Shown in pieces: positions 1 through 64,000 of a DNA stretch of 64,000 nt. A program made the position numbers and the translations under genes. Source of the DNA: Streptomyces sp. NBC_00490 (lineage in GTDB: Bacteria > Actinomycetota > Actinomycetes > Streptomycetales > Streptomycetaceae); NCBI RefSeq assembly GCF_036013645.1, contig NZ_CP107869.1:5828001-5892000 (forward strand), in the 5' to 3' direction. The notes beneath the pieces were generated by a model. It was given only the letters and a program-made list of their open reading frames with translations, was not told the DNA's origin and did not search any database. Each line of letters begins with the position of its first letter. The stretch's first letter is position 1.

Positions 1-97
1 CCCCAGGGGGTCCTGAGGGTTGCACGCCCTGACCTCGTCCACTCGATCGAGTGATCGAAGTCGGCCAGGGAGTGACCACAGGGAGCCTGCATCCCGC
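1..97 (-). other. possible 5' end of an rsbN-like gene running off the left edge
   Basis: On the minus strand two frames stay open to the window edge, one from an ATG at 92 and one from a GTG at 79. I cannot choose between them from so little sequence. In Streptomyces the anti-sigma gene rsbN lies just downstream of bldN and is transcribed from its own sigma-BldN promoter, and a matching promoter lies immediately upstream here. If the ATG at 92 is used, the transcript would be nearly leaderless. The perfect 14-bp palindrome CACTCGATCGAGTG sits at 40-53 inside this stretch. Confidence 0.3.
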
Positions 98-126
98 ACA
101 ACGAGCAACGCGGCACTTGGGTTACG
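98..126 (-). promoter_or_regulatory. sigma-BldN-type promoter between bldN and the left-edge gene
   Basis: Read on the minus strand, CGTAAC (126-121) is followed after 17 bp by CGTTGT (103-98). The published sigma-BldN consensus, as I recall it, is CGTAAC, 16-17 bp, CGTTGA. The site lies downstream of the bldN stop and points away from bldN, as expected for the rsbN promoter. This is a motif match only. Confidence 0.55.
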
Positions 127-200
127 GACGGCGGATGATCGGATCGGGAAGTCAACGGACTCTCACTGAGAGCGAGTTGGATGCTACGGGGCGTGTTCGC

Positions 201-974
201 TCAGCGGGCGTCGTCCGGGAGGAGCCGGGCGAGGGTGCGCACGGCCCGGTACTGCAGGGTCTTGATGGCGCCCTCGTTCTTGCCCATCACCCGGGCGGTC
301 TCGGCGACCGAGAGGCCCTGGAGGAAGCGGAGCGTCACACACTCCTGCTGCTGTGGGTTGAGGCGGCGCACGGCGTCCAGGAGGGCGGCGTTGGAGAGGG
401 ACTCCAGGACGGAGTCCTCCGGTGACCGCTCGACCTCGTTGGCGTCGAGCATCTCGCCGGTCGTCACTTCGAGACGAAAACGGCTGGACTTGAAGTGGTC
501 GGCGACGAGGTTCCGGGCGATCGTCACAAGCCAGGCGCCGAAGTCACGGCCCTGCCAGGTGAAGGTGCCGATCCTGCGCAGCGCGCGCAGGAACGTCTCG
601 CTGGTGAGGTCCTCGGCGGTCGCCTTGCCGCCCACCCGGTAGTAGATGTACCGGTAGACGGTGTCGCTGTACTGGTCGTAGAGGCGTCCGAAGGCGTCGG
701 CCTCGCCGGCCTGGGCACGCTCCACGAGGTCCATCATGCGGGCGCTGTCGCTGTCCGCGGCCGGTCGGCGCGCGGCGGTGGTGCCGGTCGAACGCCCTCT
801 TCTGCCGACAGCCGCGGAACCGTCGGCGAGTGCGTAGCACGGGCCGATCGGTGCCGTGGCTACGGCGAGGGCGGGGACGGCGTACGCGGTGGGGACGAAG
901 CCGCGCAACAGGTCTTGGACCGTTGCGCGCAGCGTAGCCAGGCCCGAGGCGTCAACCCCGACGTGTGGGTACAC
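201..974 (-). CDS. bldN: BldN-like ECF RNA polymerase sigma factor with N-terminal pro-sequence
   Basis: This 257-residue protein carries an ECF sigma-2 domain at about residues 80-150 (core RDFGAWLVTIARNLVADHF) and a sigma-4 helix-turn-helix at about 200-252 (GLSVAETARVMGKNEGAIKT). An extra 80-odd residue N-terminal extension beginning YPHVGVDASGLATL precedes them. In Streptomyces BldN/AdsA that extension is a pro-sequence removed by proteolysis to give the active factor, which directs aerial-mycelium genes such as chaplins, rodlins and bldM. The start is GTG at 974, with GGGAG a few bases upstream. A sigma-BldN-like promoter lies just downstream, and the adjacent HAD, glutaredoxin, rex and hem genes match the S. 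coelicolor bldN neighbourhood as I remember it. The identification rests on the extension plus context. Confidence 0.9.
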   Translation of the reverse strand: MYPHVGVDASGLATLRATVQDLLRGFVPTAYAVPALAVATAPIGPCYALADGSAAVGRRGRSTGTTAARRPAADSDSARMMDLVERAQAGEADAFGRLYDQYSDTVYRYIYYRVGGKATAEDLTSETFLRALRRIGTFTWQGRDFGAWLVTIARNLVADHFKSSRFRLEVTTGEMLDANEVERSPEDSVLESLSNAALLDAVRRLNPQQQECVTLRFLQGLSVAETARVMGKNEGAIKTLQYRAVRTLARLLPDDAR

Positions 975-1290
975 GGGACTCCCAGAGGCAGAGCTTCCAT
1001 CACGTGCAGTGCGGGACCGTTCACCCGTCGTAGCGACGGAGGGGTACCGGTTTGCGTCTGAGGAGAATAACGCTTCGTGCAGGCACTGCTACACCCAGTT
1101 GCTCAAATCATCGATTACGTCGCTTCTGTAACCGAATGACGCCCGTTCAAGTGCCGCAGAGTGACCGGTTGTTGATCAGATGAGATCGAGTTCCGGTCAT
1201 GGTCGGGGCGTGTTGTGGCCGTGTGCCGACAAGAGGACTGGATGGAGGAGGTGGGGGGTATTCAAGGTGATTCGGGCGCGAGCAGACTCG
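975..1290. other. bldN upstream region, no gene recognised
   Basis: About 316 bp separate bldN from the end of the HAD gene, and both genes read leftwards. The part at 1061-1160 is less GC-rich than its surroundings and should hold the bldN promoter and leader. I see an AGTGAC half-site near 1160 that resembles half of a BldD box, but no convincing full operator. Open frames here are shadows. Confidence 0.4.
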
Positions 1291-2217
1291 TCACCTGCGG
1301 CGGCGATGCAGAGCGATCGCGGCCGCAGTGCCTCCGGCAACCGCTCCTACGCCTGCTGCCGCGGGGATGCCGACCTTTGCCGCCTTGCGGCCCGTTCGGT
1401 AGTCCCTCAGACGCCAGTCCAGGTTCCTCGCGTGCCTGCGGAGCTTGGCGTCCGGGTTGATCGCGTAGGGGTGGCCCACCAGGGAGAGCATGGGGATGTC
1501 GTTGTGGCTGTCGCTGTAGGCGGCGCAGCGGTTCAGGTCCAGGCCCTCCGCCGATGCCAGCGCTCGGACCGCCTCCGCCTTCGCGGGGCCGTGCAGGGGT
1601 TCGCCCACCAGCTTGCCCGTATAGACGCCGTCCACCGACTCCGCCACCGTGCCGAGGGCGCCGGTCAGGCCGAGGCGGCGGGCGATCACCCCGGCGATCT
1701 CCACGGGGGCCGCTGTGACGAGCCACACCTTCTGGCCCGCGTCCAGGTGGGCCTGGGCGAGGGCGCGGGTGCCGGGCCAGATGCGTTCGGCCATGTACTC
1801 GTCGTAGATCTCCTCGCCGATGGACATCAGCTCGGAGACGCGGTGGCCCTGCACGATCGACAGGGCCGAGTCGCGGGCCTCCTGCATGTGTTCGGGATCC
1901 TCGATGCCGGCCAGCCTGAACCACGCCTGCTGCCAGGCGAACCGGGCGAGGTCGCGGGTCTCGAAGAACTTCCGCTTGTACAGGCCCCGGCCGAAGTGGA
2001 ACAGCGACGCACCCTGCATGACGGTGTTGTCGAGGTCGAAGAAGGCGGCTGCCTTGTCGTCGCCGAGTACCGGGAACACCGGTTCCCCACCTGGGGCGGA
2101 GGTCTCCTCGACCTCCTGTGACGACTTGCGAGCGGCCTCCGCCGAGGCCTCGCCTGCCAACACGCTCCGCGCCGTGGCGGAGCGCCTACGGGGAGTGAGC
2201 CATCCGAGAGCGGCCAT
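1291..2217 (-). CDS. HAD-superfamily subclass IB phosphatase-like hydrolase
   Basis: This 308-residue protein has the HAD motif I nucleophile DLDNT (Asp61 and Asp63, within [17 protein letters not shown]). Motif II is Thr in VWLVTAAP, and a C-terminal motif III region reads [13 protein letters not shown], which is typical of the IB group (SerB or CicA-like phosphatases). The substrate cannot be inferred. The last 25 residues ([15 protein letters not shown], then basic residues) look like a short membrane or tail anchor, which is unusual for a soluble phosphatase. The start at 2217 is the ATG that begins the conserved frame. The gene diverges from the glutaredoxin-like gene at 2336. Confidence 0.85.
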
Positions 2218-2335
2218 GGCGTGAGCATAGCCAGTTTGTTCGGAGCTTCCGGAGCCGAGAGGTTCGAAGGGTGTGAACTCTCCGCGACCGGGCCGTTAAA
2301 CAAGCGGATCCCGGCCCGGCGCCGACCGCGCGAGA

Positions 2336-2623
2336 ATGGCCGACATGAGTCCCATCTTCCGCCGCAAGCCGGCCAAGGCTCCCGAGGACCGGCTCGTCAC
2401 CCTTATCCGTAAGCCGGGATGCCATCTGTGTGATGACGCACAGATCGTCATCGAGCGGGTGTGCGGGGATCTGGGGGTCCCCTGGGAGCAGAAGGACATC
2501 TCCCAGGATCCCCAACTCCACGACCAGTACTGGGAACAGATCCCGGTCGTCCTGGTCGACGGGGACCAGCACACGTTCTGGCGCGTGGACGAGAAACGCT
2601 TGAGGACGGCACTGACCGAGTAG
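2336..2623 (+). CDS. glutaredoxin-like (DUF836-type) thiol protein
   Basis: This 95-residue thioredoxin-fold protein has a CxxC site (KPGCHLCDD, Cys29 and Cys32) after strand VTLIRK, and the cis-Pro region IPVVLVDG. These are the features of the glutaredoxin/DUF836 family. It probably acts in cytosolic thiol redox exchange, although its partner is unknown. It reads toward rex, the neighbouring redox sensor. An alternative in-frame ATG lies at 2345 and neither start has a clear ribosome-binding site, so the first three residues are uncertain. Confidence 0.85.
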   Translation: MADMSPIFRRKPAKAPEDRLVTLIRKPGCHLCDDAQIVIERVCGDLGVPWEQKDISQDPQLHDQYWEQIPVVLVDGDQHTFWRVDEKRLRTALTE

Positions 2624-2722
2624 TCCAACTCGCTCGACCCTTCGCTTAGGATCGATGGCGACTTGGTCCTGGGGGCGGGATTGCTGAGGAGAGTGTGCTG
2701 TTTTGCCCCCGAGAGAGACGCG

Positions 2723-2738
2723 CGTGACCCCGGTCACG
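2723..2738. promoter_or_regulatory. perfect palindrome matching the Streptomyces Crp motif
   Basis: CGTGACC-CC-GGTCACG is a perfect inverted repeat 27 bp upstream of the Rex operator. It fits the pattern GTG(N6)GNCAC described for S. coelicolor Crp. Role inferred from pattern and position only. Confidence 0.35.
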
Positions 2739-2764
2739 TTGGCCGGGCAAATCGGACACCATCT

Positions 2765-2782
2765 TTGTGCACGCGTTCACAA
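2765..2782. promoter_or_regulatory. Rex operator (ROP) upstream of rex
   Basis: TTGTGCACGCGTTCACAA is an 18-bp near-perfect inverted repeat matching the Rex consensus TTGTGAAnnnnTTCACAA with one deviation (C for A). It lies about 77 bp before the rex start and overlaps the proposed -35 box. This placement supports NADH-responsive autorepression of rex-hemACD, which is established for S. coelicolor. Confidence 0.9.
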
Positions 2783-2793
2783 AGACATAGCCT
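2765..2793 (+). promoter_or_regulatory. candidate rex-hemACD promoter
   Basis: TTGTGC at 2765-2770 and TAGCCT at 2788-2793 are 17 bp apart, a plausible vegetative (HrdB-type) -35/-10 pair. The -35 box lies inside the Rex operator, so bound Rex would occlude RNA polymerase. Confidence 0.55.
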
Positions 2794-2858
2794 GCTTTCG
2801 ACGGGGCGGTCTGGGTACGTGTGACCGCCTGCAGCCCCGCTCTACCCGCAGGAGCACC

Positions 2859-3626
2859 GTGGCAACTGGCCGAACTCACCGACCGGCGACCCGTAGCCGA
2901 GGAATTCCCGAGGCCACCGTCGCCCGGCTTCCGCTGTACCTCCGCGCGCTGACCGCACTGTCGGAGCGCTCGGTCCCCACGGTCTCCTCCGAGGAGCTCG
3001 CGGCCGCGGCGGGCGTCAACTCCGCGAAGCTGCGCAAGGACTTCTCCTACCTCGGGTCCTACGGAACGCGTGGTGTGGGCTACGACGTCGAGTATCTCGT
3101 CTACCAGATCTCCCGCGAACTGGGCCTGACCCAGGACTGGCCGGTCGTGATCGTCGGTATCGGCAACCTCGGCGCCGCTCTCGCCAACTACGGCGGCTTC
3201 GCCTCCCGCGGCTTCCGGGTCGCGGCCCTCATCGACGCCGATCCGGGCATGGCGGGCAAGCCGGTCGCGGGCATTCCGGTCCAGCACAGCGATGAACTCG
3301 AAAAGATCATCAAGGACAACGGCGTATCGATCGGTGTCATCGCCACCCCCGCCGGTGCCGCCCAGCCGGTCTGTGACCGGCTCGTGGCCGCCGGCGTCAC
3401 CTCCATCCTGAACTTCGCGCCGACCGTGCTGACCGTCCCGGACGGCGTCGACGTGCGCAAGGTGGACCTCTCCATCGAGCTCCAGATCCTTGCCTTCCAC
3501 GAGCAGCGCAAGGCCGGTGAGGAGGCCGCCGCCGCAGCCGACGCCGCCGGTGCGGTCGCCGCCGTCCGTGGTGACTCCGCCGACAAAGGGCCCGACGGGG
3601 ACGTACCCGCCGTGATGCCGGCATGA
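2859..3626 (+). CDS. rex: redox-sensing transcriptional repressor Rex
   Basis: This 255-residue protein is the NADH/NAD+-sensing repressor of respiratory and haem genes. An N-terminal winged-helix domain at about residues 15-85 carries the hallmark KLRKDFSYLGSYGTRGVGY. It is followed by a Rossmann domain with GIGNLG at residues 100-105 and a C-terminal domain-swapped helix (SIELQILAFHEQ). I chose GTG at 2859 because AGGAG sits 5 bp upstream and the conserved family length begins there; the frame is open further upstream, through the operator. The stop overlaps the hemA start (ATGA), so rex and hemA are translationally coupled. The Ala/Asp-rich C-terminal tail is typical of actinomycete Rex. 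Confidence 0.97.
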   Translation: MATGRTHRPATRSRGIPEATVARLPLYLRALTALSERSVPTVSSEELAAAAGVNSAKLRKDFSYLGSYGTRGVGYDVEYLVYQISRELGLTQDWPVVIVGIGNLGAALANYGGFASRGFRVAALIDADPGMAGKPVAGIPVQHSDELEKIIKDNGVSIGVIATPAGAAQPVCDRLVAAGVTSILNFAPTVLTVPDGVDVRKVDLSIELQILAFHEQRKAGEEAAAAADAAGAVAAVRGDSADKGPDGDVPAVMPA

Positions 3627-5350
3627 GTCTCCTCGTCGTGGGGCTGAGCCACCGCAGCGCTCCGGTCAGCGTCCTGGAGCGGGCGGCGCTGAGCGCTGAC
3701 GCCCAGGTCAAGCTGTTGCAGGACGCCGTCGCCGCGGAGCCGTCCGCCGAGGCCGCCGTGCTGGCCACCTGCAACCGGATCGAGCTGTACGCCGACGTCG
3801 ACAAGTTCCACGCCGGTGTCGCCGAGCTGTCCACGCTGCTCGCCCAGCACAGCGGGGTGGGGCTGGACGAGCTCACTCCCTATCTGTACGTGCACTACGA
3901 GGACCGAGCCGTCCATCACCTCTTCTCGGTGGCCTGCGGGCTGGACTCCATGGTCGTCGGGGAGGGGCAGATCCTCGGACAGATCAAGGACTCCCTCGCC
4001 AAGGCGCAGGACCTGCACACCGCCGGACGGCTGCTGAACGATCTGTTCCAGCAGGCACTGCGGGTCGGCAAGCGGGCGCACTCCGAGACCGGGATCGACC
4101 GGGCCGGACAGTCGCTGGTCACCTTCGGGCTGGAGCAGCTGGCCTCCGGTACGGCCGTGGACGCGTGGGCCCCGGGCAAGAAGGCGCTCGTCATCGGTGC
4201 CGGGTCCATGTCCTCGCTCGCCGCGGCGACGCTCGCGCGGGTCGGCGTCGGCGAGATCGTGATCGCCAACCGGACGCCGGACCGGGCCGAGCGCCTCGCC
4301 GAGATCCTGAACGACGCCGACGACCTGGACGTGGCGGCCCGCGCGGTACCGATGGACGCGGTGCCGGGCGAGCTGACACGTGCCGACGTCGTGGTGTCCT
4401 GTACGGGCGCGACCGGGCTGGTGCTCACGGCTTCGGAGGTCGCCGAGGCCGTCGCCGCGGGCCCGGTTACGGGTTCGCCCGCCGACGCCGACGGGGTGCC
4501 GTCCCGCTTCGGGCCGGGAGCCGCCCTGGGCGGCACGAACGCCCGCAGCCTCACCGGACCGGCCGCCGCGGGCTCCGCGGACGACGAGAACTGTCCGCTC
4601 GATCTCAACGCCGTCCCCGCCACCGCCGGGTTCTCCGTGCTCGGGGAAGCAGCCGTCGCCGGGATGGCCACCACCGAGCTCGAACAGCACGCCGCCTGGG
4701 TCGACAACGGCATCGCCCGAGTCCCCGGCCCGGCCGACGAGGCCGACGCCATCGCCGCGCTCGCCGCCGCTGCCGCCACCGTCGGACGGATTCCCGAGCG
4801 TCGCAGGCCCGAGCCGGTCGCTCCGCAGCCCGCGCCCGGCCTCTTTCTGCTCGACCTCGCCATGCCCCGCGACATCGACGCCGCCGTGCACCGGATTCCC
4901 GGAGTACGGCTCGTCGACATCGAGTCGCTCGCCGACGCCTCGGCCGACGCCCCGATGGCGGCCGATGTCGACCAGGTGCGGCGGATCGTCGCCGACGAGG
5001 TCGCGGCCTTCGGTGCCGCGCTCCGCGCCGCGCACATCACTCCCACCGTGGTCGCGCTGCGCACCATGGCCGCCGATGTGGTCGCCGGGGAGATCGCCCG
5101 GCTCGAGGGGCGGCTGCCGGGGCTCGACGACAAGCACCGCAGTGAGATCACCCAGACCGTGAAGCGCGTGGTGGACAAGTTGCTGCACGCGCCGACCGTA
5201 CGGGTCAAGCAACTCGCCGCCGAGCCCGGCGGTGCCGGGTACGCGGACGCGCTGCGGACCCTGTTCGACCTCGACCAGGAGACGGTCGACGCCGTGTCCC
5301 GCGCCGAGGACAGCACCGAGAAGAACAGCAAGAACCGAGGGCCGGCATGA
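3623..5350 (+). CDS. hemA: glutamyl-tRNA reductase
   Basis: It reduces glutamyl-tRNA(Glu) to glutamate-1-semialdehyde, the first committed step of C5-pathway tetrapyrrole synthesis. The 575-residue protein has the catalytic Cys50 in ATCNRIELY, the HxxG-type N-terminal region (LSHRSAPV), the VVGEGQILGQIKDS block, an NADPH-binding segment around VIGAGSMSSLAA, and a C-terminal dimerisation helix. It is well above the 415-460 residues usual in other bacteria because of an Ala/Pro-rich insertion at about residues 270-400, which is common in streptomycetes. It overlaps both rex and hemC by four bases. Its product is used by hemL at 43670. Confidence 0.97.
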   Translation: MSLLVVGLSHRSAPVSVLERAALSADAQVKLLQDAVAAEPSAEAAVLATCNRIELYADVDKFHAGVAELSTLLAQHSGVGLDELTPYLYVHYEDRAVHHLFSVACGLDSMVVGEGQILGQIKDSLAKAQDLHTAGRLLNDLFQQALRVGKRAHSETGIDRAGQSLVTFGLEQLASGTAVDAWAPGKKALVIGAGSMSSLAAATLARVGVGEIVIANRTPDRAERLAEILNDADDLDVAARAVPMDAVPGELTRADVVVSCTGATGLVLTASEVAEAVAAGPVTGSPADADGVPSRFGPGAALGGTNARSLTGPAAAGSADDENCPLDLNAVPATAGFSVLGEAAVAGMATTELEQHAAWVDNGIARVPGPADEADAIAALAAAAATVGRIPERRRPEPVAPQPAPGLFLLDLAMPRDIDAAVHRIPGVRLVDIESLADASADAPMAADVDQVRRIVADEVAAFGAALRAAHITPTVVALRTMAADVVAGEIARLEGRLPGLDDKHRSEITQTVKRVVDKLLHAPTVRVKQLAAEPGGAGYADALRTLFDLDQETVDAVSRAEDSTEKNSKNRGPA

Positions 5351-6306
5351 CTGACAAGGCACTGAGGCTCGGGACAAGGCGAAGCAGACTCGCCATGGCC
5401 CAGTCCGGGCAGGTGGCGGACGCCGTGAGCCAGGTGACCGGACGGCCCGTTGAGCTCGTCGAGATCACCACGTACGGCGATGTGTCGCGGGAACAGCTCG
5501 CGCAGATCGGCGGCACGGGCGTGTTCGTGACCGCACTGCGGGAGGCCCTGCTCAAGGGAGAGGTCGACTTCGCGGTGCACTCGCTGAAGGACCTGCCCAC
5601 CGGGCAGCCCGACGAGCTCTCGCTCGCCGCCGTCCCCCTGCGCGAGGACCCGCGTGACGTCATCGTCGCCCGGGACGCGCTGAAGTTCACCGACCTGCCC
5701 CGCGGGGCGCGCATCGGTACCGGGTCACCCCGGCGGATGGCCCAGCTCAACGCGTACGCACGCGCCCATGGGCTGGACATCGAGACCGTCGCGATCCGGG
5801 GGAACGTCGACACCCGGATCCGGTACGTGCACGACGGTGAGCTGGATGCGGTGGTGCTGGCCGCGGCCGGGCTGCATCGCATCGGGCGCATCGACGAAGT
5901 GACTGACTTTCTTTCAGTCGACACGGTTTTGCCCGCTCCCGGCCAGGGAGCACTGGCGATCGAATGCACCGCGGACAACGCGGACCTGATCGCCGCGCTC
6001 GGCGAACTCGACGACCCGTTCACGCGGGCCGCCGTGACTGCCGAGCGGTCACTGCTCGCCGCCCTGGAGGCCGGTTGCAGCGCACCTGTGGGCGCGCTGG
6101 CCGACCTGCTGGCCGACGGGCAGATTGTCAAGGAAATGCGCCTGCGCGGCGTCGTCGGCACGACCGACGGCTCGCGGATGGTGCAGTTGTCCACCACCGG
6201 TCCCGTGCCCGAGACGTACGACCAAGCAATGGCGCTCGGCCGTGAACTCGCTGCCGAGATGCTTGCCCAGGGCGCGGCCGGTCTGATGGGGGAGCGAGCA
6301 CAGTGA
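5347..6306 (+). CDS. hemC: hydroxymethylbilane synthase (porphobilinogen deaminase)
   Basis: It polymerises four porphobilinogens into hydroxymethylbilane. The 319-residue protein starts with the family signature RLGTRRSRLAMAQ. It has the catalytic Asp region HSLKDLPT and the arginine-rich GTGSPRRMAQL, and the dipyrromethane cofactor is attached at Cys244 in EAGCSAPVGA. Its length is normal for the family. It is coupled to hemA upstream (ATGA) and hemD downstream (GTGA), and so falls under the Rex-controlled promoter. Confidence 0.97.
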   Translation: MTDKALRLGTRRSRLAMAQSGQVADAVSQVTGRPVELVEITTYGDVSREQLAQIGGTGVFVTALREALLKGEVDFAVHSLKDLPTGQPDELSLAAVPLREDPRDVIVARDALKFTDLPRGARIGTGSPRRMAQLNAYARAHGLDIETVAIRGNVDTRIRYVHDGELDAVVLAAAGLHRIGRIDEVTDFLSVDTVLPAPGQGALAIECTADNADLIAALGELDDPFTRAAVTAERSLLAALEAGCSAPVGALADLLADGQIVKEMRLRGVVGTTDGSRMVQLSTTGPVPETYDQAMALGRELAAEMLAQGAAGLMGERAQ

Positions 6307-8012
6307 GCCCCACCGCCCTTCCTGCCGCCGGACCTGAACACGGGCACGTCACCTTCCTGGGTGCCGGACCCGGGGATCCGGGACTACTCACTCTGCGCGC
6401 CGTCGAGGCGCTGGGGAACGCGGACGTTCTCGTCGCCGAGCATGAAGTGCTCGACGTCGTGCGCGTCCACGCTCGCTCAGGCGTCGCCGTCGTCGACACG
6501 GATTCGGATCCCTCGTCGGATCCGCATCCGGGCACAGGCGCGCCTCAACTAACGGTTGTTGACGGTACGTCAACAACCGCTGCCGCCCCCGCCGTGCGGG
6601 ATGCCGCACATCTTGTCATGGAGGCCGCGCGGGGCGGCAGGCGGGTCGTACGTGCGGTGTCCGGGGACCCCGGGCTCGACGCGTACGCCGCCGAGGAGAT
6701 GCTGGCGTGCGCCGCCGCGGGGGTGCCTTTCGAGGTCGTTCCCGGTGTCGCCGCCGCGGTCGGCGTGGCCGCGTACGCGGGTGTTCCGCTGCGGGACGCC
6801 CAGGGCGCCGATGTGCGGTTCGTGGATGCGCGGACCGCTTCCGACCGGTGCTGGACCGAGGTCGGGGCGTCCGACGGGACCGTGGTCGTCTCGACGACCC
6901 TGGATTCCGTGGGCGCCGCCGCCGGTGAGCTCGTCGCCGCCGGACGCAAGCCCGACACTCCGCTGACGGTCACGGTCGCTGGTACGACCACTCGTCAGCG
7001 GACGTGGACGGCGACGCTGGGGACCATCGCCCAGCTGCTCAAGCAGACCAAGGTGCTGCCCTCGCCTGATGGCGGGCGGCCGGTGATAGCCGTGGTCGGT
7101 GAGCGGTCCGCCGCTGCTCAGCGCGAGCAGCTGTCGTGGTTCGAGTCCAAGCCGCTCTTCGGGTGGCGGGTGCTCGTGCCGCGTACGAAGGAGCAGGCGG
7201 CTTCGCTCTCCGACCAGCTGCGGTCCTACGGGGCTGTGCCGCACGAGGTGCCGACGATCGCCGTCGAGCCGCCGCGGACGCCTCAGCAGATGGAGCGGGC
7301 GGTCAAGGGGCTCGTCACGGGCCGCTACGAGTGGATCGCCTTCACCTCGGTGAACGCCGTCAAGGCCGTGCGGGAGAAGTTCGAGGAGTACGGGCTCGAC
7401 GCGCGTGCCTTCGCCGGGATCAAGGTCGCCGCGGTGGGCGAGCAGACCGCCAAGGCGCTCGTCGCCTTCGGTGTGAAGCCGGACCTGGTGCCCTCCGGGG
7501 AGCAGTCCGCTGCCGGACTCCTCGAGGACTGGCCGCCGTACGACCCCGTATTCGACCCGATCGACCGGGTCTTCCTGCCGCGCGCCGACATCGCCACCGA
7601 GACGCTGGTCGCGGGGCTCATCGAGCTCGGGTGGGAGGTCGACGACGTCACGGCCTACCGGACCGTGCGGGCGTCGCCGCCGCCGGCCGAGACCCGTGAG
7701 GCGATCAAGGGGGGTGGCTTCGACGCCGTTCTCTTCACGTCGTCCTCCACCGTGCGCAACCTGGTGGGTATCGCCGGGAAGCCGCACAACGTGACCGTCA
7801 TCGCGTGTATCGGTCCCGCCACCGCGAAGACCGCAGAGGAGCACGGGCTCCGGGTGGACGTGATGGCTCCCGAGCCGTCCGTGCACAGACTGACCGAGGC
7901 GCTGGCCGACTTCGGGCTGAAGCGGCGGGCGGCCGCGCTCGAGGCCGGGGATCCGGTCACCCGGCCCAGCGAGCGCCGGCCCGGGGCCCGGCGGAGGCGT
8001 AGCACCACCTGA
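6303..8012 (+). CDS. hemD: fused SUMT-like/uroporphyrinogen-III synthase
   Basis: The C-terminal half (about residues 285-545, from GWRVLVPRTKEQAASL) is uroporphyrinogen-III synthase, which cyclises hydroxymethylbilane with D-ring inversion. It contains the family segment FTSSSTVRNLVG. The N-terminal half (about residues 15-250) begins with the SAM-methyltransferase motif VTFLGAGPGDPGLLTLRAVE of uroporphyrinogen-III C-methyltransferases. The usual Gly-rich KGGDP...GRGGEE loop is replaced by AVSGDPGLDAYAAEE, so methylation activity is doubtful. The start is GTG overlapping the hemC stop. The protein ends in a basic tail (RRPGARRRRSTT). The HemD role is secure; the CobA/CysG role is not. Confidence 0.92.
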   Translation: MSPTALPAAGPEHGHVTFLGAGPGDPGLLTLRAVEALGNADVLVAEHEVLDVVRVHARSGVAVVDTDSDPSSDPHPGTGAPQLTVVDGTSTTAAAPAVRDAAHLVMEAARGGRRVVRAVSGDPGLDAYAAEEMLACAAAGVPFEVVPGVAAAVGVAAYAGVPLRDAQGADVRFVDARTASDRCWTEVGASDGTVVVSTTLDSVGAAAGELVAAGRKPDTPLTVTVAGTTTRQRTWTATLGTIAQLLKQTKVLPSPDGGRPVIAVVGERSAAAQREQLSWFESKPLFGWRVLVPRTKEQAASLSDQLRSYGAVPHEVPTIAVEPPRTPQQMERAVKGLVTGRYEWIAFTSVNAVKAVREKFEEYGLDARAFAGIKVAAVGEQTAKALVAFGVKPDLVPSGEQSAAGLLEDWPPYDPVFDPIDRVFLPRADIATETLVAGLIELGWEVDDVTAYRTVRASPPPAETREAIKGGGFDAVLFTSSSTVRNLVGIAGKPHNVTVIACIGPATAKTAEEHGLRVDVMAPEPSVHRLTEALADFGLKRRAAALEAGDPVTRPSERRPGARRRRSTT

Positions 8013-8199
8013 CCCCCTGCTGAGGGGCGCGGTTGCGGATGCGGCGGTCTGGTGTTCCTGCCAGGCCGCCGTCGCTGTGCGGCCGTAGCGCAGCGGGTTC
8101 CGCGGGCCCTACGTCGCCTTCGCGCGGGGGCGCCGCCCGGGCCCGCGGGCCGACGTCGCGTCGGCAAAGGGGGGTGTGGGGCGGGCGTAGCGTAGGGGT

Positions 8200-9198
8200 A
8201 TGACGACGTACGGATCCTTTCCCGGCAGCCGGCCGCGGCGGCTGCGGACCTCTCCCGTCATGCGGCGGATGGTCGCCGAGACGAGGCTGCACCCCGCTGA
8301 CTTCATCCTTCCCGCCTTCGTGCGGGAGGGCGTGAGCGAGCCGGTGCCGATCGAGGCCATGCCGGGCGTGGTGCAGCACACCCGGGACAGTCTGAAGAAG
8401 GCCGCCGCCGAGGCTGTCGAGGCCGGGATCTCCGGGATCATGCTGTTCGGGGTGCCCGAGGAATCCAAGAAGGACGCGCTGGGAACGCCGGGCACCGATC
8501 CGGACGGGATCCTTCAGGTCGCGCTGCGGGATGTGCGGGCCGAGGTCGGTGACGAGCTGCTCGTGATGTCCGATCTGTGTCTCGACGAGACCACCGACCA
8601 CGGGCACTGCGGGGTGCTGGACGACCAGGGGCGGGTCGACAACGACGCCACCCTGGAGCGGTACGCCGAGATGGCTCAGGTGCAGGCCGACGCCGGGGCG
8701 CATGTCGTCGGGCCCAGCGGGATGATGGACGGGCAGATCGGGGTCGTGCGCGACGCCCTCGACCAGATCGGGCGCGAGGACGTGGCCGTCCTCGCGTACA
8801 CCGCGAAGTACGCGTCCGCCTTCTACGGGCCCTTCCGGGAGGCCGTCGGGTCCTCGTTGCGGGGGGACCGCAAGACCTATCAGCAGGACCCCGCCAACGC
8901 CCGGGAGTCGTTGCGGGAGTTGGCCCTCGATCTGGAGGAAGGGGCCGACATGGTGATGGTGAAGCCCGCCGGGCCCTATCTCGACATCCTGGCGCGGGTC
9001 GCCGACGCGGTGGACGTGCCCGTGGCCGCCTATCAGATCTCCGGTGAGTACTCGATGGTCGAGGCCGCCGCCGAGAAGGGGTGGATCGACCGGGAGCGGG
9101 CCATCCTGGAGACGCTGACCGGGATCAAGCGCGCCGGGGCGCAGAACATCCTCACCTACTGGGCTGTTGAGGCTGCCCGGATGCCGGCGCTTCGGTAG
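8200..9198 (+). CDS. hemB: delta-aminolevulinic acid dehydratase (porphobilinogen synthase)
   Basis: It condenses two 5-aminolevulinates to porphobilinogen. The 332-residue protein has both Schiff-base lysine regions: YTAKYAS at about residue 203, and Lys255 in [13 protein letters not shown]. It also has the C-terminal block [10 protein letters not shown]. The metal-site loop reads [15 protein letters not shown], with Asp where zinc-type enzymes have the middle Cys, so metal use may be mixed. The gene sits 187 bp after hemD, probably in the same haem cluster but possibly with its own promoter. Its 3' end overlaps a convergent lipoprotein gene. Confidence 0.97.
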
Positions 9199-9349
9199 TC
9201 GCCGTCGTTGTCTGTGTCGTGGACGTCGAGGGGCCTTCGTCGCGAAGGCCCTCGCCGTCCTCGCACGCGGTCAGGGTGAGGGTGGCGAGCACGACCGTCA
9301 GGGCTGCCAGGAGGCGGGGTGCGGTGTGCGCGTTCGCTGGCGCGGGCAT
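9152..9349 (-). CDS. small Thr/Gln-rich lipoprotein overlapping the hemB 3' end
   Basis: The encoded peptide is 65 residues. It starts [11 protein letters not shown], then has a hydrophobic stretch [17 protein letters not shown] with a good lipobox (LTAC, Cys29). A short Thr/Ser/Gln-rich tail follows, ending [11 protein letters not shown]. The ATG at 9349 has AGAGAGG about 9 bp upstream; the frame is also open upstream, but the signal peptide fixes this start. The last 47 bp lie antisense to the hemB C-terminal codons. No function can be assigned. Confidence 0.6.
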
Positions 9350-9364
9350 CGGCAGGGGCCTCTC

Positions 9365-9394
9365 TGTCGGTTGTCTGTCTGTCGGTTGTCTGTG
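9365..9394. repeat. 15-bp tandem duplication
   Basis: TGTCGGTTGTCTGTC occurs twice in immediate succession, the second copy ending in G. It lies about 15 bp upstream of the small lipoprotein start, in its probable leader or promoter. Confidence 0.7.
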
Positions 9395-9577
9395 AGGAGT
9401 GGTCTCAGCCTGGCGCCTGGGTGGGTGTGGTGACCATAAGGTGCCGCCCGTTCTGGGACGGGCAGAGGGCGGGACGGCCTCCGAACTGCGGGGATGCCGC
9501 GTCCCGAGGATGCGGTACGGGACGCGGGAGACGGGAGTCCGCCGTCCCGACGGCCGCCGCGGGCTAGCTTGTTCGTC

Positions 9578-10381
9578 ATGAGCATGGAGATCGACACCAC
9601 CAAGGCGCATCCCGCGCGTGTCTACGACGTCTTCCTCGGCGGCACCGACAACTACCCCGCCGACCGTGAGGCCGCCGCCGCGGCGCTCGCCGCCAATCCG
9701 CGCGGGTACCTGGATGTGCGGCACAACCGCGACTTCATGCGGCGGGCCGTCACCGAGCTGGCGGAGCGGGACGGGATACGGCAGTTCCTCGATGTGGGGA
9801 CCGGGTTACCGACCGCGGAGAACGTGCATCAGATCGCCCAGCGGATCCACCCCGAGTCGCGGGTCGTGTACGTCGACAACGATCCCGTCGTGCTCGCGCA
9901 CGCGCGGGAGCTGCTGAGCGGTCATGCCGAGGGGCGTACCGCCTATCTCGACGCCGGCTTCGAGGACCCCGCGCGCATTCTCGAGCGGGCCGCCGAGACG
10001 CTGGACCTGAACCGGCCCGTCGCGTTGTTCCTGGTGGCCGTGTTGCACTTCATCGAGGACGAGGTCGCCTATCCGGTGGTGCGGGAACTCGTCGACGCGC
10101 TGCCCCCGGGGAGCCGGGTGGTGCTCAGCCACCTCACGCTGGACCTCAACGCGGCGAACATGCGGGCCGTGCAGGAGACGTACACCGCACGTGGGTTCTC
10201 CTTCGTGCTGCGGTCCAAGGGGGAGGTCGAGCGGTTCTTCGCGGAGAGCGGCCTTGAGGTCGTCGAGCCCGGTGTCGTGCCGGTGCACCGGTGGCGGCCG
10301 GACGGGGCCGCGCCCGCCGAGATCGCTGATGTGACCGACGCGGACATCAACGTGTACGCGGCGGTCGGGCGCAAGGGCTGA
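9578..10381 (+). CDS. DUF574-family SAM-dependent methyltransferase with a TTA codon
   Basis: This 267-residue protein belongs to the actinomycete S-adenosyl methyltransferase family PF04672. The N-terminal signature is AHPARVYDVFLGGTDNYPAD, the SAM-binding motif is FLDVGTGLPTAENV, and VVYVDNDPVVLAHA is the acidic strand. The substrate is unknown. The Leu codon at 9806-9808 (codon 77) is TTA, so translation should depend on the bldA tRNA and therefore on development. I start at ATG 9578, where family homology begins. No strong ribosome-binding site is visible, and an ATG at 9584 is an alternative. Confidence 0.85.
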   Translation: MSMEIDTTKAHPARVYDVFLGGTDNYPADREAAAAALAANPRGYLDVRHNRDFMRRAVTELAERDGIRQFLDVGTGLPTAENVHQIAQRIHPESRVVYVDNDPVVLAHARELLSGHAEGRTAYLDAGFEDPARILERAAETLDLNRPVALFLVAVLHFIEDEVAYPVVRELVDALPPGSRVVLSHLTLDLNAANMRAVQETYTARGFSFVLRSKGEVERFFAESGLEVVEPGVVPVHRWRPDGAAPAEIADVTDADINVYAAVGRKG

Positions 10382-10437
10382 TCCCGCATCCCGGAAAGCT
10401 GTTTGTAGGCGGCATCTATATCTCTAGGGTGCTCGGC

Positions 10438-11637
10438 ATGACCCTTACGAGCACCTTCGCCGCCCCGCCCTCGCTCGCCTCGCGCGTCCGGTCGACCGGC
10501 GGGTCGGCGGTACGGGAGATCCTCGCCGTCACCGCGCGGCCCGAGGTCGTCAACTTCGCCGGCGGGCTGCCCGCGCCCGAGCTGTTCGACCGCGAGGGCG
10601 TCGCGGCGGCGTTCCGGCAGGTACTGGAGGAGACGCCGGGGCAGGCTCTTCAGTACTCGACGACCGAAGGGGAGCCGCGGCTGCGGGAGTTGCTCGCGCG
10701 ACGCACGACGGTGCGGGGGCTGGCCACCGGCGCCGAGGAGCTTCTTGTCACCACCGGGTCGCAGCAGGGCCTGTCGCTGGTCGCCGCCGCGCTCGTCGAA
10801 CCCGGTGACACCGTCCTGGTCGAGGATCCCTGCTATCTGGCGGCACTTCAGGTCTTCGGACTGGCGGGGGCGCGGGTTCTCGCCGTGCCGGGCGATGCGC
10901 AGGGACCGGACGTGGAGGCCCTGGCGGAGCTGGTGGTGCGGGAGCGGCCCAAGCTGTTCTACACCGTCCCCACCTTCCAGAACCCCAGCGGGCGGACCAT
11001 GTCGGCCGAACGCCGGGCCGGTGTGGCCGAGGTGGCGGGGCGGTCCGGGGTGTGGATCGTCGAGGACGATCCGTACGGGGAGCTGCGGTTCGAGGGGGAG
11101 CGGCTGCCCTGGATCGCCTCCTACCCGGGGGCCGGGGACCGGACCGTCCTGCTCGGGTCCTTCTCCAAGGTGATGGCTCCCGGTCTGCGGCTGGGATGGC
11201 TGCGGGCGCCGAGTGAGCTGCGGCGGGCCTGTGTCGTCGCCAAGCAGGCCGCCGATCTGCACACGCCGACCGTCAACCAGCTTGCCGCGGCCCGGTATCT
11301 GGAGGAGCGGGATCTCGACGCGCACGTGGCCCGGGTCGCGGCCGTGTACGGGGAGCGGCGGGACGCGATGCTGGCGGGGCTGGCCGACGCGCTGCCGGAG
11401 GGGGCGTCCTGGAACCGGCCCGAGGGCGGCATGTTCCTGTGGGCACGGCTGCCCTCGCACTACGACACGACCGCCCTGCTGCCCGAGGTCGTACGCCATG
11501 ACGTGGCCTATGTGCCGGGGGCGCCCTTCCACGCGGGACAGGCCGACCGGGCGACGCTGCGACTGTGCTTCGTGACGGAGACGCCGGAGCGGATCGGGGA
11601 GGGGCTGCGGAGGATGGGCGTGGTCCTTGGGTCCTAG
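10438..11637 (+). CDS. PLP-dependent fold-I aminotransferase (2-aminoadipate/LysN-like)
   Basis: This roughly 399-residue protein has the family opening VVNFAGGLPAPELF, the substrate loop YTVPTFQNPSGR, the Asp region WIVEDDPYGELRF and the PLP lysine in GSFSKVMAPGLRLGW. It resembles the 2-aminoadipate transaminase/MocR-type aminotransferase group, but without the GntR DNA-binding domain. The exact amino donor is not predictable. Start ATG at 10438; an in-frame GTG at 10429 is possible. It stands alone between the methyltransferase and N-acetyltransferase genes. Confidence 0.85.
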   Translation: MTLTSTFAAPPSLASRVRSTGGSAVREILAVTARPEVVNFAGGLPAPELFDREGVAAAFRQVLEETPGQALQYSTTEGEPRLRELLARRTTVRGLATGAEELLVTTGSQQGLSLVAAALVEPGDTVLVEDPCYLAALQVFGLAGARVLAVPGDAQGPDVEALAELVVRERPKLFYTVPTFQNPSGRTMSAERRAGVAEVAGRSGVWIVEDDPYGELRFEGERLPWIASYPGAGDRTVLLGSFSKVMAPGLRLGWLRAPSELRRACVVAKQAADLHTPTVNQLAAARYLEERDLDAHVARVAAVYGERRDAMLAGLADALPEGASWNRPEGGMFLWARLPSHYDTTALLPEVVRHDVAYVPGAPFHAGQADRATLRLCFVTETPERIGEGLRRMGVVLGS

Positions 11638-11707
11638 GTCTCAAGGACGGGGGCGGTTGGGGCCGGCGGCTGCGGACGGCGGGGGGTGGTGTGCCTAGGG
11701 TTGAGGC

Positions 11708-12556
11708 ATGTCCGACACAGTGGAGTTCGACCTCGACGCGTATCTCGGCCGGATCGGGTGGGAAGGGGAGCGGGTCGCCGATGTGGCGACCCTGCGGGCG
11801 GTGCATCTCGCGCACTCGCGGGGCATCCCCTACGAGAACCTCGACGCCATGAACCGCACGGCTCCCTCGCTGGCCATCGGTGATCTGCTGGACAAGCTGG
11901 TCCGCAGCCGGCGCGGGGGGTACTGCTACGAGCACAACATCCTGTTCCTGCACGCCCTGGAGGCGCTGGGCTTCGGGGTGACCAGGCTGGCGGCGCGGGT
12001 GATGGTGGGCGCGGACGGTTCGGAGAGCTCGGGCCGTCCGCGCACCCATATGACCCTGCTGGTGGAGGTGCCGGGGGAGACGCGGCCCTATCTCGCCGAC
12101 GTCGGCTTCGCGGCGATCGGCGCGCTGCTGGAACCGGTGCCGCTGGTGGCCGGCGTCGAGTTCGAGGGCGCGGGGCGACGCCACCGGCTGGTGCGGGTGA
12201 CGCACCCGGGGCCCCTGGACCTGTGGGTTCTGGAGACCTATGTGCCGGGCTCGGCATGGGGTGACGGCTGGCGGCGGCAGTACAACTTCACGCTGGACCC
12301 CGCCGAGCGGCCCGACTTCGAGGTGGCCAACTGGTACGTCGCCATGCACCCGCGCTCCCCGTTCGTCCAGCGGCGGTTCGTGCAGCGGCTCAGGGGCGAC
12401 CAGCATGTCCTGCTGCTCGGCCAGGAGCTGACCGTGACCTCCCCCGACGGCACGGTCAGCAAGCGGGAGGTCTCCGAGGAGGAGGTCGCACGGCTGCTGG
12501 ACGAGGAGTTCGGGATCGACGTCCCTCAGTCCCACCAGAAGGACCACGCCGGCTGA
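11708..12556 (+). CDS. nat: arylamine N-acetyltransferase
   Basis: This 282-residue protein transfers acetyl from acetyl-CoA to arylamines and hydrazines. The catalytic triad is visible: Cys73 in RRGGYCYEHN, His115 in RPRTHMTLL and Asp132 in YLADVGF. Length is normal for bacterial NATs. In actinomycetes NAT-like enzymes may also release or cyclise polyketide chains, but no such genes are nearby. Its 3' end overlaps the convergent DUF4253 gene by 31 bp. Confidence 0.92.
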   Translation: MSDTVEFDLDAYLGRIGWEGERVADVATLRAVHLAHSRGIPYENLDAMNRTAPSLAIGDLLDKLVRSRRGGYCYEHNILFLHALEALGFGVTRLAARVMVGADGSESSGRPRTHMTLLVEVPGETRPYLADVGFAAIGALLEPVPLVAGVEFEGAGRRHRLVRVTHPGPLDLWVLETYVPGSAWGDGWRRQYNFTLDPAERPDFEVANWYVAMHPRSPFVQRRFVQRLRGDQHVLLLGQELTVTSPDGTVSKREVSEEEVARLLDEEFGIDVPQSHQKDHAG

Positions 12557-13299
12557 TCGAGCAACTGGCGTTCGGCGTAGGCCTCCAGGACGGTGTCGCC
12601 GCCCTGCCAGAGGTTGTCCGGGCAGAACGCGAAGTGTTCGGCGGCCAGGGCCCGCGCCTCGGCGAGTGTCGTGGGCGGGGCCGCCACGGAGACCCGCAGA
12701 TGGTCGAAGCCGAGCGCCACGACCCGTATGCCGAAGCGGTCCTCCCAGGAGCGGAGCACCGCGCTGAGACGGGCCGTGTCGTCGCCGTGGTTCACCGCGC
12801 CCGTCCAGCCGAGCGCCGTCGGGATGTCGGCGCTGCGGCGGGCCGGGACCAGGGCCAGGCGGGGTTCCTTGAGAGGGCCGCCGGCCGAGAGGAAGCCACC
12901 GGCGATGTCGGTGGCCGCCGCGTCCGGGTCGGTCGTGGCGGCGGTCGCCTCCGCCAGGCCCGGCCAGTCGCCGGCCTCCGCGGCGCAGCACTCCTCCCAG
13001 AAGTCGGCCAGGACCTCCTCCGCGTCGTGATCACCCGGGTACGACACCTCGGCCGGCGCCAACTCCCAGTCCTCCGGGCCGCCGTGACCCCCACCGATGT
13101 CCAGGACCACCGGGAGCAGCCCGACCGCGCGAGGCGCCTCCTGGAGGGCGGCCCAGGCGGCCGGGGTCGCCCGGTCGTCGGCCAGCCAGAGCAGCGGCTC
13201 GTGCCACGGCCCCTCGTCCGTCGTGTCGATCAGCTTGCCCGGCGGAAGACCGAGGCCGAGAGAGGCCAGCCTCGGCAGCGGGTTGGGGAGCGTTGCCAT
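12526..13299 (-). CDS. DUF4253-domain protein
   Basis: This 257-residue cytosolic protein starts MATLPNPLPRL. Its second half has the DUF4253 pattern ALVPARRSADIPTALGW, LRSWEDRFGIRVVALGFD, LAAEHFAFCPDNLWQGG and a C-terminal WSFWWD. The family is widespread in actinomycetes and has no known function, though immunity roles have been suggested elsewhere. ATG 13299 was chosen because the conserved family begins there; the frame stays open upstream but into low-complexity sequence. It has no operon partner. Confidence 0.8.
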   Translation of the reverse strand: MATLPNPLPRLASLGLGLPPGKLIDTTDEGPWHEPLLWLADDRATPAAWAALQEAPRAVGLLPVVLDIGGGHGGPEDWELAPAEVSYPGDHDAEEVLADFWEECCAAEAGDWPGLAEATAATTDPDAAATDIAGGFLSAGGPLKEPRLALVPARRSADIPTALGWTGAVNHGDDTARLSAVLRSWEDRFGIRVVALGFDHLRVSVAAPPTTLAEARALAAEHFAFCPDNLWQGGDTVLEAYAERQLLDQPAWSFWWD

Positions 13300-13385
13300 G
13301 CCGACGACTGTAGGCGCAGCCACTGACAACGCCGGGCGCCCCGGTGCCCCCGACCGGCCCCGGGGCCACCGGGACGGGAGGGATG

Positions 13386-13453
13386 GGCAGATCTGTCCCC
13401 TGCGAGGAGGACACGACCTGCGGTTTCGCCGCCAGAGGCGGGACAGATCTGCC
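13386..13453. repeat. palindromic intergenic element, copy A
   Basis: The arms GGCAGATCTGTCCC (13386-13399) and GGGACAGATCTGCC (13440-13453) are a perfect 14-bp inverted repeat around a 40-bp centre. The right half, from CGACCTGCGGTTTCGCCG onward, closely matches the reverse complement of copy B at 38173-38242. The element lies in the 338-bp gap between the divergent DUF4253 and sigma-factor genes, a gap in which I see no other gene. Confidence 0.85.
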
Positions 13454-13637
13454 ATTCGCCGGGCGGCTACGGTGCCCCGGGCCGAGCCGGGCATGGCGTC
13501 GGCCGTCACCGCACCGGCGGGGGCCGGGAATTCACGTAGTCACCCTGATCCGCGAGGACTTGAGGTTACGGTGGGCCGAGCGTCGGGGGCGCGAACGGGC
13601 GGCGCGTCGACGGCGCCCCGGAGGGGAGGGAGACCGC

Positions 13638-14246
13638 GTGACGGAGCCGGGCCCGCGCGAGGACGACCCCAGGAAGCCGCTGCCGGTCGGCGGCCCCGCG
13701 GAGGGCGCCCCCGAGAAGGGCGCTCCGGCCGAAGGGGTCACCCCGCCGTCGTACGGCCTGTCTCCCGAGGACGAGGAGGCGTTCGGCCGCTTCTACCGCG
13801 CCTACGTCCCCAGGCTCACCGCGTACCTCGTCCACCAGGGCGCTTCCGTCGACCGGGCCGGGGAGTTCGTGCGGGACACGATGGTCAAGGCCCACCGCTC
13901 ATGGCACGAGATCAGGTCGCACAAGAGCTGGGCCTACTCGGTCGCCTACCGGGAGTTCGTCCGCCACGCCACCCGCGTGGAGGAACCCGTCGAGGAGGTA
14001 CCCGACTCCACGACCCTGCTGCGCCGCCCCGAGGCGACCGAGTCCTGGTTACAGGAACAGGAGATCGTCCGGGTCCTACGGGGACTGCCCGCACGCCAAC
14101 GGCAGGTGCTGGCCCTCATGCTGGACGGGTGGAAACCGGCCGAGATCGCCAAGCTGATCGGGATCGAGGGCGCGGCGGTGCGGTCGAACCTGTTCAAGGC
14201 GCGCAAGGCCGTCGCCCAGCACCTCGCGCGGCGGGAGGAGGACTGA
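13638..14246 (+). CDS. ECF-type RNA polymerase sigma factor with a TTA codon
   Basis: This 202-residue protein has a Pro/Gly/Glu-rich N-terminus of about 40 residues. A sigma-2 region (DEEAFGRFYRAYVPRLTAYLV ... HKSWAYSVAYREFVRHA) is followed by a sigma-4 HTH (LPARQRQVLALMLDGWKPAE then IAKLIGIEGAAVRSNL). GTG 13638 is preceded by GGAGGGAG, which fixes the start well inside a longer open frame. Leu at 14049-14051 is a TTA codon, so synthesis should wait for the bldA tRNA. The stop and the next start overlap as TGATG, so the following gene is coupled and is the best candidate regulator or partner. Promoter specificity is unknown. Confidence 0.88.
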   Translation: MTEPGPREDDPRKPLPVGGPAEGAPEKGAPAEGVTPPSYGLSPEDEEAFGRFYRAYVPRLTAYLVHQGASVDRAGEFVRDTMVKAHRSWHEIRSHKSWAYSVAYREFVRHATRVEEPVEEVPDSTTLLRRPEATESWLQEQEIVRVLRGLPARQRQVLALMLDGWKPAEIAKLIGIEGAAVRSNLFKARKAVAQHLARREED

Positions 14247-15217
14247 TGGCCGACGAGTGGCTCTCCCGAGAGCACGAGGAGTTCGCCCTCGGCCTCTCCC
14301 GGTTCCTCGACCTCGACGCCGGGCTGCATGAGGTGCGCGAGCAGGCCGGCCGGCATGAGGACGTGGTCCGAGGTCTGGGGCTGGTGGTGGACGCCGAGGG
14401 CGGACTGGCGAGCATCCTCCACGCCGAGGACGCGACGGACCCCGCCACGACGGACCCCGCGAACCGCGCGTGGATGTCGGAGGCCGATGTCGCCGAGGCT
14501 CTGCGCGCCCTCCCCGCGGAACAGCGGCTGGCCGCGCGCAAGGACCCCGCGATCGCCGCCTGCGTCAGCGGCGAACTCCTGGTCCGGGCCCTGGAACTGC
14601 TCGACGACCTCGTCCAGGAGAAGAAGCGGCCGGGAACCGCCGAGGACTACCCCGCCCCGTACGCCGAGCGCTTCGCGGACCTCGCCCTGGACTACGCCCG
14701 CGCCCGCAGGTTCACGCTGGCGGAGCCGCCCGCCCTGACGCTCCCCGCCGCCCTCAACCTCGCCGCGGTCTTCGCGCGCACCTTCGAACACGACCTCCGG
14801 GCGGCCCGCCACCCCGGCGACAGCGCCCACGCCCTCACCGACACCCTCGACTCCGCCGCCCGCGCCCGGGACCCCGACCGCGTCCGTGGCATCGACCTCG
14901 TCGCCCGCCCGCTCGCCCGCAGCCTCGCCCTCGAAGCCGGCCACCGTCTCCGCCTCCCGACGGCGGACGGCCTCGTCGCCGCGCTGCTCGACGGCACGCT
15001 GGACGACTTCACCGACGCGGACCTCACCGGCGTGAACCCGAACGACCCCGGGCTCAACGGCATCCAGTGGTCCGACCCGGGCACCCGCTGGCCACCCGGC
15101 ACGGACATCGAGGCGCTGCGGAACAGGTCCGAGGAGACCTCGCCGTACTCCCGCGTGTATGTACTCGGACGGCGTCCGAAGGGAACGAGCAGGCCCGGGG
15201 CGGGAGTTCGGGTCTAG
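14246..15217 (+). CDS. soluble partner protein coupled to the ECF sigma factor
   Basis: I do not recognise a named family in this 323-residue protein. It starts MADEWLSREHEEFALGL and is acidic, Ala/Leu/Asp-rich, mostly helical, and lacks any signal peptide or transmembrane segment. The C-terminal third holds DGTLDDFTDADLTGVNPND, a single pentapeptide-like stretch, then YSRVYVLGRRPKGT. It begins on the last base of the sigma gene's stop (TGATG), so it is almost certainly co-translated with it. A classical ECF anti-sigma factor would usually have a membrane or zinc motif (HxxxCxxC). I see neither, so a soluble anti-sigma or effector role is inference only. Confidence 0.75.
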   Translation: MADEWLSREHEEFALGLSRFLDLDAGLHEVREQAGRHEDVVRGLGLVVDAEGGLASILHAEDATDPATTDPANRAWMSEADVAEALRALPAEQRLAARKDPAIAACVSGELLVRALELLDDLVQEKKRPGTAEDYPAPYAERFADLALDYARARRFTLAEPPALTLPAALNLAAVFARTFEHDLRAARHPGDSAHALTDTLDSAARARDPDRVRGIDLVARPLARSLALEAGHRLRLPTADGLVAALLDGTLDDFTDADLTGVNPNDPGLNGIQWSDPGTRWPPGTDIEALRNRSEETSPYSRVYVLGRRPKGTSRPGAGVRV

Positions 15218-15426
15218 ACGGTCGTCGCGATGAATGCCGACCAGGCGGTGGCCGTGACCTGGAGGGTCGGGCCGGTGGGGGTCTTGGAGTCGCGGACGTG
15301 GATGGTGTGGGGGCCCTCGTCGCTGGTGTGGCTGGACTTGTGCCAGGTGTAAGCGACTTCGAGGCATTCGCCGCCCTCGCTGCCGCTGTAGGTCGACTTG
15401 AACCACTGAAGTGCCTCGGTGCTCAT
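15214..15426 (-). CDS. DUF397-domain protein
   Basis: This 70-residue protein has the DUF397 pattern LQWFKSTYSGSEGGECLEVA, then VRDSKTPTGPTLQVT and WSAFIA. Such proteins are encoded next to XRE/DUF5753 regulators across Streptomyces (the BldB- and WhiJ-type neighbourhoods), where they are thought to act with or against the regulator. It overlaps the upstream XRE gene by four bases, so the two are coupled. At its other end it overlaps by 4 bp the convergent sigma-partner gene. Confidence 0.88.
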   Translation of the reverse strand: MSTEALQWFKSTYSGSEGGECLEVAYTWHKSSHTSDEGPHTIHVRDSKTPTGPTLQVTATAWSAFIATTV

Positions 15427-16250
15427 TGCTCTCCTAGCAGACGGTCGAGCAGGCCCTTCGATTCCAGTGGCGACAGGGCCTGTGCTCGCAGCATCGCATA
15501 TTTGAGAGAGAGCCTGGACACCTCATCCGCGTCGGAAACCCACTGGCTGCCGCGCTGCCCCTCGATGTAGGCGAGGTGCTGGTGGTCCGGGGTTTCCAGG
15601 AGGACGAAGGGGCCGTCCAGCCCAGCGTGCGAGGGGCCGGCCATCGGCAGGAACTGGACGGACATGCATGGCAGTTCTGCACACGCCCGCAGGTGGCGGA
15701 GTTGTTCCGCTTGTACCTCTGGCCCTCCGATGCCCAGGTGCAGCACCGGCTCCCAGACCACGAAGCTGAGGGTCGGTGGGGTCGTGCGCTGAAGGATCTC
15801 CTGCCGCTCGACGCGTGCCGCTGTCTTCGTCTGGATCTCGTCCTCGCCGTATGCCGGAACGCGCTCCCGGAGCACGGTCTCCGCGTACGCCCGCGTCTGA
15901 AGCAGGCCCGGCAGCACCTGGTTGGCATAGAGGGACAGCGCGATCGCCTCCCGCTCATGCTCCATGTACAGCTCCGCCCACATCGGGAACTGGTCGATCT
16001 CCGGCAGGTTCGCCACCCCGACCGACAGCATCCCCTTGGTCTGGAGGATCTCGTCCAACAGGGCGGCCAGGTCCGGCTTCAGGGACCTTCTGCCCTGCTC
16101 GATCGAGGCGATCGTCTCCTCGTCGACCTTGACCAGCGCGGCCAGGGCACTCTGGGTGTGGCCCGCGGCGCGGCGGGCCGCGGCCAGTTGCTTGCCCAGC
16201 ATCTTCATCGAGGTCAGGTTCTTCGGCCGCGGTGGCTTCTTCGCGCTCAT
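15423..16250 (-). CDS. XRE-family regulator with DUF5753 domain
   Basis: This 275-residue protein has an N-terminal helix-turn-helix at about residues 15-70 (LGKQLAAARRAAGHTQSALA ... ETIASIEQGRRSLKP). It is followed by the DUF5753 ligand-like domain (FPMWAELYMEHEREAIAL, YANQVLPGLLQTRAYAETVL, LPMAGPSHAGLDGPFVLLE). It belongs to the WhiJ-like regulators linked to development and antibiotic production. ATG 16250 begins the usual family length; 18 further in-frame codons upstream are possible. It is followed by a coupled DUF397 gene and faces a divergent ATPase gene, the classical three-gene module. Confidence 0.9.
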   Translation of the reverse strand: MSAKKPPRPKNLTSMKMLGKQLAAARRAAGHTQSALAALVKVDEETIASIEQGRRSLKPDLAALLDEILQTKGMLSVGVANLPEIDQFPMWAELYMEHEREAIALSLYANQVLPGLLQTRAYAETVLRERVPAYGEDEIQTKTAARVERQEILQRTTPPTLSFVVWEPVLHLGIGGPEVQAEQLRHLRACAELPCMSVQFLPMAGPSHAGLDGPFVLLETPDHQHLAYIEGQRGSQWVSDADEVSRLSLKYAMLRAQALSPLESKGLLDRLLGEQ

Positions 16251-16339
16251 GCTGGTCTCAATCCCCCAGGTCCCACGTACGTCACCGGGTGAGAGCCCGT
16301 ACAAAAATTTCGTACGGGTTCACTCGCTGATCCACGCCA

Positions 16340-16786
16340 GTGACTCTGCGCGACATTCGTACCGTGAATGAGCAAAGCCAACTCGCCTTCCAGCGCGACC
16401 AGTTCTATCGACGTGATCGCCGTTCCGTGGGCGCCGCCAGGCGGTTCGCGCGGTGGTCCCTCGTCCACTGGGGGATCTCGGCGTGGGAGCGGGCCGATGA
16501 TGTGTCGCTGTGTGTGAGCGAGTTGGCGACCAACGCGCTCGTGCACGGGGCGCCGCCGGGGCGGGGGTTCCTGCTGCGGGTGCGGTACGACGGGGCCGTA
16601 CTGCGGGTGGAGGTGCATGACAGCGGGGGCGGCGAGCCGTGTGTCGCGGACGAGGCCGACGAGGGCGGGCGCGGGCTGCTGCTCGTCGCCGCGCTCGCCG
16701 ACAAGTGGGGGGTGGGACAGCGGGACCCCGGCAAGGTGGTGTGGTGCGAGTTCGTCCACCCTGCCGGGGTCTGCGAGCCTGCCTGA
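16340..16786 (+). CDS. anti-sigma-like HATPase_c_2 ATP-binding protein
   Basis: This small GHKL ATPase (148 residues from this start) has the N-box SELATNALVHG, a G1 region VEVHDSGGGEP and GGRGLLLVAALADKWGV. These are the features of RsbW-type serine kinase/anti-sigma regulators abundant in Streptomyces. It probably acts in the cytosol on a sigma factor or anti-anti-sigma partner that is not in the window. Two GTG starts are possible (16340 and 16364) and neither has a clear ribosome-binding site. It diverges from the XRE/DUF397 pair, and the gene sets are commonly associated. Confidence 0.85.
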   Translation: MTLRDIRTVNEQSQLAFQRDQFYRRDRRSVGAARRFARWSLVHWGISAWERADDVSLCVSELATNALVHGAPPGRGFLLRVRYDGAVLRVEVHDSGGGEPCVADEADEGGRGLLLVAALADKWGVGQRDPGKVVWCEFVHPAGVCEPA

Positions 16787-16825
16787 GCGACTGGCCTCTG
16801 GCTGTGCGCAGGTGCGCGGTCGCGC

Positions 16826-18592
16826 TCAGAGCTTCTCGGGCGTCCTGATGCCCAGCAGGGCCATGCCCTGGTGGAGGGTGCGGGCGGTCAGGTCGCAGAG
16901 GAACAGACGGTTCTCCGCGATGTCCTTCGGCGGCTCCGGCTTGATGACCGGGCACTGGTCGTAGAACGTCGTGAAGAGCGACGCCAGCTGGTACAGGTAC
17001 GCGGTCAGTTTGTGCGGTGCGTACTCCGCCGTCGCCTCCGTGAGCAGGTCGCCGAACGCGTCCAGGTGCAGGCCCAACGCCCGCTCGGCCGGGGCGAGTT
17101 CGAGCTCCGGGTGGGCGGTCGGCCGCTTGTCGTCGGCCTTGCGCAGGATCGACTTGATACGGGCGTACGCGTACTGGAGGTAGACCGAGGTGTCGCCGTT
17201 CAGCGAGACCATCTGGTCCAGGTCGAACTTGTAGTCACGGCTCGGCGAGGTCGACAGGTCCGCGTACTTCACGGCGCCGATCCCGACGTACCGGCCGTTC
17301 TCGACGATCTCCTCCTCGGTCAGGCCCACCTTCTCGGCCTTCTCGCGCACGACGGCCGTGGCCCGCTCGACGGCCTCGTCCAGGAGGTCCTCCAGCTTCA
17401 CCGTCTCGCCCTCACGCGTCTTGAACGGCTTGCCGTCCGCGCCCAGCACCGTGCCGTAGCCCATGTTGTGCGCGGTGACGTCGTCGCCGAGCCAGCCGGC
17501 GCGGCGGGCCGTCTCGAAGACCATCCTGAAGTGCAGCGACTGGCGTACGTCCACGACGTACAGCAGCGTCGTCGCGTCCAGGTCGACGACACGGTTGCGG
17601 ATCGCGGTCAGGTCGGAGGCCGCGTAGCCGAAGCCGCCGTCCGCCTTCTGCACGATCAGCGGGACCGGCTTGTCGTCCTTGCCGCGGATATCGTCGAAGA
17701 AGACCACGAGCGCGCCGTCGGAGCGTTCCGCGACGCCCATCTCCTCCAGGAGGCGGGCGGTCTCGGGCATGCCCTCGTTGTACGCGGACTCGCCGACGAT
17801 CTCCTCGTCGCGGATCTCCATGTCCAGCTTCTCGAAGACGGAGTAGAAGTAGACCTTCGACTCGTCGACGAACTGCTGCCACAGTTCGAGGGTCTCCTTG
17901 TCGCCGGACTGGAGGGCCACGACCCGCTTGCGGGCGCGCTCCTTGAACTCCTCGTCCGTGTCGAAGACCGCGCGCGACGCCTTGTAGACCCGGTTCAGGT
18001 TCGACATGGCCTGCTCGCCGTCGACGTCCTCGGGCGGGGCCAGCTCGCCCGGGTTCTCGACCAGGTACTGGATGAGCATGCCGAACTGGGTGCCCCAGTC
18101 GCCGATGTGGTGCCGGCCGATCGTCCGCTCGCCGGTGAAGTCGAGCATGCCGCGGAGGGCGTCGCCGATGACCGCGGAGCGGAGGTGGCCGACGTGCATT
18201 TCCTTGGCGACGTTGGGCTGGGCGTAGTCGACGACGGTGACGCCGGGGTTGTCCTTGAGGGGCACGCCGAGCCGGTCGCCGTCGGCGGCGCGGGCGGCGA
18301 GGGTCTCGATGATCGCCTTGTCGGTGACCGTGATGTTCAGGAAGCCGGGGCCCGAGACCTCGACGTCCGCCAGGAGGTCGCCCTTGGTGATCTTCTCGAC
18401 GACCTGGACGGCCAGCTCCCGCGGGTTCGCCTTCGCCTTCTTGGCGAGGGCGAGGATCCCGTTGGCCTGGTAGTCGGCCCGGTCGCTTCGTCGCAGCAGC
18501 GGGTCGACTCCGTCGGTTTCCGGGAGAGCGGAAGTGAGGGCGTCGGCGAGGCGTGCGTTGACGTTCGCGGTGATGGACGTGACCGGGGCCAT
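16826..18592 (-). CDS. argS: arginyl-tRNA synthetase
   Basis: This 588-residue class I synthetase charges tRNA(Arg). It has the N-terminal tRNA-binding Add1 domain and the HIGH motif as HVGH within [18 protein letters not shown]. The catalytic core segments include [17 protein letters not shown] sequence (here [20 protein letters not shown]) and [20 protein letters not shown]. The C-terminal anticodon-binding domain ends [17 protein letters not shown]. Length is normal. It diverges from lysS with about 270 bp between them, an arrangement of two synthetase genes that I recall from S. coelicolor. Confidence 0.97.
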
Positions 18593-18703
18593 GGGTATGG
18601 GTGCCGTTCTGGTCGGGGGCCGGGTTGACAGTCCCTGTCAGTATCCCACGGGGTCGCAAAGGGGTTTTCGGTCTCGATGCCGGGTGCGGGCCGGTGGGGG
18701 CCG

Positions 18704-18727
18704 GTCGCGCAGTTCCCCGCGCCCCTT
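18704..18727. repeat. Streptomyces-type GC-rich intergenic repeat, copy 1
   Basis: GTCGCGCAGTTCCCCGCG, extended by CCCCTT, is followed by a small hairpin (GGCGGC-TGC-GCCGCC). The same core recurs at 31556 and 54251. It lies in the argS-lysS divergent gap. Confidence 0.85.
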
Positions 18728-18860
18728 AAGGCGGCTGCGCCGCCTATCGGGGGCCGGTCCCTGATAAGGCGTTTTCCTTGTTGCCGACCTAGCTGGGAGA
18801 ATGGGTGCGCCAGCCGTAGACCGTACCGGCTGCTTCAGGAGAGAAAGAAGGACGTGCCCC

Positions 18861-20591
18861 GTGGCTCAGAGCACCGAGACCACCGACTGGGTCTCCCGTT
18901 TCGCGGATGAGGTCATCGAGGAGTCGGAGCGTCGGGCCCCGGGCAAACCGGTCGTCGTCGCGTCCGGGCTGTCCCCCTCGGGGCCGATCCACCTCGGGAA
19001 CCTGCGCGAGGTCATGACCCCGCACCTGGTCGCCGACGAGATCCGGCGCCGGGGCCTCCAGGTCCGGCACCTCATCTCCTGGGACGACTACGACCGTTAC
19101 CGCAAGGTGCCGGCCGGCATCGTGGGCGTCGACGAGTCCTGGGCCGAGCACATCGGCAAGCCGCTGACCTCCGTGCCCGCGCCGAAGGGCTCGGCGTACC
19201 CGAACTGGGCCGAGCACTTCAAGGCCGCCATGGTCGAGGCGCTCGGCGAGCTCGGGGTCGAGTTCGACGGGATCAGCCAGACCGCGCAGTACACCTCCGG
19301 GGTGTACCGCGAGCAGATCCTGCACGCCATGAAGCACCGCGGTGACATCGACGCGATCCTCGAGCAGTACCGGACGAAGAAGGCGCCCCCGAAGAAGCAG
19401 CAGAAGCCCCTCGACGAGGCCGAGCTGGAGGCCGCGGAGGGGTCGGGAGCGGCGGACGAGGACGACGGCTCCTCCGGCAGCGCAGGCTACTTCCCGTACA
19501 AGCCGTACTGCGGCAACTGCGAGAAGGACCTGACGACCGTCACGGCGTACGACGACGACAGCACCGAGCTGACGTACACCTGCGACGTCTGCGGCTTCTC
19601 CGAGACCGTGCGGCTCAACGAGTTCAACCGCGGCAAGCTGGTCTGGAAGGTCGACTGGCCGATGCGGTGGGCGTACGAGGGTGTCGTCTTCGAGCCGAGC
19701 GGTGTCGACCACTCGTCCCCGGGGTCCTCCTTCCAGGTCGGCGGGCAGATCGTCGGGATCTTCGGCGGGAAGCAGCCCATCGGGCCCATGTACGCCTTCG
19801 TGGGGATCTCCGGGATGGCGAAGATGTCGTCGTCCAAGGGCGGTGTGCCCACGCCCGGCGACGCGCTCCAGATCATGGAGCCGCAGCTGCTGCGCTGGCT
19901 CTACGCCCGGCGCCGCCCCAACCAGTCCTTCAAGATCGCCTTCGACCAGGAGATCCAGCGGCTCTACGACGAGTGGGACAAGCTGGACGCCAAGGTCGCG
20001 GACGGCTCCGCGCTCCCCGCCGACATCGCCGCACACGCGCGTGCGGTGCGCACGGCAGGCGGCGAGCTGCCCCGCACGGCCCGGCCGCTGCCGTACCGGA
20101 CCCTCGCGTCCGTCGCGGACATCACCGCCGGGCACGCGGACCAGGCGCTGCGGATCCTGTCCGAGCTCGACCCCTCGAACCCGCTGGGCTCGCTGGACGA
20201 GGCCCGGCCGCGGTACGACAAGGCCGAGGCCTGGATCAACACGCACGTTCCCGCCGACCAGCGGACCATCGTGCGGGACGAGCCGGACGTCGAACTCCTG
20301 AAGTCCCTCGACGAGGCGTCCGCGCAGTCCCTGCGCCTGCTGCTCGACGGGCTCGCCGAGCACTGGTCGCTCGACGGGCTGACCCATCTCGTCTACGGCG
20401 TGCCCAAGGTGCAGGCAGGGTTCTCCGCGGACGCGACGCCCAAGGAGCTGCCGCCGGAGATCAAGACCGCACAGCGGACGTTCTTCGCGCTGCTCTACCA
20501 CCTGCTGGTGGGCCGTGACACCGGTCCCCGGCTGCCCACCCTGCTGCTGGCCGTGGGCCAGGAGCGGGTGCGGACCCTGCTCGGGGCGTAA
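18861..20591 (+). CDS. lysS: class I (archaeal-type) lysyl-tRNA synthetase
   Basis: This 576-residue enzyme charges tRNA(Lys). It is the class I form rather than the common class II LysU form: HIGH as HLGN in SGLSPSGPIHLGNLREVM, and KMSKS as KMSSSKG at about residue 332. A zinc-ribbon-like pair is present (CGNCEKD and CDVCGFSE). An acidic, Lys/Glu-rich insertion at about residues 170-205 precedes the ribbon. The start is GTG 18861, with AAGGA about 9 bp upstream. A strong bidirectional hairpin follows the stop. Confidence 0.96.
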   Translation: MAQSTETTDWVSRFADEVIEESERRAPGKPVVVASGLSPSGPIHLGNLREVMTPHLVADEIRRRGLQVRHLISWDDYDRYRKVPAGIVGVDESWAEHIGKPLTSVPAPKGSAYPNWAEHFKAAMVEALGELGVEFDGISQTAQYTSGVYREQILHAMKHRGDIDAILEQYRTKKAPPKKQQKPLDEAELEAAEGSGAADEDDGSSGSAGYFPYKPYCGNCEKDLTTVTAYDDDSTELTYTCDVCGFSETVRLNEFNRGKLVWKVDWPMRWAYEGVVFEPSGVDHSSPGSSFQVGGQIVGIFGGKQPIGPMYAFVGISGMAKMSSSKGGVPTPGDALQIMEPQLLRWLYARRRPNQSFKIAFDQEIQRLYDEWDKLDAKVADGSALPADIAAHARAVRTAGGELPRTARPLPYRTLASVADITAGHADQALRILSELDPSNPLGSLDEARPRYDKAEAWINTHVPADQRTIVRDEPDVELLKSLDEASAQSLRLLLDGLAEHWSLDGLTHLVYGVPKVQAGFSADATPKELPPEIKTAQRTFFALLYHLLVGRDTGPRLPTLLLAVGQERVRTLLGA

Positions 20592-20601
20592 AGGCCGGTT
20601 C

Positions 20602-20650
20602 TACGACGAGGGGGGCGCCCGGTGAATCACCGGGCGCCCCCCTCGTCGTA
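20602..20650. terminator. bidirectional hairpin between lysS and the DUF2637 gene
   Basis: TACGACGAG-GGGGGCGCCC-GGTG pairs perfectly with CACC-GGGCGCCCCC-CTCGTCGTA, giving a 23-bp stem around a loop of about 3 bases. It sits between convergent genes. No long U tract follows, as is common for Streptomyces terminators. Confidence 0.85.
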
Positions 20651-20661
20651 CGCGATCGTGG

Positions 20662-21930
20662 TTACGCGATGTGGTCCTCTTCCAGTTCCGCGTTGTAGCG
20701 GTTCGTGAAGCGGTTGACCATGCGCTTGGACTCGTCCGGCGGAAGCATGAGGCTGAACTCCGCCTCGACGTTCTCGCTGAACTCGCGCGGGGTCGGATAG
20801 CCACTGCCGCTTATCGACTTCTTGAAGACCTGGTAGTACGACTCCTCGTCCGGCTCCGGACTGCCGCCGCCCTCACCGAGCTCCCGCGTGCGGCTGGGGC
20901 CCACCGGGATGGGGAAGCTGCCGGTCTCCTCCGAAGAGGGCTCCTCGTGGACCGGCCGCTGCTGTTGCTGGTACTGCTCGGCCTGCTGCTGCTCCGCGTA
21001 CCACTGGGCGTACTGGTCCGGGTCGTACGCCGGGTCGTAGTCGCCCTGGTACTCGATCTGCTGGGGCGGAGCGAACCAGGGGCTCTCCTCCGGCACCTGC
21101 TCGTACTGCTCCTCGACCGGAGCCACCGCCTGCTGCGGGACGGGCGCGGCCTCCACGGCCCGCTGCTGCACCGGCGCCTCGACCTGCGGCGTCGGCACCG
21201 GCACCGGTACCGGCGCCGGCGCCGGAGGCAGCAGCGCGGGCTCGATGCCCGCCGCCGCCAGGCCCGCCGGAGCCGTCTCCGCCAGCGGCACCCCGTACCG
21301 CGCGAGCCTCAGCGGCATCAGGGACTCCACCGGAGCCTTCCGCCGCCAGGCACGGCCGAAGCGGGACCTCAGCCGCGCCTGATAGACCAGCCGCTCCTGC
21401 TCCAGCTTGATCACCTGCTCGTAGGAGCGCAGCTCCCACAGCTTCATGCGCCGCCACAGCAGGAACGTGGGCAGCGGGGAGAGCAGCCAGCGCGTGAGCC
21501 GGACACCCTCCATGTGCTTGTCTGCCGTGATGTCGGCGATCCGGCCGATCGCGTGCCGCGCGGCCTCGACCGAGACCACGAACAGGATCGGGATCACCGC
21601 GTGCATGCCCACGCCGAGCGGATCCGGCCACGCGGCCGCACCGTTGAAGGCGATCGTCGCCGCCGTCAGGAGCCACGCCGTCTGGCGCAGCAGCGGGAAC
21701 GGGATGCGGATCCACGTCAGGAGGAGATCCAGGGCCAGCAGGACACAGATGCCCGCGTCGATGCCGATCGGGAAGACGTAACTGAAGTTCCCGAAGCCCT
21801 TTTGGAGGGCGAGTTCACGGACGGCCGCGTACGACCCCGCGAAGCCGATACCTGCGATGATCACGGCGCCGAACACGACGACGCCGATGAGAACGCGGTG
21901 CGTCCGGGTCAACTGCACTGGTGCGGCCAC
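20662..21930 (-). CDS. DUF2637 membrane protein with Gln/Pro-rich tail
   Basis: This 422-residue protein has four predicted membrane segments in residues 1-150 (HRVLIGVVVFGAVIIAGIGF, VFPIGIDAGICVLLALDLLL, a TAWLLTAATIAFNGAAAW stretch, VIPILFVVSVEAARHAIG). This is the DUF2637/SpdB-like core associated with plasmid spread genes and also found on chromosomes. A long cytosolic tail rich in Pro, Gln and Glu (residues 215-360) ends in a conserved acidic patch. GTG 21930 has GGAGGGG 7 bp upstream; a TTG at 21966 is less likely. No transfer genes are nearby, so a plasmid role is not supported here. Confidence 0.8.
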   Translation of the reverse strand: MAAPVQLTRTHRVLIGVVVFGAVIIAGIGFAGSYAAVRELALQKGFGNFSYVFPIGIDAGICVLLALDLLLTWIRIPFPLLRQTAWLLTAATIAFNGAAAWPDPLGVGMHAVIPILFVVSVEAARHAIGRIADITADKHMEGVRLTRWLLSPLPTFLLWRRMKLWELRSYEQVIKLEQERLVYQARLRSRFGRAWRRKAPVESLMPLRLARYGVPLAETAPAGLAAAGIEPALLPPAPAPVPVPVPTPQVEAPVQQRAVEAAPVPQQAVAPVEEQYEQVPEESPWFAPPQQIEYQGDYDPAYDPDQYAQWYAEQQQAEQYQQQQRPVHEEPSSEETGSFPIPVGPSRTRELGEGGGSPEPDEESYYQVFKKSISGSGYPTPREFSENVEAEFSLMLPPDESKRMVNRFTNRYNAELEEDHIA

Positions 21931-22022
21931 CCGTGATCCCCTCCCCTTGCGTGTTGTTGCGCGCAACAGAGTGGCACATGTGTGCGGCGCACGGGTGGCC
22001 GGTAGGGACCGTCAGCCCCTGT

Positions 22023-22904
22023 TCAGCTCTTCTTCGCAGCCGACTTGGACGGAGATGCGGACTTCGACGGGGACGCCGAGGGCGACTTGGAGGCCGACTT
22101 CGACGCCGACTCGGACGGAGACGGACTCGCCGCGCCCCCCGCACCCGTGCCGCCGCCCGCGTTCGCCTTCGCCACCGCGGCCACCGCCTCCTTGGCCGCC
22201 TTCTTCACCAGCTTGGCCAGGCTGTCCGCGCTCGGCGTCTTCTCGCCCGCCAGACCCGCCCCGTTGTAGTCGACGGTGACCACGACGTTCTCGACGCGCG
22301 TGACCAGCGTCTGCTGCTTGAAGGAGCCTTCCTTCTTCTTGAGGTCGTAGGTCACCAGCGTCGCCGCCTCGCCCGTACCGGTGACCGGCGCCGTCTTCGC
22401 GTTCTTCGCGCCGTCCACCGACTGGGCGTCCTGGACCTGCTTGTCGAAGTACTCCTGCGCCAGCTTGTCGCCCTCGCCGCGCGTGACGTCCGAGTCGAAA
22501 CGGAGCAACGAGACGTTCAGCCAGCGGAACTGGGAGCCCTTGACGCCGTTGTTGTCGAGGCTCGACCAGGAGCAACTGCCCCGCGTCGCCACATCATCCG
22601 ACTTGCCCTGCTTGCCGGACTTGGGCGCCTTCGGTACGAGATCGCCCAACGTGCCCTTGGACAGGGTGTCGCACGGGTCGGGAAGCGAGGCATACGTCGC
22701 CGCCTGCACCGTCGGCGACGCGCTCACGGACGCGGAGGCACCGGCGCCGGCGGCGGACTCCTTGCTCCCGGCGTCGTCCGAGCCGGAGTCCGAGGAACAG
22801 CCGGCCGCCACCAGCATCACCGGGACTGCCGCCGCGCCGAGAAGTACCCGGCTCAGGCGCCCCGCTCGCTTCCCACCCTGGTCTCGCTGTGCTGCTCGCT
22901 GCAT
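22023..22904 (-). CDS. DUF3558-type lipoprotein with Ser/Lys/Pro repeat tail
   Basis: This 293-residue exported lipoprotein has a basic N-terminus, then RLSRVLLGAAAVPVMLVAAG and a lipobox Cys (VAAGCSSDSG). A DUF3558-like domain follows, with LPDPCDTLSKGTLGDLVP and RGSCSWSSLDN forming a likely disulfide. The tail is a low-complexity run of Ser-Lys-Ser-Ala-Ser-Pro units ending KSAAKKS. ATG 22904 has GAAGGA directly upstream; ATG 22919 is an alternative. It is paralogous to, and downstream of, the next lipoprotein, with a 124-bp gap. Cell-surface function unknown. Confidence 0.82.
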   Translation of the reverse strand: MQRAAQRDQGGKRAGRLSRVLLGAAAVPVMLVAAGCSSDSGSDDAGSKESAAGAGASASVSASPTVQAATYASLPDPCDTLSKGTLGDLVPKAPKSGKQGKSDDVATRGSCSWSSLDNNGVKGSQFRWLNVSLLRFDSDVTRGEGDKLAQEYFDKQVQDAQSVDGAKNAKTAPVTGTGEAATLVTYDLKKKEGSFKQQTLVTRVENVVVTVDYNGAGLAGEKTPSADSLAKLVKKAAKEAVAAVAKANAGGGTGAGGAASPSPSESASKSASKSPSASPSKSASPSKSAAKKS

Positions 22905-23028
22905 GGTTCCTTCACTCATGACGCTGCTCGTGCTCCTGCGGTCGGCTCGGGTCCGAGGGGCCACGGTACGCGGTGAGGCAGCTGTGCGGCTCTGGTTCAC
23001 CCGCTTTGCCGAGGCGCCCGAACGGCCC

Positions 23029-23853
23029 TCAACCCGCGAGCGCGTCGGCCAGCCGGGAGGCCACTTCCCGTGCCCTGTCCTGCATTTCCTCACTGTCCGG
23101 CACCACACCGACCGTCGCCGACTGCTCCTCGTACACGATCGTCACGATCACGTTGGACGTGCGGAACGCCACAGTCACCGTGCGCTGCCGAGCCGTCGAA
23201 CCCGAGCTGCTGAGCTCGTCGTCCAGGAACGCCTCGTCGCCGACATCGTCGAGCAGCCGGGGCTGCAGATCGCTCGGAGTGGCGCTCGGAGAAGTGCTGG
23301 AGGAAGAGGGGGAAGACGAGGAAGAGGGCGAGGAGGAAGAGGACGAACTCGGGGTGGCGCTCACGTCGGAACTCACGTCGGACGTGCTCGACTCGGAGTC
23401 CGTGGGCTCCGGGAGGTCGGCGTCCTCCCGCTTCTCCGCGAACACCCCCTCCGCCTCACTGTCGTCGCTCGCGGCGTCGTACGACACCACCCGCTCCAGA
23501 TCGACGAGCAGACGGTCCGTCGCGTCCGTCGACTCCACCTTCCAACGGCAGCCGACCTTGCGGTCCGTGTCGAACGTGACCGTCGGCTCCCCCTCGTACG
23601 CCTTCTCGCGCTGCGTCTCGTCCGTGATCTGCGGGATGCCGGGCAGGAGCGCGTCGAGCGTGCTCTGGCCGACCGCGGCGCAGGGCTCCGGGAGAGTGCG
23701 GTAGCGGCCGGGTTCGGCGGCGGCCGACGCGGTGCCGGCGTCGCCGGGGTTGGCGTCGTCCGTGATGCCGCCGTCGTCCGAGCCGCTGGTGCAGCCGGCC
23801 AGCAATGCCACGAGGAGCGCCGCGGCGCCGGGTACATAGGCCTTCCGCTGCAC
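23029..23853 (-). CDS. DUF3558-type lipoprotein with poly-Ser insertion
   Basis: This 274-residue protein has a signal peptide and lipobox (AALLVALLAGC). The DUF3558 start LPEPCAAVGQSTLDALLPGI is paired with KVGCRWKVES. A run of Ser and Pro at about residues 165-195 splits the domain before the C-terminal TVTVAFRTSNVIVTIVYEE. It is a clear paralogue of the downstream protein: same layout, same paired cysteines. GTG 23853 has GAGGAG about 7 bp upstream. The poly-Ser stretch is encoded by near-repetitive sequence around 23280-23350 and may vary in length between strains. Confidence 0.82.
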   Translation of the reverse strand: MQRKAYVPGAAALLVALLAGCTSGSDDGGITDDANPGDAGTASAAAEPGRYRTLPEPCAAVGQSTLDALLPGIPQITDETQREKAYEGEPTVTFDTDRKVGCRWKVESTDATDRLLVDLERVVSYDAASDDSEAEGVFAEKREDADLPEPTDSESSTSDVSSDVSATPSSSSSSSPSSSSSPSSSSTSPSATPSDLQPRLLDDVGDEAFLDDELSSSGSTARQRTVTVAFRTSNVIVTIVYEEQSATVGVVPDSEEMQDRAREVASRLADALAG

Positions 23854-24038
23854 GGTCGGCTCCTCTCGCTGAGTGCGTGTTCCCGCTGCTTATTCGCTTG
23901 CCGGGCAGGGGTGACCCCTGGGCACCATGTGTATCGCACGCACAGCCGTGGACGCCGGTCCGTTGTCCTATTCGTTGATCTTGGCGCCGGTTTTGCGATC
24001 TGAGACTTTTATACAATTTCCGGGGGAATGAGGACGAT

Positions 24039-25232
24039 ATGTCGTACGTGGAGATGCCGGGCGCGAAGGTACCGATCCGCATGTGGGCCGACCCGGCGTC
24101 GGTCGAGGACGTGGCGCTCCAGCAGCTGCGCAACGTCGCGACCCTGCCGTGGATCAAGGGCCTGGCCGTGATGCCGGACGTGCACTACGGGAAGGGGGCG
24201 ACGGTCGGGTCGGTCATCGCCATGCAGGGGGCCGTTTGTCCTGCGGCGGTGGGGGTGGACATCGGGTGCGGGATGTCGGCCGTCAAGACGTCTCTGACCG
24301 CCAATGATCTGCCGGGGGACCTTTCCCGGCTGCGGTCGAAGATCGAGCAGGCCATTCCGGTGGGGCGGGGGATGCATGACTCCGCCGTTGAGCCTGGGCG
24401 GTTCCATGGGCTTGCGACTGCGGGGTGGGAGGAGTTCTGGGGGCGGTTCGATGGGGTCGCCGAGGCGGTGAAGTTCCGGCGGGAGCGGGCCGGTTTGCAG
24501 ATGGGGACGCTCGGAGCCGGGAATCACTTCTGTGAAGTTTGCGTAGATATGTCCGGTTCGGTGTGGCTCATGCTCCACTCCGGCTCCCGGAACATCGGCA
24601 AGGAACTCGCTGAGCACCACATCGGCATTGCTCAGAAGCTCCCGCACAACCAGGGCCTGATCGACCGTGACCTCGCCGTCTTCATCGCGCAGACCCCGCA
24701 GATGGCGGCGTACCGCAACGATCTGTTCTGGGCGCAGGAGTACGCGAAGTACAACCGCACGATCATGATGGCGCTCCTCAAGGACGTGATCCGCAAGGAG
24801 TTCAAGAAGGCGAAGCCGGCCTTCGAGGCGGAGATCAGCGCGCACCACAACTACGTCTCGGAAGAGCGGTATGACGGGATGGACCTGCTCGTGACCCGCA
24901 AGGGCGCGATCCGGGCCGGTTCCGGCGAGTACGGCATCATCCCGGGCTCCATGGGCACGGGGTCGTACATCGTGAAGGGTCTCGGCAACGAGAAGGCCTT
25001 CAACTCGGCCTCGCACGGCGCCGGTCGGCGTATGAGCCGCAACGCCGCCAAGCGGCGCTTCTCGACGAAGGACCTGGAGGAGCAGACGCGGGGCGTGGAG
25101 TGCCGTAAGGACTCCGGCGTCGTGGACGAGATTCCGGGCGCGTACAAGTCGATCGACCAGGTCATCGACCAGCAGCGGGACCTGGTGGAGGTCGTCGCGA
25201 AGCTGAAGCAGGTCGTCTGCGTGAAGGGCTGA
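24039..25232 (+). CDS. rtcB: RtcB-family RNA ligase
   Basis: This 397-residue GTP- and Mn-dependent ligase joins 2',3'-cyclic phosphate ends to 5'-OH ends in RNA repair. Metal and guanylate motifs are intact: MPDVHYGKGATVGSV, GVDIGCGM (Asp74, Cys77), GAGNHF, HSGSRNIGKELAEHH, AHHNYV, and the nucleophile His326 in SASHGAGRR. AGGA lies 5 bp before the ATG. The upstream leader is unusually AT-rich for this genome (ACTTTTATACAATTTCC at about 24006-24022), suggesting a specific promoter. There is no RtcA or archease gene next to it. It is a stand-alone gene closed by a hairpin. Confidence 0.94.
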   Translation: MSYVEMPGAKVPIRMWADPASVEDVALQQLRNVATLPWIKGLAVMPDVHYGKGATVGSVIAMQGAVCPAAVGVDIGCGMSAVKTSLTANDLPGDLSRLRSKIEQAIPVGRGMHDSAVEPGRFHGLATAGWEEFWGRFDGVAEAVKFRRERAGLQMGTLGAGNHFCEVCVDMSGSVWLMLHSGSRNIGKELAEHHIGIAQKLPHNQGLIDRDLAVFIAQTPQMAAYRNDLFWAQEYAKYNRTIMMALLKDVIRKEFKKAKPAFEAEISAHHNYVSEERYDGMDLLVTRKGAIRAGSGEYGIIPGSMGTGSYIVKGLGNEKAFNSASHGAGRRMSRNAAKRRFSTKDLEEQTRGVECRKDSGVVDEIPGAYKSIDQVIDQQRDLVEVVAKLKQVVCVKG

Positions 25233-25235
25233 CGC

Positions 25236-25266
25236 AAGGGCCCGAGCCGTGGTGGCTCGGGCCCTT
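25236..25266. terminator. bidirectional hairpin after rtcB
   Basis: AAGGGCCCGAGCC and GGCTCGGGCCCTT form a perfect 13-bp stem with a 5-base loop (GTGGT). It lies between the convergent rtcB and phosphatase-GNAT genes, with only 7 bp left before the latter's stop. Confidence 0.88.
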
Positions 25267-25273
25267 CGCCATG

Positions 25274-26539
25274 TCACCGGAGTGCCTTCTCCAGCAAGGT
25301 CACCGCGTACGGGCTGCCCAAGCCGCCGTCCTTTGTGGGCTGTTCGCCTACGACCGTGTAGCCCGCGGACTCGTAGTACGTGCGGAGGCGGGGGTTGGTG
25401 GACAGGCAGTCCAGGCGGGCGTAGGGGCGGGCGGACTGTGTGATGCGGGATTCCGCGTGGGTCAGGAGTTGGCGGCCGGTGTGGGGCGGGGCCGTGTGGG
25501 GGGTTGTCATCAGGCGGTGGATGTAGCCGGCGTCGGAGGGGTGGGGGCCCCAGGCCGCCTCGTCGGTCCACCAGAGTTCGTAGGCGCCGGCCAGGGTGTC
25601 GCCTGTGTGGGCCAGCCAGACCTCGCCCTCCTGCATGCGGGTGAGGAAGTGGGCCTCGGTCTTCTCCTGGGGCTTCCACTGGTCGATTCCTCTGGCCAGC
25701 ATCCACAGGGAGACCGAGTCGCGCAGGTGGACCAGGGTCATCGCGTCCGCCGGGGTCGCCCTTCGGTAGGTGAGGGGCGCCCAGGTCGACGGGGCCGGTT
25801 CCAGGAGGTTGTCGCGGAGCTTTGCGGTGAGGGCTTCGGCGTCCAGGCCCAGGGCCTTCGTGACGTAGCCCTCCACCGAGCCGTAGCGCGAGTTGAGGGA
25901 TCGCAGGAACAGGCGCATCACCGACTCGGGGGCGCGGGCGAAGGCCGGCCAGGTCGGGGTTCTGCCCTCGTTCCTCGCCCGCCAGTCCGCCAGGAGGGAC
26001 GCGGTGGCCAGTTCCGTGAGGCTGAAGTCCTCGATGATCGTGCGCTCGTCGACGCCGAGCAAGGAGAGGATCAGGGCTGCCAGTTCGCCCGTGCGGTCCT
26101 TGCCGGATGCGCAGTGGAAGGCCAGGGGGGTGTCGGACTGCGCTGATTCCGCGACCAGTTCCAGGGCCTGGCGGATTTCCTTCGTGCCGTCCTCGGCGAC
26201 TTCCATGAAGCGTTCGGCGAGGTAGGGGCCGGGGTCGATGTCGGGGCCCAACGCCGCCTGGTTGTAGGGGCGGTGCTCGATGCTGAGGTGGTGGTAGGTG
26301 AAGGAGTCGTCCCGCGGGATGCGGCCCCTGGCCTCGATCTCCCAGTCGTGGCGCAGGTCGATCACCGTGCGGATGCCCAGGGAGAGGAAGCGGGACCAGT
26401 CCGGGGTGTCACGGGTCAACTTGCCCAGGGAGTCGGCGCGGTAGAGCCTTCGCGGGCGGATCCTGCGGCCGTCGGCGGCCCGGTAGCCGCCGAGATCGCG
26501 GACGTTGTGCAGGGCGTCGAAGCGTACGTGTCTGTCCAC
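25274..26539 (-). CDS. tyrosine phosphatase fused to a GNAT acetyltransferase
   Basis: This 421-residue protein has two domains in one frame. Residues 1-250 are a Y_phosphatase3-type protein tyrosine/serine phosphatase: LHNVRDLGGYR at the start, and the P-loop CASGKDRTG with Cys143 and Arg149. Residues 255-421 form a GNAT domain: RRATPADAMTLVHLRDSVSLW, AGAYELWWTDEA, YIHRLMTTP with a Gly-Arg CoA loop, and ending LRTYYESAGYTVVGEQ. The single-domain versions of both families are common, and I do not recall this fusion as standard. The start is ATG 26539 at the conserved N-terminus. Substrates of either half are unknown, and co-regulation of one target by two modifications is speculation. Confidence 0.85.
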   Translation of the reverse strand: MDRHVRFDALHNVRDLGGYRAADGRRIRPRRLYRADSLGKLTRDTPDWSRFLSLGIRTVIDLRHDWEIEARGRIPRDDSFTYHHLSIEHRPYNQAALGPDIDPGPYLAERFMEVAEDGTKEIRQALELVAESAQSDTPLAFHCASGKDRTGELAALILSLLGVDERTIIEDFSLTELATASLLADWRARNEGRTPTWPAFARAPESVMRLFLRSLNSRYGSVEGYVTKALGLDAEALTAKLRDNLLEPAPSTWAPLTYRRATPADAMTLVHLRDSVSLWMLARGIDQWKPQEKTEAHFLTRMQEGEVWLAHTGDTLAGAYELWWTDEAAWGPHPSDAGYIHRLMTTPHTAPPHTGRQLLTHAESRITQSARPYARLDCLSTNPRLRTYYESAGYTVVGEQPTKDGGLGSPYAVTLLEKALR

Positions 26540-26582
26540 GGGCAGCGACCATATGCGGTCACTGCCCGTCCTGACCTGGCAT

Positions 26583-26780
26583 TTACTTCGCGTGTGTCAC
26601 CGCGTAGATCATCACGAAGGCCACGATGTGGATGCCGAAGAGGAAGTACGCGAGGTAGTACCAGACGAACCGTTCGCGCTTCTTCTCCAGTGCGAGGTGC
26701 CGACGGTCGGACTCGTCATCGAGGTCGACGGGATCGCCGGGATCGCCGGGGTCGACGGGGTCGCCGGGGCCGTCGGGCAT
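26583..26780 (-). CDS. small single-pass membrane protein
   Basis: The 65-residue product has a Pro/Gly/Asp repeat N-terminus, a charged linker (ALEKKRERFVW) and one transmembrane helix (YYLAYFLFGIHIVAFVMIYA). It resembles small DUF6126-like streptomycete membrane proteins, but I cannot confirm the family. Its ATG directly abuts the SDR stop (TAG-ATG), so it is probably co-transcribed and coupled. Confidence 0.72.
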   Translation of the reverse strand: MPDGPGDPVDPGDPGDPVDLDDESDRRHLALEKKRERFVWYYLAYFLFGIHIVAFVMIYAVTHAK

Positions 26781-27557
26781 CTACAGCTCCCTGTGAACCT
26801 TCGTGTTCGACGCCTGTGCGCGGGGGCGCAGGACCAGGAGGTCGACGTTGACGTGGTGGGGGCGGGTGACGGCCCAGGTGATCGTCTCCGCGACGTCGTC
26901 GGCCGTCAGGGGCTCGGCGACACCCTCGTAGACCTTCTCCGCCTTCTCCTTGTCGCCGCCGAAGCGGGTCACGGCGAACTCGTCCGTCTTCACCATGCCG
27001 GGCGCGATCTCGATGACGCGGACCGGCTGGCCGACGATCTCCAGACGGAGGGTCTCGGCGAGGACGTGGGCGCCGTGCTTGGCGGCGACGTAACCGGCGC
27101 CGCCCTCGTAGGTGCCGTGGCCCGCGGTGGAGGAGACGACGACCACCGTGCCGTCGCCGCTCGCGACCAGCTTGGGCAGGAGGGCCTGGGTGACGTTCAG
27201 GGTGCCGAGGACGTTCGTCTCGTACATCGAACGCCAGTCGGCCGGGTCGCCGGTCGCGACCGGGTCGGCGCCGAGCGCGCCGCCGGCGTTGTTGACCAGG
27301 ACACCGATCGTCCGGAAGGCCGACGCGAACTCGTCGACCGCGGCGCGGTCCGTGACGTCCAGCTGGTACGCCGTCGCCTGGCCGCCGGACGCGTTGATCT
27401 CCGCCTCCAGCGCCTCGATGCGGTCCTTGCGGCGGGCGGTCAGGACGACGCGGTACCCCGCGGCGGCGAGCTGTCGGGCCGTGGCGGCGCCGATTCCGCT
27501 GCTCGCACCGGTGACGACGGCGATGCGGGAGGCGGCGGACGGGGCGGCGGTGGCCAT
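26781..27557 (-). CDS. SDR-family short-chain dehydrogenase
   Basis: This 258-residue classical SDR has the cofactor motif TGASSGIG at residues 18-25, NNAGG at about 92 and the catalytic YxxxK as YVAAKHG. Ser comes from VVVSSTAG. The Arg/Lys after strand 2 (TARRKDRIEAL) points to NADP(H). It is YdfG-like, acting perhaps on 3-hydroxy acids or small alcohols, but the substrate is uncertain. GAGGAG lies 6 bp before ATG 27557. It is followed immediately by the small membrane protein gene. Confidence 0.9.
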   Translation of the reverse strand: MATAAPSAASRIAVVTGASSGIGAATARQLAAAGYRVVLTARRKDRIEALEAEINASGGQATAYQLDVTDRAAVDEFASAFRTIGVLVNNAGGALGADPVATGDPADWRSMYETNVLGTLNVTQALLPKLVASGDGTVVVVSSTAGHGTYEGGAGYVAAKHGAHVLAETLRLEIVGQPVRVIEIAPGMVKTDEFAVTRFGGDKEKAEKVYEGVAEPLTADDVAETITWAVTRPHHVNVDLLVLRPRAQASNTKVHREL

Positions 27558-27589
27558 GGGCTGCTCCTCGGGCGTGCGTACGAATGGCT

Positions 27590-28045
27590 GCCGCCAGGAT
27601 AGGCGGGCGGGGCGGGGAGGGGTTTCTGGTCTCAGCCAGCGGTCCGGTGGGGGACGGGGGCCGGGGTGGGTTGGGAGGGGTGGGGGCTGGGGGTCGGTGT
27701 CGCCGGGGGGTGTGGTCTCGGCCGGAGGTGATGTCGCCGGGGCCGGTGTGGGCTGGAGGTGTGGGGTCGGTTGGGGGGTGCGGTCTCGGTCAGTGGTCCG
27801 GTCGCGGTCAGCGGTCCGGTGGTGGCCGGGGGTCGGTGTGGGCTGGGGTGTGGGGTCCGGCCGGGGGCCGGTCTCGGGCCGTGGTTCGGTGTCGGCCGGG
27901 TTCGGTGTGGGCTGGGGGCGGTCTCGGGCAGTGGTTCGCGGTCGGCTCGTGGGTCGGGCTCAGTTTGTGGGCGGGTGTCGGGTCGGGGCTGGGTGCGGCC
28001 GACCGACCGGTTCGGGCTGTGCGTGGGAAAATTGAGGTGGGTGGT
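27590..28045. repeat. G/T-skewed low-complexity region, no gene
   Basis: About 450 bp carry strong G-over-C skew on the plus strand. They are built from loose repeats of TGTGGGCTGG, GCGGTCTCGG and GGTCCGGT at irregular 20-40 bp spacing. All three plus frames stay open but translate to Gly/Arg/Val repeats without domain character, so I read it as noncoding. It separates the divergent SDR and SnoaL-like genes. Confidence 0.6.
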
Positions 28046-28067
28046 CCTCTGGTGGTGGAGGTGGATC

Positions 28068-28502
28068 ATGGGTGGAGCGCGAGAGGTCATGGATCGGCTT
28101 ACCGAGGCGCTGACTGCGCATCCGGATGTCAAGGCGATCGGGGAGCTGTACGCGGAGGACGCGGTCGCGTACACGCCGGACGAGGGGGAGATCCACGGGC
28201 GGGACAACATCGTCGAGTACTGGCGGCACATGACGGACGCGGTGCCGGATGCGATGTTCGAGACGTTGTACGCCTGTGAGGTCGGCGACACGGCCATCGA
28301 TGAAGGGGTCTTCAGCGGGCGGAACACGGGTCCGATCGTGCTGCCTTCCGGGGAGTCGCTTCCCGCGACGCAGAAGGAGATCAGGATTCGCGGGGTGGAT
28401 CTCGCGACCGTGCGGGACGGCCGGATCGTCAGTTACCGGCTCTACTTCGACCAGATGGAGTTCCTGGGGCAGCTGGGGCTGCTGCCCGAAGACGCCGGGT
28501 GA
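28068..28502 (+). CDS. SnoaL/NTF2-like polyketide-cyclase-fold protein
   Basis: The 144-residue alpha+beta-barrel protein has the SnoaL pattern: an N-terminal helix (MDRLTEALTAHPDVKAIGEL), YAEDAVAYTPDEGEIHGRDNI, then YWRHMTDAVPDAMFE. It ends with IRGVDLATVRDGRIVSYRLY and FDQMEFLGQLGLLP. The family includes steroid isomerase-like and small-ligand-binding proteins, and the substrate is not predictable. ATG 28068 has a GGAGGTGG site upstream. It converges with the YnfA-like gene. Confidence 0.85.
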   Translation: MGGAREVMDRLTEALTAHPDVKAIGELYAEDAVAYTPDEGEIHGRDNIVEYWRHMTDAVPDAMFETLYACEVGDTAIDEGVFSGRNTGPIVLPSGESLPATQKEIRIRGVDLATVRDGRIVSYRLYFDQMEFLGQLGLLPEDAG

Positions 28503-28514
28503 GGCTCCCGCTGC

Positions 28515-28850
28515 TCAGTTGCCCCGCGGCGCCCACATGATCACCGCCATGCCCGCGAGGCAGACCAGCGCGCCCGTGATGTCCCAGCGGTCGGGGCGGT
28601 AGCCGTCCGCGACGGCGCCCCACAGGATCGAACCGGCGACGAAGATCCCGCCGTACGCGGCGAGGATGCGGCCGAAGTGGGCGTCGGGCTGGAAGGTGGC
28701 GACGAAACCGTAGGCACCGAGGGCCAGCACGCCGCCGGCCATCCACAGCCAGCCCCGGTTCTCCCGTACGCCCTGCCAGACCAGCCAGGCACCGCCGATC
28801 TCGAAGAGGGCGGCGACGACGAAGAGGGCGGCCGAGCGCAGGACGAGCAT
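28515..28850 (-). CDS. YnfA/UPF0060-family membrane protein
   Basis: This 111-residue, four-helix inner-membrane protein has the UPF0060 pattern [51 protein letters not shown] and [20 protein letters not shown]. The family resembles small multidrug resistance transporters. ATG 28850 matches the family length. A GTG at 28879, inside the direct repeats, is a less likely start. Confidence 0.9.
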
Positions 28851-28862
28851 GCCGCGCAGCCT

Positions 28863-28907
28863 GCCATATGGGTCCACGTCACCTGGCCATACGGGTCCAG
28901 TCACCTG
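28863..28907. repeat. tandem 22-23 bp direct repeat in a divergent promoter region
   Basis: GCCATATGGGTCCACGTC followed by ACCTG is repeated as GCCATACGGGTCCAGTC followed by ACCTG. The two copies are adjacent and lie between the ynfA-like gene and the secreted-protein gene, as expected for paired regulator sites. No regulator is identified. Confidence 0.65.
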
Positions 28908-28982
28908 TTGGAGGGCGCCTGTCGCCCGCTCCGCGTGGGATACATCCGACGGTATGGCCACGCTGGAGTGAGGAGTGCCGGT

Positions 28983-29459
28983 ATGCGGGTTGTTGCTGTG
29001 TGCGTCGCGGCCGTGCTGGCCGTCGGCGGGGTGGCGCCGGGGGCTTTCGCGGGGACGGGGGACTTTCCGGGGGACCCCGAGGCCGATCTGGCCTATCACG
29101 GTGCCGTCGCCATGGCCGCGGGCCAGGTGGAGGTGCGGTTCACGCCGCGGAATCACGGGCCGTCGGCGGTGCCCGACGCGACGGTGCGGCTGCGCTGGTC
29201 GGAGCCGTTGGCGAACCGGCAGCTGCTGCCGGAGGGGTGCGCGCGGTCGGGCGTGAGGGTGGTGTTGTGCCGGGTCGGCGCGCTGGACGCGGACGGGCTG
29301 GGCGACCAGATCGGCTTGCGGCTGCGGCTGAGGGGCGAGCCGGCCGAGGCCCTGCTGGAGATCGACACGGTGTGGAGCGGCGGTGTGGTGGACCGGAACC
29401 ACTTGAACGACCGCCAGCGGGTGCTGGTCCTGGACACGGGCGACACGTACTACTTCTGA
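28983..29459 (+). CDS. secreted protein with DUF11-like beta domain
   Basis: This 158-residue protein has a signal peptide ([16 protein letters not shown] then APGAFA, cleavage after AFA). A single beta-rich domain follows ([36 protein letters not shown]), reminiscent of the DUF11/Ig-like extracellular repeats. Two cysteines (GCARSG and VLCRVG) could form one disulfide. ATG 28983 has GAGGAG 7 bp upstream. Its role at the cell surface is unknown. Confidence 0.75.
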
Positions 29460-29556
29460 CCGCGGACGGATGGGAGGGTGTGTGGATGGGAGGGTGCGCG
29501 GGTGGGCGGCTCCCTTCCGATCTTCCTTCCCATCGGCCGCGTCGTACGATCTCTGC

Positions 29557-30042
29557 ATGGTGCAGGTGGAGGGCGGCGCGGCGCGAGAGCGGTTGCTCGA
29601 GGAGTTGGGGACCGTTTCTCGGCGGTACATGGCCTCTTACGCTCTCTTCAACCAGGCCTTCGCCGATCATCTGGGGCTGCATCCGACCGATCTGCAGTGC
29701 CTGAATCTGCTTGCCCTGGAAGGCGGGCCGGTGACCACCGGGCGGGTCGCCGAGCTGACGGGGCTGACCACCGGGTCGGCCACGCGGCTGGTGGACCGGC
29801 TGGAGCGGGCCGGGTACGCGGTACGGGAGCGGGACGTGGCGGACCGGCGGCGGGTGCTGGTGGCCACCGTGCCGGAGAAGCTCGCCGAACTGACGCGGGT
29901 GTGGGACCGGCTGGGGGGCGGATACAACGTCCTCTTCGACGACCTCGGTGACGGTCAACTCGCCCTGATCATCGAGCACATGCGGCGTACGACGCGGTTC
30001 AGCGCCGAGCAGGTCGAGCGGCTGCGCTCCGGGGACGTCTAG
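29557..30042 (+). CDS. MarR-family transcriptional regulator
   Basis: This 161-residue protein has a winged helix-turn-helix at about residues 45-110: [40 protein letters not shown] and [14 protein letters not shown]. The helical dimer ends are typical of MarR. The operator may be the upstream GGATGGGAGGGTG direct repeat at about 29468-29495 or the nearby GATGGGA/TCCCATC inverted pair. The target is unknown and no efflux gene is adjacent. ATG 29557 begins MVQVEGG and has no strong ribosome-binding site. Confidence 0.88.
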
Positions 30043-30070
30043 TCGGTCGGTCGCCGGCCAGCGAGTCCGT

Positions 30071-30469
30071 TCAGTCCGTGGTGTCGTAGCGCTCGCGGGC
30101 CTGGTGGACCTCTTCGATGTGGGTCTCCGCCCAGTCCTTCACCGCGGTCAGGAGTACGGCCAGGCTGTGGCCGAGCGGGGTGAGTTCGTAGTCGACGCGG
30201 ACGGGGACGGACGGGGTGACCGTGCGGACGAGGATGCCGTCGCGTTCCAGTGAGCGCAGGGTCTGCGTGAGCATCTTGGGGCTGACGCCGGCGATCTTGC
30301 GGGTGAGGTCGCTGTAGCGCATCGGGCCGGTGGAGAGGGCCGAGACGACGAGGCTGACCCACTTGTCGCTGAGGCGGTCCAGGAGCTGGTTGGTCGGGCA
30401 GCCGCGGATGAACGCGTCGTACTCGACACGGGCCTGCTCGCGCCGCTGGGCCGCGGTCAGGGTCGGCAT
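30071..30469 (-). CDS. HxlR-family transcriptional regulator
   Basis: This 132-residue winged-helix protein has the HxlR pattern CPTNQLLDRLSDKWVSLVVS, LTRKIAGVSPKMLTQTLRSL, then ERDGILVRTV and YELTPLGHSLAVLL. The N-terminal Cys (RGCPTN) is the redox-sensing position in thiol-sensing HxlR/YodB-type relatives. It is divergent from the quinone-oxidoreductase gene, the classic arrangement for electrophile- or quinone-responsive pairs. A candidate operator lies between them. Confidence 0.92.
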   Translation of the reverse strand: MPTLTAAQRREQARVEYDAFIRGCPTNQLLDRLSDKWVSLVVSALSTGPMRYSDLTRKIAGVSPKMLTQTLRSLERDGILVRTVTPSVPVRVDYELTPLGHSLAVLLTAVKDWAETHIEEVHQARERYDTTD

Positions 30470-30507
30470 GGCTCACCTCCGGGATGCTTACGCACTTCCA
30501 GGTAACT

Positions 30508-30528
30508 ACTTACTTATAGATAGTAACT
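30508..30528. promoter_or_regulatory. candidate HxlR operator
   Basis: ACTTACT-TATAGAT-AGTAACT is an imperfect inverted repeat (6 of 7 arm positions) in an unusually AT-rich patch. It lies between the divergent HxlR and oxidoreductase genes. HxlR/YodB-family operators have similar TACT...AGTA arms. TATAGA within it may also serve as a -10 box. Confidence 0.6.
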
Positions 30529-30552
30529 CTTCCTAGGGTTGTTGGCAGGAGA

Positions 30553-30580
30553 GGGGGTTCCGCACAAGTGGGGAACCCCC
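30553..30580 (+). other. leader stem-loop before the oxidoreductase gene
   Basis: GGGGGTTCC (30553-30561) pairs perfectly with GGAACCCCC (30572-30580). The loop can extend by CAC/GTG pairing. It would lie in the 5' leader, 30 bp before the start codon, and could act as an attenuator or a transcript-stabilising hairpin. Confidence 0.5.
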
Positions 30581-30610
30581 GCAAACGCCAATAAAACCAG
30601 GAGACTTGGC

Positions 30611-31507
30611 ATGCGTGCTGTTGTGGTGAACGCGTTCGGTGGGCCCGAGGCCGTGGAGGTCGTGGAGGCCGAGGTGCCCGAGCCCGCCGCGCGACAGATT
30701 CGGATCAAGGTGGCGGCGGCCACGCTGAACCCGGTGGACGCGGGGGTGCGGCAGGGCGTCTTCGGGGGCGCGGGCAAGCAGCTCGGGCTCGGGTGGGACG
30801 TCGCCGGGACGGTGGACGCCGTCGGGGTCGCGACCGCGTGGAACGTGGGGGACGAGGTGGTCGGGCTCGACTACGGCATGGTCGCGCCGCTGGGCACGCA
30901 CGCCGAGTACGTCGTCCTGGACACGGACGCGGTCGCGCGGGCGCCGAGGACGGTCGACGCCGTACACGCGGCGACGCTTCCGCTGAACGCCCTGACCGCC
31001 GTACAGGCCCTGGATCTAGCGGAGTTGACGGAGGGGCAGTCCCTGCTGGTGACCGGTGCGGCGGGTGCGGTCGGGGGGTTCGTCATCCAGCTCGCCTCCC
31101 GGCGGGGGATTTCGGTGACCGGGCTCGCGCGGGAGGGGGACGAGGAGCTCGTACGGTCCCTGGGGGCCGCCCACTTCACTTCCGGTGCGGTGGAGGCGGG
31201 GGCCTTCGACGGCGTACTGGACGCGGCGGTGCTGGGGGAGGCGGCGCTGGAGTGGGTGCGGGACGGGGGTGTGTATGTCGGGGTCATTCCGCAGGCTCAG
31301 CCGGCGTCGGTGCGGGGAGTTCGGACGGTGGCCGTCGAGGTGAGTGCGGATGGGGCGCGGCTCGGTGAGCTGGTCGGGTTGGTCGAGGAGGGGGTGCTGA
31401 CGTTGCGGGTGGCGGAGACGTTTCCGTTGGAGGAGGCGGTGAAGGCGCATGTGCGGCTCGCCGAGGGTGGGGTGCGGGGGCGGGTGGTGTTGGTGCCGGG
31501 CGCCTAG
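30611..31507 (+). CDS. NADP-dependent quinone oxidoreductase-like (zinc-free MDR)
   Basis: This 298-residue medium-chain reductase has an N-terminal GroES-like domain (MRAVVVNAFGGPEAVEVVEA, NPVDAGVRQGVFG, LGWDVAGTV). A Rossmann domain carries TGAAGAVGGFVIQLA. The zinc ligands of alcohol dehydrogenases are absent, as in quinone oxidoreductases. Ribosome-binding site AGGAG lies 7 bp before ATG 30611. Its divergence from the HxlR gene suggests induction by quinones or other electrophiles. Confidence 0.9.
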   Translation: MRAVVVNAFGGPEAVEVVEAEVPEPAARQIRIKVAAATLNPVDAGVRQGVFGGAGKQLGLGWDVAGTVDAVGVATAWNVGDEVVGLDYGMVAPLGTHAEYVVLDTDAVARAPRTVDAVHAATLPLNALTAVQALDLAELTEGQSLLVTGAAGAVGGFVIQLASRRGISVTGLAREGDEELVRSLGAAHFTSGAVEAGAFDGVLDAAVLGEAALEWVRDGGVYVGVIPQAQPASVRGVRTVAVEVSADGARLGELVGLVEEGVLTLRVAETFPLEEAVKAHVRLAEGGVRGRVVLVPGA

Positions 31508-31555
31508 GGGGGTGGTGGGGACTGCTGGGTGGCGGGTGCGGGTTCGTCGTGGCTT

Positions 31556-31578
31556 GTCGCGCAGTTCCCCGCGCCCCT
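31556..31578. repeat. Streptomyces-type GC-rich intergenic repeat, copy 2
   Basis: This is the core GTCGCGCAGTTCCCCGCG followed by CCCCT, preceded by CGTCGTGGCT as in copy 3 at 54251. It lies between convergent oxidoreductase and MFS genes. Confidence 0.85.
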
Positions 31579-31589
31579 CAAGAAACGGC

Positions 31590-33044
31590 TCAGTGGTGTT
31601 GGTCCTCCTGCGCCCTGCGGGGCAGTAGGCCCACCAGCGGCAGGCACAGGGTGAGCGCTGCTGTGACCGTGATGAGGCTGACCGTGGTGGCGTGGGTCGT
31701 GTCGCCCGTCGTCTGGAAGTAGACCGTGGTCACCGCTGCCGCTCCGATCGCGTTGGCCAGTTGCTGTACGGCGTTGAGCGAGCCGCTCGCGCTGCCCGCC
31801 TCCGCCGGGGCGATGTCGCCGATCGTGATGTCGTAGACCGTGCCGAAGCAGGTGCCCATGCCGATGCCGAGGATCAGCAGGGGTGGGACGAGGGCCCAGG
31901 TTCCGGTGTGGGTGCCGGAGTTGTGGATCAGCAGGGTCAGGTAGGCGCAGCCTGCGATGAGGGTCAGGAGGCCGGCGGGGATGAGGCGGCGGCCGTGGGT
32001 GTGGATCAGGCCGTGGCAGGCGATCGAGGCGATGACGATGCCGACGGTCAGGGGGATCAGGGCGAGCGCGGTGCCGGTGGGGGAGCGGCCGAGGCCCTGT
32101 TGGAGGAAGAGGGAGAGGACGTAGAGGAGGCCGGCGGTCGCGGCGAACGCGACGATGCCGAGGGCCAGGCCCGCCGCGAAGCCGCGGTTGTGGAGCAGGG
32201 TCGGTTCGATGAGTGGGTGGGGGGCGGTGCGCTGGCGGTGGCTGAAGGCGGCGAAGAGGGCGAGGCCGATGGCCAGGAGGATCAGTGGCCGACTGGTCCA
32301 GCCACTCGCCGAGCCGTCGATCAGGCCGCCCAGCAAACCGAGCAGCGCGCCGGTGAGCAGTACGGCCCCGCGGACGTCGACGGAGACGGTCCGGTCGCCC
32401 GGGTCGCGCGGCAGCAGGCGGGCGGCGGCGAGCAGGGCGGCGCCGCCGAGCAGCAGGTTGATCAGGAACATGGGGCGCCAGCCGAGGCCCAGGACGTCGG
32501 CGTCGACGAGGAACCCGGCGAGGATCGGGCCGCCCACCGCGGACAGTCCCATCGCGGGCCCGAACAGGCTGAACGCCTTGCCGATCTGGTCGCGGGGCCA
32601 GGTGGCGCCGAGGATGCCGAAGCCCTGCGGGATGACGAGGGCCCCGAAGGCGCCCTGGGCGAGCCGGGCGACGACCAGCGTCGTGGGGTCGGGAGCGAGC
32701 CCGCAGGCCAGTGAGGCCACCACGAACCCGGCGAGCCCGAGCAGGAAGAGCCGGCGGCGGCCGTATCGGTCGCCGAGCCGTCCGCCGGGGACGAGCAGTA
32801 CGCCGAGGGCGAGTGCGTAGGAGGCGCCGAGCCACTGGACGAGACCGGGGCCGCCGCCGAGGTCCGCGGTGATCGTCGGGGCGGCGATGTTGGTGATCGT
32901 GGCGTCGAGGAGGTCGAGGACGTCCGCGGCGAGGATCACGGCCAGGATCGCCCAGCGGGTGCGGGCGGGGAGGGGCGGTTTCCCGCGCCCTTCCTCTGCG
33001 TCTGCGCCGTCCGTGTCGTCTGCGTCATGCAATATCTGCGTCAC
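31590..33044 (-). CDS. DHA2-type MFS drug transporter
   Basis: This 484-residue membrane protein has about 14 predicted helices and no signal peptide. The MFS signature between helices 2 and 3 is GGRLGDRYGRRRLFLLG. Motif C of drug antiporters appears as LGWRPMFLINLLLGG-type sequence. It begins with an acidic cytosolic N-terminus (HDADDTDGADAEEGRGK). It probably exports small hydrophobic drugs or metabolites by proton antiport. It diverges from the LLM/FMN-reductase operon, so the exporter and the flavin oxidoreductase may share a regulator. Confidence 0.92.
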   Translation of the reverse strand: MTQILHDADDTDGADAEEGRGKPPLPARTRWAILAVILAADVLDLLDATITNIAAPTITADLGGGPGLVQWLGASYALALGVLLVPGGRLGDRYGRRRLFLLGLAGFVVASLACGLAPDPTTLVVARLAQGAFGALVIPQGFGILGATWPRDQIGKAFSLFGPAMGLSAVGGPILAGFLVDADVLGLGWRPMFLINLLLGGAALLAAARLLPRDPGDRTVSVDVRGAVLLTGALLGLLGGLIDGSASGWTSRPLILLAIGLALFAAFSHRQRTAPHPLIEPTLLHNRGFAAGLALGIVAFAATAGLLYVLSLFLQQGLGRSPTGTALALIPLTVGIVIASIACHGLIHTHGRRLIPAGLLTLIAGCAYLTLLIHNSGTHTGTWALVPPLLILGIGMGTCFGTVYDITIGDIAPAEAGSASGSLNAVQQLANAIGAAAVTTVYFQTTGDTTHATTVSLITVTAALTLCLPLVGLLPRRAQEDQHH

Positions 33045-33106
33045 GCAGACAAATATGAGGCCGGGAGTGTTGGTGGGTCAAGTGGAATAACGGGGCGGGG
33101 GTGCTC

Positions 33107-33133
33107 GTTCAGCGGTATAGTTGAACGGTCAAC
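33107..33133. promoter_or_regulatory. nested inverted repeats at the LLM promoter
   Basis: GTTCA-N10-TGAAC (33107-33126) overlaps GTTGA-ACGG-TCAAC (33120-33133). The -10-like TATAGT (33116-33121) falls inside. The arrangement suggests a repressor site covering the promoter of the LLM gene. The regulator is unknown. Confidence 0.45.
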
Positions 33134-33153
33134 AACCTGGAGGGTGAGCGACC

Positions 33154-34266
33154 ATGCAGTTCGGGATCTTCAGCGTCGGCGATGTCACGCCGGACCCCAC
33201 CACAGGCCGGACGCCGACCGAACGCGAGCGCATCAAGGCCATGGTCGCCATCGCGCTGAAGGCCGAGGAAGTGGGCCTCGACGTCTTCGCGACCGGCGAG
33301 CACCACAACCCGCCCTTCGTGCCCTCGTCGCCGACCACGATGCTCGGCTACGTCGCCGCGCAGACCGAGAGGCTGATCCTCTCGACCTCCACCACCCTCA
33401 TCACCACGAACGACCCGGTGAAGATCGCCGAGGACTTCGCGATGCTCCAGCACCTGGCCGACGGCCGGGTGGACCTGATGATGGGCCGCGGCAACACCGG
33501 CCCGGTGTATCCGTGGTTCGGCAAGGACATCCGCGACGGCATCGGCCTCGCCATCGAGAACTACGCCCTGCTGCGCCGCCTGTGGCGGGAGGACGTCGTG
33601 AACTGGGAGGGGAAGTTTCGTACGCCGCTCCAGGGCTTCACCTCCACCCCCCGCCCCCTGGACGGCGTACCGCCCTTCGTCTGGCACGGCTCCATCCGCT
33701 CGCCCGAGATCGCCGAGCAGGCCGCGTACTACGGCGACGGCTTCTTCCACAACAACATCTTCTGGCCGGCCGACCACACCAAGCGGATGGTCGAGCTGTA
33801 CCGGAGCCGGTACGCGCACTACGGCCACGGCACGCCCGAGCAGGCGATCGTGGGACTCGGCGGGCAGATCTTCATGCGGAAGAACTCCCAGGACGCGATA
33901 CGCGAGTTCCGCCCCTACTTCGACGTCGCGCCGGTCTACGGACACGGGCCGTCCCTGGAGGACTTCACCGACCAGACCCCGCTGACCGTGGGCTCCCCGG
34001 AACAGGTCATCGAGAAGACGCTCGGCTTCCGCGAGTACGCCGGCGACTACCAGCGCCAGCTGTTCCTGGTGGACCACGCCGGGCTGCCGCTGAAGACCGT
34101 CCTGGAACAGATCGACATGCTGGGCGAGGAGGTCGTTCCAGTGCTGCGCGAGGAGTTCGCGAAGGGCCGCGCGAAGGATGTCCCCGAGGCGCCGACCCAC
34201 GCGTCGCTGCTCGCCGAAGTGAAGGCCGGAGTGACGGCCGAGGAGAAGAAGGGGACCGTCGTATGA
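33154..34266 (+). CDS. LLM-class flavin-dependent oxidoreductase
   Basis: This 370-residue luciferase-like protein opens MQFGIFSVGDVTPDPTTG. It has the TIM-barrel segments ATGEHHNPPFVPSSPTTM, FAMLQHLADGRVDLMMGRGN and KRMVELYRSRYAHYG. It is probably a reduced-flavin-dependent monooxygenase or F420-related enzyme. The FMN reductase encoded directly downstream with an ATGA overlap argues for a two-component FMNH2-dependent monooxygenase. GGAGGG precedes the ATG by about 9 bp. The substrate is unknown. Confidence 0.9.
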   Translation: MQFGIFSVGDVTPDPTTGRTPTERERIKAMVAIALKAEEVGLDVFATGEHHNPPFVPSSPTTMLGYVAAQTERLILSTSTTLITTNDPVKIAEDFAMLQHLADGRVDLMMGRGNTGPVYPWFGKDIRDGIGLAIENYALLRRLWREDVVNWEGKFRTPLQGFTSTPRPLDGVPPFVWHGSIRSPEIAEQAAYYGDGFFHNNIFWPADHTKRMVELYRSRYAHYGHGTPEQAIVGLGGQIFMRKNSQDAIREFRPYFDVAPVYGHGPSLEDFTDQTPLTVGSPEQVIEKTLGFREYAGDYQRQLFLVDHAGLPLKTVLEQIDMLGEEVVPVLREEFAKGRAKDVPEAPTHASLLAEVKAGVTAEEKKGTVV

Positions 34267-34916
34267 AGCTCGTCGTCGTCTCTGCGGGACTGAGCGTGCC
34301 GTCCTCCACGCGACTGCTGGCCGACCGGCTGGCGGCGGCCGTGGAGCGGCTCGCTCCGACCGAGGTGCAGGTCGTCGAGGTCCGCGACCTCGCCGTGGCG
34401 ATCGCCAACCACCTCACCAGCGGGTTTCCCGGGCGTACTCTCGCCGCCGCGCAGGACGCCGTGGCCGGGGCGGACGCGCTGATCGTCGTCACTCCGGTGT
34501 TCTCGGCGTCGTACAGCGGGCTCTTCAAGTCGTTCTTCGACGTCCTCGACAAGGACGCGCTGGCCGGGAAGCCGGTGCTGATCGCGGCGACCGGCGGCAG
34601 TGCGCGGCACTCCCTGGTGCTGGACCACGCGTTGCGGCCGCTCTTCTCCTATCTGCGGGCCGTCGTCGTGCCGACCGGGGTGTACGCCGCCTCGGAGGAC
34701 TGGGGCGCGGAGGGGCTGGACGGGCGGATCGAGCGGGCGGCGGGGGAACTGGTGGCGCTGCTGCCGGAGGATCGTCCGGAGGCCAGGGTGGTTGTGTCGG
34801 GGGCGTCGGCGTCGGGGACGTCGGTGACTTCGGCCAAGGCCAGGGACTGCTTCGAGGTGGTCCCGTTCGCCGAGCAGCTGGCGGCGCTGTCGCCGACGGG
34901 GGCGGCGGGGGTCTGA
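34263..34916 (+). CDS. NADPH-dependent FMN reductase (CE1759-like)
   Basis: This 217-residue flavodoxin-like reductase has the opening MKLVVVSAGLSVPSSTRLLA (phosphate loop), VVTPVFSASYSGLFKSFFD and LIAATGGSARHSL. It likely supplies FMNH2 to the preceding LLM monooxygenase. Their genes overlap (ATGA), so they are translated together. After its stop the sequence passes directly into the repeat tract. Confidence 0.9.
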   Translation: MKLVVVSAGLSVPSSTRLLADRLAAAVERLAPTEVQVVEVRDLAVAIANHLTSGFPGRTLAAAQDAVAGADALIVVTPVFSASYSGLFKSFFDVLDKDALAGKPVLIAATGGSARHSLVLDHALRPLFSYLRAVVVPTGVYAASEDWGAEGLDGRIERAAGELVALLPEDRPEARVVVSGASASGTSVTSAKARDCFEVVPFAEQLAALSPTGAAGV

Positions 34917-35935
34917 GGGGTGGGCGGCTCGGCGGCTGGGTGGCTCGGTGGTTCGACCACTCGGTGGCACGGTGGCTGGGTCCCTTGGCGTCGGTCGCCT
35001 GGTCGCCCGGGCACTCGGTCACCTGTTAACCCGGTCGTTTGGTGGCTGGGTCGCTTGGTGGTTCGGCCTCTCGGGCACCCGGCCTCTCGGGCACCCGGCC
35101 GCTCGGCCTCTCGGGCACCCGGCCTCTCGGGCACCCGGCCACTCGGGCCCAGTGGCTCGGTGGCTGGGCCCCTTGGTGACTGGGTCGCCTGGTCACCCGG
35201 CCACTCGGTCACCTGCTCACCCGACCACTGGCTGGCTGGGTCTCTTGGTGGCTCGGCCACTCGGCCATTGGATCACCTGGTCACCCGGCAACTCGGTCAC
35301 CTGGCCGCTCGGTGGCTGGGCCACTTGGTGGTTCGGCCACTCGGCCACCCAGCACCCGGCGCCTGGTCACCCGGCCGCTCGGTCACCCGGCACCTGGCCA
35401 CCAGACCACCCGCTCACCCGGCCACTCGGCCACCCAGCACCCGGCGCCTGGTCACCTGGCCACCAGACCACCCGCTCACCCGGCCACTCGGCCACCCAGC
35501 ACCCGGCGCCTGGTCACCTGGCCACCAGACCACCCGCTCACCCGGCCACTCGGCCACCCAGCACCCGGCGCCTGGTCACCCGGCCACCAGACCACCCGCT
35601 CACCCGGCCACTCGGCCACCCAGCACCCGGCGCCTGGTCACCTGGCCACCAGACCACCCGCTCACCCGGCCACTCGGCCACCCAGCACCCGGCGCCTGGT
35701 CACCCGGCCACCAGACCACCCGCTCACCCGGCCACTCGGCCACCCAGCACCCGGCGCCTGGTCACCCGGCCACCCGGCCGCTCGGTCACCCGGCGCCTGG
35801 TCACCCGGCCACCCGCTCACCCGCTCACCCGGCCACCCGGCCACCCGCTCACCCGGCCACCCGCTCACCCGCTCACCCGGTGGTGAGAAGAGCGTTGGTG
35901 TACGCCCGTCGGTTGCCTCTGTGACGGTGAGAGCC
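34917..35935. repeat. kilobase-scale degenerate repeat tract, noncoding
   Basis: About 1 kb is composed of variants of short words such as CACCCGGCCACTCGG and CTGGCCACC. It turns from a G/T-rich form (GGCTGGGTCGCTTGG) at the left to a C/A-rich form at the right. All three plus frames stay open for hundreds of codons and give Pro/His/Thr/Arg repeats. The core unit length is not a multiple of three, so no single frame keeps its repeat. I therefore treat it as noncoding. Confidence 0.85.
35395..35770. repeat. 62-bp tandem minisatellite, about six units
   Basis: The word AGCACCCGGCGCCTGG occurs at 35436, 35498, 35560, 35622, 35684 and 35746, exactly 62 bp apart each time. A divergent copy is at 35351, 85 bp before the first. 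Units differ only by single C/T changes (GTCACCTGG or GTCACCCGG). The very low divergence implies recent expansion or gene-conversion homogenisation. Confidence 0.95.
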
Positions 35936-36003
35936 GGGTAATAAGGCTGATCGTCGGCCCGCTCACCCGGCTGAACCGGCGACGGTGTTGGCAGTATGGG
36001 GAC

Positions 36004-36720
36004 GTGCCTCAGACCGTGCTGCTCGCCGAAGACGACCGCGCCATCCGTCACGCCCTGGAGCGAGCCCTGACCCTGGAGGGTTACCGGGTCACCGCGGTCG
36101 CCGACGGTGTCGAGGCGCTGGCGCAGGCCCACCGCACCCCGCCCGACGTGCTCGTGCTGGATGTGATGATGCCGGGCATCGACGGGCTCCAGGTCTGCCG
36201 GGTGCTGCGCGCCGAGGGCGACCGGACGCCGATCCTGATGCTGACCGCGCTCGTGGAGACCCAGGACCGGATCGCCGGCCTGGACGCGGGCGCCGACGAC
36301 TACGTTCTCAAGCCCTTCGACGTCGAGGAGGTCTTCGCCCGCCTGCGCGCCCTGCTGCGCCGCACCGGCGGGACGGGCGGGGGCGCCCCCGTCGAGGCGC
36401 CCAAACAGCCGGTGCCGGAGCGGTACCTGGAGGCGGCCGGGCTGAAGATGGACCCGCAGGCGCGGCGGGCCTGGCGGGACGGGCGGGAGCTGGAGCTGAC
36501 CCGTACCGAGTTCGAGCTGCTGGAACTGCTGGTGCGCAACAGCGGGATCGTCCTCGACCACTCCACGATCTACGACCGGATCTGGGGGTACGACTTCGGG
36601 CCGGGCTCCAAGAACCTCGCCGTCTACGTCGGGTATCTGCGCCGCAAGCTCGACGAGCCGGGCGCCCCGCAGCTGATCCACACGGTGCGGGGCGTGGGTT
36701 ACGTGCTGCGGGCGGACTGA
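36004..36720 (+). CDS. OmpR-family response regulator
   Basis: This 238-residue protein has a receiver domain: EDD acidic pair at residues 9-11, phospho-acceptor Asp53 in LVLDVMMPG, Thr in LMLTA and Lys in VLKPF. A C-terminal winged helix follows (ELELTRTEFELLELLVRNSG, HTVRGVGYVLRAD). It resembles MprA/CseB-type regulators. The GTG start 36004 follows the repeat tract closely, so its promoter may lie within or at the edge of that tract. The kinase gene starts directly after its stop (TGA-GTG). Confidence 0.95.
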   Translation: MPQTVLLAEDDRAIRHALERALTLEGYRVTAVADGVEALAQAHRTPPDVLVLDVMMPGIDGLQVCRVLRAEGDRTPILMLTALVETQDRIAGLDAGADDYVLKPFDVEEVFARLRALLRRTGGTGGGAPVEAPKQPVPERYLEAAGLKMDPQARRAWRDGRELELTRTEFELLELLVRNSGIVLDHSTIYDRIWGYDFGPGSKNLAVYVGYLRRKLDEPGAPQLIHTVRGVGYVLRAD

Positions 36721-38133
36721 GTGGGCCGCCTCGCGCGGTTGCTGCGCAGACGCCGGCCCGGCCTTGTCTCGCTCGCGACCACGTTCGCGGTGTCCTTCGC
36801 GGCGGTCACGGCCGCCGTCACCGTTCTCGTCGGGATCCTGTCGTACGGGGCCGCCGCCCGCCTGGTCCGGGTGGACCAGCAGTCCGTGTTCGACGAGGTC
36901 GTGCAGGATCTGCGGGACGAGGTGCGGGACCACAGGATGACGCCGGAGGACTTCTCCTCCTCGGAGCCCGGCCACGACCTGGTCCGTCCGGCCCGTACCG
37001 ATGTGCAGGTGCTGGGGGCGGACGGCTCCGTCGTCGACCCCGGCAGTCCCGGGCTGCCCGTCGTCGCCGCCGACCGGCTCGTCGCGGCGGCCAAGAAGGC
37101 GGGGCGGCTGGCCGAGCACAAGGACGTCGACGTCGGCAGCGACGTCTACCGGGTCGCGACCGTCTCCCTCGGCGGCGGCCGGGGCGCGGTGCAGGTCGCG
37201 CAGGAGTTCAGCGACACCGAGGACCTGCTGCGGGCGCTCCAGCAACGCACCCTGATCCTGATGGCGGCCGTGGTGGTCGGGGCCGGACTGTTCGGCTGGT
37301 GGCTGGCCCGGCGCATCACCCGCCGCCTGGTGATCCTCACCTCGGCGGCGGAGGACGTCGCCCGCACCCGCCGCCTCGGTATCCAGGTGCCGGTGACGGG
37401 GTACGACGAGGTGGGCCGCCTCGGTCGGGCCTTCGACCGCATGCTGGGCCGGCTGGCGCAGTCGGAGGAGGACCAGCGCCGTCTGGTCCAGGACGCGGGG
37501 CACGAGCTGCGGACGCCGCTGACCTCCCTGCGTACCAACATCTCGCTGCTGCGGCGGATCGACGAACTGCCGCCCGAGACCCGCGCCGAACTGGTCGCCG
37601 ACCTCGGCCAGGAGGCCCGCGAACTGACCGACCTGGTCAACGAGTTGGTCGATCTCGCGGCCGGCCAGTCCGACAACGAGCCGCCGCAGCGGGTGGACCT
37701 CGCCGACATCGCGGAGGACGTGGCGGGGCTCGCGCGGCGCCGCACCGGGCGCGAGGTGGTGGTCCGGGTGAGCGGGGACACGACGACCGACGGCCGGCCG
37801 GGCATGCTGACGCGCGCGGTGTCCAACCTCGTGGAGAACGCGGCGAAGTTCGACCGCGCGGGCCGCGCCCCGATCGAGATCACGGTGACCGGCCCCGCCC
37901 GCCCGGGCACCGTCCGGGTGGAGGTCCTGGACCGGGGCCCCGGCATCACCGAAGCGGACCTGATCCGCATCTTCGACCGCTTCTACCGGGCCGCCGACGC
38001 CCGCTCCCTCCCCGGCTCGGGCCTGGGCCTGTCGATCGTCCGCGAGGTGGCCCTGGCCCACGGCGGAGCCCCGTTCGCACTCCGGAGGGACGGCGGCGGC
38101 TCGGCGATCGGCTTCACGGTGGGCGGGGACTGA
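36721..38133 (+). CDS. sensor histidine kinase (MprB-like)
   Basis: This 470-residue membrane kinase has helix 1 (ATTFAVSFAAVTAAVTVLVG), an extracellular sensor of about 150 residues, helix 2 (LILMAAVVVGAGLFGWWLA), HAMP and the H-box DAGHELRTPLTSLRTNIS (His261). The N-box is SNLVENAAKFD, and the G2-type region is GSGLGLSIVREVALAHGG. It pairs with the response regulator immediately upstream. The extracellular signal is unknown; MprAB relatives respond to envelope stress. Confidence 0.95.
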   Translation: MGRLARLLRRRRPGLVSLATTFAVSFAAVTAAVTVLVGILSYGAAARLVRVDQQSVFDEVVQDLRDEVRDHRMTPEDFSSSEPGHDLVRPARTDVQVLGADGSVVDPGSPGLPVVAADRLVAAAKKAGRLAEHKDVDVGSDVYRVATVSLGGGRGAVQVAQEFSDTEDLLRALQQRTLILMAAVVVGAGLFGWWLARRITRRLVILTSAAEDVARTRRLGIQVPVTGYDEVGRLGRAFDRMLGRLAQSEEDQRRLVQDAGHELRTPLTSLRTNISLLRRIDELPPETRAELVADLGQEARELTDLVNELVDLAAGQSDNEPPQRVDLADIAEDVAGLARRRTGREVVVRVSGDTTTDGRPGMLTRAVSNLVENAAKFDRAGRAPIEITVTGPARPGTVRVEVLDRGPGITEADLIRIFDRFYRAADARSLPGSGLGLSIVREVALAHGGAPFALRRDGGGSAIGFTVGGD

Positions 38134-38172
38134 GGGCGAGGGGCAGGGCGGGCGGGGCAGGGCAGCGGGGAT

Positions 38173-38242
38173 TGGCAGATCTGTCCCACACCTGACGGCA
38201 AAACCCCAGGTCGCCGTCGCCCGGCGTGGGACACATCTGCCA
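38173..38242. repeat. palindromic intergenic element, copy B
   Basis: TGGCAGATCTGTCCCAC (38173-38189) is mirrored by GTGGGACACATCTGCCA (38226-38242), 16 of 17 positions matching. Read on the minus strand it closely matches copy A at 13386-13453, including the interior CGACCTG-GGTTT-GCCG. It lies between the kinase and peptidase genes. Confidence 0.85.
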
Positions 38243-38306
38243 GTCACTGGCTTATGGAGCGTCTACGGTGAGCAGGTATGGCTCCGATCGGGATGGGGAG
38301 GCGTAC

Positions 38307-39569
38307 ATGCTGAGTGCCGCGGAAGCCGCCGCGCTGGAATGTATCGACGAAGGCGCCGTCGGGCGGATGCTCGCCGAGCTCGTGGCCATTCCCAGTGTCA
38401 CCGGGAGTGCCGCCGAGTCGGAGTTGCAGCATCACCTCGCCGGGCGGCTGGAGCGGCTCGGGCTCGATGTCGATCTGTGGTCGATGGATCTGGACGCGTT
38501 GCGCGCCCACCCCGGCTTTCCCGGTGCGGAGGCGGCCCGGGACGAGGCGTGGGGGCTGGTCGGGCGGACCGGGGAGGGCGGGGACGGGCCGACGCTGATC
38601 CTTCAGGGGCACGTGGACGTCGTACCGCCCGGGGATCCCGGTGCCTGGGAGGGGGATCCCTTTGTGCCCAGGGTCGTCGGGGACGTCGTGCACGGGCGCG
38701 GGGCCTGTGACATGAAGGCCGGGCTGGTGGCGGAGCTGGTCGCGCTGGAGGCGGTGCGGGCCAGTGGGGCGCGGCTGCGGGGGCGGGTCGCCGTGCACTT
38801 CGTCGTGGGGGAGGAGGACGGGGGGCTCGGTGCGTTCGGGACGTTGCAGCGGGGGCACGGCGGGGACGTCTGTGTCATCGCCGAGCCGACCGCCGGCACC
38901 CTGGTCACCGCCAACGCGGGCGCGCTGACGTTCCGGCTCGCGGTCAACGGGAAGTCCGCGCACGGAAGTTCACGCGACGAGGGGGTCAGCGCGATCGACG
39001 CCTATCTGCCGCTGCACCGGGCGCTGGGGCGGCTGGAGGCCGAGCGGAACCGGGAGCCGCACCCCCTGATGGCGGAGTATGCGATCCCGTACGCCCTGTC
39101 GGTGGGGACCCTGCGTTCCGGGGACTGGGCGAGCAGCGTGCCCGATCTGCTGGTCGCGGAGGGGCGGTTGGGCGTACGGCTGGGAGAGGAGCCGGCGGCG
39201 GCGCGGGCCGCGTTCGAGCGGTGCGTGGCCGAAGTGTGCGCCGGGGACGCCTGGTTGGCCGACCATCCGGTCACCGTGACCTGGCCCGGTGGGCAGTTCG
39301 CGAGCGGGCGGCTGCCGGAGGGGCATCCGCTGCCCGGCGTGATCCGCGGCGCGCACGCGGATGCCGGGGGCGGACCGCTCAGGGAGCGCGGGGCGTCGTA
39401 CGGGAGCGATCTGCGCCTGTACGCCGGGGCCGGGATTCCGACGTTGCAGTTCGGGCCGGGGGACATCCAGGTCGCCCACAGCGCGCGGGAGCGGGTGTCC
39501 GTGCGGGAGGTGGTGGCGGTGGCGCGGACGCTGGCGCTGACGGTGCTGCGGACGGTGGGGACGAAGTGA
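38307..39569 (+). CDS. M20-family metallopeptidase (ArgE/DapE/CPG2-like)
   Basis: This 420-residue zinc amidohydrolase has the metal-binding GHVDVVPPG, GRGACDMKAGL and GEEDGG. The dimerisation/lid domain is NGKSAHGSSRDEGVS, and the C-terminal metal His sits in VAHSARERV. Likely substrates are N-acyl amino acids or dipeptides, but the exact one is not predictable. ATG 38307 has GGGGAGG 5 bp upstream. An in-frame GTG at 38268 with GGAG is an alternative that adds 13 residues. Confidence 0.9.
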   Translation: MLSAAEAAALECIDEGAVGRMLAELVAIPSVTGSAAESELQHHLAGRLERLGLDVDLWSMDLDALRAHPGFPGAEAARDEAWGLVGRTGEGGDGPTLILQGHVDVVPPGDPGAWEGDPFVPRVVGDVVHGRGACDMKAGLVAELVALEAVRASGARLRGRVAVHFVVGEEDGGLGAFGTLQRGHGGDVCVIAEPTAGTLVTANAGALTFRLAVNGKSAHGSSRDEGVSAIDAYLPLHRALGRLEAERNREPHPLMAEYAIPYALSVGTLRSGDWASSVPDLLVAEGRLGVRLGEEPAAARAAFERCVAEVCAGDAWLADHPVTVTWPGGQFASGRLPEGHPLPGVIRGAHADAGGGPLRERGASYGSDLRLYAGAGIPTLQFGPGDIQVAHSARERVSVREVVAVARTLALTVLRTVGTK

Positions 39570-39632
39570 CGGGAATTGGCGGCACGTTCGGCGTTCTTCT
39601 CGACGAGCGGGACGGGCCGGGGAGCGCGGCGC

Positions 39633-40316
39633 TCACTTCCTGACCGCACGGTCCAGCTCGCGCCGTACCGCCTGTTCGTCCTGGCCGAGGATCGTCTCCT
39701 CGAGACTGTCGTCGTCCTTGCGGGAGAAGAGTTCACCGCGGGCGACGTCCTCCTTCGACAGGACCCGCCCGCACCACTCACCCTGACCGGCGACCCCGTC
39801 GTCGAAGGGGACGGCGGCGCCCTCGCCCAGAACGGTCCAGCCGTCCGGACTCCAGCGCAGGGCGAGGAGGTAGGTGTGGCCGGTCTCCAGGCGGGGGGCG
39901 TCGGGGGCGGTGCGTTTGATGCGGGTGCCGCTCTGCCGGTACTCCTGCCAGCCGGGGGCGACCATGTCGAAGCCCTTGTCCACGGGGCGGCCGGGCCGGT
40001 CGGCCGAGGTCCACAGGACCTTGTCGGTGCGGAAGGTCACCATGCGGTCGGTCCGGTACCGGAACGGGCCCGAGGCGAAGTCGCGCCGCCCGGTGTCCCG
40101 CTCCCGCTCGGGCGTGGCGACGACGACATGATCGGCGTACGTGACCCAGTCCCGCGCGGTTTGGGACGGGTGGGCGTCGCTGACGTACCCGCAGCCGGGG
40201 ACGGTGTCCAAGCCGCCCCAGCCGATTAAGACCCCCGCGGTCAGTCCCGCGAAGGCCACGAACGCAATGACAGGACGGCTCGCTGTGCGGCCGCCGTGAG
40301 GCCGGTTCCACGGCAT
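39633..40316 (-). CDS. membrane-anchored or exported protein with a TTA codon
   Basis: This 227-residue protein of unrecognised family has an N-terminal hydrophobic segment (PVIAFVAFAGLTAGVLIGW), followed by an extracytoplasmic domain with Cys in PGCGYVS and GEWCGRV. The Leu codon at 40229-40227 is TTA, implying bldA dependence. It converges on the M20 gene 63 bp away. Its Trp/Asp/Arg-rich domain (TYADHVVVATPERERDTG) resembles other streptomycete proteins of unknown function. Confidence 0.72.
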   Translation of the reverse strand: MPWNRPHGGRTASRPVIAFVAFAGLTAGVLIGWGGLDTVPGCGYVSDAHPSQTARDWVTYADHVVVATPERERDTGRRDFASGPFRYRTDRMVTFRTDKVLWTSADRPGRPVDKGFDMVAPGWQEYRQSGTRIKRTAPDAPRLETGHTYLLALRWSPDGWTVLGEGAAVPFDDGVAGQGEWCGRVLSKEDVARGELFSRKDDDSLEETILGQDEQAVRRELDRAVRK

Positions 40317-40698
40317 GGCGAACTGCTCCCCCTGATCCCCCGTGAGCGGCGACGGTGTCCCCCGTTCGCCTGCTGAGTGCGGCAGCGGATGCGGATCCGG
40401 TCAAGATCCACTGGCACCGCGGTGATCACCGTACGCACACCCCGCGCAGGGGAACAGGAGTCCGCTTCGCACTGTCACGAAACTGTCGATCACCGCGCCT
40501 GCCAACCGAGTTGCGTACGTGTAAGCACCCCGCCCCAGGTGAATCCGGGATGTGGCCCGGGGTCCGCGGCCGAAGACCCAGACGGAGACCCAGACGGAGA
40601 CCCAGACGGAGATGAGCACCCGTACTCATGCCTCGGTGCGGGGTGTCGGGACACCGTGGGGACACACAGCGACAACGGACCGAACGAAGGGATCCGCG
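40317..40698. other. intergenic region with short tandem repeat
   Basis: This 382-bp gap lies between the divergent exported protein and the first SCO4225-like gene. Besides the 12-bp repeat at 40575 I find no gene. Open frames on both strands lack domain character. Confidence 0.5.
40575..40610. repeat. 12-bp tandem repeat, three perfect units
   Basis: GACCCAGACGGA occurs three times without interruption, about 90 bp upstream of the first SCO4225-like gene. Confidence 0.9.
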
Positions 40699-41061
40699 AT
40701 GTCGGACGTCTCGCGGCCGGGCCGCCTTGTGCGGTTGCGGCGGCTGCTCGCGCTCGCCACGGACAACTGGGGCGGCCGGGGGTATCTGGCGGTCTTCGCC
40801 GCTTCCGTGCCGGTGGCGTTCCTGTTTCCGGACAGTGTGTACGCGATGGCGCCGGTGCTGCTCACGGAGCCTCTGTCGATGCTGGGCGCGGTCGTGCCCT
40901 TCGGGCCCGGTAGCGCCGAGGGCGGCGGTGGGGCGGCTGTGGTGGCCGCCTCGGTCGGCATGGGGGCCTGGCTGCTCGCGTGCGCTCTGGTGAACGCGGC
41001 CGTGGTCGGTGCGTTCGCCCACCACGTCCGGGATGTCCGTGCCGGTGTCCGGCACGCGTGA
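40699..41061 (+). CDS. SCO4225-like small membrane protein 1
   Basis: This 120-residue protein has an N-terminal basic segment, then DNWGGRGYLAVFAASVPVAF and three predicted membrane helices. It ends in ACALVNAAVVGAFAHHVRDV. The DNW...RGYLAV start recurs in the next gene, so the two are paralogues of the SCO4225-type membrane protein family. AAGGG lies about 9 bp before ATG 40699. Function unknown. Confidence 0.75.
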   Translation: MSDVSRPGRLVRLRRLLALATDNWGGRGYLAVFAASVPVAFLFPDSVYAMAPVLLTEPLSMLGAVVPFGPGSAEGGGGAAVVAASVGMGAWLLACALVNAAVVGAFAHHVRDVRAGVRHA

Positions 41062-41086
41062 ATCTCTCCCCTTCGCCCTGAACAAC

Positions 41087-41118
41087 ACCTCGAACGTCAC
41101 CTCGAACGTCACCTCGAA
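41087..41118. repeat. 12-bp tandem repeat, 2.7 units
   Basis: ACCTCGAACGTC occurs twice plus ACCTCGAA, between the two SCO4225-like genes and 16 bp before the second start. It has the same period as the repeat upstream of the first gene but a different sequence. Confidence 0.9.
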
Positions 41119-41133
41119 GAGAAAGGCACCGAC

Positions 41134-41499
41134 ATGGCCCGTTCCGCACGCCCCCGATTCCCGAGGATCCGGGCCCTGTTGGCGCCCGCCGTGGACAACT
41201 GGCTCGCGCGGGGCTACCTCGCGGTGGTCGCGGCGTCGCTGGGGTTCTTCCTGTGGGCCGTGTACCTGTCGCCGGACCCCGGGTTCGCCGGGATCTGGCC
41301 GCTCATGACCACGGCTCCGCTCTCCATGATCGTCAACGTGCCCCTGATGGCGCTGGCGCCCGACGGTGACTCCCCGCTCGCCTGGCTGAGCCCGTTGCTC
41401 TTCTCCGCGGGGACCGTCCTGTGCGGGCTGTTCAACGCCGCCCTGCTGGGCCTGCTCGCCCGCAGGCTGACCGGGCGGGAGCCGCACCCGGCCGCGTGA
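41134..41499 (+). CDS. SCO4225-like small membrane protein 2
   Basis: This 121-residue protein has DNWLARGYLAVVAASLGFFL, then FAGIWPLMTTAPLSMIV and a C-terminal helix (FSAGTVLCGLFNAALLGLLA). It is a paralogue of the preceding gene and probably belongs to the same transcript. It ends at a small hairpin before the convergent EamA gene. Confidence 0.78.
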   Translation: MARSARPRFPRIRALLAPAVDNWLARGYLAVVAASLGFFLWAVYLSPDPGFAGIWPLMTTAPLSMIVNVPLMALAPDGDSPLAWLSPLLFSAGTVLCGLFNAALLGLLARRLTGREPHPAA

Positions 41500-41517
41500 C
41501 CGCCGCCGAGGGCGGTC
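41498..41517. terminator. small GC hairpin between convergent genes
   Basis: GACCGCC and GGCGGTC form a 7-bp stem with a 6-base loop directly over and after the stop codon. It is a modest terminator candidate for both directions. Confidence 0.4.
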
Positions 41518-41547
41518 CTGGCCGGTGCGGTCCCCGTCGTACGGCGG

Positions 41548-42489
41548 TCAGCCGTGACGGTCGCCCGCCCCCACCGGCACGGTCAGGAGCACCAGCCCCA
41601 CCGCCAGAACGGCCAGCCCGCACCAGGACGCGGCCGGCAGGCGTTCGCCGAGAACGGTGACGCCCAGGACCGCCGCGACGGCGGGTTCCGCGAGGGTCAG
41701 CGTCGTGGCCGTCGCCGCCGGGGTGTGGCGCAGTCCGTGGCCGAAGAGCCGGTAGGCCAGACAGACGGTGAAGAGGGCGAGGTACACGGTCACCGTCGCG
41801 CCGCGGGAGGTCGTGAGCCAGTGCGGGTCGACGTACAGGAAGAGCGGCAGCACCAGCAGCCCGGCCGCGCCGAACAGCACGCCCATCACCGCGTCGGAAG
41901 GGTGCCCGCGCATGATGAGCCGACCGCCGATCAGCGAATAGACGGCGTACGACAGTCCCGCGCCCGTCGCGAGGGCGACGCCCGTCAGGTCCATCGGCGT
42001 GGCCGTTCCGGTGAGTTCGGGGCCCAGCACCAGAAGGGCGCAGCCCAGCACGGCGGCCCCGGTGGCGGCGCCCCAGCGTGACGTCGGCCGGGCCCGTCCG
42101 GTGAGCCAGGCCAGCAGCCCGGCGAAGACCGGCGCGCTGCCCAGCGCGATCACGGTGGCCACCGCCACCCCGGTCCGGGCGACCGCCGGATAGAAGGTGA
42201 TGGGGTACCCGGCCACCGCCAGCGCCCCGAGGACGAGCAGCCGCCGTTCGCCCCGCGTGCACGCGGTCGGCAGCGAGCGGGCGCCGCGCGAGGTCAGGAA
42301 CAGCAGGAGGCCGCCGAGGGTGAGCCCGGCGCAGCCGATGGCCGCCGCCGGTGCGCCGGCCGGTGCGAGAGAGCCGGCGGTCCCGGTCGTGCCCCACAGG
42401 ACGGCCGAGGCGAGGATGGGCGCGGGGCCGCCGAGGAGGCCGGCGCGAGAAGGGCGTGCGGGGGGCAGGGAGATCGTGCGGTTCGGCAC
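41548..42489 (-). CDS. EamA/DMT-family transporter
   Basis: This 313-residue protein has ten predicted helices and a duplicated EamA domain. The first (about residues 25-150) begins PAPILASAVLWGTTGTAGSL; the second (about 165-305) includes GLSYAVYSLIGGRLIMRGHP and ends LTLAEPAVAAVLGVTVLGER. Family members export amino acids or other small metabolites, and the substrate is unknown. It has no close homology in arrangement to the second EamA gene at 61794. Confidence 0.9.
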   Translation of the reverse strand: MPNRTISLPPARPSRAGLLGGPAPILASAVLWGTTGTAGSLAPAGAPAAAIGCAGLTLGGLLLFLTSRGARSLPTACTRGERRLLVLGALAVAGYPITFYPAVARTGVAVATVIALGSAPVFAGLLAWLTGRARPTSRWGAATGAAVLGCALLVLGPELTGTATPMDLTGVALATGAGLSYAVYSLIGGRLIMRGHPSDAVMGVLFGAAGLLVLPLFLYVDPHWLTTSRGATVTVYLALFTVCLAYRLFGHGLRHTPAATATTLTLAEPAVAAVLGVTVLGERLPAASWCGLAVLAVGLVLLTVPVGAGDRHG

Positions 42490-42748
42490 AGTCGTCGTAC
42501 TTCCGTCGTCGAATACGTCTGGGACCGGATCCGAAACGGGCGCACGACGAGCACCCCTGACAGCTTCTACGAGCCGGTCGGGGCCGGAATCAAACCGCTC
42601 TCGGTGTCTGCGCCCGTCAGGCGCAGAGCGGCGGCAGAACGACGTGCCAGTACGAGTTCACCCGGTGATGGTACGGCCGCACCGACGGGCCTGTCAGGGG
42701 CGTGACACGTGGATCTCTCGGGCGGTGCGGCTACGCACACGCCCCGGA

Positions 42749-43180
42749 TCAGGGCCACACCAGGCAGTACGGCTGGTGCCCCGCCTCGTGCAGGCGGTGG
42801 CTGAAGTCCTGCCACTCGTGCAGCAGTTGGTACACGTTGAACGCGTCCCGCGGGCCGCCGCGGTCCGGGACCGTGGACCAGATGAACGCCGCCGCGCCGA
42901 CCGCTTCCTCGCCGATGCCGCGCAGCGGGTCAACGACCGTCATGGGGAGCTTCACGACCGCGTAGTCGGGGTGCAGGACGACCAGTTCGAGCGGGGGGAC
43001 CTTGTGCAGCGGGACGCCTTCTATGCCGGTGAGGACCATGGCCGCCATGGTCTCCGGCTTGATCTTGGTGAACATGCCGTTCATCCCGAGCTCGTCGCCG
43101 CCGAGCTCCTCGGGGCGCATCGAGATCGGGACGCGGGCCGCGGTCGCACCGTCCGGCGCGCCGAAGTACTTGTACGTCAC
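42749..43180 (-). CDS. conserved hypothetical protein (TYKYFGAPDG type)
   Basis: This 143-residue soluble protein starts with GTG followed by TYKYFGAPDGATAARVPISM. It contains MNGMFTKIKPETMAAMVLTG, VVLHPDYAVVKLPM and VYQLLHEWQDFSHRLHEAGH. I do not recognise a characterised family, though it looks well structured and conserved. The GTG at 43180 overlaps the stop of the small upstream ORF as GTGA, which fixes this start over the longer open frame. About 260 bp of sequence without a gene follow it to the EamA start. Confidence 0.7.
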   Translation of the reverse strand: MTYKYFGAPDGATAARVPISMRPEELGGDELGMNGMFTKIKPETMAAMVLTGIEGVPLHKVPPLELVVLHPDYAVVKLPMTVVDPLRGIGEEAVGAAAFIWSTVPDRGGPRDAFNVYQLLHEWQDFSHRLHEAGHQPYCLVWP

Positions 43181-43395
43181 CCCCACCCGACCACCATTCC
43201 TGCTCCCCGCCCCCAGCTGCTCGATCCGACGTTCGATACGTCGGTCGTCCCGCTCCGACTCACTCGGGACCGCATGTCCTTGACGTGATTCTGCGGCTTC
43301 CTCCGCGTCGCGCCGGTGCCTTCCCCGCCGGGCACGTCGAGGACCCAGGTCATCAGTCCCCTCGCCCAGTCCGCCACCGCGATGCATATCTCCAC
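43177..43395 (-). CDS. small ORF coupled to the downstream hypothetical gene
   Basis: The encoded 72-residue peptide begins (GTG) EICIAVADWARGLMTWVLD. It has a hydrophobic first third and a basic Ser/Gly-rich rest. It matches no family I know. Its stop overlaps the next start (GTGA), an arrangement that supports real translation. The ribosome-binding site is weak. Confidence 0.4.
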   Translation of the reverse strand: MEICIAVADWARGLMTWVLDVPGGEGTGATRRKPQNHVKDMRSRVSRSGTTDVSNVGSSSWGRGAGMVVGWG

Positions 43396-43669
43396 CCGAC
43401 TGCTTTTCTAGGAGGCGTGGCCCCCGCCGCGCAACCCGATCATCGTGTCAGTGACCTCCCCCACGGCCGCCCGCCGAAACGTGCGTTGAAACACCTGTCC
43501 GCAGGATCATCGCAGCACCCGAACACCAAGGGCCGCACGAGCTGTGTCTATCAGCTCTCAGTTTCGCAGATGCCGTCGGACCACAGACCGCTGTCGCCCA
43601 GGGCCGCTGGCCTACCCTGAGGAGGAAAGTCGGCAACCGGAGTCCGAGAAGTCGGAGAAGTCGCAGGTC
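43396..43669. other. hemL upstream region, no gene recognised
   Basis: About 270 bp between the small ORF and hemL. It must hold the hemL promoter. I see no Rex-type operator and no clear riboswitch fold. Confidence 0.4.
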
Positions 43670-44986
43670 ATGAGCGAAACGCCCTATTCATACGATGCGC
43701 CTGCCTCACAGGCACTGTTCGACCGTGCGGCCACCGTCACACCGGGCGGCGTGAACTCCCCGGTGCGCGCCTTCCGCGCAGTGGGCGGTACGCCCCGGTT
43801 CATGGTGTCCGGCACCGGCCCGTATCTGACCGACGCCGACGGGCGTGAGTACGTCGACCTCGTCTGCTCCTGGGGGCCCATGATCCTCGGGCACGCACAC
43901 CCCGAGGTCATCGCCGCCGTCCAGGACGCCGTGTCGCGCGGTACGTCCTTCGGTACGCCCGGCGAGGGCGAGGTCGCGCTCGCCGAGGAGATGGTGGCCC
44001 GGATCGAGCCGCTGGAGCAGGTGCGGCTGGTGTCCAGCGGCACCGAGGCCACCATGTCGGCCATCCGGCTCGCCCGCGGGTTCACCCGGCGGACCAAGGT
44101 CATCAAGTTCGCCGGGTGTTACCACGGTCACGTCGACTCGCTCCTCGCCGCGGCCGGGTCCGGAGTCGCCACCTTCGCCCTTCCCGACACGCCCGGCGTC
44201 ACCGGGGCCCAGGCCGCCGACACCATCGTCCTGCCGTACAACGACCTCGAGGCCGTGCACGAGGCCTTCCACCGGCACCCCGGCGAGATCGCCTGTGTGA
44301 TCACCGAGGCCTCGCCCGGCAACATGGGCGTCGTGCCGCCGCGGCCCGGGTTCAACCAGGGCCTCAAGGACGCGTGCTCCAAGAACGGCGCCCTCTACAT
44401 CTCCGACGAGGTCATGACCGGCTTCCGGACGAGCCGAGCCGGCTGGTACGGGATCGACGGGGTCAAGCCCGACCTCATGACCTTCGGCAAGGTCATGGGC
44501 GGCGGCTTCCCGGCCGCGGCCTTCGGAGGCCGCGCCGACGTCATGGCGCACCTCGCGCCCGCCGGGCCCGTCTACCAGGCCGGCACCCTCTCCGGGAACC
44601 CGGTCGCCACCGCCGCGGGCCTCGCCCAGCTGCGGCTGCTCGACGACGCCGCGTACGACAAGGTCGACGCCGTGTCCGCGCGGATCCAGTCGCTGGTCAC
44701 CGAGGCGCTCACCAAGGAAGGCGTCGCCCACCGGGTGCAGAACGCCTCCAACATGTTCTCCGTCTTCTTCACCGACCGTGAGGTGCGGGACTACGAGGAC
44801 GCCAAGAAGCAGGACTCCTTCCGCTTCACCGCCTTCTTCCACTCGCTGCTGGCCGACGGCGTCTATCTGCCGCCGTCCTCCTTCGAGTCCTGGTTCGTCT
44901 CCACGGCCCACGACGACCAGGCGGTCCAGCGCATCGCCGACGCCCTCCCGGCGGCGGCCCGAGCGGCAGCGGAGGCGACCGCGTGA
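43670..44986 (+). CDS. hemL: glutamate-1-semialdehyde 2,1-aminomutase
   Basis: This 438-residue PLP enzyme converts glutamate-1-semialdehyde (made by HemA at 3623) into 5-aminolevulinate for HemB. The family signature is [17 protein letters not shown]. The PLP pocket is [15 protein letters not shown], and [11 protein letters not shown] precedes the PLP lysine in [15 protein letters not shown] 43670 begins the family N-terminus; the frame is open for 42 further codons upstream without homology. Its stop overlaps the next start (GTGA), coupling it to a histidine phosphatase gene. Confidence 0.97.
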
Positions 44987-45672
44987 GCACCCCGACCAAC
45001 CCCGACATCACCGTCGTCCACCTCATGCGGCACGGTGAGGTCGCCAACCCCGACGGGGTCCTCTACGGCCGTCTCGCCGGCTACCACCTGTCCGAGCTGG
45101 GGCGGCAGATGGCCGACCGGGTCGCCGAGCACCTGGCCCCCCGGGACATCACCTACGTCTGCTCCTCCCCGCTGGAGCGCGCGCAGGAGACGGCCACGCC
45201 GATCGCCAAGGCGCACGGCCTCGACCTCGCGACCGACGGGCGGCTCATCGAGGCCGACAACGTCTTCCAGGGCAAGACCTTCGGCGTCGGCGACGGCGCC
45301 CTGAAGCGGCCCGAGAACTGGAAGCACCTGGTCAACCCCTTCAAGCCGTCGTGGGGTGAGGCCTACGTCGACCAGGTCGTCCGCATGATGGGGGCGCTGG
45401 ACGCCGCGAAGGACGCGGCGCGCGGCCATGAGGCGGTGCTGGTCAGCCATCAGCTGCCGATCTGGATCGTGCGGTCCTACGTCGAGAAGCGGCGGCTGTG
45501 GCACGACCCGCGGCGGCGGCAGTGCACGCTGGCGTCGCTGACGACGTTCACGTACCAGGGCGACAGGATCGTTTCCGTGGGGTACAGCGAGCCCGCGATC
45601 GATCTCGTGCCCGCGCATCTGCGTGCCGGGGCCAAGCCGGTGAAGGGCCAGGACAAGGCGTTCGGGGCGTAA
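44983..45672 (+). CDS. histidine phosphatase (phosphoglycerate mutase-like)
   Basis: This 229-residue phosphatase has the catalytic RHG motif ([18 protein letters not shown]), [14 protein letters not shown], and the second His in [14 protein letters not shown]. It is GpmB/PhoE-like rather than a glycolytic mutase. It is translationally coupled to hemL (GTGA), a conserved link in streptomycetes as I recall. The substrate is unknown. Confidence 0.9.
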
Positions 45673-45795
45673 GGGACGCTTGGATGCCCGCTCGTTGCAT
45701 TTGTTACTGAATCTCCGTGTTCGGGGGGAACCTCCTCGTTCGTCGTGTCCTCTGAATGGGTGACCACTTCGCAGGACGTGACGAACGGGGATGCA

Positions 45796-47097
45796 ATGCG
45801 CGCTCTCACCCGCAGGGGAGCACTCGGACTCGGTGTGGGTGGTGCGGCCGCTCTCGGACTCGCGGGCTGCGGCACCCTCACCTCGTCAGACGGGCCGGGC
45901 CATGCCGGAGGTTCCCCCAGCAGCAAGCCCAGTGCCCGGACGCACCGCGCCCGCCCGCTCGGTGACGGCTCCACGTCGTACACGGGCAAGCAGCCCCACC
46001 AGCCGGCCAGGCCGGAACCGCTGGAGCCGGGCCAGAAGCCGCCGCAGTTCGTCGTCTTCTCCTGGGACGGCGCCGGCGAGGTCGGCAACGGACTCTTCCC
46101 GCGCTTTTTGGACCTCGCCAAGGAGCACGGCGTCCACATGACCTTCTTCCTCTCCGGGCTCTATCTGCTGCCCGAGTCGAAGAAGCGGCTCTACGACCCG
46201 CCCAACAACCCCCTCGGCGCCTCCGACATCGGCTACCTCACCGACGACCACGTCAAGGCCACCCTGACCAACGTCCGACGGGCCTGGCTCGAGGGCCACG
46301 AGATAGGCACCCACTTCAACGGCCACTTCTGCGCCGGCTCCGGCACCGTCGGCAACTGGACGCCCCAGCAGTGGCGCAGCGAGATAGACCAGGCCAAGGC
46401 CTTCGTGAAGGAGTGGCGGACCAACACCGGCTGGACCGATCTGCCCGCCCTGCCCTTCGACTACGACAAGGAACTCGTCGGCGGTCGTACGCCCTGCCTC
46501 CTCGGCCAGGACAACCTGCTGCCCACCGCGCGCGAGCTCGGCTGGCGCTACGACGCCTCCTCGCCCGGCGGCCGCCAGGTCTGGCCGGAGAAGAAGGGCG
46601 GGCTGTGGGACCTGCCGCTCCAGGCGATCCCGTTCCCCGGGCGCAGCTTCGAGGTCCTCTCGATGGACTACAACATGCTCGCCAACCAGTCGATCAACTC
46701 CACCAACGCGCCCGCCCACAACTACCCGGCCTGGCGCGAGCAGGCCGCCGGGGCCTACATCGCCGGCTTCCGGCGCGCCTACGAGTCCAACCGCGCCCCG
46801 TTCTTCGTCGGCAACCACTTCGAGCAGTGGAACGGCGGCATCTACATGGACGCCGTCGAGGAAGCCCTGAAGCACATCGCGGCGGAGAAGGAGAAGGGCG
46901 AGGACGTACGGCTGGTCTCCTTCCGGCAGTTCGTCGACTGGATGGACGTCCAGAAGCCGGAGGTACTGGCCAAGCTGCGGACGCTGGACGTCGGACAGGA
47001 ACCGGCCGGTGGCTGGAACACGTTCATGAAGGCTGGCCCGGACAGCAGCTCGGACAGCTCGGACAGTACTGCCGGGAGCTCCGCGAACGCCGCCTGA
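45796..47097 (+). CDS. Tat-type lipoprotein with polysaccharide-deacetylase fold
   Basis: This 433-residue exported protein has a twin-arginine signal with lipobox (LTRRGALGLGVGGAAALGLA, Cys25). A Pro/Ser-rich linker precedes a NodB-like domain. Motif 1 is VVFSWDGAGEVGNG, with only one of the usual two Asp. The His motif is HEIGTHFNGHFCAG, and PFFVGNHFEQW lies near the end. The C-terminus is Ser/Asp-rich. It may act on cell-wall or surface polysaccharide, but the altered motif 1 makes catalysis uncertain. ATG 45796 was chosen by the signal peptide. It precedes the cytochrome c maturation operon. Confidence 0.82.
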   Translation: MRALTRRGALGLGVGGAAALGLAGCGTLTSSDGPGHAGGSPSSKPSARTHRARPLGDGSTSYTGKQPHQPARPEPLEPGQKPPQFVVFSWDGAGEVGNGLFPRFLDLAKEHGVHMTFFLSGLYLLPESKKRLYDPPNNPLGASDIGYLTDDHVKATLTNVRRAWLEGHEIGTHFNGHFCAGSGTVGNWTPQQWRSEIDQAKAFVKEWRTNTGWTDLPALPFDYDKELVGGRTPCLLGQDNLLPTARELGWRYDASSPGGRQVWPEKKGGLWDLPLQAIPFPGRSFEVLSMDYNMLANQSINSTNAPAHNYPAWREQAAGAYIAGFRRAYESNRAPFFVGNHFEQWNGGIYMDAVEEALKHIAAEKEKGEDVRLVSFRQFVDWMDVQKPEVLAKLRTLDVGQEPAGGWNTFMKAGPDSSSDSSDSTAGSSANAA

Positions 47098-47147
47098 AAT
47101 GCGGATTTCCGCCCGCAAGGGGGGTGCGCAAGATCCCCAGAACGGGC

Positions 47148-47165
47148 ATGCGAAACTTTTCACAT
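47148..47165. promoter_or_regulatory. Rex-type operator overlapping the resA start
   Basis: ATGCGAAACTTTTCACAT is an inverted repeat matching TGTGAAnnnnTTCACA with one deviation (C for T). It overlaps the first two bases of the resA start codon. Binding there would block transcription or initiation of the whole res/ccs operon. I recall the res operon as a reported Rex target in S. coelicolor, and the sequence here supports it. Confidence 0.75.
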
Positions 47166-47766
47166 GAGTGCCCTGACCCGCACCAACCGTCGAGCCGTCC
47201 TGTTCACCGCCACGGCCGCCGCAGCCGCGCTGACCCTCACCGCGTGCAGTTCCGGCGGCAAGGTGGGCGGCAGCGGTGACACCAACTTCATCACCGGGAA
47301 CGACGGCGTCGACACGGTCGCCCAGGGCAAGCGGGACGCCGCCCCCCTGCTGTCCGGCAAGACCATCGACGGCAAGCAGCTCTCCACCGCCGACTACAAG
47401 GGCCAGGTCCTCGTCGTCAATGTGTGGGGCTCCTGGTGCACCCCCTGCCGGGCCGAGGCGAAGAACCTCCAGGCCGTCTCCGAGAAGCTCAAGGGCCAGG
47501 GCGTCCGGTTCGTCGGGATCAACACCCGGGACACCAACACCACCTCGGCGATCAACTTCGAGAAGGAGTTCGGGGTCACCTTCCCGAGCCTGTACGACCC
47601 GACGGGCCGGCAGATGCTCCGCTTCAAGAAGGGCACGCTCAACCCGCAGCTGATCCCCTCCACGCTCGTCATCGACCGCAGCGGCAAGATCGCGGCGCGG
47701 GCGCTGATGGCGCTCAGCGAGGACACCCTGACCGGGATGATCAAGCCCGTCCTCGCGGAGAAGTGA
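47164..47766 (+). CDS. resA: ResA/TlpA-like thiol-disulfide lipoprotein
   Basis: This 200-residue extracytoplasmic thioredoxin-fold protein reduces apocytochrome c haem-binding cysteines. It has a signal peptide with lipobox (TAAAAALTLTAC, Cys28), active site WCTPC (Cys92/Cys95) and a cis-Pro region LIPSTLVIDRSG. There is no Shine-Dalgarno sequence before ATG 47164, because that space is occupied by the Rex-like operator; the mRNA may be leaderless. It heads ccdA-resB-ccsB. Confidence 0.93.
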   Translation: MSALTRTNRRAVLFTATAAAAALTLTACSSGGKVGGSGDTNFITGNDGVDTVAQGKRDAAPLLSGKTIDGKQLSTADYKGQVLVVNVWGSWCTPCRAEAKNLQAVSEKLKGQGVRFVGINTRDTNTTSAINFEKEFGVTFPSLYDPTGRQMLRFKKGTLNPQLIPSTLVIDRSGKIAARALMALSEDTLTGMIKPVLAEK

Positions 47767-47767
47767 C

Positions 47768-48541
47768 GTGAGCGCGACGTTCACGCTCGCCGAGGCGGTG
47801 GGCCGCAACGAGACCGTGTTCAGCGGCGCTCTGCTGCTCGCCCTGCCGCTCGCCGTTCTCGGCGGCCTCATCTCCTTCTTCTCCCCGTGCGTCCTGCCGC
47901 TCGTGCCCGGTTATCTGTCGTACGTCACCGGCGTCAGCGGCACCGACCTCGCGGAGGCGCGGCGCGGCCGGATGGCCGCCGGGGCCTCGCTCTTCGTGCT
48001 CGGCTTCACCGTCGTGTTCGTCTCCGGCGGGGCGCTGTTCGGGTACTTCGGACAGACCCTCCAGGAGGAGCGGGACGTCCTGTCCAAGGTGCTCGGCGTA
48101 CTCATGATCGTCATGGGCATCTTCTTCATGGGCATGATGCCCTGGCTCACCCAGCGGGAGTTCCGCTTCCACACCAGGCCCGCCACCGGGCTGGCCGGCG
48201 CCCCCTTCCTCGGCGCTCTGTTCGGCATCGGCTGGACGCCCTGCATCGGACCGACGCTGTCCTCGGTGCAGTCCCTCGCCATGCAGGACGGCAGCGCCCT
48301 GCGCGGCGCCGTACTGACCGTCGCCTATTGCCTCGGCCTCGGCGTCCCCTTCGTCCTCGCCGCAGTAGCCTTCCGCAAGGCCCTCGGTGCTTTCGCCTGG
48401 GTCAAGCGCCACTACGTCTGGGTGATGCGCATCGGCGGCACGATGATGATCCTGACCGGTGTGCTGCTGCTGACGGGCGCGTGGGACCGTCTTGTGCAGG
48501 AGATGCAAGTCTGGTCCAACGGCTTCACTGTGGGGATCTGA
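47768..48541 (+). CDS. ccdA: CcdA-family thiol:disulfide transmembrane carrier
   Basis: This 257-residue, six-helix membrane protein passes electrons from cytosolic thioredoxin to ResA. The two redox cysteines are in FFSPCVLPLVPGYLSYVTG and IGWTPCIGPTLSSV. The GTG start 47768 follows the resA stop by one base, so translation is coupled. Length is normal for the CcdA group. Confidence 0.94.
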   Translation: MSATFTLAEAVGRNETVFSGALLLALPLAVLGGLISFFSPCVLPLVPGYLSYVTGVSGTDLAEARRGRMAAGASLFVLGFTVVFVSGGALFGYFGQTLQEERDVLSKVLGVLMIVMGIFFMGMMPWLTQREFRFHTRPATGLAGAPFLGALFGIGWTPCIGPTLSSVQSLAMQDGSALRGAVLTVAYCLGLGVPFVLAAVAFRKALGAFAWVKRHYVWVMRIGGTMMILTGVLLLTGAWDRLVQEMQVWSNGFTVGI

Positions 48542-48544
48542 TCG

Positions 48545-50263
48545 ATGAGCAAGACGACGACCAACGCGCCCGCCGACCCGGCCCCCACCGGCGACGAGGA
48601 CCTGGGCGCGGCGGCCTCCCAGCTGTCCACCGCCCCCGTGGAGGACGCCCCCAACCTGCCCTCTCTGGGCGTCATCGGCTGGGTCCGCTGGTTCTGGCGG
48701 CAGCTGACCTCCATGCGGGTCGCACTCTTGCTGCTCCTGCTGCTGTCGCTGGGCGCGATCCCCGGCTCGCTGATCCCGCAGACCGGCACCGACGAGACGA
48801 AGGTCGCCGACTTCCGTAACGCCAACCCCACCCTCGGGGACGTCTACGACAAGCTCGGCCTCTTCCACGTCTACAGCTCGGTGTGGTTCTCCTCGATCTA
48901 CATCCTGCTGTTCGTCTCCCTCATCGGCTGCATCGTGCCCCGCACCTGGCAGTTCGTCGGCCAGCTGCGCGGCCGCCCGCCGGGCGCCCCGAAGCGGCTG
49001 ACACGGCTGCCCGCCTACACCACCTGGCGCACCGAGGCCGAGCCGGAGCAGGTCCGCGAGGCCGCGCTCACCCTGCTGAAGAAGCGCCGCTTCCGCGCCC
49101 ACCTCGCCGGTGACAACGTCGCCGCCGAGAAGGGCTACCTGCGTGAGGTCGGCAACCTCGCCTTCCACATCGCGCTCATCGTGATGCTGATCGCCTTCGC
49201 CTGGGGCCAGCTGTTCAAGATGGAGGGCAACAAGCTGGTCGTCGAGGGCGACGGGTTCTCCAACACCCTCACGCAGTACGACGACTTCAAGTCCGGCACC
49301 CTCTTCACCCAGGACGAGCTGGACCCGTTCAGCTTCACCCTCCACGACTTCCAGGGCAGCTACGAGAAGACCGGCCCCAACCGGGGCACCGCGCGCACCT
49401 TCCAGGCCGACCTCAGTTACCGCCTGGGCGCCTACGGCAAGGCCAAGCGGACGGTCGTCAAGGTCAACAAGCCCCTGGAGATCGGCGACTCCAAGGTCTA
49501 CCTCACCGCCCACGGCTACGCCCCCGTCATCACGGTGCGCGACGGCAAGGGCAATGTCGTCTACCGCGACGCCGTACCGCTGCTGCCGCTCGACAACAAC
49601 ATCACCTCCTCGGGTGTCATCAAGGTCATGGACGGCTACCGCAACACCAAGGGCGTGCGGGAGCAGCTCGGCTTCGAGGCCTTCTTCCTGCCGACGTACA
49701 CGCCCGGCAGCGAGACGGCCTCCACCTTCCCCGCGCTGAACAACCCGGTGCTGAACATCGCGGGCTACTACGGCGACCTCGGGGTCGACGCGGGCATCCC
49801 GCAGAGCGTCTACCAGCTCGACAAGTCCCATCTGAAGGAGTTCAAGGACTCCAAGGGCAAGCAGCAGCGGGAGAACCTCAAGCCGGGCGAGACCATGAAG
49901 CTCCCGGGCGGCGCCGGTTCGATCACCTACGACTCCACGGCGGAGTGGGCCAACTTCCAGGTCACCCGCCAGCCCGCCAGCGGCTGGGCACTGACCGGCT
50001 CGGTCGTCGCGATCTTCGGCCTCGCCGGGTCCCTGTTCATCTCCCGCCGCCGGGTGTGGGTGCGGGCGGTCAGGGGCGCCGACGGTGCGACGGTCGTCGA
50101 GATGGCCGGCCTGGGCCGCAGCGAGTCCGCGAAGGTGCCGGAGGAACTGGGCGACCTCGCGGGGATCCTCTACGACCAGGCGCCCGGGGCGCCGGATCCT
50201 GACGAAGACTCCACCACCACCCCCAACCCCCAAGCCGTACCTGCCGAAGGGGCCGAGAAATGA
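48545..50263 (+). CDS. resB: ResB/Ccs1 cytochrome c synthetase subunit
   Basis: This 572-residue System II component has N-terminal helices (MRVALLLLLLLSLGAIPGSL, SIYILLFVSLIGCIVPRTW), a third helix (FHIALIVMLIAFAWGQLF), a large extracytoplasmic domain and a C-terminal helix (LTGSVVAIFGLAGSLFISRR). With CcsB it carries haem across the membrane and ligates it to apocytochrome. It starts 3 bp after ccdA and overlaps ccsB by four bases (ATGA). Confidence 0.94.
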   Translation: MSKTTTNAPADPAPTGDEDLGAAASQLSTAPVEDAPNLPSLGVIGWVRWFWRQLTSMRVALLLLLLLSLGAIPGSLIPQTGTDETKVADFRNANPTLGDVYDKLGLFHVYSSVWFSSIYILLFVSLIGCIVPRTWQFVGQLRGRPPGAPKRLTRLPAYTTWRTEAEPEQVREAALTLLKKRRFRAHLAGDNVAAEKGYLREVGNLAFHIALIVMLIAFAWGQLFKMEGNKLVVEGDGFSNTLTQYDDFKSGTLFTQDELDPFSFTLHDFQGSYEKTGPNRGTARTFQADLSYRLGAYGKAKRTVVKVNKPLEIGDSKVYLTAHGYAPVITVRDGKGNVVYRDAVPLLPLDNNITSSGVIKVMDGYRNTKGVREQLGFEAFFLPTYTPGSETASTFPALNNPVLNIAGYYGDLGVDAGIPQSVYQLDKSHLKEFKDSKGKQQRENLKPGETMKLPGGAGSITYDSTAEWANFQVTRQPASGWALTGSVVAIFGLAGSLFISRRRVWVRAVRGADGATVVEMAGLGRSESAKVPEELGDLAGILYDQAPGAPDPDEDSTTTPNPQAVPAEGAEK

Positions 50264-51360
50264 CTCTCGCCGCCACAACCGAGTTGGCCGCCGCCACCAA
50301 CGAACACCTCGCGAATCTCAGCAACACGCTGATCTACTCCGCGATGGCCGTCTACACCCTGGCCTTCTTCGCCTACATCACCGAGTGGATCTTCGGTAGC
50401 CGCAGCAAGATCGGCCGAACCGCCGCCGCGCTCACCGAGGGGGCGGACGCCAAGGCGAAGGCGCCGGCCGTGACGGTGAAGAAGGGCGGCTCCACCGCCG
50501 TACTGGAACGGCCGAAGGTCGTGGTGCGGGCCGCCGTCGGTCAGCGGGATGTGCCGGACGGGCCCGGGGCGCACGGTGGGGACGAGCAGGGGGACCTCTA
50601 CGGGCGTATCGCCGTGTCCCTCACCGTGCTCGCCTTTCTCATCGAACTCGCCGGGGTCATCGCCCGCGCGGCCTCGGTGGAGCGGGCGCCGTGGGGCAAC
50701 ATGTACGAGTTCAACATCACCTTCTCCACGGTGGCCGTCGGTGTGTACCTCACGCTGCTCGCGCTGAGGAAGAACGTGCGCTGGCTCGGGCTGTTCCTGA
50801 TCACGTCGGTCCTCCTCGATCTCGGCATCGCCGTCACTGTCTTGTACACCGCCAGCGACCAGTTGGTTCCCGCCCTTCACTCGTACTGGCTCTACATCCA
50901 CGTCTCCACGGCGATCCTGTGCGGCGCGGTCTTCTACGTGGGCGCGGTCAGCACGATCCTGTACCTGTTCAAGGACTCGTACGAGAACAAGCTGGCGAAC
51001 GGCGGCAAGCCCGGCAGCTTCGCCACCTCCTTCCTGGAGCGGCTGCCCGCCTCGGCGTCCCTCGACAAGTTCTCCTACCGCATCAACGCGGCCGTCTTCC
51101 CGCTGTGGACGTTCACGATCATCGCGGGCGCGATCTGGGCGGGCGACGCGTGGGGCCGCTACTGGGGCTGGGACCCCAAGGAGACCTGGGCGTTCATCAC
51201 CTGGGTCGCCTACGCCTGCTACCTGCACGCCCGCGCCACGGCCGGCTGGAAGGGCCGCAAGGCCGCCTACCTCGCCCTCCTGGCGTTCGGCTGCTGGCTG
51301 TTCAACTACTACGGCGTCAACATCTTCGTCTCCGGCAAGCACTCCTACGCGGGCGTGTAG
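50260..51360 (+). CDS. ccsB: CcsB/CcsA haem-handling cytochrome c synthetase subunit
   Basis: This 366-residue membrane protein has about eight helices and the tryptophan-rich haem motif WGRYWGWDPKETWAFITW. The flanking haem-axial His residues are in LHSYWLYIHVSTAI. It is the partner of ResB. An insertion of about 60 residues after helix 1 (ALTEGADAKAKAPAVTVKKG and following) is hydrophilic. It is the last gene of the operon, followed by a strong hairpin. Confidence 0.95.
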   Translation: MTLAATTELAAATNEHLANLSNTLIYSAMAVYTLAFFAYITEWIFGSRSKIGRTAAALTEGADAKAKAPAVTVKKGGSTAVLERPKVVVRAAVGQRDVPDGPGAHGGDEQGDLYGRIAVSLTVLAFLIELAGVIARAASVERAPWGNMYEFNITFSTVAVGVYLTLLALRKNVRWLGLFLITSVLLDLGIAVTVLYTASDQLVPALHSYWLYIHVSTAILCGAVFYVGAVSTILYLFKDSYENKLANGGKPGSFATSFLERLPASASLDKFSYRINAAVFPLWTFTIIAGAIWAGDAWGRYWGWDPKETWAFITWVAYACYLHARATAGWKGRKAAYLALLAFGCWLFNYYGVNIFVSGKHSYAGV

Positions 51361-51376
51361 GCGAGACGTATCCGCT

Positions 51377-51436
51377 GTACGGCGAAGGCCGGTTCCCGTG
51401 ACGTTCAGGTCACAGGGGAACCGGCCTTCGCCGTAC
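51377..51436. terminator. long hairpin closing the res/ccs operon
   Basis: GTACGGCGAAGGCCGGTTCCC (51377-51397 within a perfect 21-bp arm) pairs with 51416-51436, and an inner GTGAC/GTCAC helix extends the stem. It sits between convergent ccsB and the oxygenase gene and should act in both directions. Confidence 0.88.
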
Positions 51437-51450
51437 GGACACACGGAGCG

Positions 51451-52419
51451 TCAGTCGACCGTGATCGAGTCCAGCTTCTCCCGCAGGTATGCGTGAGAGT
51501 CGACCGGCTCGTACGCCACCCGTCCCACCGGTGCCGGTACCGATTCCACCAGCGTGCCGGGGGTGCACTCGCCGAAGTAGACGAGGGACATGAGCTCCTC
51601 GGCGGGTGCGTCCGCCGGTGGGGGCAGTACGCGGTGTCGGCCCGAGCGCCAGCGGTCGCCGGTCCAGCGGGCCATCAGGTCGCCGATGTTGATGGTGAAG
51701 GCGTCCGGATCGAAGGGGGCGTCCTCCCAGCCGCCCTCGTCCGTCCAGACCTGGAGCCCGCCCTTGCCCGCCTGCCGGTCGAGGATGGTCACCGTGCCGA
51801 AGTCGGTGTGCGGGCCGATGCGGAACTGGCCGGGCTGGGGTTCGCCGATGACCTCGGTCCCGGGGTACCAGTTGATGTTGAAGCCGTACGTGGGGTGGTC
51901 CATGTGCCGGGAGAAGAAGTCGTGTTCGAGCCCGAGGGCCACACCGAGCAGGTCGAGGAGCCGGTTCTCCAGCTCACCCATCCGTGCCAGGTACTCCGCG
52001 CACAGGGTCTGGAGCTCCGGCACCTCCGCCGGCCAGACGTTGGGCGCGTACCACTCCGCGTTGATCTCCGGGTCCTCGAAGGGCTCGTGCGTCGCGAAGG
52101 TCAGCGACTCCTTCAGGTCCGGCGGGGTCTCCGTGCCCTCCGAGTAGCCGTTGGCCTCCGCACCCGGGCCGAGCCACCCCCGCCCGCCGACCTTCGCGGT
52201 GTAAGGCTCCTTGACGTCGACGGGCATCCGGAAGAAGTTCCGCGCGGCCTCCCGGATGGCGGCCCGCAGCTCCGGGTCCACACCGTGCCCGGTGACCAGC
52301 AGGAACCCGGCGGTCTGGAGGGCCTCGTCGACGGTGCGGGCGATGGCGGCGCGGGTGTCGGAGTCGCCGTCGACCCAGGGCCTCAGGTCGATCGTGGGGA
52401 TGCGGGGCTGTTCAGTCAC
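51451..52419 (-). CDS. isopenicillin-N-synthase-family Fe(II)/2-oxoglutarate oxygenase
   Basis: This 322-residue double-stranded beta-helix protein has the N-terminal DIOX_N domain (IPTIDLRPWVDGDSDTRAAI, GFLLVTGHGVDPELR). The iron-binding HxD is in RIGPHTDFGTVTIL, and the distal His is in WRSGRHRVLPP. The substrate is unknown; no beta-lactam genes are present. It overlaps the upstream cytosine-deaminase-like gene by 8 bp, so the two are expressed together and may act on a nucleobase. The upstream divergent PucR-type gene is the likely regulator. Confidence 0.88.
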   Translation of the reverse strand: MTEQPRIPTIDLRPWVDGDSDTRAAIARTVDEALQTAGFLLVTGHGVDPELRAAIREAARNFFRMPVDVKEPYTAKVGGRGWLGPGAEANGYSEGTETPPDLKESLTFATHEPFEDPEINAEWYAPNVWPAEVPELQTLCAEYLARMGELENRLLDLLGVALGLEHDFFSRHMDHPTYGFNINWYPGTEVIGEPQPGQFRIGPHTDFGTVTILDRQAGKGGLQVWTDEGGWEDAPFDPDAFTINIGDLMARWTGDRWRSGRHRVLPPPADAPAEELMSLVYFGECTPGTLVESVPAPVGRVAYEPVDSHAYLREKLDSITVD

Positions 52420-52861
52420 CGATGTCCTCGTTCCAGAGTGCCGGGTTGTTCTTGATGAAGTCGCGCATCAGCTCGACGCACTCGGGGTCGTCCAGGAGGA
52501 CGATCTCCACGCCGTGTTCGGCGAGCCAGTCGTGGCCGCCGTGGAAGGTGGCCGCCTCGCCGATCACCACCCGCGAGATACCGAACTGCCGGACGAGGCC
52601 GGAGCAGTACCAGCAGGGCGAGAGGGTCGTCACCATCGTCGTACCGCGATACGACCGCTGCCGCCCCGCCGCCCGGAACGCCGCCGTCTCCGCGTGCATG
52701 GAGGGGTCGTCGTCCTGGACGCGCCGGTTGTGGCCGCGGCCCAGCAGGGCGCCGTCGGCTCCGTAGAGCGCGGCGCCGATCGGGATGCCGCCCTCGGCGA
52801 GACCGGCGCGCGCCTCCGCGACGGCGGTGGCGAGCTGGGTGTGCGGGTCCGTGGGGTCCAT
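52412..52861 (-). CDS. cytosine deaminase-like nucleoside deaminase (yeast Fcy1 type)
   Basis: This 149-residue zinc deaminase has HAE (His56, Glu58 in SMHAETAAF) and PCxxC (Cys83, Cys86 in LSPCWYCSGLV). The C-terminal ALWNEDIGD closely resembles the end of yeast-type cytosine deaminases. It probably converts cytosine or a related base to uracil. ATG 52861 has AGGAG about 10 bp upstream. The frame is open far upstream, but that part is antisense to the PucR gene. It is coupled to the oxygenase; a cytosine permease gene is at 60227. Confidence 0.88.
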   Translation of the reverse strand: MDPTDPHTQLATAVAEARAGLAEGGIPIGAALYGADGALLGRGHNRRVQDDDPSMHAETAAFRAAGRQRSYRGTTMVTTLSPCWYCSGLVRQFGISRVVIGEAATFHGGHDWLAEHGVEIVLLDDPECVELMRDFIKNNPALWNEDIGD

Positions 52862-52972
52862 GCCTTCACTCTCCTGGGGGCGAAACACGAGGGCAACGTG
52901 CGGAAAGTACTCTCCCCGCATCCCGCAGCCGGACGTTCTGTCGGCGGGACCGTCAGCGCCCTGGAGGTTCCC

Positions 52973-54289
52973 GTGCCCGCACTCACCCTCCGCGAAGTCC
53001 TTGTCCTCGACCCCGTCCGCGCCGCCGAGCCCGAGCTGCTGGCCGGGGAGGGCGCCCTGGACCGCCCGGTCCGCTGGGTGCACTCCAGCGAGGTCTACGA
53101 GGGCGCCAACTTCCTCGACGGCGGCGAACTGCTCCTCACCAACGGCTTCGGCCTCACCGACCCCGACGAGGAGGTCCGCCGCCGCTACGTCCGGGAGCTG
53201 GCCGCGCGCGGTGCGGCCGGGCTCGCGGTGGAGGTGGGGAGGTCCCTGCCCGCCATGCCGGCCGAGGTGGTCGACGAGGCCCGCCGCCTGGAGCTGCCGC
53301 TGCTGGCCATGCACCGCGTCGTGCCCTTCGTACGGATCACGGAGGCCGCCAATCGGGCGATCGTGGCGCGGGGGCTGTCCGGGCGGTCGGTCGTACGGCC
53401 CTGGGGCGACGACCACACGGCGGCCCTGCTGGCCGACCTCGCCGACCGGGCGGCACTGAACCAGCCCGAGGTGGAGGCGCGGGCGGCGCTCGCCGGGTTC
53501 CACCCGGGGCCCGGGGCGCGACTGATCGGGGTGTCGGTGCACGGGAGCCGGGAGACGGGGGTGGTGGACCGGGCGGTACGGGTGCTGGGCGGCGCGAGTG
53601 TCCTGCGGGCGGCGTTTCCGGGAGACGTGCTGGCGCTGCTGGCGTTGCCCGCGACCCGGACCGGTGACCCCGTGCGAGGGGTCCAGGACGCGTTCCGCTC
53701 CGCCGCCGAACCCGGGCTGACCGTGGCCGTCGGGCATGCCGTCGCCGTCGGGAGCGGCTGGCTGCGGTGGAGCGATACGTTGCGGGCGGCCCGTACGACC
53801 CTGGAGCTGGCGCTGACCGTCCCGGCCGCGGAGCCGGGGGTGCCCGAGGGGCCGCTGGTGACGTCGTCCCGGGCCCTCGCGCTGGAACGGGAGCTGACGC
53901 GGGGCGGGGTCGATGCGAACCGGGATCGGCTGGCTCGGTTGGTGCAGCACGCGCTGGGGCCGTTGTTGGAGTGGGAGGCCGCCCACGCGAGTGATCTTGT
54001 GCGGACGTTGGAGGTGCATCTGCGGAACGGGTGCTCGCCTACGCGGACGGCGGCTCTGCTGCATATAGGTCGGCAGTCGCTCTATCAGCGGTTGGAGCGG
54101 ATCGAGTCTCTGTTGGGGCTGGAGATCGGGGATCCGGATCTGTTGGGGGAGTTGTTGGCGGCGGCTTGTGCGTATCGGGTTGTTCGGGGGCGTTCAGGTG
54201 GGGTGGGCGAGGTGGGAGGTAGTCGGTTGAGTGCTGCGCCGTCGTGGCTGGTCGCGCAGTTCCCCGCGCCCCTGAGGGGGTTGGCCTAG
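52973..54289 (+). CDS. PucR-family transcriptional regulator
   Basis: This 438-residue protein has the N-terminal PucR domain (LTLREVLVLDPVRAAEPELL, RWVHSSEVYEGANFLDGGEL), a central GGDEF-like segment and a C-terminal HTH_30 (LVRTLEVHLRNGCSPTRTAA then LLHIGRQSLYQRLERIESLL). Such proteins control purine or nucleobase catabolism, which fits the divergent deaminase/oxygenase pair. GTG 52973 has GGAGG 5 bp upstream. The last 30 or so residues are poorly conserved, and VAQFPAPLRG is encoded by a dispersed repeat that has been read into the frame. Confidence 0.9.
   Translation: MPALTLREVLVLDPVRAAEPELLAGEGALDRPVRWVHSSEVYEGANFLDGGELLLTNGFGLTDPDEEVRRRYVRELAARGAAGLAVEVGRSLPAMPAEVVDEARRLELPLLAMHRVVPFVRITEAANRAIVARGLSGRSVVRPWGDDHTAALLADLADRAALNQPEVEARAALAGFHPGPGARLIGVSVHGSRETGVVDRAVRVLGGASVLRAAFPGDVLALLALPATRTGDPVRGVQDAFRSAAEPGLTVAVGHAVAVGSGWLRWSDTLRAARTTLELALTVPAAEPGVPEGPLVTSSRALALERELTRGGVDANRDRLARLVQHALGPLLEWEAAHASDLVRTLEVHLRNGCSPTRTAALLHIGRQSLYQRLERIESLLGLEIGDPDLLGELLAAACAYRVVRGRSGGVGEVGGSRLSAAPSWLVAQFPAPLRGLA
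54251..54273. repeat. GC-rich dispersed repeat, copy 3, inside the PucR coding end
   Basis: GTCGCGCAGTTCCCCGCG followed by CCCCT, preceded by CGTCGTGGCT exactly as in copy 2. Here it falls within the final codons of the PucR-type gene and encodes its C-terminal VAQFPAPL. Confidence 0.88.
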
Positions 54290-55197
54290 CGGAGCGTTAT
54301 GACGCTCGGGCCGTTGAAGGGGGCGTAGGAGGTCACTGTTTGTGGGGTGCGCAGCACCTCGTTCTCTGCGAACAGCTTTCGTGCTGCCTGGAAAGAGATC
54401 TCGTCCGAGACGACTGGTGCCACCCCGTCGTAGAACTTCCGTGACGGCTCCGGCAGGGGGGTTCCCGGTTCGCCCTCGTCCTCTCCCCAGACGTCCCACA
54501 GCAGGGTCTCGACCTTGTTGAGGGCGGCCAGGTCGAGGCGGATGCTGCCGGTCACGTACCGCTCGCCCCAGAACGGTCCCTCCTGTGGGCCGTGGAGGCC
54601 GAACGTCCTCTCGTCGGCGCCCTGTTCGCGGATCGCCCGCCATGCCTCGCCAGCGACGAGGAAGCGGTCGCGGGGGACGTCCATCGGGTCGAAGTCCACC
54701 TTCCAGTGGCCGCTGACGAAGGGGTCGGCGAGCTGGGCGTCGGCGAGCAGCCAGCCGCGTTCGGCGTCCCAGTACTCGGTGACGACGTGGTCGCCGTGGA
54801 AGCTGGACCCCCAGTAGTCGGCGAAGCCGATCCGGACCCGGGCCGGGATGCCCGCGTGGCGCAGGAACGAGCAGTGCAGCAGGGTGAAGTCCCGGCAGGT
54901 GCCGACGAAACGGTCGGCGGGACCGCGTCTGACCGGCAGCGGGGCGGCGTTGCGGGCGACGAGGATGCGCAAGGTGTCGTCGATGTACCGGGACTCGGCG
55001 TCGTTGTGGAGGCGGTCGGTCGGGTGGGTGTGGCCGAAGAGGTCGCCCTCGAGGCGGTGGATGAGCAAGTCCCGTGCGATGCGGGCGAGTTCGGCCGGGT
55101 CGTGCGGCAGACCGGCGTAGACGCCGGCGAGTGTGCCCGGGTCGGAGTACGTGCTCTGGGCGGCGTAGAAGGCGAGGGCTTCCTTGGTCTCGGGCAT
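54286..55197 (-). CDS. transglutaminase-fold protein
   Basis: This 303-residue cytosolic protein has a transglutaminase-like core: the catalytic Cys in FVGTCRDFTLLHCSFLRHAG, His in HGDHVVTEYWD, and Asp in LLADAQLADPFV. It may be a papain-like amidase or cross-linker of unknown substrate. ATG 55197 begins MPETKEALAFYAAQS. Its stop and the PucR stop share two bases (CTAG read both ways), so the two convergent genes end on the same four bases. Confidence 0.82.
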   Translation of the reverse strand: MPETKEALAFYAAQSTYSDPGTLAGVYAGLPHDPAELARIARDLLIHRLEGDLFGHTHPTDRLHNDAESRYIDDTLRILVARNAAPLPVRRGPADRFVGTCRDFTLLHCSFLRHAGIPARVRIGFADYWGSSFHGDHVVTEYWDAERGWLLADAQLADPFVSGHWKVDFDPMDVPRDRFLVAGEAWRAIREQGADERTFGLHGPQEGPFWGERYVTGSIRLDLAALNKVETLLWDVWGEDEGEPGTPLPEPSRKFYDGVAPVVSDEISFQAARKLFAENEVLRTPQTVTSYAPFNGPSVITLR

Positions 55198-55251
55198 GGG
55201 TCCGACCGTGCCAAAATGCGGCACGAATTGTCCAGATGGCCGTCGGGAGCC

Positions 55252-55599
55252 TTACTGGCCGCCGATCAGACTCAGGACCCTGTTCACTGCCTCCAGGACC
55301 GGCTGGCCCACCGCGCCGATCGTCGCCGCGATGCCTGCCACCGCCATCAGTGCGCGGTGACGGTCCTGCGGGAGTGCGCTCGCGTCGGCTCTGATGGCCG
55401 GGAGGGAGTCGTCGAGGGTCTGGGCGCTTGCCGCCGGGACCTGGTCGCGCAGCGATTCGATCAGGCCGCGGAGTTCCGCTACGGCATCCATCAGCGACGC
55501 CGTGTCGGCTGCCGGAACCTGGTGTTTGACGATGCCGGTGTTGCCCATGCCGCCGTGCATGTTCACGCTGTCGCCGAAGTAGTAGTTGTCGCCGCTCAT
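55252..55599 (-). CDS. small helical protein with N-terminal Gly/Asn motif, partner of the DUF6232 protein
   Basis: This 115-residue protein starts MSGDNYYFGDSVNMHGGMGN, then TGIVKH. A helical, coiled-coil-like middle follows (ASLMDAVAELRGLIESLRDQ) and a hydrophobic C-terminal stretch (LMAVAGIAATIGAVGQPVLE). I do not recognise a family. Its N-terminal motif repeats the last residues of the upstream DUF6232 protein, and the two genes overlap by four bases. A receptor/effector or co-assembly relationship is inference. Confidence 0.72.
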   Translation of the reverse strand: MSGDNYYFGDSVNMHGGMGNTGIVKHQVPAADTASLMDAVAELRGLIESLRDQVPAASAQTLDDSLPAIRADASALPQDRHRALMAVAGIAATIGAVGQPVLEAVNRVLSLIGGQ

Positions 55600-56234
55600 C
55601 GGTTCGCCATCCCCACGTTGCCCGTACCGCCGTACATGTTGACGTTGTCGCCGAAGTAGTAGTTCCTGGGGTTGACCGTGAGGCGGTCGACCCTGACGTG
55701 GAACTCGGTCTCGGGGTGCTCGATGGCGTGCACGATGTTGCCGACGAGCTGGTCCAGTTGGTGCGGGTCGGAGCTGGTGACCATGGCGATGGACGGGCCC
55801 GACGTCTCGACGGCCAGCACGTACAGGGTGGGTGAGGACAGTACGGCCACCAGCTCCACCAGGCTGAATACCAGCGCGGCGATCGCGCCCAGCCAGACGA
55901 AGGTGAGGATCCCGCCGGCCATGCTCTCGCTCGCGAGGCTGGTGAGACCGCCGAGGATCGTCATGGTGAACGCCACCGACAGGATGATCGCCACGCGCTT
56001 GAGGAAGAGCACGGTGGCGTCCTTGCGGCGGGGCGTGAGCATGAAGGTGTAGACGCGGGTGATGTTCGCCAGTGGATACGCGCCGCCGCCGACCCAGAGG
56101 AGGTGCTTGCCGACCCGCAGATCGATGCCGTGTAACGCCTGCGGCGGGACCAGGGGCGGGGGCGGGATGTCGTAGTGCCCTGGTGGTTCGGTTCTCTCCA
56201 ACGGTCCCCCTGCGCATGGGTGATGACGGTTCAT
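55596..56234 (-). CDS. DUF6232-type membrane protein with C-terminal Gly/Asn motif and a TTA codon
   Basis: This 212-residue protein has a Pro-rich N-terminus (YDIPPPPLVPPQALHGIDLR) and a DUF6232-like beta segment (HLLWVGGGAYPLANITRVYT). Two transmembrane helices follow (VAIILSVAFTMTILGGL, ILTFVWLGAIAALVFSLVEL). A cytosolic part (FHVRVDRLTVNPRNYYFGDN) ends VNMYGGTGNVGMANR. The Leu codon at 56135-56133 is TTA, implying bldA dependence. ATG 56234 is the most likely start and further in-frame codons exist upstream. It is coupled (ATGA) to the small partner gene. Confidence 0.75.
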   Translation of the reverse strand: MNRHHPCAGGPLERTEPPGHYDIPPPPLVPPQALHGIDLRVGKHLLWVGGGAYPLANITRVYTFMLTPRRKDATVLFLKRVAIILSVAFTMTILGGLTSLASESMAGGILTFVWLGAIAALVFSLVELVAVLSSPTLYVLAVETSGPSIAMVTSSDPHQLDQLVGNIVHAIEHPETEFHVRVDRLTVNPRNYYFGDNVNMYGGTGNVGMANR

Positions 56235-56370
56235 CACTGACTGATGGTTATTAACTACTCCATGTGGTCTGTGGTGCAAGTCAGTATGCGCGGGCAACTG
56301 TGAGTCTGTTGTGGAGAGTTGAGATCGGAGGCGGCCCGCCGACGGTTGCCGGCCGGCGGGGTGGGCAAAA

Positions 56371-56409
56371 GAGGCCCGGCCCGACGCTGTGGGCGTCGGG
56401 CCGGGCCTC
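56371..56409 (-). terminator. intrinsic terminator of argG
   Basis: GAGGCCCGGCCCGACGC and GCGTCGGGCCGGGCCTC form a perfect 17-bp stem with a 5-base loop. On the minus strand it is followed by TTTT, giving a classical rho-independent terminator 18 bp after the argG stop. Confidence 0.93.
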
Positions 56410-56426
56410 TGTCGTGCGGGGTGTGC

Positions 56427-57917
<1,491 letters not shown>

Positions 57918-58153
57918 CCCTGGTGGTGAGTGGCGCCCGTCACCCTCCCGCCGCCGGGTGCCGGAGCCGTTCCGGCAGGATCCGCGCGGCCTCGTCGCCT
58001 CCTGGGTGTCACGGAGTTCCCGGCCGTTGGCCATGCCGAGGCGGTCGGCCATGGCGGAGCGCCGTGGCCGGCTCGCTCGGCATGCGGCCCAGCCGGCGAC
58101 CCGCCCCGCTCACCTGCGCGGGGCGAAGCTCCCGGCGCTCGCTGCGCCAGGAT
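57918..58153. other. intergenic region, no gene recognised
   Basis: About 236 GC-rich bases lie between argG and the oxidoreductase gene, both reading leftwards. There are several short GGCCATG and GCCGG inverted words but no convincing gene, RNA or strong terminator. Confidence 0.35.
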
Positions 58154-59128
58154 CTAGCCGTTCACGCGCAGCAGCAGCTTGCCCGTGCTCGTCCGTGCCC
58201 CCATCAGCCGGTGCGCCTCCGCCGCCTCGGCCAGGTCGAACTCGGCGGTGACGGGGAGGGTGACGGTCTCGTCGGCGACCTTCGCGAAGGCCCGCTCGGT
58301 GAGGGCCCGCAGCTCGTCGGGCGCGGTCCGGGCGAGGGTGAGGATGGAGAAGCCGCCGACGCTCACGCCGTACGGGAACAGCTCGGGCTGCCCGACGCTC
58401 CACGGCTCGGCGCCGCTCGCGTTGCCGAAGGAGACGAGGCGCCCGAAGGGGGCGAGGGCGGCGAGTGAGGCGCGGAAGGTGTCGCCGCCGACGGGGTCGA
58501 GGGCGAGGTCGACGCCGCGGCCGTGGGTGGATTCCTGTACGGCCTTGTCGAAGTCGCCGACGAAGACCTCGTCGTAGGAGCCGTGCTCCTTCGCGAAGGC
58601 GGCCTTCCCCGCGCTCGACACGACCCCCAGGACGGTGGCCCCGGCCGCCTTCGCCAGCCGGCCCGCGACCGTCCCGACGCCCCCGGCGGCACCCTGCACG
58701 AGGACCGTCTCGCCGGGCTGGAGCCGGCCTACGGAGTGGATGAGCGCGTACGACGTCGGCAGTACGGTCGGCAGGGTCGCGGCGGTGCGCAGGCCGACGC
58801 CGGAGGGGACCGCGAAGACGGTGGCCGCGTCCGCGACGGCGACCTCGGCGTAGGCGCCGCCGGCGGTCAGTGCGGCGACCTCCTGGCCGACGGTGAGCCC
58901 CGTGACGCCCGCGCCGAGGGCCCGCACGTGCCCGGAGATCTCGAGCCCCGGCCGGAAGGGCAGCGACGGCACCCGGTATCCGGTCTCCCTCGCCTTCAGG
59001 TCGGCGAAGTTGATCCCGGCGTAGGCCACGTCGACGCTCACCTGCCCGGGGCCGGGCTCGGGGACGTCCACCTCGACGACCTCGAGGACCTCGGGACCGC
59101 CGTGTTCCTGGATCTCGACCGCGCGCAT
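58154..59128 (-). CDS. NADPH:quinone oxidoreductase-like (zeta-crystallin type)
   Basis: This 324-residue zinc-free medium-chain reductase starts MRAVEIQEHGGPEVLEVVEV. It has YAGINFADLKARE, LGAGVTGLTVGQEVAALTAG and the nucleotide motif VQGAAGGVGTVAGRLAKAAG. It likely reduces quinones or enals with NADPH. GAGGTG lies before ATG 59128. It is divergent from an ArsR-type regulator, with two near-identical operators between them, so substrate-induced derepression is likely. Confidence 0.93.
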   Translation of the reverse strand: MRAVEIQEHGGPEVLEVVEVDVPEPGPGQVSVDVAYAGINFADLKARETGYRVPSLPFRPGLEISGHVRALGAGVTGLTVGQEVAALTAGGAYAEVAVADAATVFAVPSGVGLRTAATLPTVLPTSYALIHSVGRLQPGETVLVQGAAGGVGTVAGRLAKAAGATVLGVVSSAGKAAFAKEHGSYDEVFVGDFDKAVQESTHGRGVDLALDPVGGDTFRASLAALAPFGRLVSFGNASGAEPWSVGQPELFPYGVSVGGFSILTLARTAPDELRALTERAFAKVADETVTLPVTAEFDLAEAAEAHRLMGARTSTGKLLLRVNG

Positions 59129-59146
59129 GCCACACCTCGTCCGGAG

Positions 59147-59198
59147 AGTGTTCAATGAAAAGCGAACACTGGCGAGTGTATGGTTTTCATCGAACACT
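59147..59198. promoter_or_regulatory. two tandem inverted-repeat operators for the ArsR-type regulator
   Basis: Site 1 (59147-59170) has arms AGTGTTC and GAACACT. Site 2 (59175-59198) has AGTGT and GAACACT. The reverse complement of site 1 matches site 2 at nearly every position (shared core TTTTCAT). They are spaced 28 bp centre to centre between the divergent genes. Confidence 0.8.
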
Positions 59199-59244
59199 CT
59201 GCAAGCAGCCACTCGGCAAGGGGCGCACGGAAGGACCACGCACC

Positions 59245-59577
59245 ATGGCCACCACCAGTCATCGCGCCGCCCCCGAGCACACCCACCCCGACGACGTGCC
59301 CGTCCTGGCCGCCCTCGCGGCGCTCGCCGACCCCGTGCGCGTGCAACTGGTGCGGGAGCTCGCCGCCTCCGCCGACTGGTCGCGCAGCTGCGGCACCTTC
59401 GACGTGCCGGTCGGCAAGGCGGCCAAGAGTCATCACTTCGCGGTGCTGCGCGCGGCCGGGCTCGTGGAGCAGCGTGACGAGGGGCCCAGGCGGGTCAACC
59501 GGCTGCGGCGGGAGGAGTTCGAGGCCCGGTTCCCGGGGCTGCTGGCGCTGGTTCTGCGCGAAGATGTCGTTTCCTGA
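59245..59577 (+). CDS. ArsR-type winged-helix repressor
   Basis: This 110-residue protein has an HTH_20/ArsR fold: VLAALAALADPVRVQLVREL, then KAAKSHHFAVLRAAGLVEQR and RRVNRLRREEFEARFPGLL. There is no metal-binding ELCVCDL motif. One Cys (SRSCGTFD) sits near the dimer helix and could sense a thiol-reactive compound. AAGGA lies about 10 bp before ATG 59245. It is divergent from the oxidoreductase it probably controls through the two sites between them. Confidence 0.92.
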   Translation: MATTSHRAAPEHTHPDDVPVLAALAALADPVRVQLVRELAASADWSRSCGTFDVPVGKAAKSHHFAVLRAAGLVEQRDEGPRRVNRLRREEFEARFPGLLALVLREDVVS

Positions 59578-59618
59578 CCCGTTGTGAACCGTTTGGCCCG
59601 CTCCGGCGTCACAGTGGC

Positions 59619-60245
59619 ATGACGAATCGCAGGTGGATCGCGGCGGCCGTCGCCACTGCCGGTGTGGTGGTGGGGACAGCCCTGTACATCGACGAGATGC
59701 AGACCGGGCACACCGACGGCGGCCTCCTGGCCGCCCCCCGGGAAAGCGTCTCGATCAGGAAGGCGAGCGCTCCGGCCGAGGACCGGTGCGTCGGCACGGC
59801 CCCGGCGCCCCCGGACGCCGACCCCGAGGAGACCCCGCTGGAGCGCACCCTGGTCCGCCTCGACAAGCTGGCCGCGGGCAAGCACTCCGCCGTCTACACC
59901 GGCATGGGCGTCGACGAGGACAAGAACGCCGCCGACATCTGGCGCATCCCCTCCGACGCCTTCGACAAGGCCGCCTGCGGCGCCGCCGAGAAGGGCGTGA
60001 CGCTACGGCTGCACTCCGCCGACGTCGACCGCAGGACCCTCGACGCCCTCGCCGACCGGATCAGCGAGGACATGTACCGCTGGGACGGCACCTTCCAGCT
60101 GCGTGAAGTCGGCGTCGACGAGCGGGGGTTCGTGCATGTGGGCGTCGACGACCCGAAGAAGGCCGAACCCCTCGTGGAGAAGGAGTTCGGCCCCCGGTAC
60201 ATCAAGGTGGAGCACGTTGGGCAGGCTCACGCCGACGTCGGCTGA
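59619..60245 (+). CDS. membrane-anchored or exported protein of unknown function
   Basis: This 208-residue protein has an N-terminal hydrophobic segment (WIAAAVATAGVVVGTALYI), then a polar region and a C-terminal alpha/beta domain (VYTGMGVDEDKNAADIWRIP, GFVHVGVDDPKKAEPLVEKE). Two Cys (DRCVGT and AACGAA) could form a disulfide. No family recognised. It ends 19 bp inside the convergent permease gene's coding end. Confidence 0.7.
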   Translation: MTNRRWIAAAVATAGVVVGTALYIDEMQTGHTDGGLLAAPRESVSIRKASAPAEDRCVGTAPAPPDADPEETPLERTLVRLDKLAAGKHSAVYTGMGVDEDKNAADIWRIPSDAFDKAACGAAEKGVTLRLHSADVDRRTLDALADRISEDMYRWDGTFQLREVGVDERGFVHVGVDDPKKAEPLVEKEFGPRYIKVEHVGQAHADVG

Positions 60246-61624
60246 TCCGCCCGCCGCAGTACCGCGTACAACCCCGCGCTCACCGCGAACCCGACCAGGC
60301 ACGTGATGTCACCGAACGACGGCCATTGCTCCGGCACCCACCCGACGTATTTCTCCTGGTTGGAGAAGAGCGGCACGGACACCACGATGCCCGTCAACAG
60401 GGCGGCGATACCCGGCCAGTTGGTGAAGGTGCGGTCGGCGATCCTCGCGGCCAGCATCTCGTCCGGTATCCGCGCCTGCCGCCACCGCTCGACCAGCACC
60501 ACCCCGAGCCACGGACCCACCCAGTACGCGATCACCAGCAGGAACGCCTCGTAGGCGTGCCCCGCGTCCGCCAGCGACGCCCACGCCGCCGCCGTACCGG
60601 CGAGACCGCACAGCACGACGATGGCGCTGCGGCCGAGCCACGGCGGGAGCCTCAGACCCAGCGAGGTGATCGACATGGCCGAGGAGTAGACGTTCAGGGC
60701 GTTCGCGGAGACCGCGCCCAGGATGATCGCCAGCAGCACCAAGTCACTGAGCCAGCCCGGGAGATGGCCGGTGAAGGCGGCCGTCGGGGTGGCGCCCTCG
60801 GGGGTGACGATCGTCGCCGAGGCCGCGCCGATCACCGACACGATCGCGATCGACACGAAGAGACCGACCGCCGGGTACAGGACCGTCTTGAAGCGGTTCG
60901 CCGTGCGCGGGAGATAGCGGGAGTAGTCCGAGGCGCCCGGGTTCCAGCCCGCCGCGTAACCCCAGGCGGTGCTGAACGCCAGGAGGAAGCCGCCGATGCC
61001 GCCGCCCGCGCCGGAGCCGCCCAGGTCGGCCTCCTTGAAGGTCCACACCCCGGCCAGCAGGAAGACCACCGCCAGGGCCGGGAAGGCGTACTTCTCGAAG
61101 GCGTGGACGAAGTTGTGGCCGATGAAACCGATCACGACCTCGGCCGCGACCACGATCAACAGCGAGGGGAGCGGTCGCAGATCCGTCAGCGTGTTGAGGG
61201 CGAAGGCCGCGCTCACACTGTTCACCGCGAACCAACCGACGCCCGCGACCAGGGCGTTGACCCCCGACGGCAGCAGATTCCCCCGGTAACCGAAGGAGAA
61301 GCGGCCGATCGCCATCTGCGGAACACCGAACCGCGGACCGTCCAGCGACAGGATCCCCTGCGTCAGCGCGCCCAGCGCCGTGCCCAGGAGCAGGGCCGCG
61401 GTCGCCTGCCAGAAGCTCAGACCGAAGAAGAGGACCGAGATCACGCCGATGTAGACGGTCGCGAACTCGATGTTCGGAGAGGCCCACGTCCACAGCAGCT
61501 GGAGCGGGCCGCCATGGCGCTCGGAGTCCGGGATCGGTTCCGAGCCGGCCGTCTCGACGGCGATGACCTTGTCACCGTATGCGGGGGCGATGGCCGTGGC
61601 GGAACCGGCCGGAGCAGTCGTCAT
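60227..61624 (-). CDS. NCS1-family cytosine/nucleobase permease (CodB-like)
   Basis: This 465-residue protein has about twelve helices. The NCS1 pattern near helix 1 is WTWASPNIEFATVYIGVISV, then GPRFGVPQMAIGRFSFGYRG, NSVSAAFALNTL, WGYAAGWNPGASDYSRYLP and SALNVYSSAMSITSL-type sequence. It likely imports cytosine or a related base with a cation. The cytosine-deaminase-like gene at 52412 may use its substrate, although the two are 8 kb apart. ATG 61624 gives the best N-terminus; an upstream ATG adds three residues. Confidence 0.88.
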   Translation of the reverse strand: MTTAPAGSATAIAPAYGDKVIAVETAGSEPIPDSERHGGPLQLLWTWASPNIEFATVYIGVISVLFFGLSFWQATAALLLGTALGALTQGILSLDGPRFGVPQMAIGRFSFGYRGNLLPSGVNALVAGVGWFAVNSVSAAFALNTLTDLRPLPSLLIVVAAEVVIGFIGHNFVHAFEKYAFPALAVVFLLAGVWTFKEADLGGSGAGGGIGGFLLAFSTAWGYAAGWNPGASDYSRYLPRTANRFKTVLYPAVGLFVSIAIVSVIGAASATIVTPEGATPTAAFTGHLPGWLSDLVLLAIILGAVSANALNVYSSAMSITSLGLRLPPWLGRSAIVVLCGLAGTAAAWASLADAGHAYEAFLLVIAYWVGPWLGVVLVERWRQARIPDEMLAARIADRTFTNWPGIAALLTGIVVSVPLFSNQEKYVGWVPEQWPSFGDITCLVGFAVSAGLYAVLRRADQPTSA

Positions 61625-61793
61625 GCGAGCCAAGTGTCCGGTTCCCGACGGTCGCGGCCCAGAGGCGCACTGTCCGCTTCGGAAGCCTCACCGGCGTACA
61701 ACCTGCACGCATCGGCGGGACCGATGGGGGCATCGGCAGGACGCCCCACTGGCGCGTGGACCAGCAGCGATGCCCGCTCGTAGCGTCGGGGAC

Positions 61794-62735
61794 ATGACCT
61801 CAGAGAGCAAGGGCACAGAGAGCAAGGGCATCGCCCAGCTGACGACCGCGATGGTGCTGTCCGGCACCCTCGGCGTCTTCGTCGTCGAGTCGGGCGCCTC
61901 GCCGTTCAACGTCGTCTTCTTCCGCGTCCTGTTCGGCGCCCTCGCGCTCGGCGGCTATGTCATCGCCCGCGGCTGGCTCCGCGACCACGGCTTCACCCCG
62001 CGCACCCTCGCACTCGCCGTCCTGGGCGGGGTGTTCATCGTCTTCAACTGGGTGTTCCTCTTCCAGTCGTACGAGAACACGTCGATCTCCGTCGCGACGG
62101 TGGTCTACCACACCCAGCCGTTCTACGTCGTGCTGCTGGGCGCCCTGCTCTTCCGCGAGCGGCTGACGGCCGCCAAGGTCGGCTGGATCGCCCTGGCCTT
62201 CGCGGGCCTCACTCTCGTATCCGGCGTGACACCAGGGGACTTCACCAGCGGCGGCACCTATCTCCTCGGCGTCGGACAGGCGTTGCTCGCCGCGCTCCTC
62301 TACGGGCTGTCCACCCTGGTCACCAAGCGCATCACCGGCGTCCGCCCCCACCTCATCGCCCTCGTCCAGGTCCTCGTCGGCATCCCCCTGTTGCTCCCCT
62401 TCGCCGACTTCGGCGCGATGGCCGGCACGGGCGCGGACTGGGGCTGGCTGGTCGGGCTCGGGTTCATCCACACGGGCGTCATGTACGTCCTGATGTACGC
62501 CGCCTACGCCCAGCTGCCGGTCTCGAAGATCGCCGTACTCGCCTTCGTCTACCCGGCCGTCGCCATGGTCATGGACTGGGCGGTGTACGGCCACCACATC
62601 GGCCTCGTGCAGGCGCTGGGCGTCCCGCTGATCGTGCTGGCGAGCCTCAAGGTGACGCTGGCCCGCACTCCCCGGGTCGTCACGTCCCGTCGTACGACGT
62701 CTGCTCCCGCACCAGTCGCACCGCAGCCTCGATGA
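61794..62735 (+). CDS. EamA/DMT-family transporter
   Basis: This 313-residue protein has ten predicted helices in two EamA repeats. The first (about residues 12-140) includes AQLTTAMVLSGTLGVFVVES and SYENTSISVATVVYHTQPFY; the second (about 150-290) includes LLYGLSTLVTKRITGVRPHL and YAAYAQLPVSKIAVLAFVYP. A small-metabolite or amino-acid exporter is likely. It overlaps the convergent LysR gene by 56 bp at their 3' ends, and LysR-EamA neighbours are often functionally linked. Confidence 0.92.
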   Translation: MTSESKGTESKGIAQLTTAMVLSGTLGVFVVESGASPFNVVFFRVLFGALALGGYVIARGWLRDHGFTPRTLALAVLGGVFIVFNWVFLFQSYENTSISVATVVYHTQPFYVVLLGALLFRERLTAAKVGWIALAFAGLTLVSGVTPGDFTSGGTYLLGVGQALLAALLYGLSTLVTKRITGVRPHLIALVQVLVGIPLLLPFADFGAMAGTGADWGWLVGLGFIHTGVMYVLMYAAYAQLPVSKIAVLAFVYPAVAMVMDWAVYGHHIGLVQALGVPLIVLASLKVTLARTPRVVTSRRTTSAPAPVAPQPR

Positions 62736-63588
62736 ACAGCGTCAGATGGCGTGGCAGGCGCTTCCCCGCCCGCCACGCCACCTGCGTGTACAGCTGGAAC
62801 GGCGGCTCCCACGGCAGCTCCACCAACGCCCCGGACGCCAGCTCCGCGCCCACCGTCACCCGGGGCAGCAGCGCCACGCCGAGACCGCCCGCCACCCCCC
62901 GCTTGGTCGCCTCGATCGTGCCGAACTCCATGAAGGGCGGCGGCGATCCGGTGCGGTGGACGAGCTCGGACTCGAAGAGGTCGCGGTAGGGGCAGCCGGG
63001 TTCGGTGCCCACGAGCTGGACCTCGGTGAGGTCCTCCGTCTTGAGCGCGGGGCTCTTCCCGGCGAGCGGATGGCCGGGCGCGGCGACCAGGACCAGCGGC
63101 TCCGGCGCGAGCACCCTGCTCTCCAGCCCCGGATGCTCGGTCTCCGGCTCCATCAGGAAGCCCACGTCGTACGTGCCCTGCCGCAGCGCCTGCCGGGTCT
63201 CGTCGCCCAGCGTCGTGCGCAGCGAGAGCCGGACCTTGGGATGGCGGTGGTGGAAGAGCTCCAGGAGCGGCGGCAGCCGGTAGGAGGTCAGCGACTCCAT
63301 CGTGCCGACGGCGAGCGTGCCCGAGGGTTCCTCCGCGTCGACGACCGCCGCGCGGGCCTCCGCGCTCAGCTCGATGATCTGCCGCGCGTACGGCAGCAGC
63401 CGCTCCCCGGCCTCCGTCAGCCGGATGCGGCTGCCGAGCCGGTCGAACAGCGGGGTGCCCAGGGAGTCCTCCAGGGCGCGGATCTGGCTGGTCACGCTGG
63501 ACTGCGCGTAGCTCAGCTCGGCCGCGGCCCGGGTGAAGCTCAGGACGGTCGCGACCTTCTCGAAGGTGACGAGCAGCCGCAGCTCCAT
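62680..63588 (-). CDS. LysR-family transcriptional regulator
   Basis: This 302-residue LTTR has the N-terminal HTH ([20 protein letters not shown], then AAAELSYAQSSVTSQIRALE) and a C-terminal periplasmic-binding-like effector domain (TLAVGTMESLTSYRLPPLLE). GGAGGG lies 5 bp before ATG 63588. Its start overlaps the stop of the PLDc_N gene (TGATG). It may regulate the convergent EamA transporter gene. The effector is unknown. Confidence 0.93.
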   Translation of the reverse strand: MELRLLVTFEKVATVLSFTRAAAELSYAQSSVTSQIRALEDSLGTPLFDRLGSRIRLTEAGERLLPYARQIIELSAEARAAVVDAEEPSGTLAVGTMESLTSYRLPPLLELFHHRHPKVRLSLRTTLGDETRQALRQGTYDVGFLMEPETEHPGLESRVLAPEPLVLVAAPGHPLAGKSPALKTEDLTEVQLVGTEPGCPYRDLFESELVHRTGSPPPFMEFGTIEATKRGVAGGLGVALLPRVTVGAELASGALVELPWEPPFQLYTQVAWRAGKRLPRHLTLFIEAAVRLVREQTSYDGT

Positions 63589-63908
63589 CAGCCCTCCTTG
63601 GGGCCGTCCTCGCCGCGCTCCTTCTTGTCCTCGCCCAGGGACTTCAGGAAGTCGGGGTTGTCGTCGGGGGCGACCCACTGGCCGCGCCCGCCGCGCTCCC
63701 GCACCCCGGACCAGCCCTCGGCCGCGGGACTGCGCTTCTTGCCCGCGATCAGCCACGAGATCGAGCCGACGAGGGGGAACAGCAGCACGAGGATGGCCCA
63801 CAGCGGCTTGGGCATGTGGCGGACGTCCTCCTCCTTCGTGCTGATGCAGTCGATGAACGTGTACACGCTCAGCGCCAGTGGGACGAGGAACATCAGCACC
63901 CGGAGCAT
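63588..63908 (-). CDS. PLDc_N-domain small membrane protein
   Basis: This 106-residue protein has two helices ([20 protein letters not shown] and [20 protein letters not shown]) in the PLDc_N pattern, followed by a charged tail ([20 protein letters not shown]). It has no phospholipase active site of its own. GAGAGGA lies before ATG 63908. It is coupled to the LysR gene by the TGATG overlap. Confidence 0.88.
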
Positions 63909-63995
63909 GGGTCCTCTCCAGCGAAACGGTCGACGGGCCGGAGGCACGGCCCCCGGGTTCAGGCCCAGGGTAGCCGCTCGGGGATACTTGACCCC

Positions 63996-64000
63996 ATGGC
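63996..64000 (+). other. possible start of a rightward gene cut by the window edge
   Basis: ATGGC at the edge would begin a protein with Met-Ala. GATACT about 10 bp upstream could be a -10 box, which would make the transcript nearly leaderless. In related genomes I recall a UbiD-type menaquinone decarboxylase gene here, but five bases cannot show it. Confidence 0.25.

Follow-up and report, generated by a model that had tools for sequence, protein, structure and literature searches.

The window analyzed here is a stretch of 64,000 nucleotides from Streptomyces sp. NBC_00490. It contains two overlapping genes on the minus strand, which encode a membrane protein of the DUF6232 family and a small helical protein, hence termed the partner. 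The following features were assigned to this locus.

55596..56234, minus strand: DUF6232 membrane protein gene (Pfam PF19744), 212 amino acids from the ATG at 56234
55252..55599, minus strand: partner gene, downstream of DUF6232, encoding a small helical protein of 115 amino acids that is distantly DUF5955-like
55596..55599, minus strand: four-base ATGA start/stop overlap of the DUF6232 and partner genes
55608..55664, minus strand: C-terminal motif NYYFGDNVNMYGGTGNVGM of DUF6232, residues 191–209
55531..55587, minus strand: N-terminal motif NYYFGDSVNMHGGMGNTGI of the partner, residues 5–23
55839..56027, minus strand: predicted transmembrane hairpin of DUF6232 (AlphaFold2, hydropathy), residues 70–132, inserted in a beta-sheet domain
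55264..55512, minus strand: predicted four-helix bundle of the partner (AlphaFold2), residues 30–112
56133..56135, minus strand: TTA codon of DUF6232 (Leu34), read from the sequence

The likely start of the DUF6232 gene is TTG 56201, giving 201 amino acids, because the entry of the window's own protein (P0114) has this length. The four-base overlap noted in the first-pass annotation is present at ATGA 55596–55599, with both genes on the minus strand. The membrane protein matches PF19744 with 88.5 bits (cut-off 27.4), and the partner reaches 16.4 bits against DUF5955 (PF19380), under the cut-off of 27.1. The partner has 111 homologues at E 0.001, one of which (P0103) is annotated as DUF5955. 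Pfam lists both DUF6232 and DUF5955 as families of unknown function, and a search of the open literature found no paper that names either of them.

Several other features surround the pair. The frame of the partner is open back through most of the DUF6232 gene and forms an ORF of 321 amino acids (55252–56217, minus strand), which might mislead automatic annotation into a single long, spurious gene call. With the same orientation, a gene that looks like a transglutaminase type (54286–55224, minus strand) begins 27 bases downstream of the partner. It was found in two of the 73 named loci and is thus probably a chance neighbour. Between argG and DUF6232, a GC-rich inverted repeat seen by eye (56370–56412) may end the argG transcript; it is absent from the output of the terminator scan, which requires a T tract.

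The TTA codon had been taken to tie the membrane protein to development. The codon itself is there, and the bldA-type developmental tie is weak because the codon is not conserved: it occurs in 21 of 77 DUF6232 frames of the relatives, at scattered places, and in none of 74 partners. The hydrophobic C-terminal stretch ascribed to the partner is likewise present (residues 84–102, mean Kyte–Doolittle value 1.74); it lies inside the predicted four-helix bundle and is not clearly transmembrane.

In the AlphaFold2 model of the partner (mean pLDDT 74.6), helices span residues 30–51, 56–69, 77–93 and 95–112, and residues 1–29 are predicted to be disordered (pLDDT below 50). The model of DUF6232 (mean pLDDT 70.1) consists of strands, the hairpin of two long helices at residues 70–132 with hydropathy peaks of 2.0 and 2.37, further strands and a helix; residues 195–212 have pLDDT below 50. 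Judging by the type of fold, we tentatively take the body of DUF6232 to be a PH-like domain split by the hairpin. Both termini of the protein are most likely cytoplasmic in this predicted topology, since a two-helix hairpin puts them on the same side of the membrane and an Arg/Lys-rich stretch before the first helix suggests that this side is the cytoplasm. The partner begins with the motif and has by eye no signal peptide; read from its sequence, it must be cytoplasmic as well.

The 19-residue stretches at the end of DUF6232 and at the start of the partner are identical at 14 positions. They are near-copies, as claimed in the first-pass annotation, which had put the agreement at about 15 of 19. 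Their alignment score is 86, and 20,000 shuffled versions of the partner tail reach 50 at most, so chance and composition were rejected as the source of the likeness. The DNA of the two motif copies is also alike along the same stretch. Outside the motif, no relation between the two proteins was seen, in line with the first-pass annotation: a search of the 10.8-Mb genome with the DUF6232 protein at E 0.001 found only the protein itself and the motif of the partner.

The motif is highly conserved on both sides. The C-terminal copy was found in 121 of 121 DUF6232 proteins (the query and the best 120 of 266 homologues, one of which is the window's own protein). The N-terminal copy was found in 107 of 107 aligned partners, a set from which P0109–P0113 were excluded; following inspection of the sequences, the search pattern had been broadened to admit three variants. 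The motif is thus kept between orthologous pairs, a point that the first-pass annotation had singled out for checking. The residue preceding Gly-Gly is Tyr in 116 of 121 C-terminal copies versus His in 84 of 107 N-terminal copies, the residue preceding the last Gly is Val in 117 of 121 versus Thr in 84 of 107, and Lys comes after the N-terminal copy in 101 of 107 partners. By sequence, then, the two sides are not interchangeable. The helical part of the 107 aligned partners is conserved too, most strongly in its C-terminal third.

The relatives with the pair include S. canus, S. coeruleorubidus (ATCC 13740, locus L157), S. viridochromogenes, Kitasatospora purpeofusca and Streptantibioticus silvisoli. 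In a profile search of the loci from L115 on, the partner adjoins 74 of 77 DUF6232 frames, and the remaining three are fragments or lie at contig ends; L206, among the 73 named loci, yielded no DUF6232 frame. The ATGA overlap (offset –1) is found in 44 of 54 DUF6232 pairs, and the pair that is annotated on the plasmid of S. clavuligerus shows the four-base overlap too. The partner is probably co-translated with DUF6232.

A profile of the motif alone found 63 places in 31 of 199 Streptomyces genomes at E 0.1. These places lie side by side as an adjacent pair in 28 of the 31 genomes, the other seven places fall, by position, in DUF6232 or partner genes, and the window's own genome has exactly two. 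All 63 places are therefore in DUF6232 or partner genes, and at this threshold no unrelated protein in the 199 genomes carries the motif, as judged by a profile that was built from these same genes and that far-diverged carriers would escape. A wide occurrence of the motif in unlinked, unrelated proteins, which would have spoken against the earlier proposal, was not seen. DUF6232 was found in 28 of 121 genomes of the genus, and partner-like genes in 49 of 199 genomes. Two loci have an unusual arrangement. L095 (G074:C1:3569500-3574500) has two tandem DUF6232 genes followed by one partner, and both tails resemble the partner motif. In L112 (G054:C2), an ORF of 488 amino acids contains a Gly/Asn-rich stretch followed by a C-terminal partner-like helical segment, and from its sequence it is a possible one-chain version of the pair.

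Divergent DUF6232 pairs (together with the window pair termed family 1) have other motifs, which still match between the two ends of the same pair. Thus, IGSMRDFYNASGPGSVGR at one end matches IGSMRDFYNASGDGAVGR at the other in L021, IGQVGDNFKVFGSGNVGK matches IGQVGDNFQVYGTHNIGK in L025, NGPVFHQNGAQNTGI matches NGPVFHQTGAQNIGI in L105, and YGPVVNMTGGRENTGF matches YGPVVNMNGGRENIGI in L064. We performed a permutation analysis with one representative for each of 13 clusters of the DUF6232 body (single linkage, 50% identity). The mean score is 75.5 for true pairs versus 38.9 (sd 4.8) for re-paired ends, and none of 100,000 re-pairings scored as high. The own neighbour was ranked first by 10 of 13 C-termini and 11 of 13 N-termini; three C-termini favour the N-terminus of another cluster, and one motif type is common to five of the 13 clusters. 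When the clusters were compared two at a time, with windows of 28 and 34 residues, likeness within pairs exceeded likeness across pairs in 71 of 78 cases, and independent descent of two ancient copies would predict the opposite. The idea that one frozen motif was inherited by a single clade was rejected, because the motifs differ among clusters and match within pairs.

With 9, 13 and 23 clusters, the permutation p-value reaches its floor, 0.002; with 4 clusters, the coarsest division (40% identity), the result is weak (median p 0.042). Windows of 40 residues, which take in the conserved end of the domain, gave an unfavourable outcome: the within-pair score exceeds that of the best distant C-terminus for just 14 of the 54 pairs. 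The number of pairs fell from 55 to 54 when L103, which is broken at its second end, was dropped.

Matched tails could arise as a by-product at the DNA level, if a short duplicated repeat were kept alike by recombination or gene conversion and had no role in the protein. In L022/L249 (G004), L063 (G187) and L101 (G191), single frames run from the start or end of DUF6232 through one motif copy into the partner. These three loci look like deletions between the two motif copies and suggest that the copies can recombine. An excess of identical codons within pairs points in the same direction: 497 of 721 identical residues (0.689) have the same codon within pairs versus 0.638 for re-paired ends (sd 0.017, highest of 2,000 re-pairings 0.693), so part of the likeness may stem from gene conversion. 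However, the other 224 of the 721 identical residues use different codons, the protein motif is near-invariant over the 121 and 107 sequences, the side-specific residues are kept (Tyr versus His before Gly-Gly, Lys after the N-terminal copy), and the same design is repeated in an unrelated membrane family described below. From the codon comparison, the pair likeness seems to be held mostly at the protein level, possibly with a share of gene conversion. An origin purely as a DNA by-product is already disfavoured, and we consider it very improbable.

Nine further loci emerged from weak matches to DUF5955. In these, the gene before that of a small protein encodes a quite different membrane protein, some 600–800 residues long (family 2). 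The facing ends scored above 500 shuffles in all nine of these initial loci, and three of the upstream proteins are 26–30% identical to a fourth. A Pfam scan of four family-2 membrane proteins found an FHA domain in one and nothing above the cut-off in the other three. In L246 (G018, 959–2839, plus strand), an N-terminal FHA domain (50.8 bits) is followed by the conserved C-terminal region of family 2 and the tail. The Gly/Asn-rich tail of family-2 membrane proteins recurs at the start of the small protein: NNGVINTGEMSNVQNQPGALGSQQS recurs as NSGIQNSGSMQNVQNQPGAFNSSQT in L288, YNISGDITGPANIGNNGQI as YNFHGDISGPSNFGDHGKI in L287, and VFIGSMSGGAVATG as IVIGTMTGGAAAVG in L269. The window's own genome has a family-2 pair as well (L283, G000:C1:548882-550480), with the tail GIYNEGDVHNSSLAAGDGATAIFN and the next protein GIHISGGVHGSAFAVGNHARAEMN. 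The last 60 residues of the L283 membrane protein are the same as in L277, which has a score of 50, its shuffles reaching at most 36.

Of 40 distinct tail-bearing family-2 loci, 36 scored above all 300 shuffles, a count that includes many close relatives and for which the best-matching start codon of the small protein was picked; L273, L281, L284 and L291 had no match. Kinship among these loci is corrected for by a test on 13 clusters, in which the downstream ORF was selected without regard to the motif. This rule gave an ORF in 41 of 48 loci, 38 of them tail-bearing and still including the non-matching L284 and L273; the seven loci without such an ORF are five tail-less loci, L281 and L291. 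The mean score of true pairs is 76.8 versus 32.4 for re-paired ends, and none of 100,000 re-pairings scored as high. The own neighbour was chosen in 13 of 13 cases with 13 clusters, 16 of 18 with 18 clusters and 8 of 8 with 8 clusters; with 8 clusters, the true value was reached by 2 of 100,000 re-pairings. A tail-less subgroup of family 2 behaves differently: 0 of its 8 loci scored above 300 shuffles, and the three loci with a downstream ORF in the blind test had own scores of 19, 25 and 20, without a match.

Among ten family-2 small partners compared with DUF5955, two are over the cut-off (L250 with 33, L253 with 45.1), five are below it, and three have no match. The family-2 small partners are presumably all helical bundles, by extrapolation from the structure model of the window's partner. 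The family-2 membrane profile was found in 147 of 150 genomes of the genus and in 12 of 296 genomes of the phylum, counts that include the tail-less subgroup. Canonical DUF5955 is a separate gene, present in 69 of 81 genomes of the genus, mostly in one copy; the copy in the window's own genome (G000:C1:7942255-7942515, L211/L247) has by eye no Gly/Asn-rich tail.

The tails differ from the bodies of the proteins in composition. In both families, the tails contain 48–54% G/N/Q/S/T versus 21–26% in the bodies, 8–11% D/E/K/R versus 16–26%, and 1–3% Pro versus 5–10% (L284, L273 and three tail-less loci were left out of the family-2 count). The median aligned core of the tails is 20 residues in family 1 and 26 in family 2. 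Identical residues make up 67% of the aligned tails in family 1 and 52% in family 2, and same-charge positions outnumber opposite-charge positions by 63 to 10 of 1122 in family 1 and by 28 to 9 of 1013 in family 2. Both the identity and the same-charge excess are partly by construction, since a local alignment selects for similar residues.

The motifs are thus paired, conserved, restricted to the pairs in the genomes searched, and co-diversifying in two unrelated membrane families. From this pattern, physical contact between paired tails is probable. A lock-and-key contact is disfavoured, because complementary ends would be expected and the aligned tails are alike in residue and charge. A cross-beta or amyloid nature of the contact, for which we see roughly even odds, is favoured because the tails stay alike pair by pair, as in-register stacking needs, and because the tail composition and gene geometry resemble known amyloid signalling motifs.

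We propose that DUF6232 and its partner constitute a signalling module that acts through in-register cross-beta templating of the tails, and assign to this reading a probability of about 0.5. DUF6232, a beta-sheet domain split by the transmembrane hairpin, would display its disordered Gly/Asn-rich tail, and the partner, a small four-helix bundle, would bear a near-copy of it at the N-terminus. Clustering or a change of state of DUF6232 could make its tails stack in register. The stacked tails could then template partner tails into the same cross-beta assembly, which would gather the helical bundles at the membrane and switch on their output. We somewhat favour a signal that passes from the membrane protein to the small protein, because the upstream proteins are variable and sensor-like (one with an FHA domain) and the small partner recurs. 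The FHA domain in one of four family-2 membrane proteins fits a sensor role. By analogy with the polarity of NLR/BELL pairs, where the C-terminal motif is on the effector, the direction could be reversed. Membrane damage or a defence-related growth arrest is a conceivable but doubtful output. PADLOC-DB gave no convincing defence profile for the window pair or the L241 pair: DUF6232 has no match, the window's partner weakly matches PDC-M45A (E 0.0057, 14.4 bits over 35 residues), and in L241 the membrane protein matches PDC-M02B (E 0.03) and the small protein PDC-M14B (E 6e-4, 17.4 bits).

The main rival is tail mimicry without amyloid, which we regard as rather unlikely. Both tails could be short linear motifs for one pocket, located on the helical bundle, on the domain of the membrane protein or on a third protein. 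The tail of the membrane protein would then displace or replace the small protein's own tail, and likeness of the two would be required. Such mimicry accounts for matching and co-diversifying tails equally well as stacking, and the models predict disorder, typical of linear motifs, for both tails of the window pair. However, if the pocket were on a third protein that all pairs share, pairwise diversification would not be expected, and the tail composition is rich in Gly/Asn with little charge and proline. The partner model has no confident docking of its tail, which is weak evidence given the motif pLDDT below 50.

A second alternative to templating is heterotypic exchange of beta-strands in a closed small oligomer, such as a rung of a beta-solenoid or a strand-swapped dimer, forming a constitutive tether without a switch. 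Since 44 of 54 pairs have the ATGA overlap, the two proteins may be co-translated and assemble stoichiometrically, which would suit a tether, as would the short motifs with their median cores of 20 and 26 residues. A constitutive tether would nevertheless be satisfied by complementary strands, and near-identical tails would not obviously be needed. We consider this exchange improbable.

If cross-beta templating is correct, streptomycetes could have a large NLR-independent class of amyloid-type pairs. In this tentative generalization, at least two unrelated families of membrane sensors would carry private Gly/Asn-rich "address" tails that are copied at the N-terminus of the small effector encoded by the next gene. 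Pairwise co-diversification would have created some twenty or more addresses, and one cell could operate several mutually insulated wires side by side. PMC7889193 names signalling amyloids that act outside NLR pathways as an open question and considers present searches to be biased. The DUF6232 pairs and their relatives are candidates for such NLR-free signalling amyloids, with a membrane protein instead of an NLR, many motif variants and two unrelated families. Because the tails match pair by pair, specificity becomes a code that can be tested by asking which tails cross-seed and which do not. The proposal also offers an initial hint at what DUF6232 and DUF5955, both Pfam families of unknown function, might do.

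Motifs common to the products of adjacent genes have repeatedly been used to identify amyloid signalling motifs, according to PMC9815663; a BASS3 motif was the positive control in a Podospora foci assay of that paper. The fungal motifs HRAM/HET-s, sigma, PP and PUASM described there were recognized by the same criterion of matching motifs in adjacent genes as used here, and the fungal motifs, to which GDQN (PMC12261475) also belongs, have Gly/Asn/Gln-rich patterns, as do the present tails. In contrast to our pairs, the fungal motifs described in these papers have NLR partners. Published predictors of amyloid signalling motifs are based on grammar and ProteinBERT models (PMC8086366, PMC12261475). 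A Pfam scan of 18 motif peptides at E 10 showed no sequence relation to the fungal motifs and no match to RHIM, HET-s or sigma, the 21-residue queries being short for such a scan. The heterotypic amyloid of two proteins with similar motifs in the mammalian RHIM necrosome, named in PMC7889193, is the proposed analogy, and the motif peptides again have no RHIM profile match with these short queries. The bacterial effector-associated and death-like domains covered in PMC8195603 are also small helical adaptors that meet like with like in multicellular bacteria. Their contact is made by folded domains, whereas the matched part here is a predicted disordered tail, and the pair shows no STAND NTPase.

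The closest known systems are the bacterial amyloid signalling sequences, BASS1–10, of NLR/BELL gene pairs, reportedly described by Dyrka et al. in 2020. The first-pass annotation had likened the geometry of the window pair to that of BASS/HET-s-like systems. Membership of BASS/HET-s is not supported: the pair has no NLR, no recognised BELL or HeLo domain and no RHIM or HET-s profile match, and its polarity is mirrored. Pfam found no NLR in the window pair or in the four family-2 membrane proteins. In BASS, whose effector is a BELL, CHAT or TIR protein, the motif is C-terminal on BELL and N-terminal on the NLR (PMC7889193), and in the DUF6232 pairs it is C-terminal on a membrane protein and N-terminal on a small helical protein. 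We do not file the pair as BASS, because it lacks an NLR, though it would work like BASS. The part of the claimed amyloid-pair geometry that holds is the matched facing ends of adjacent genes. As BASS is described, both systems have adjacent or overlapping genes, a short motif common to two otherwise unrelated proteins, a small helical bundle in one of these proteins, an occurrence in filamentous actinobacteria, and many motif families.
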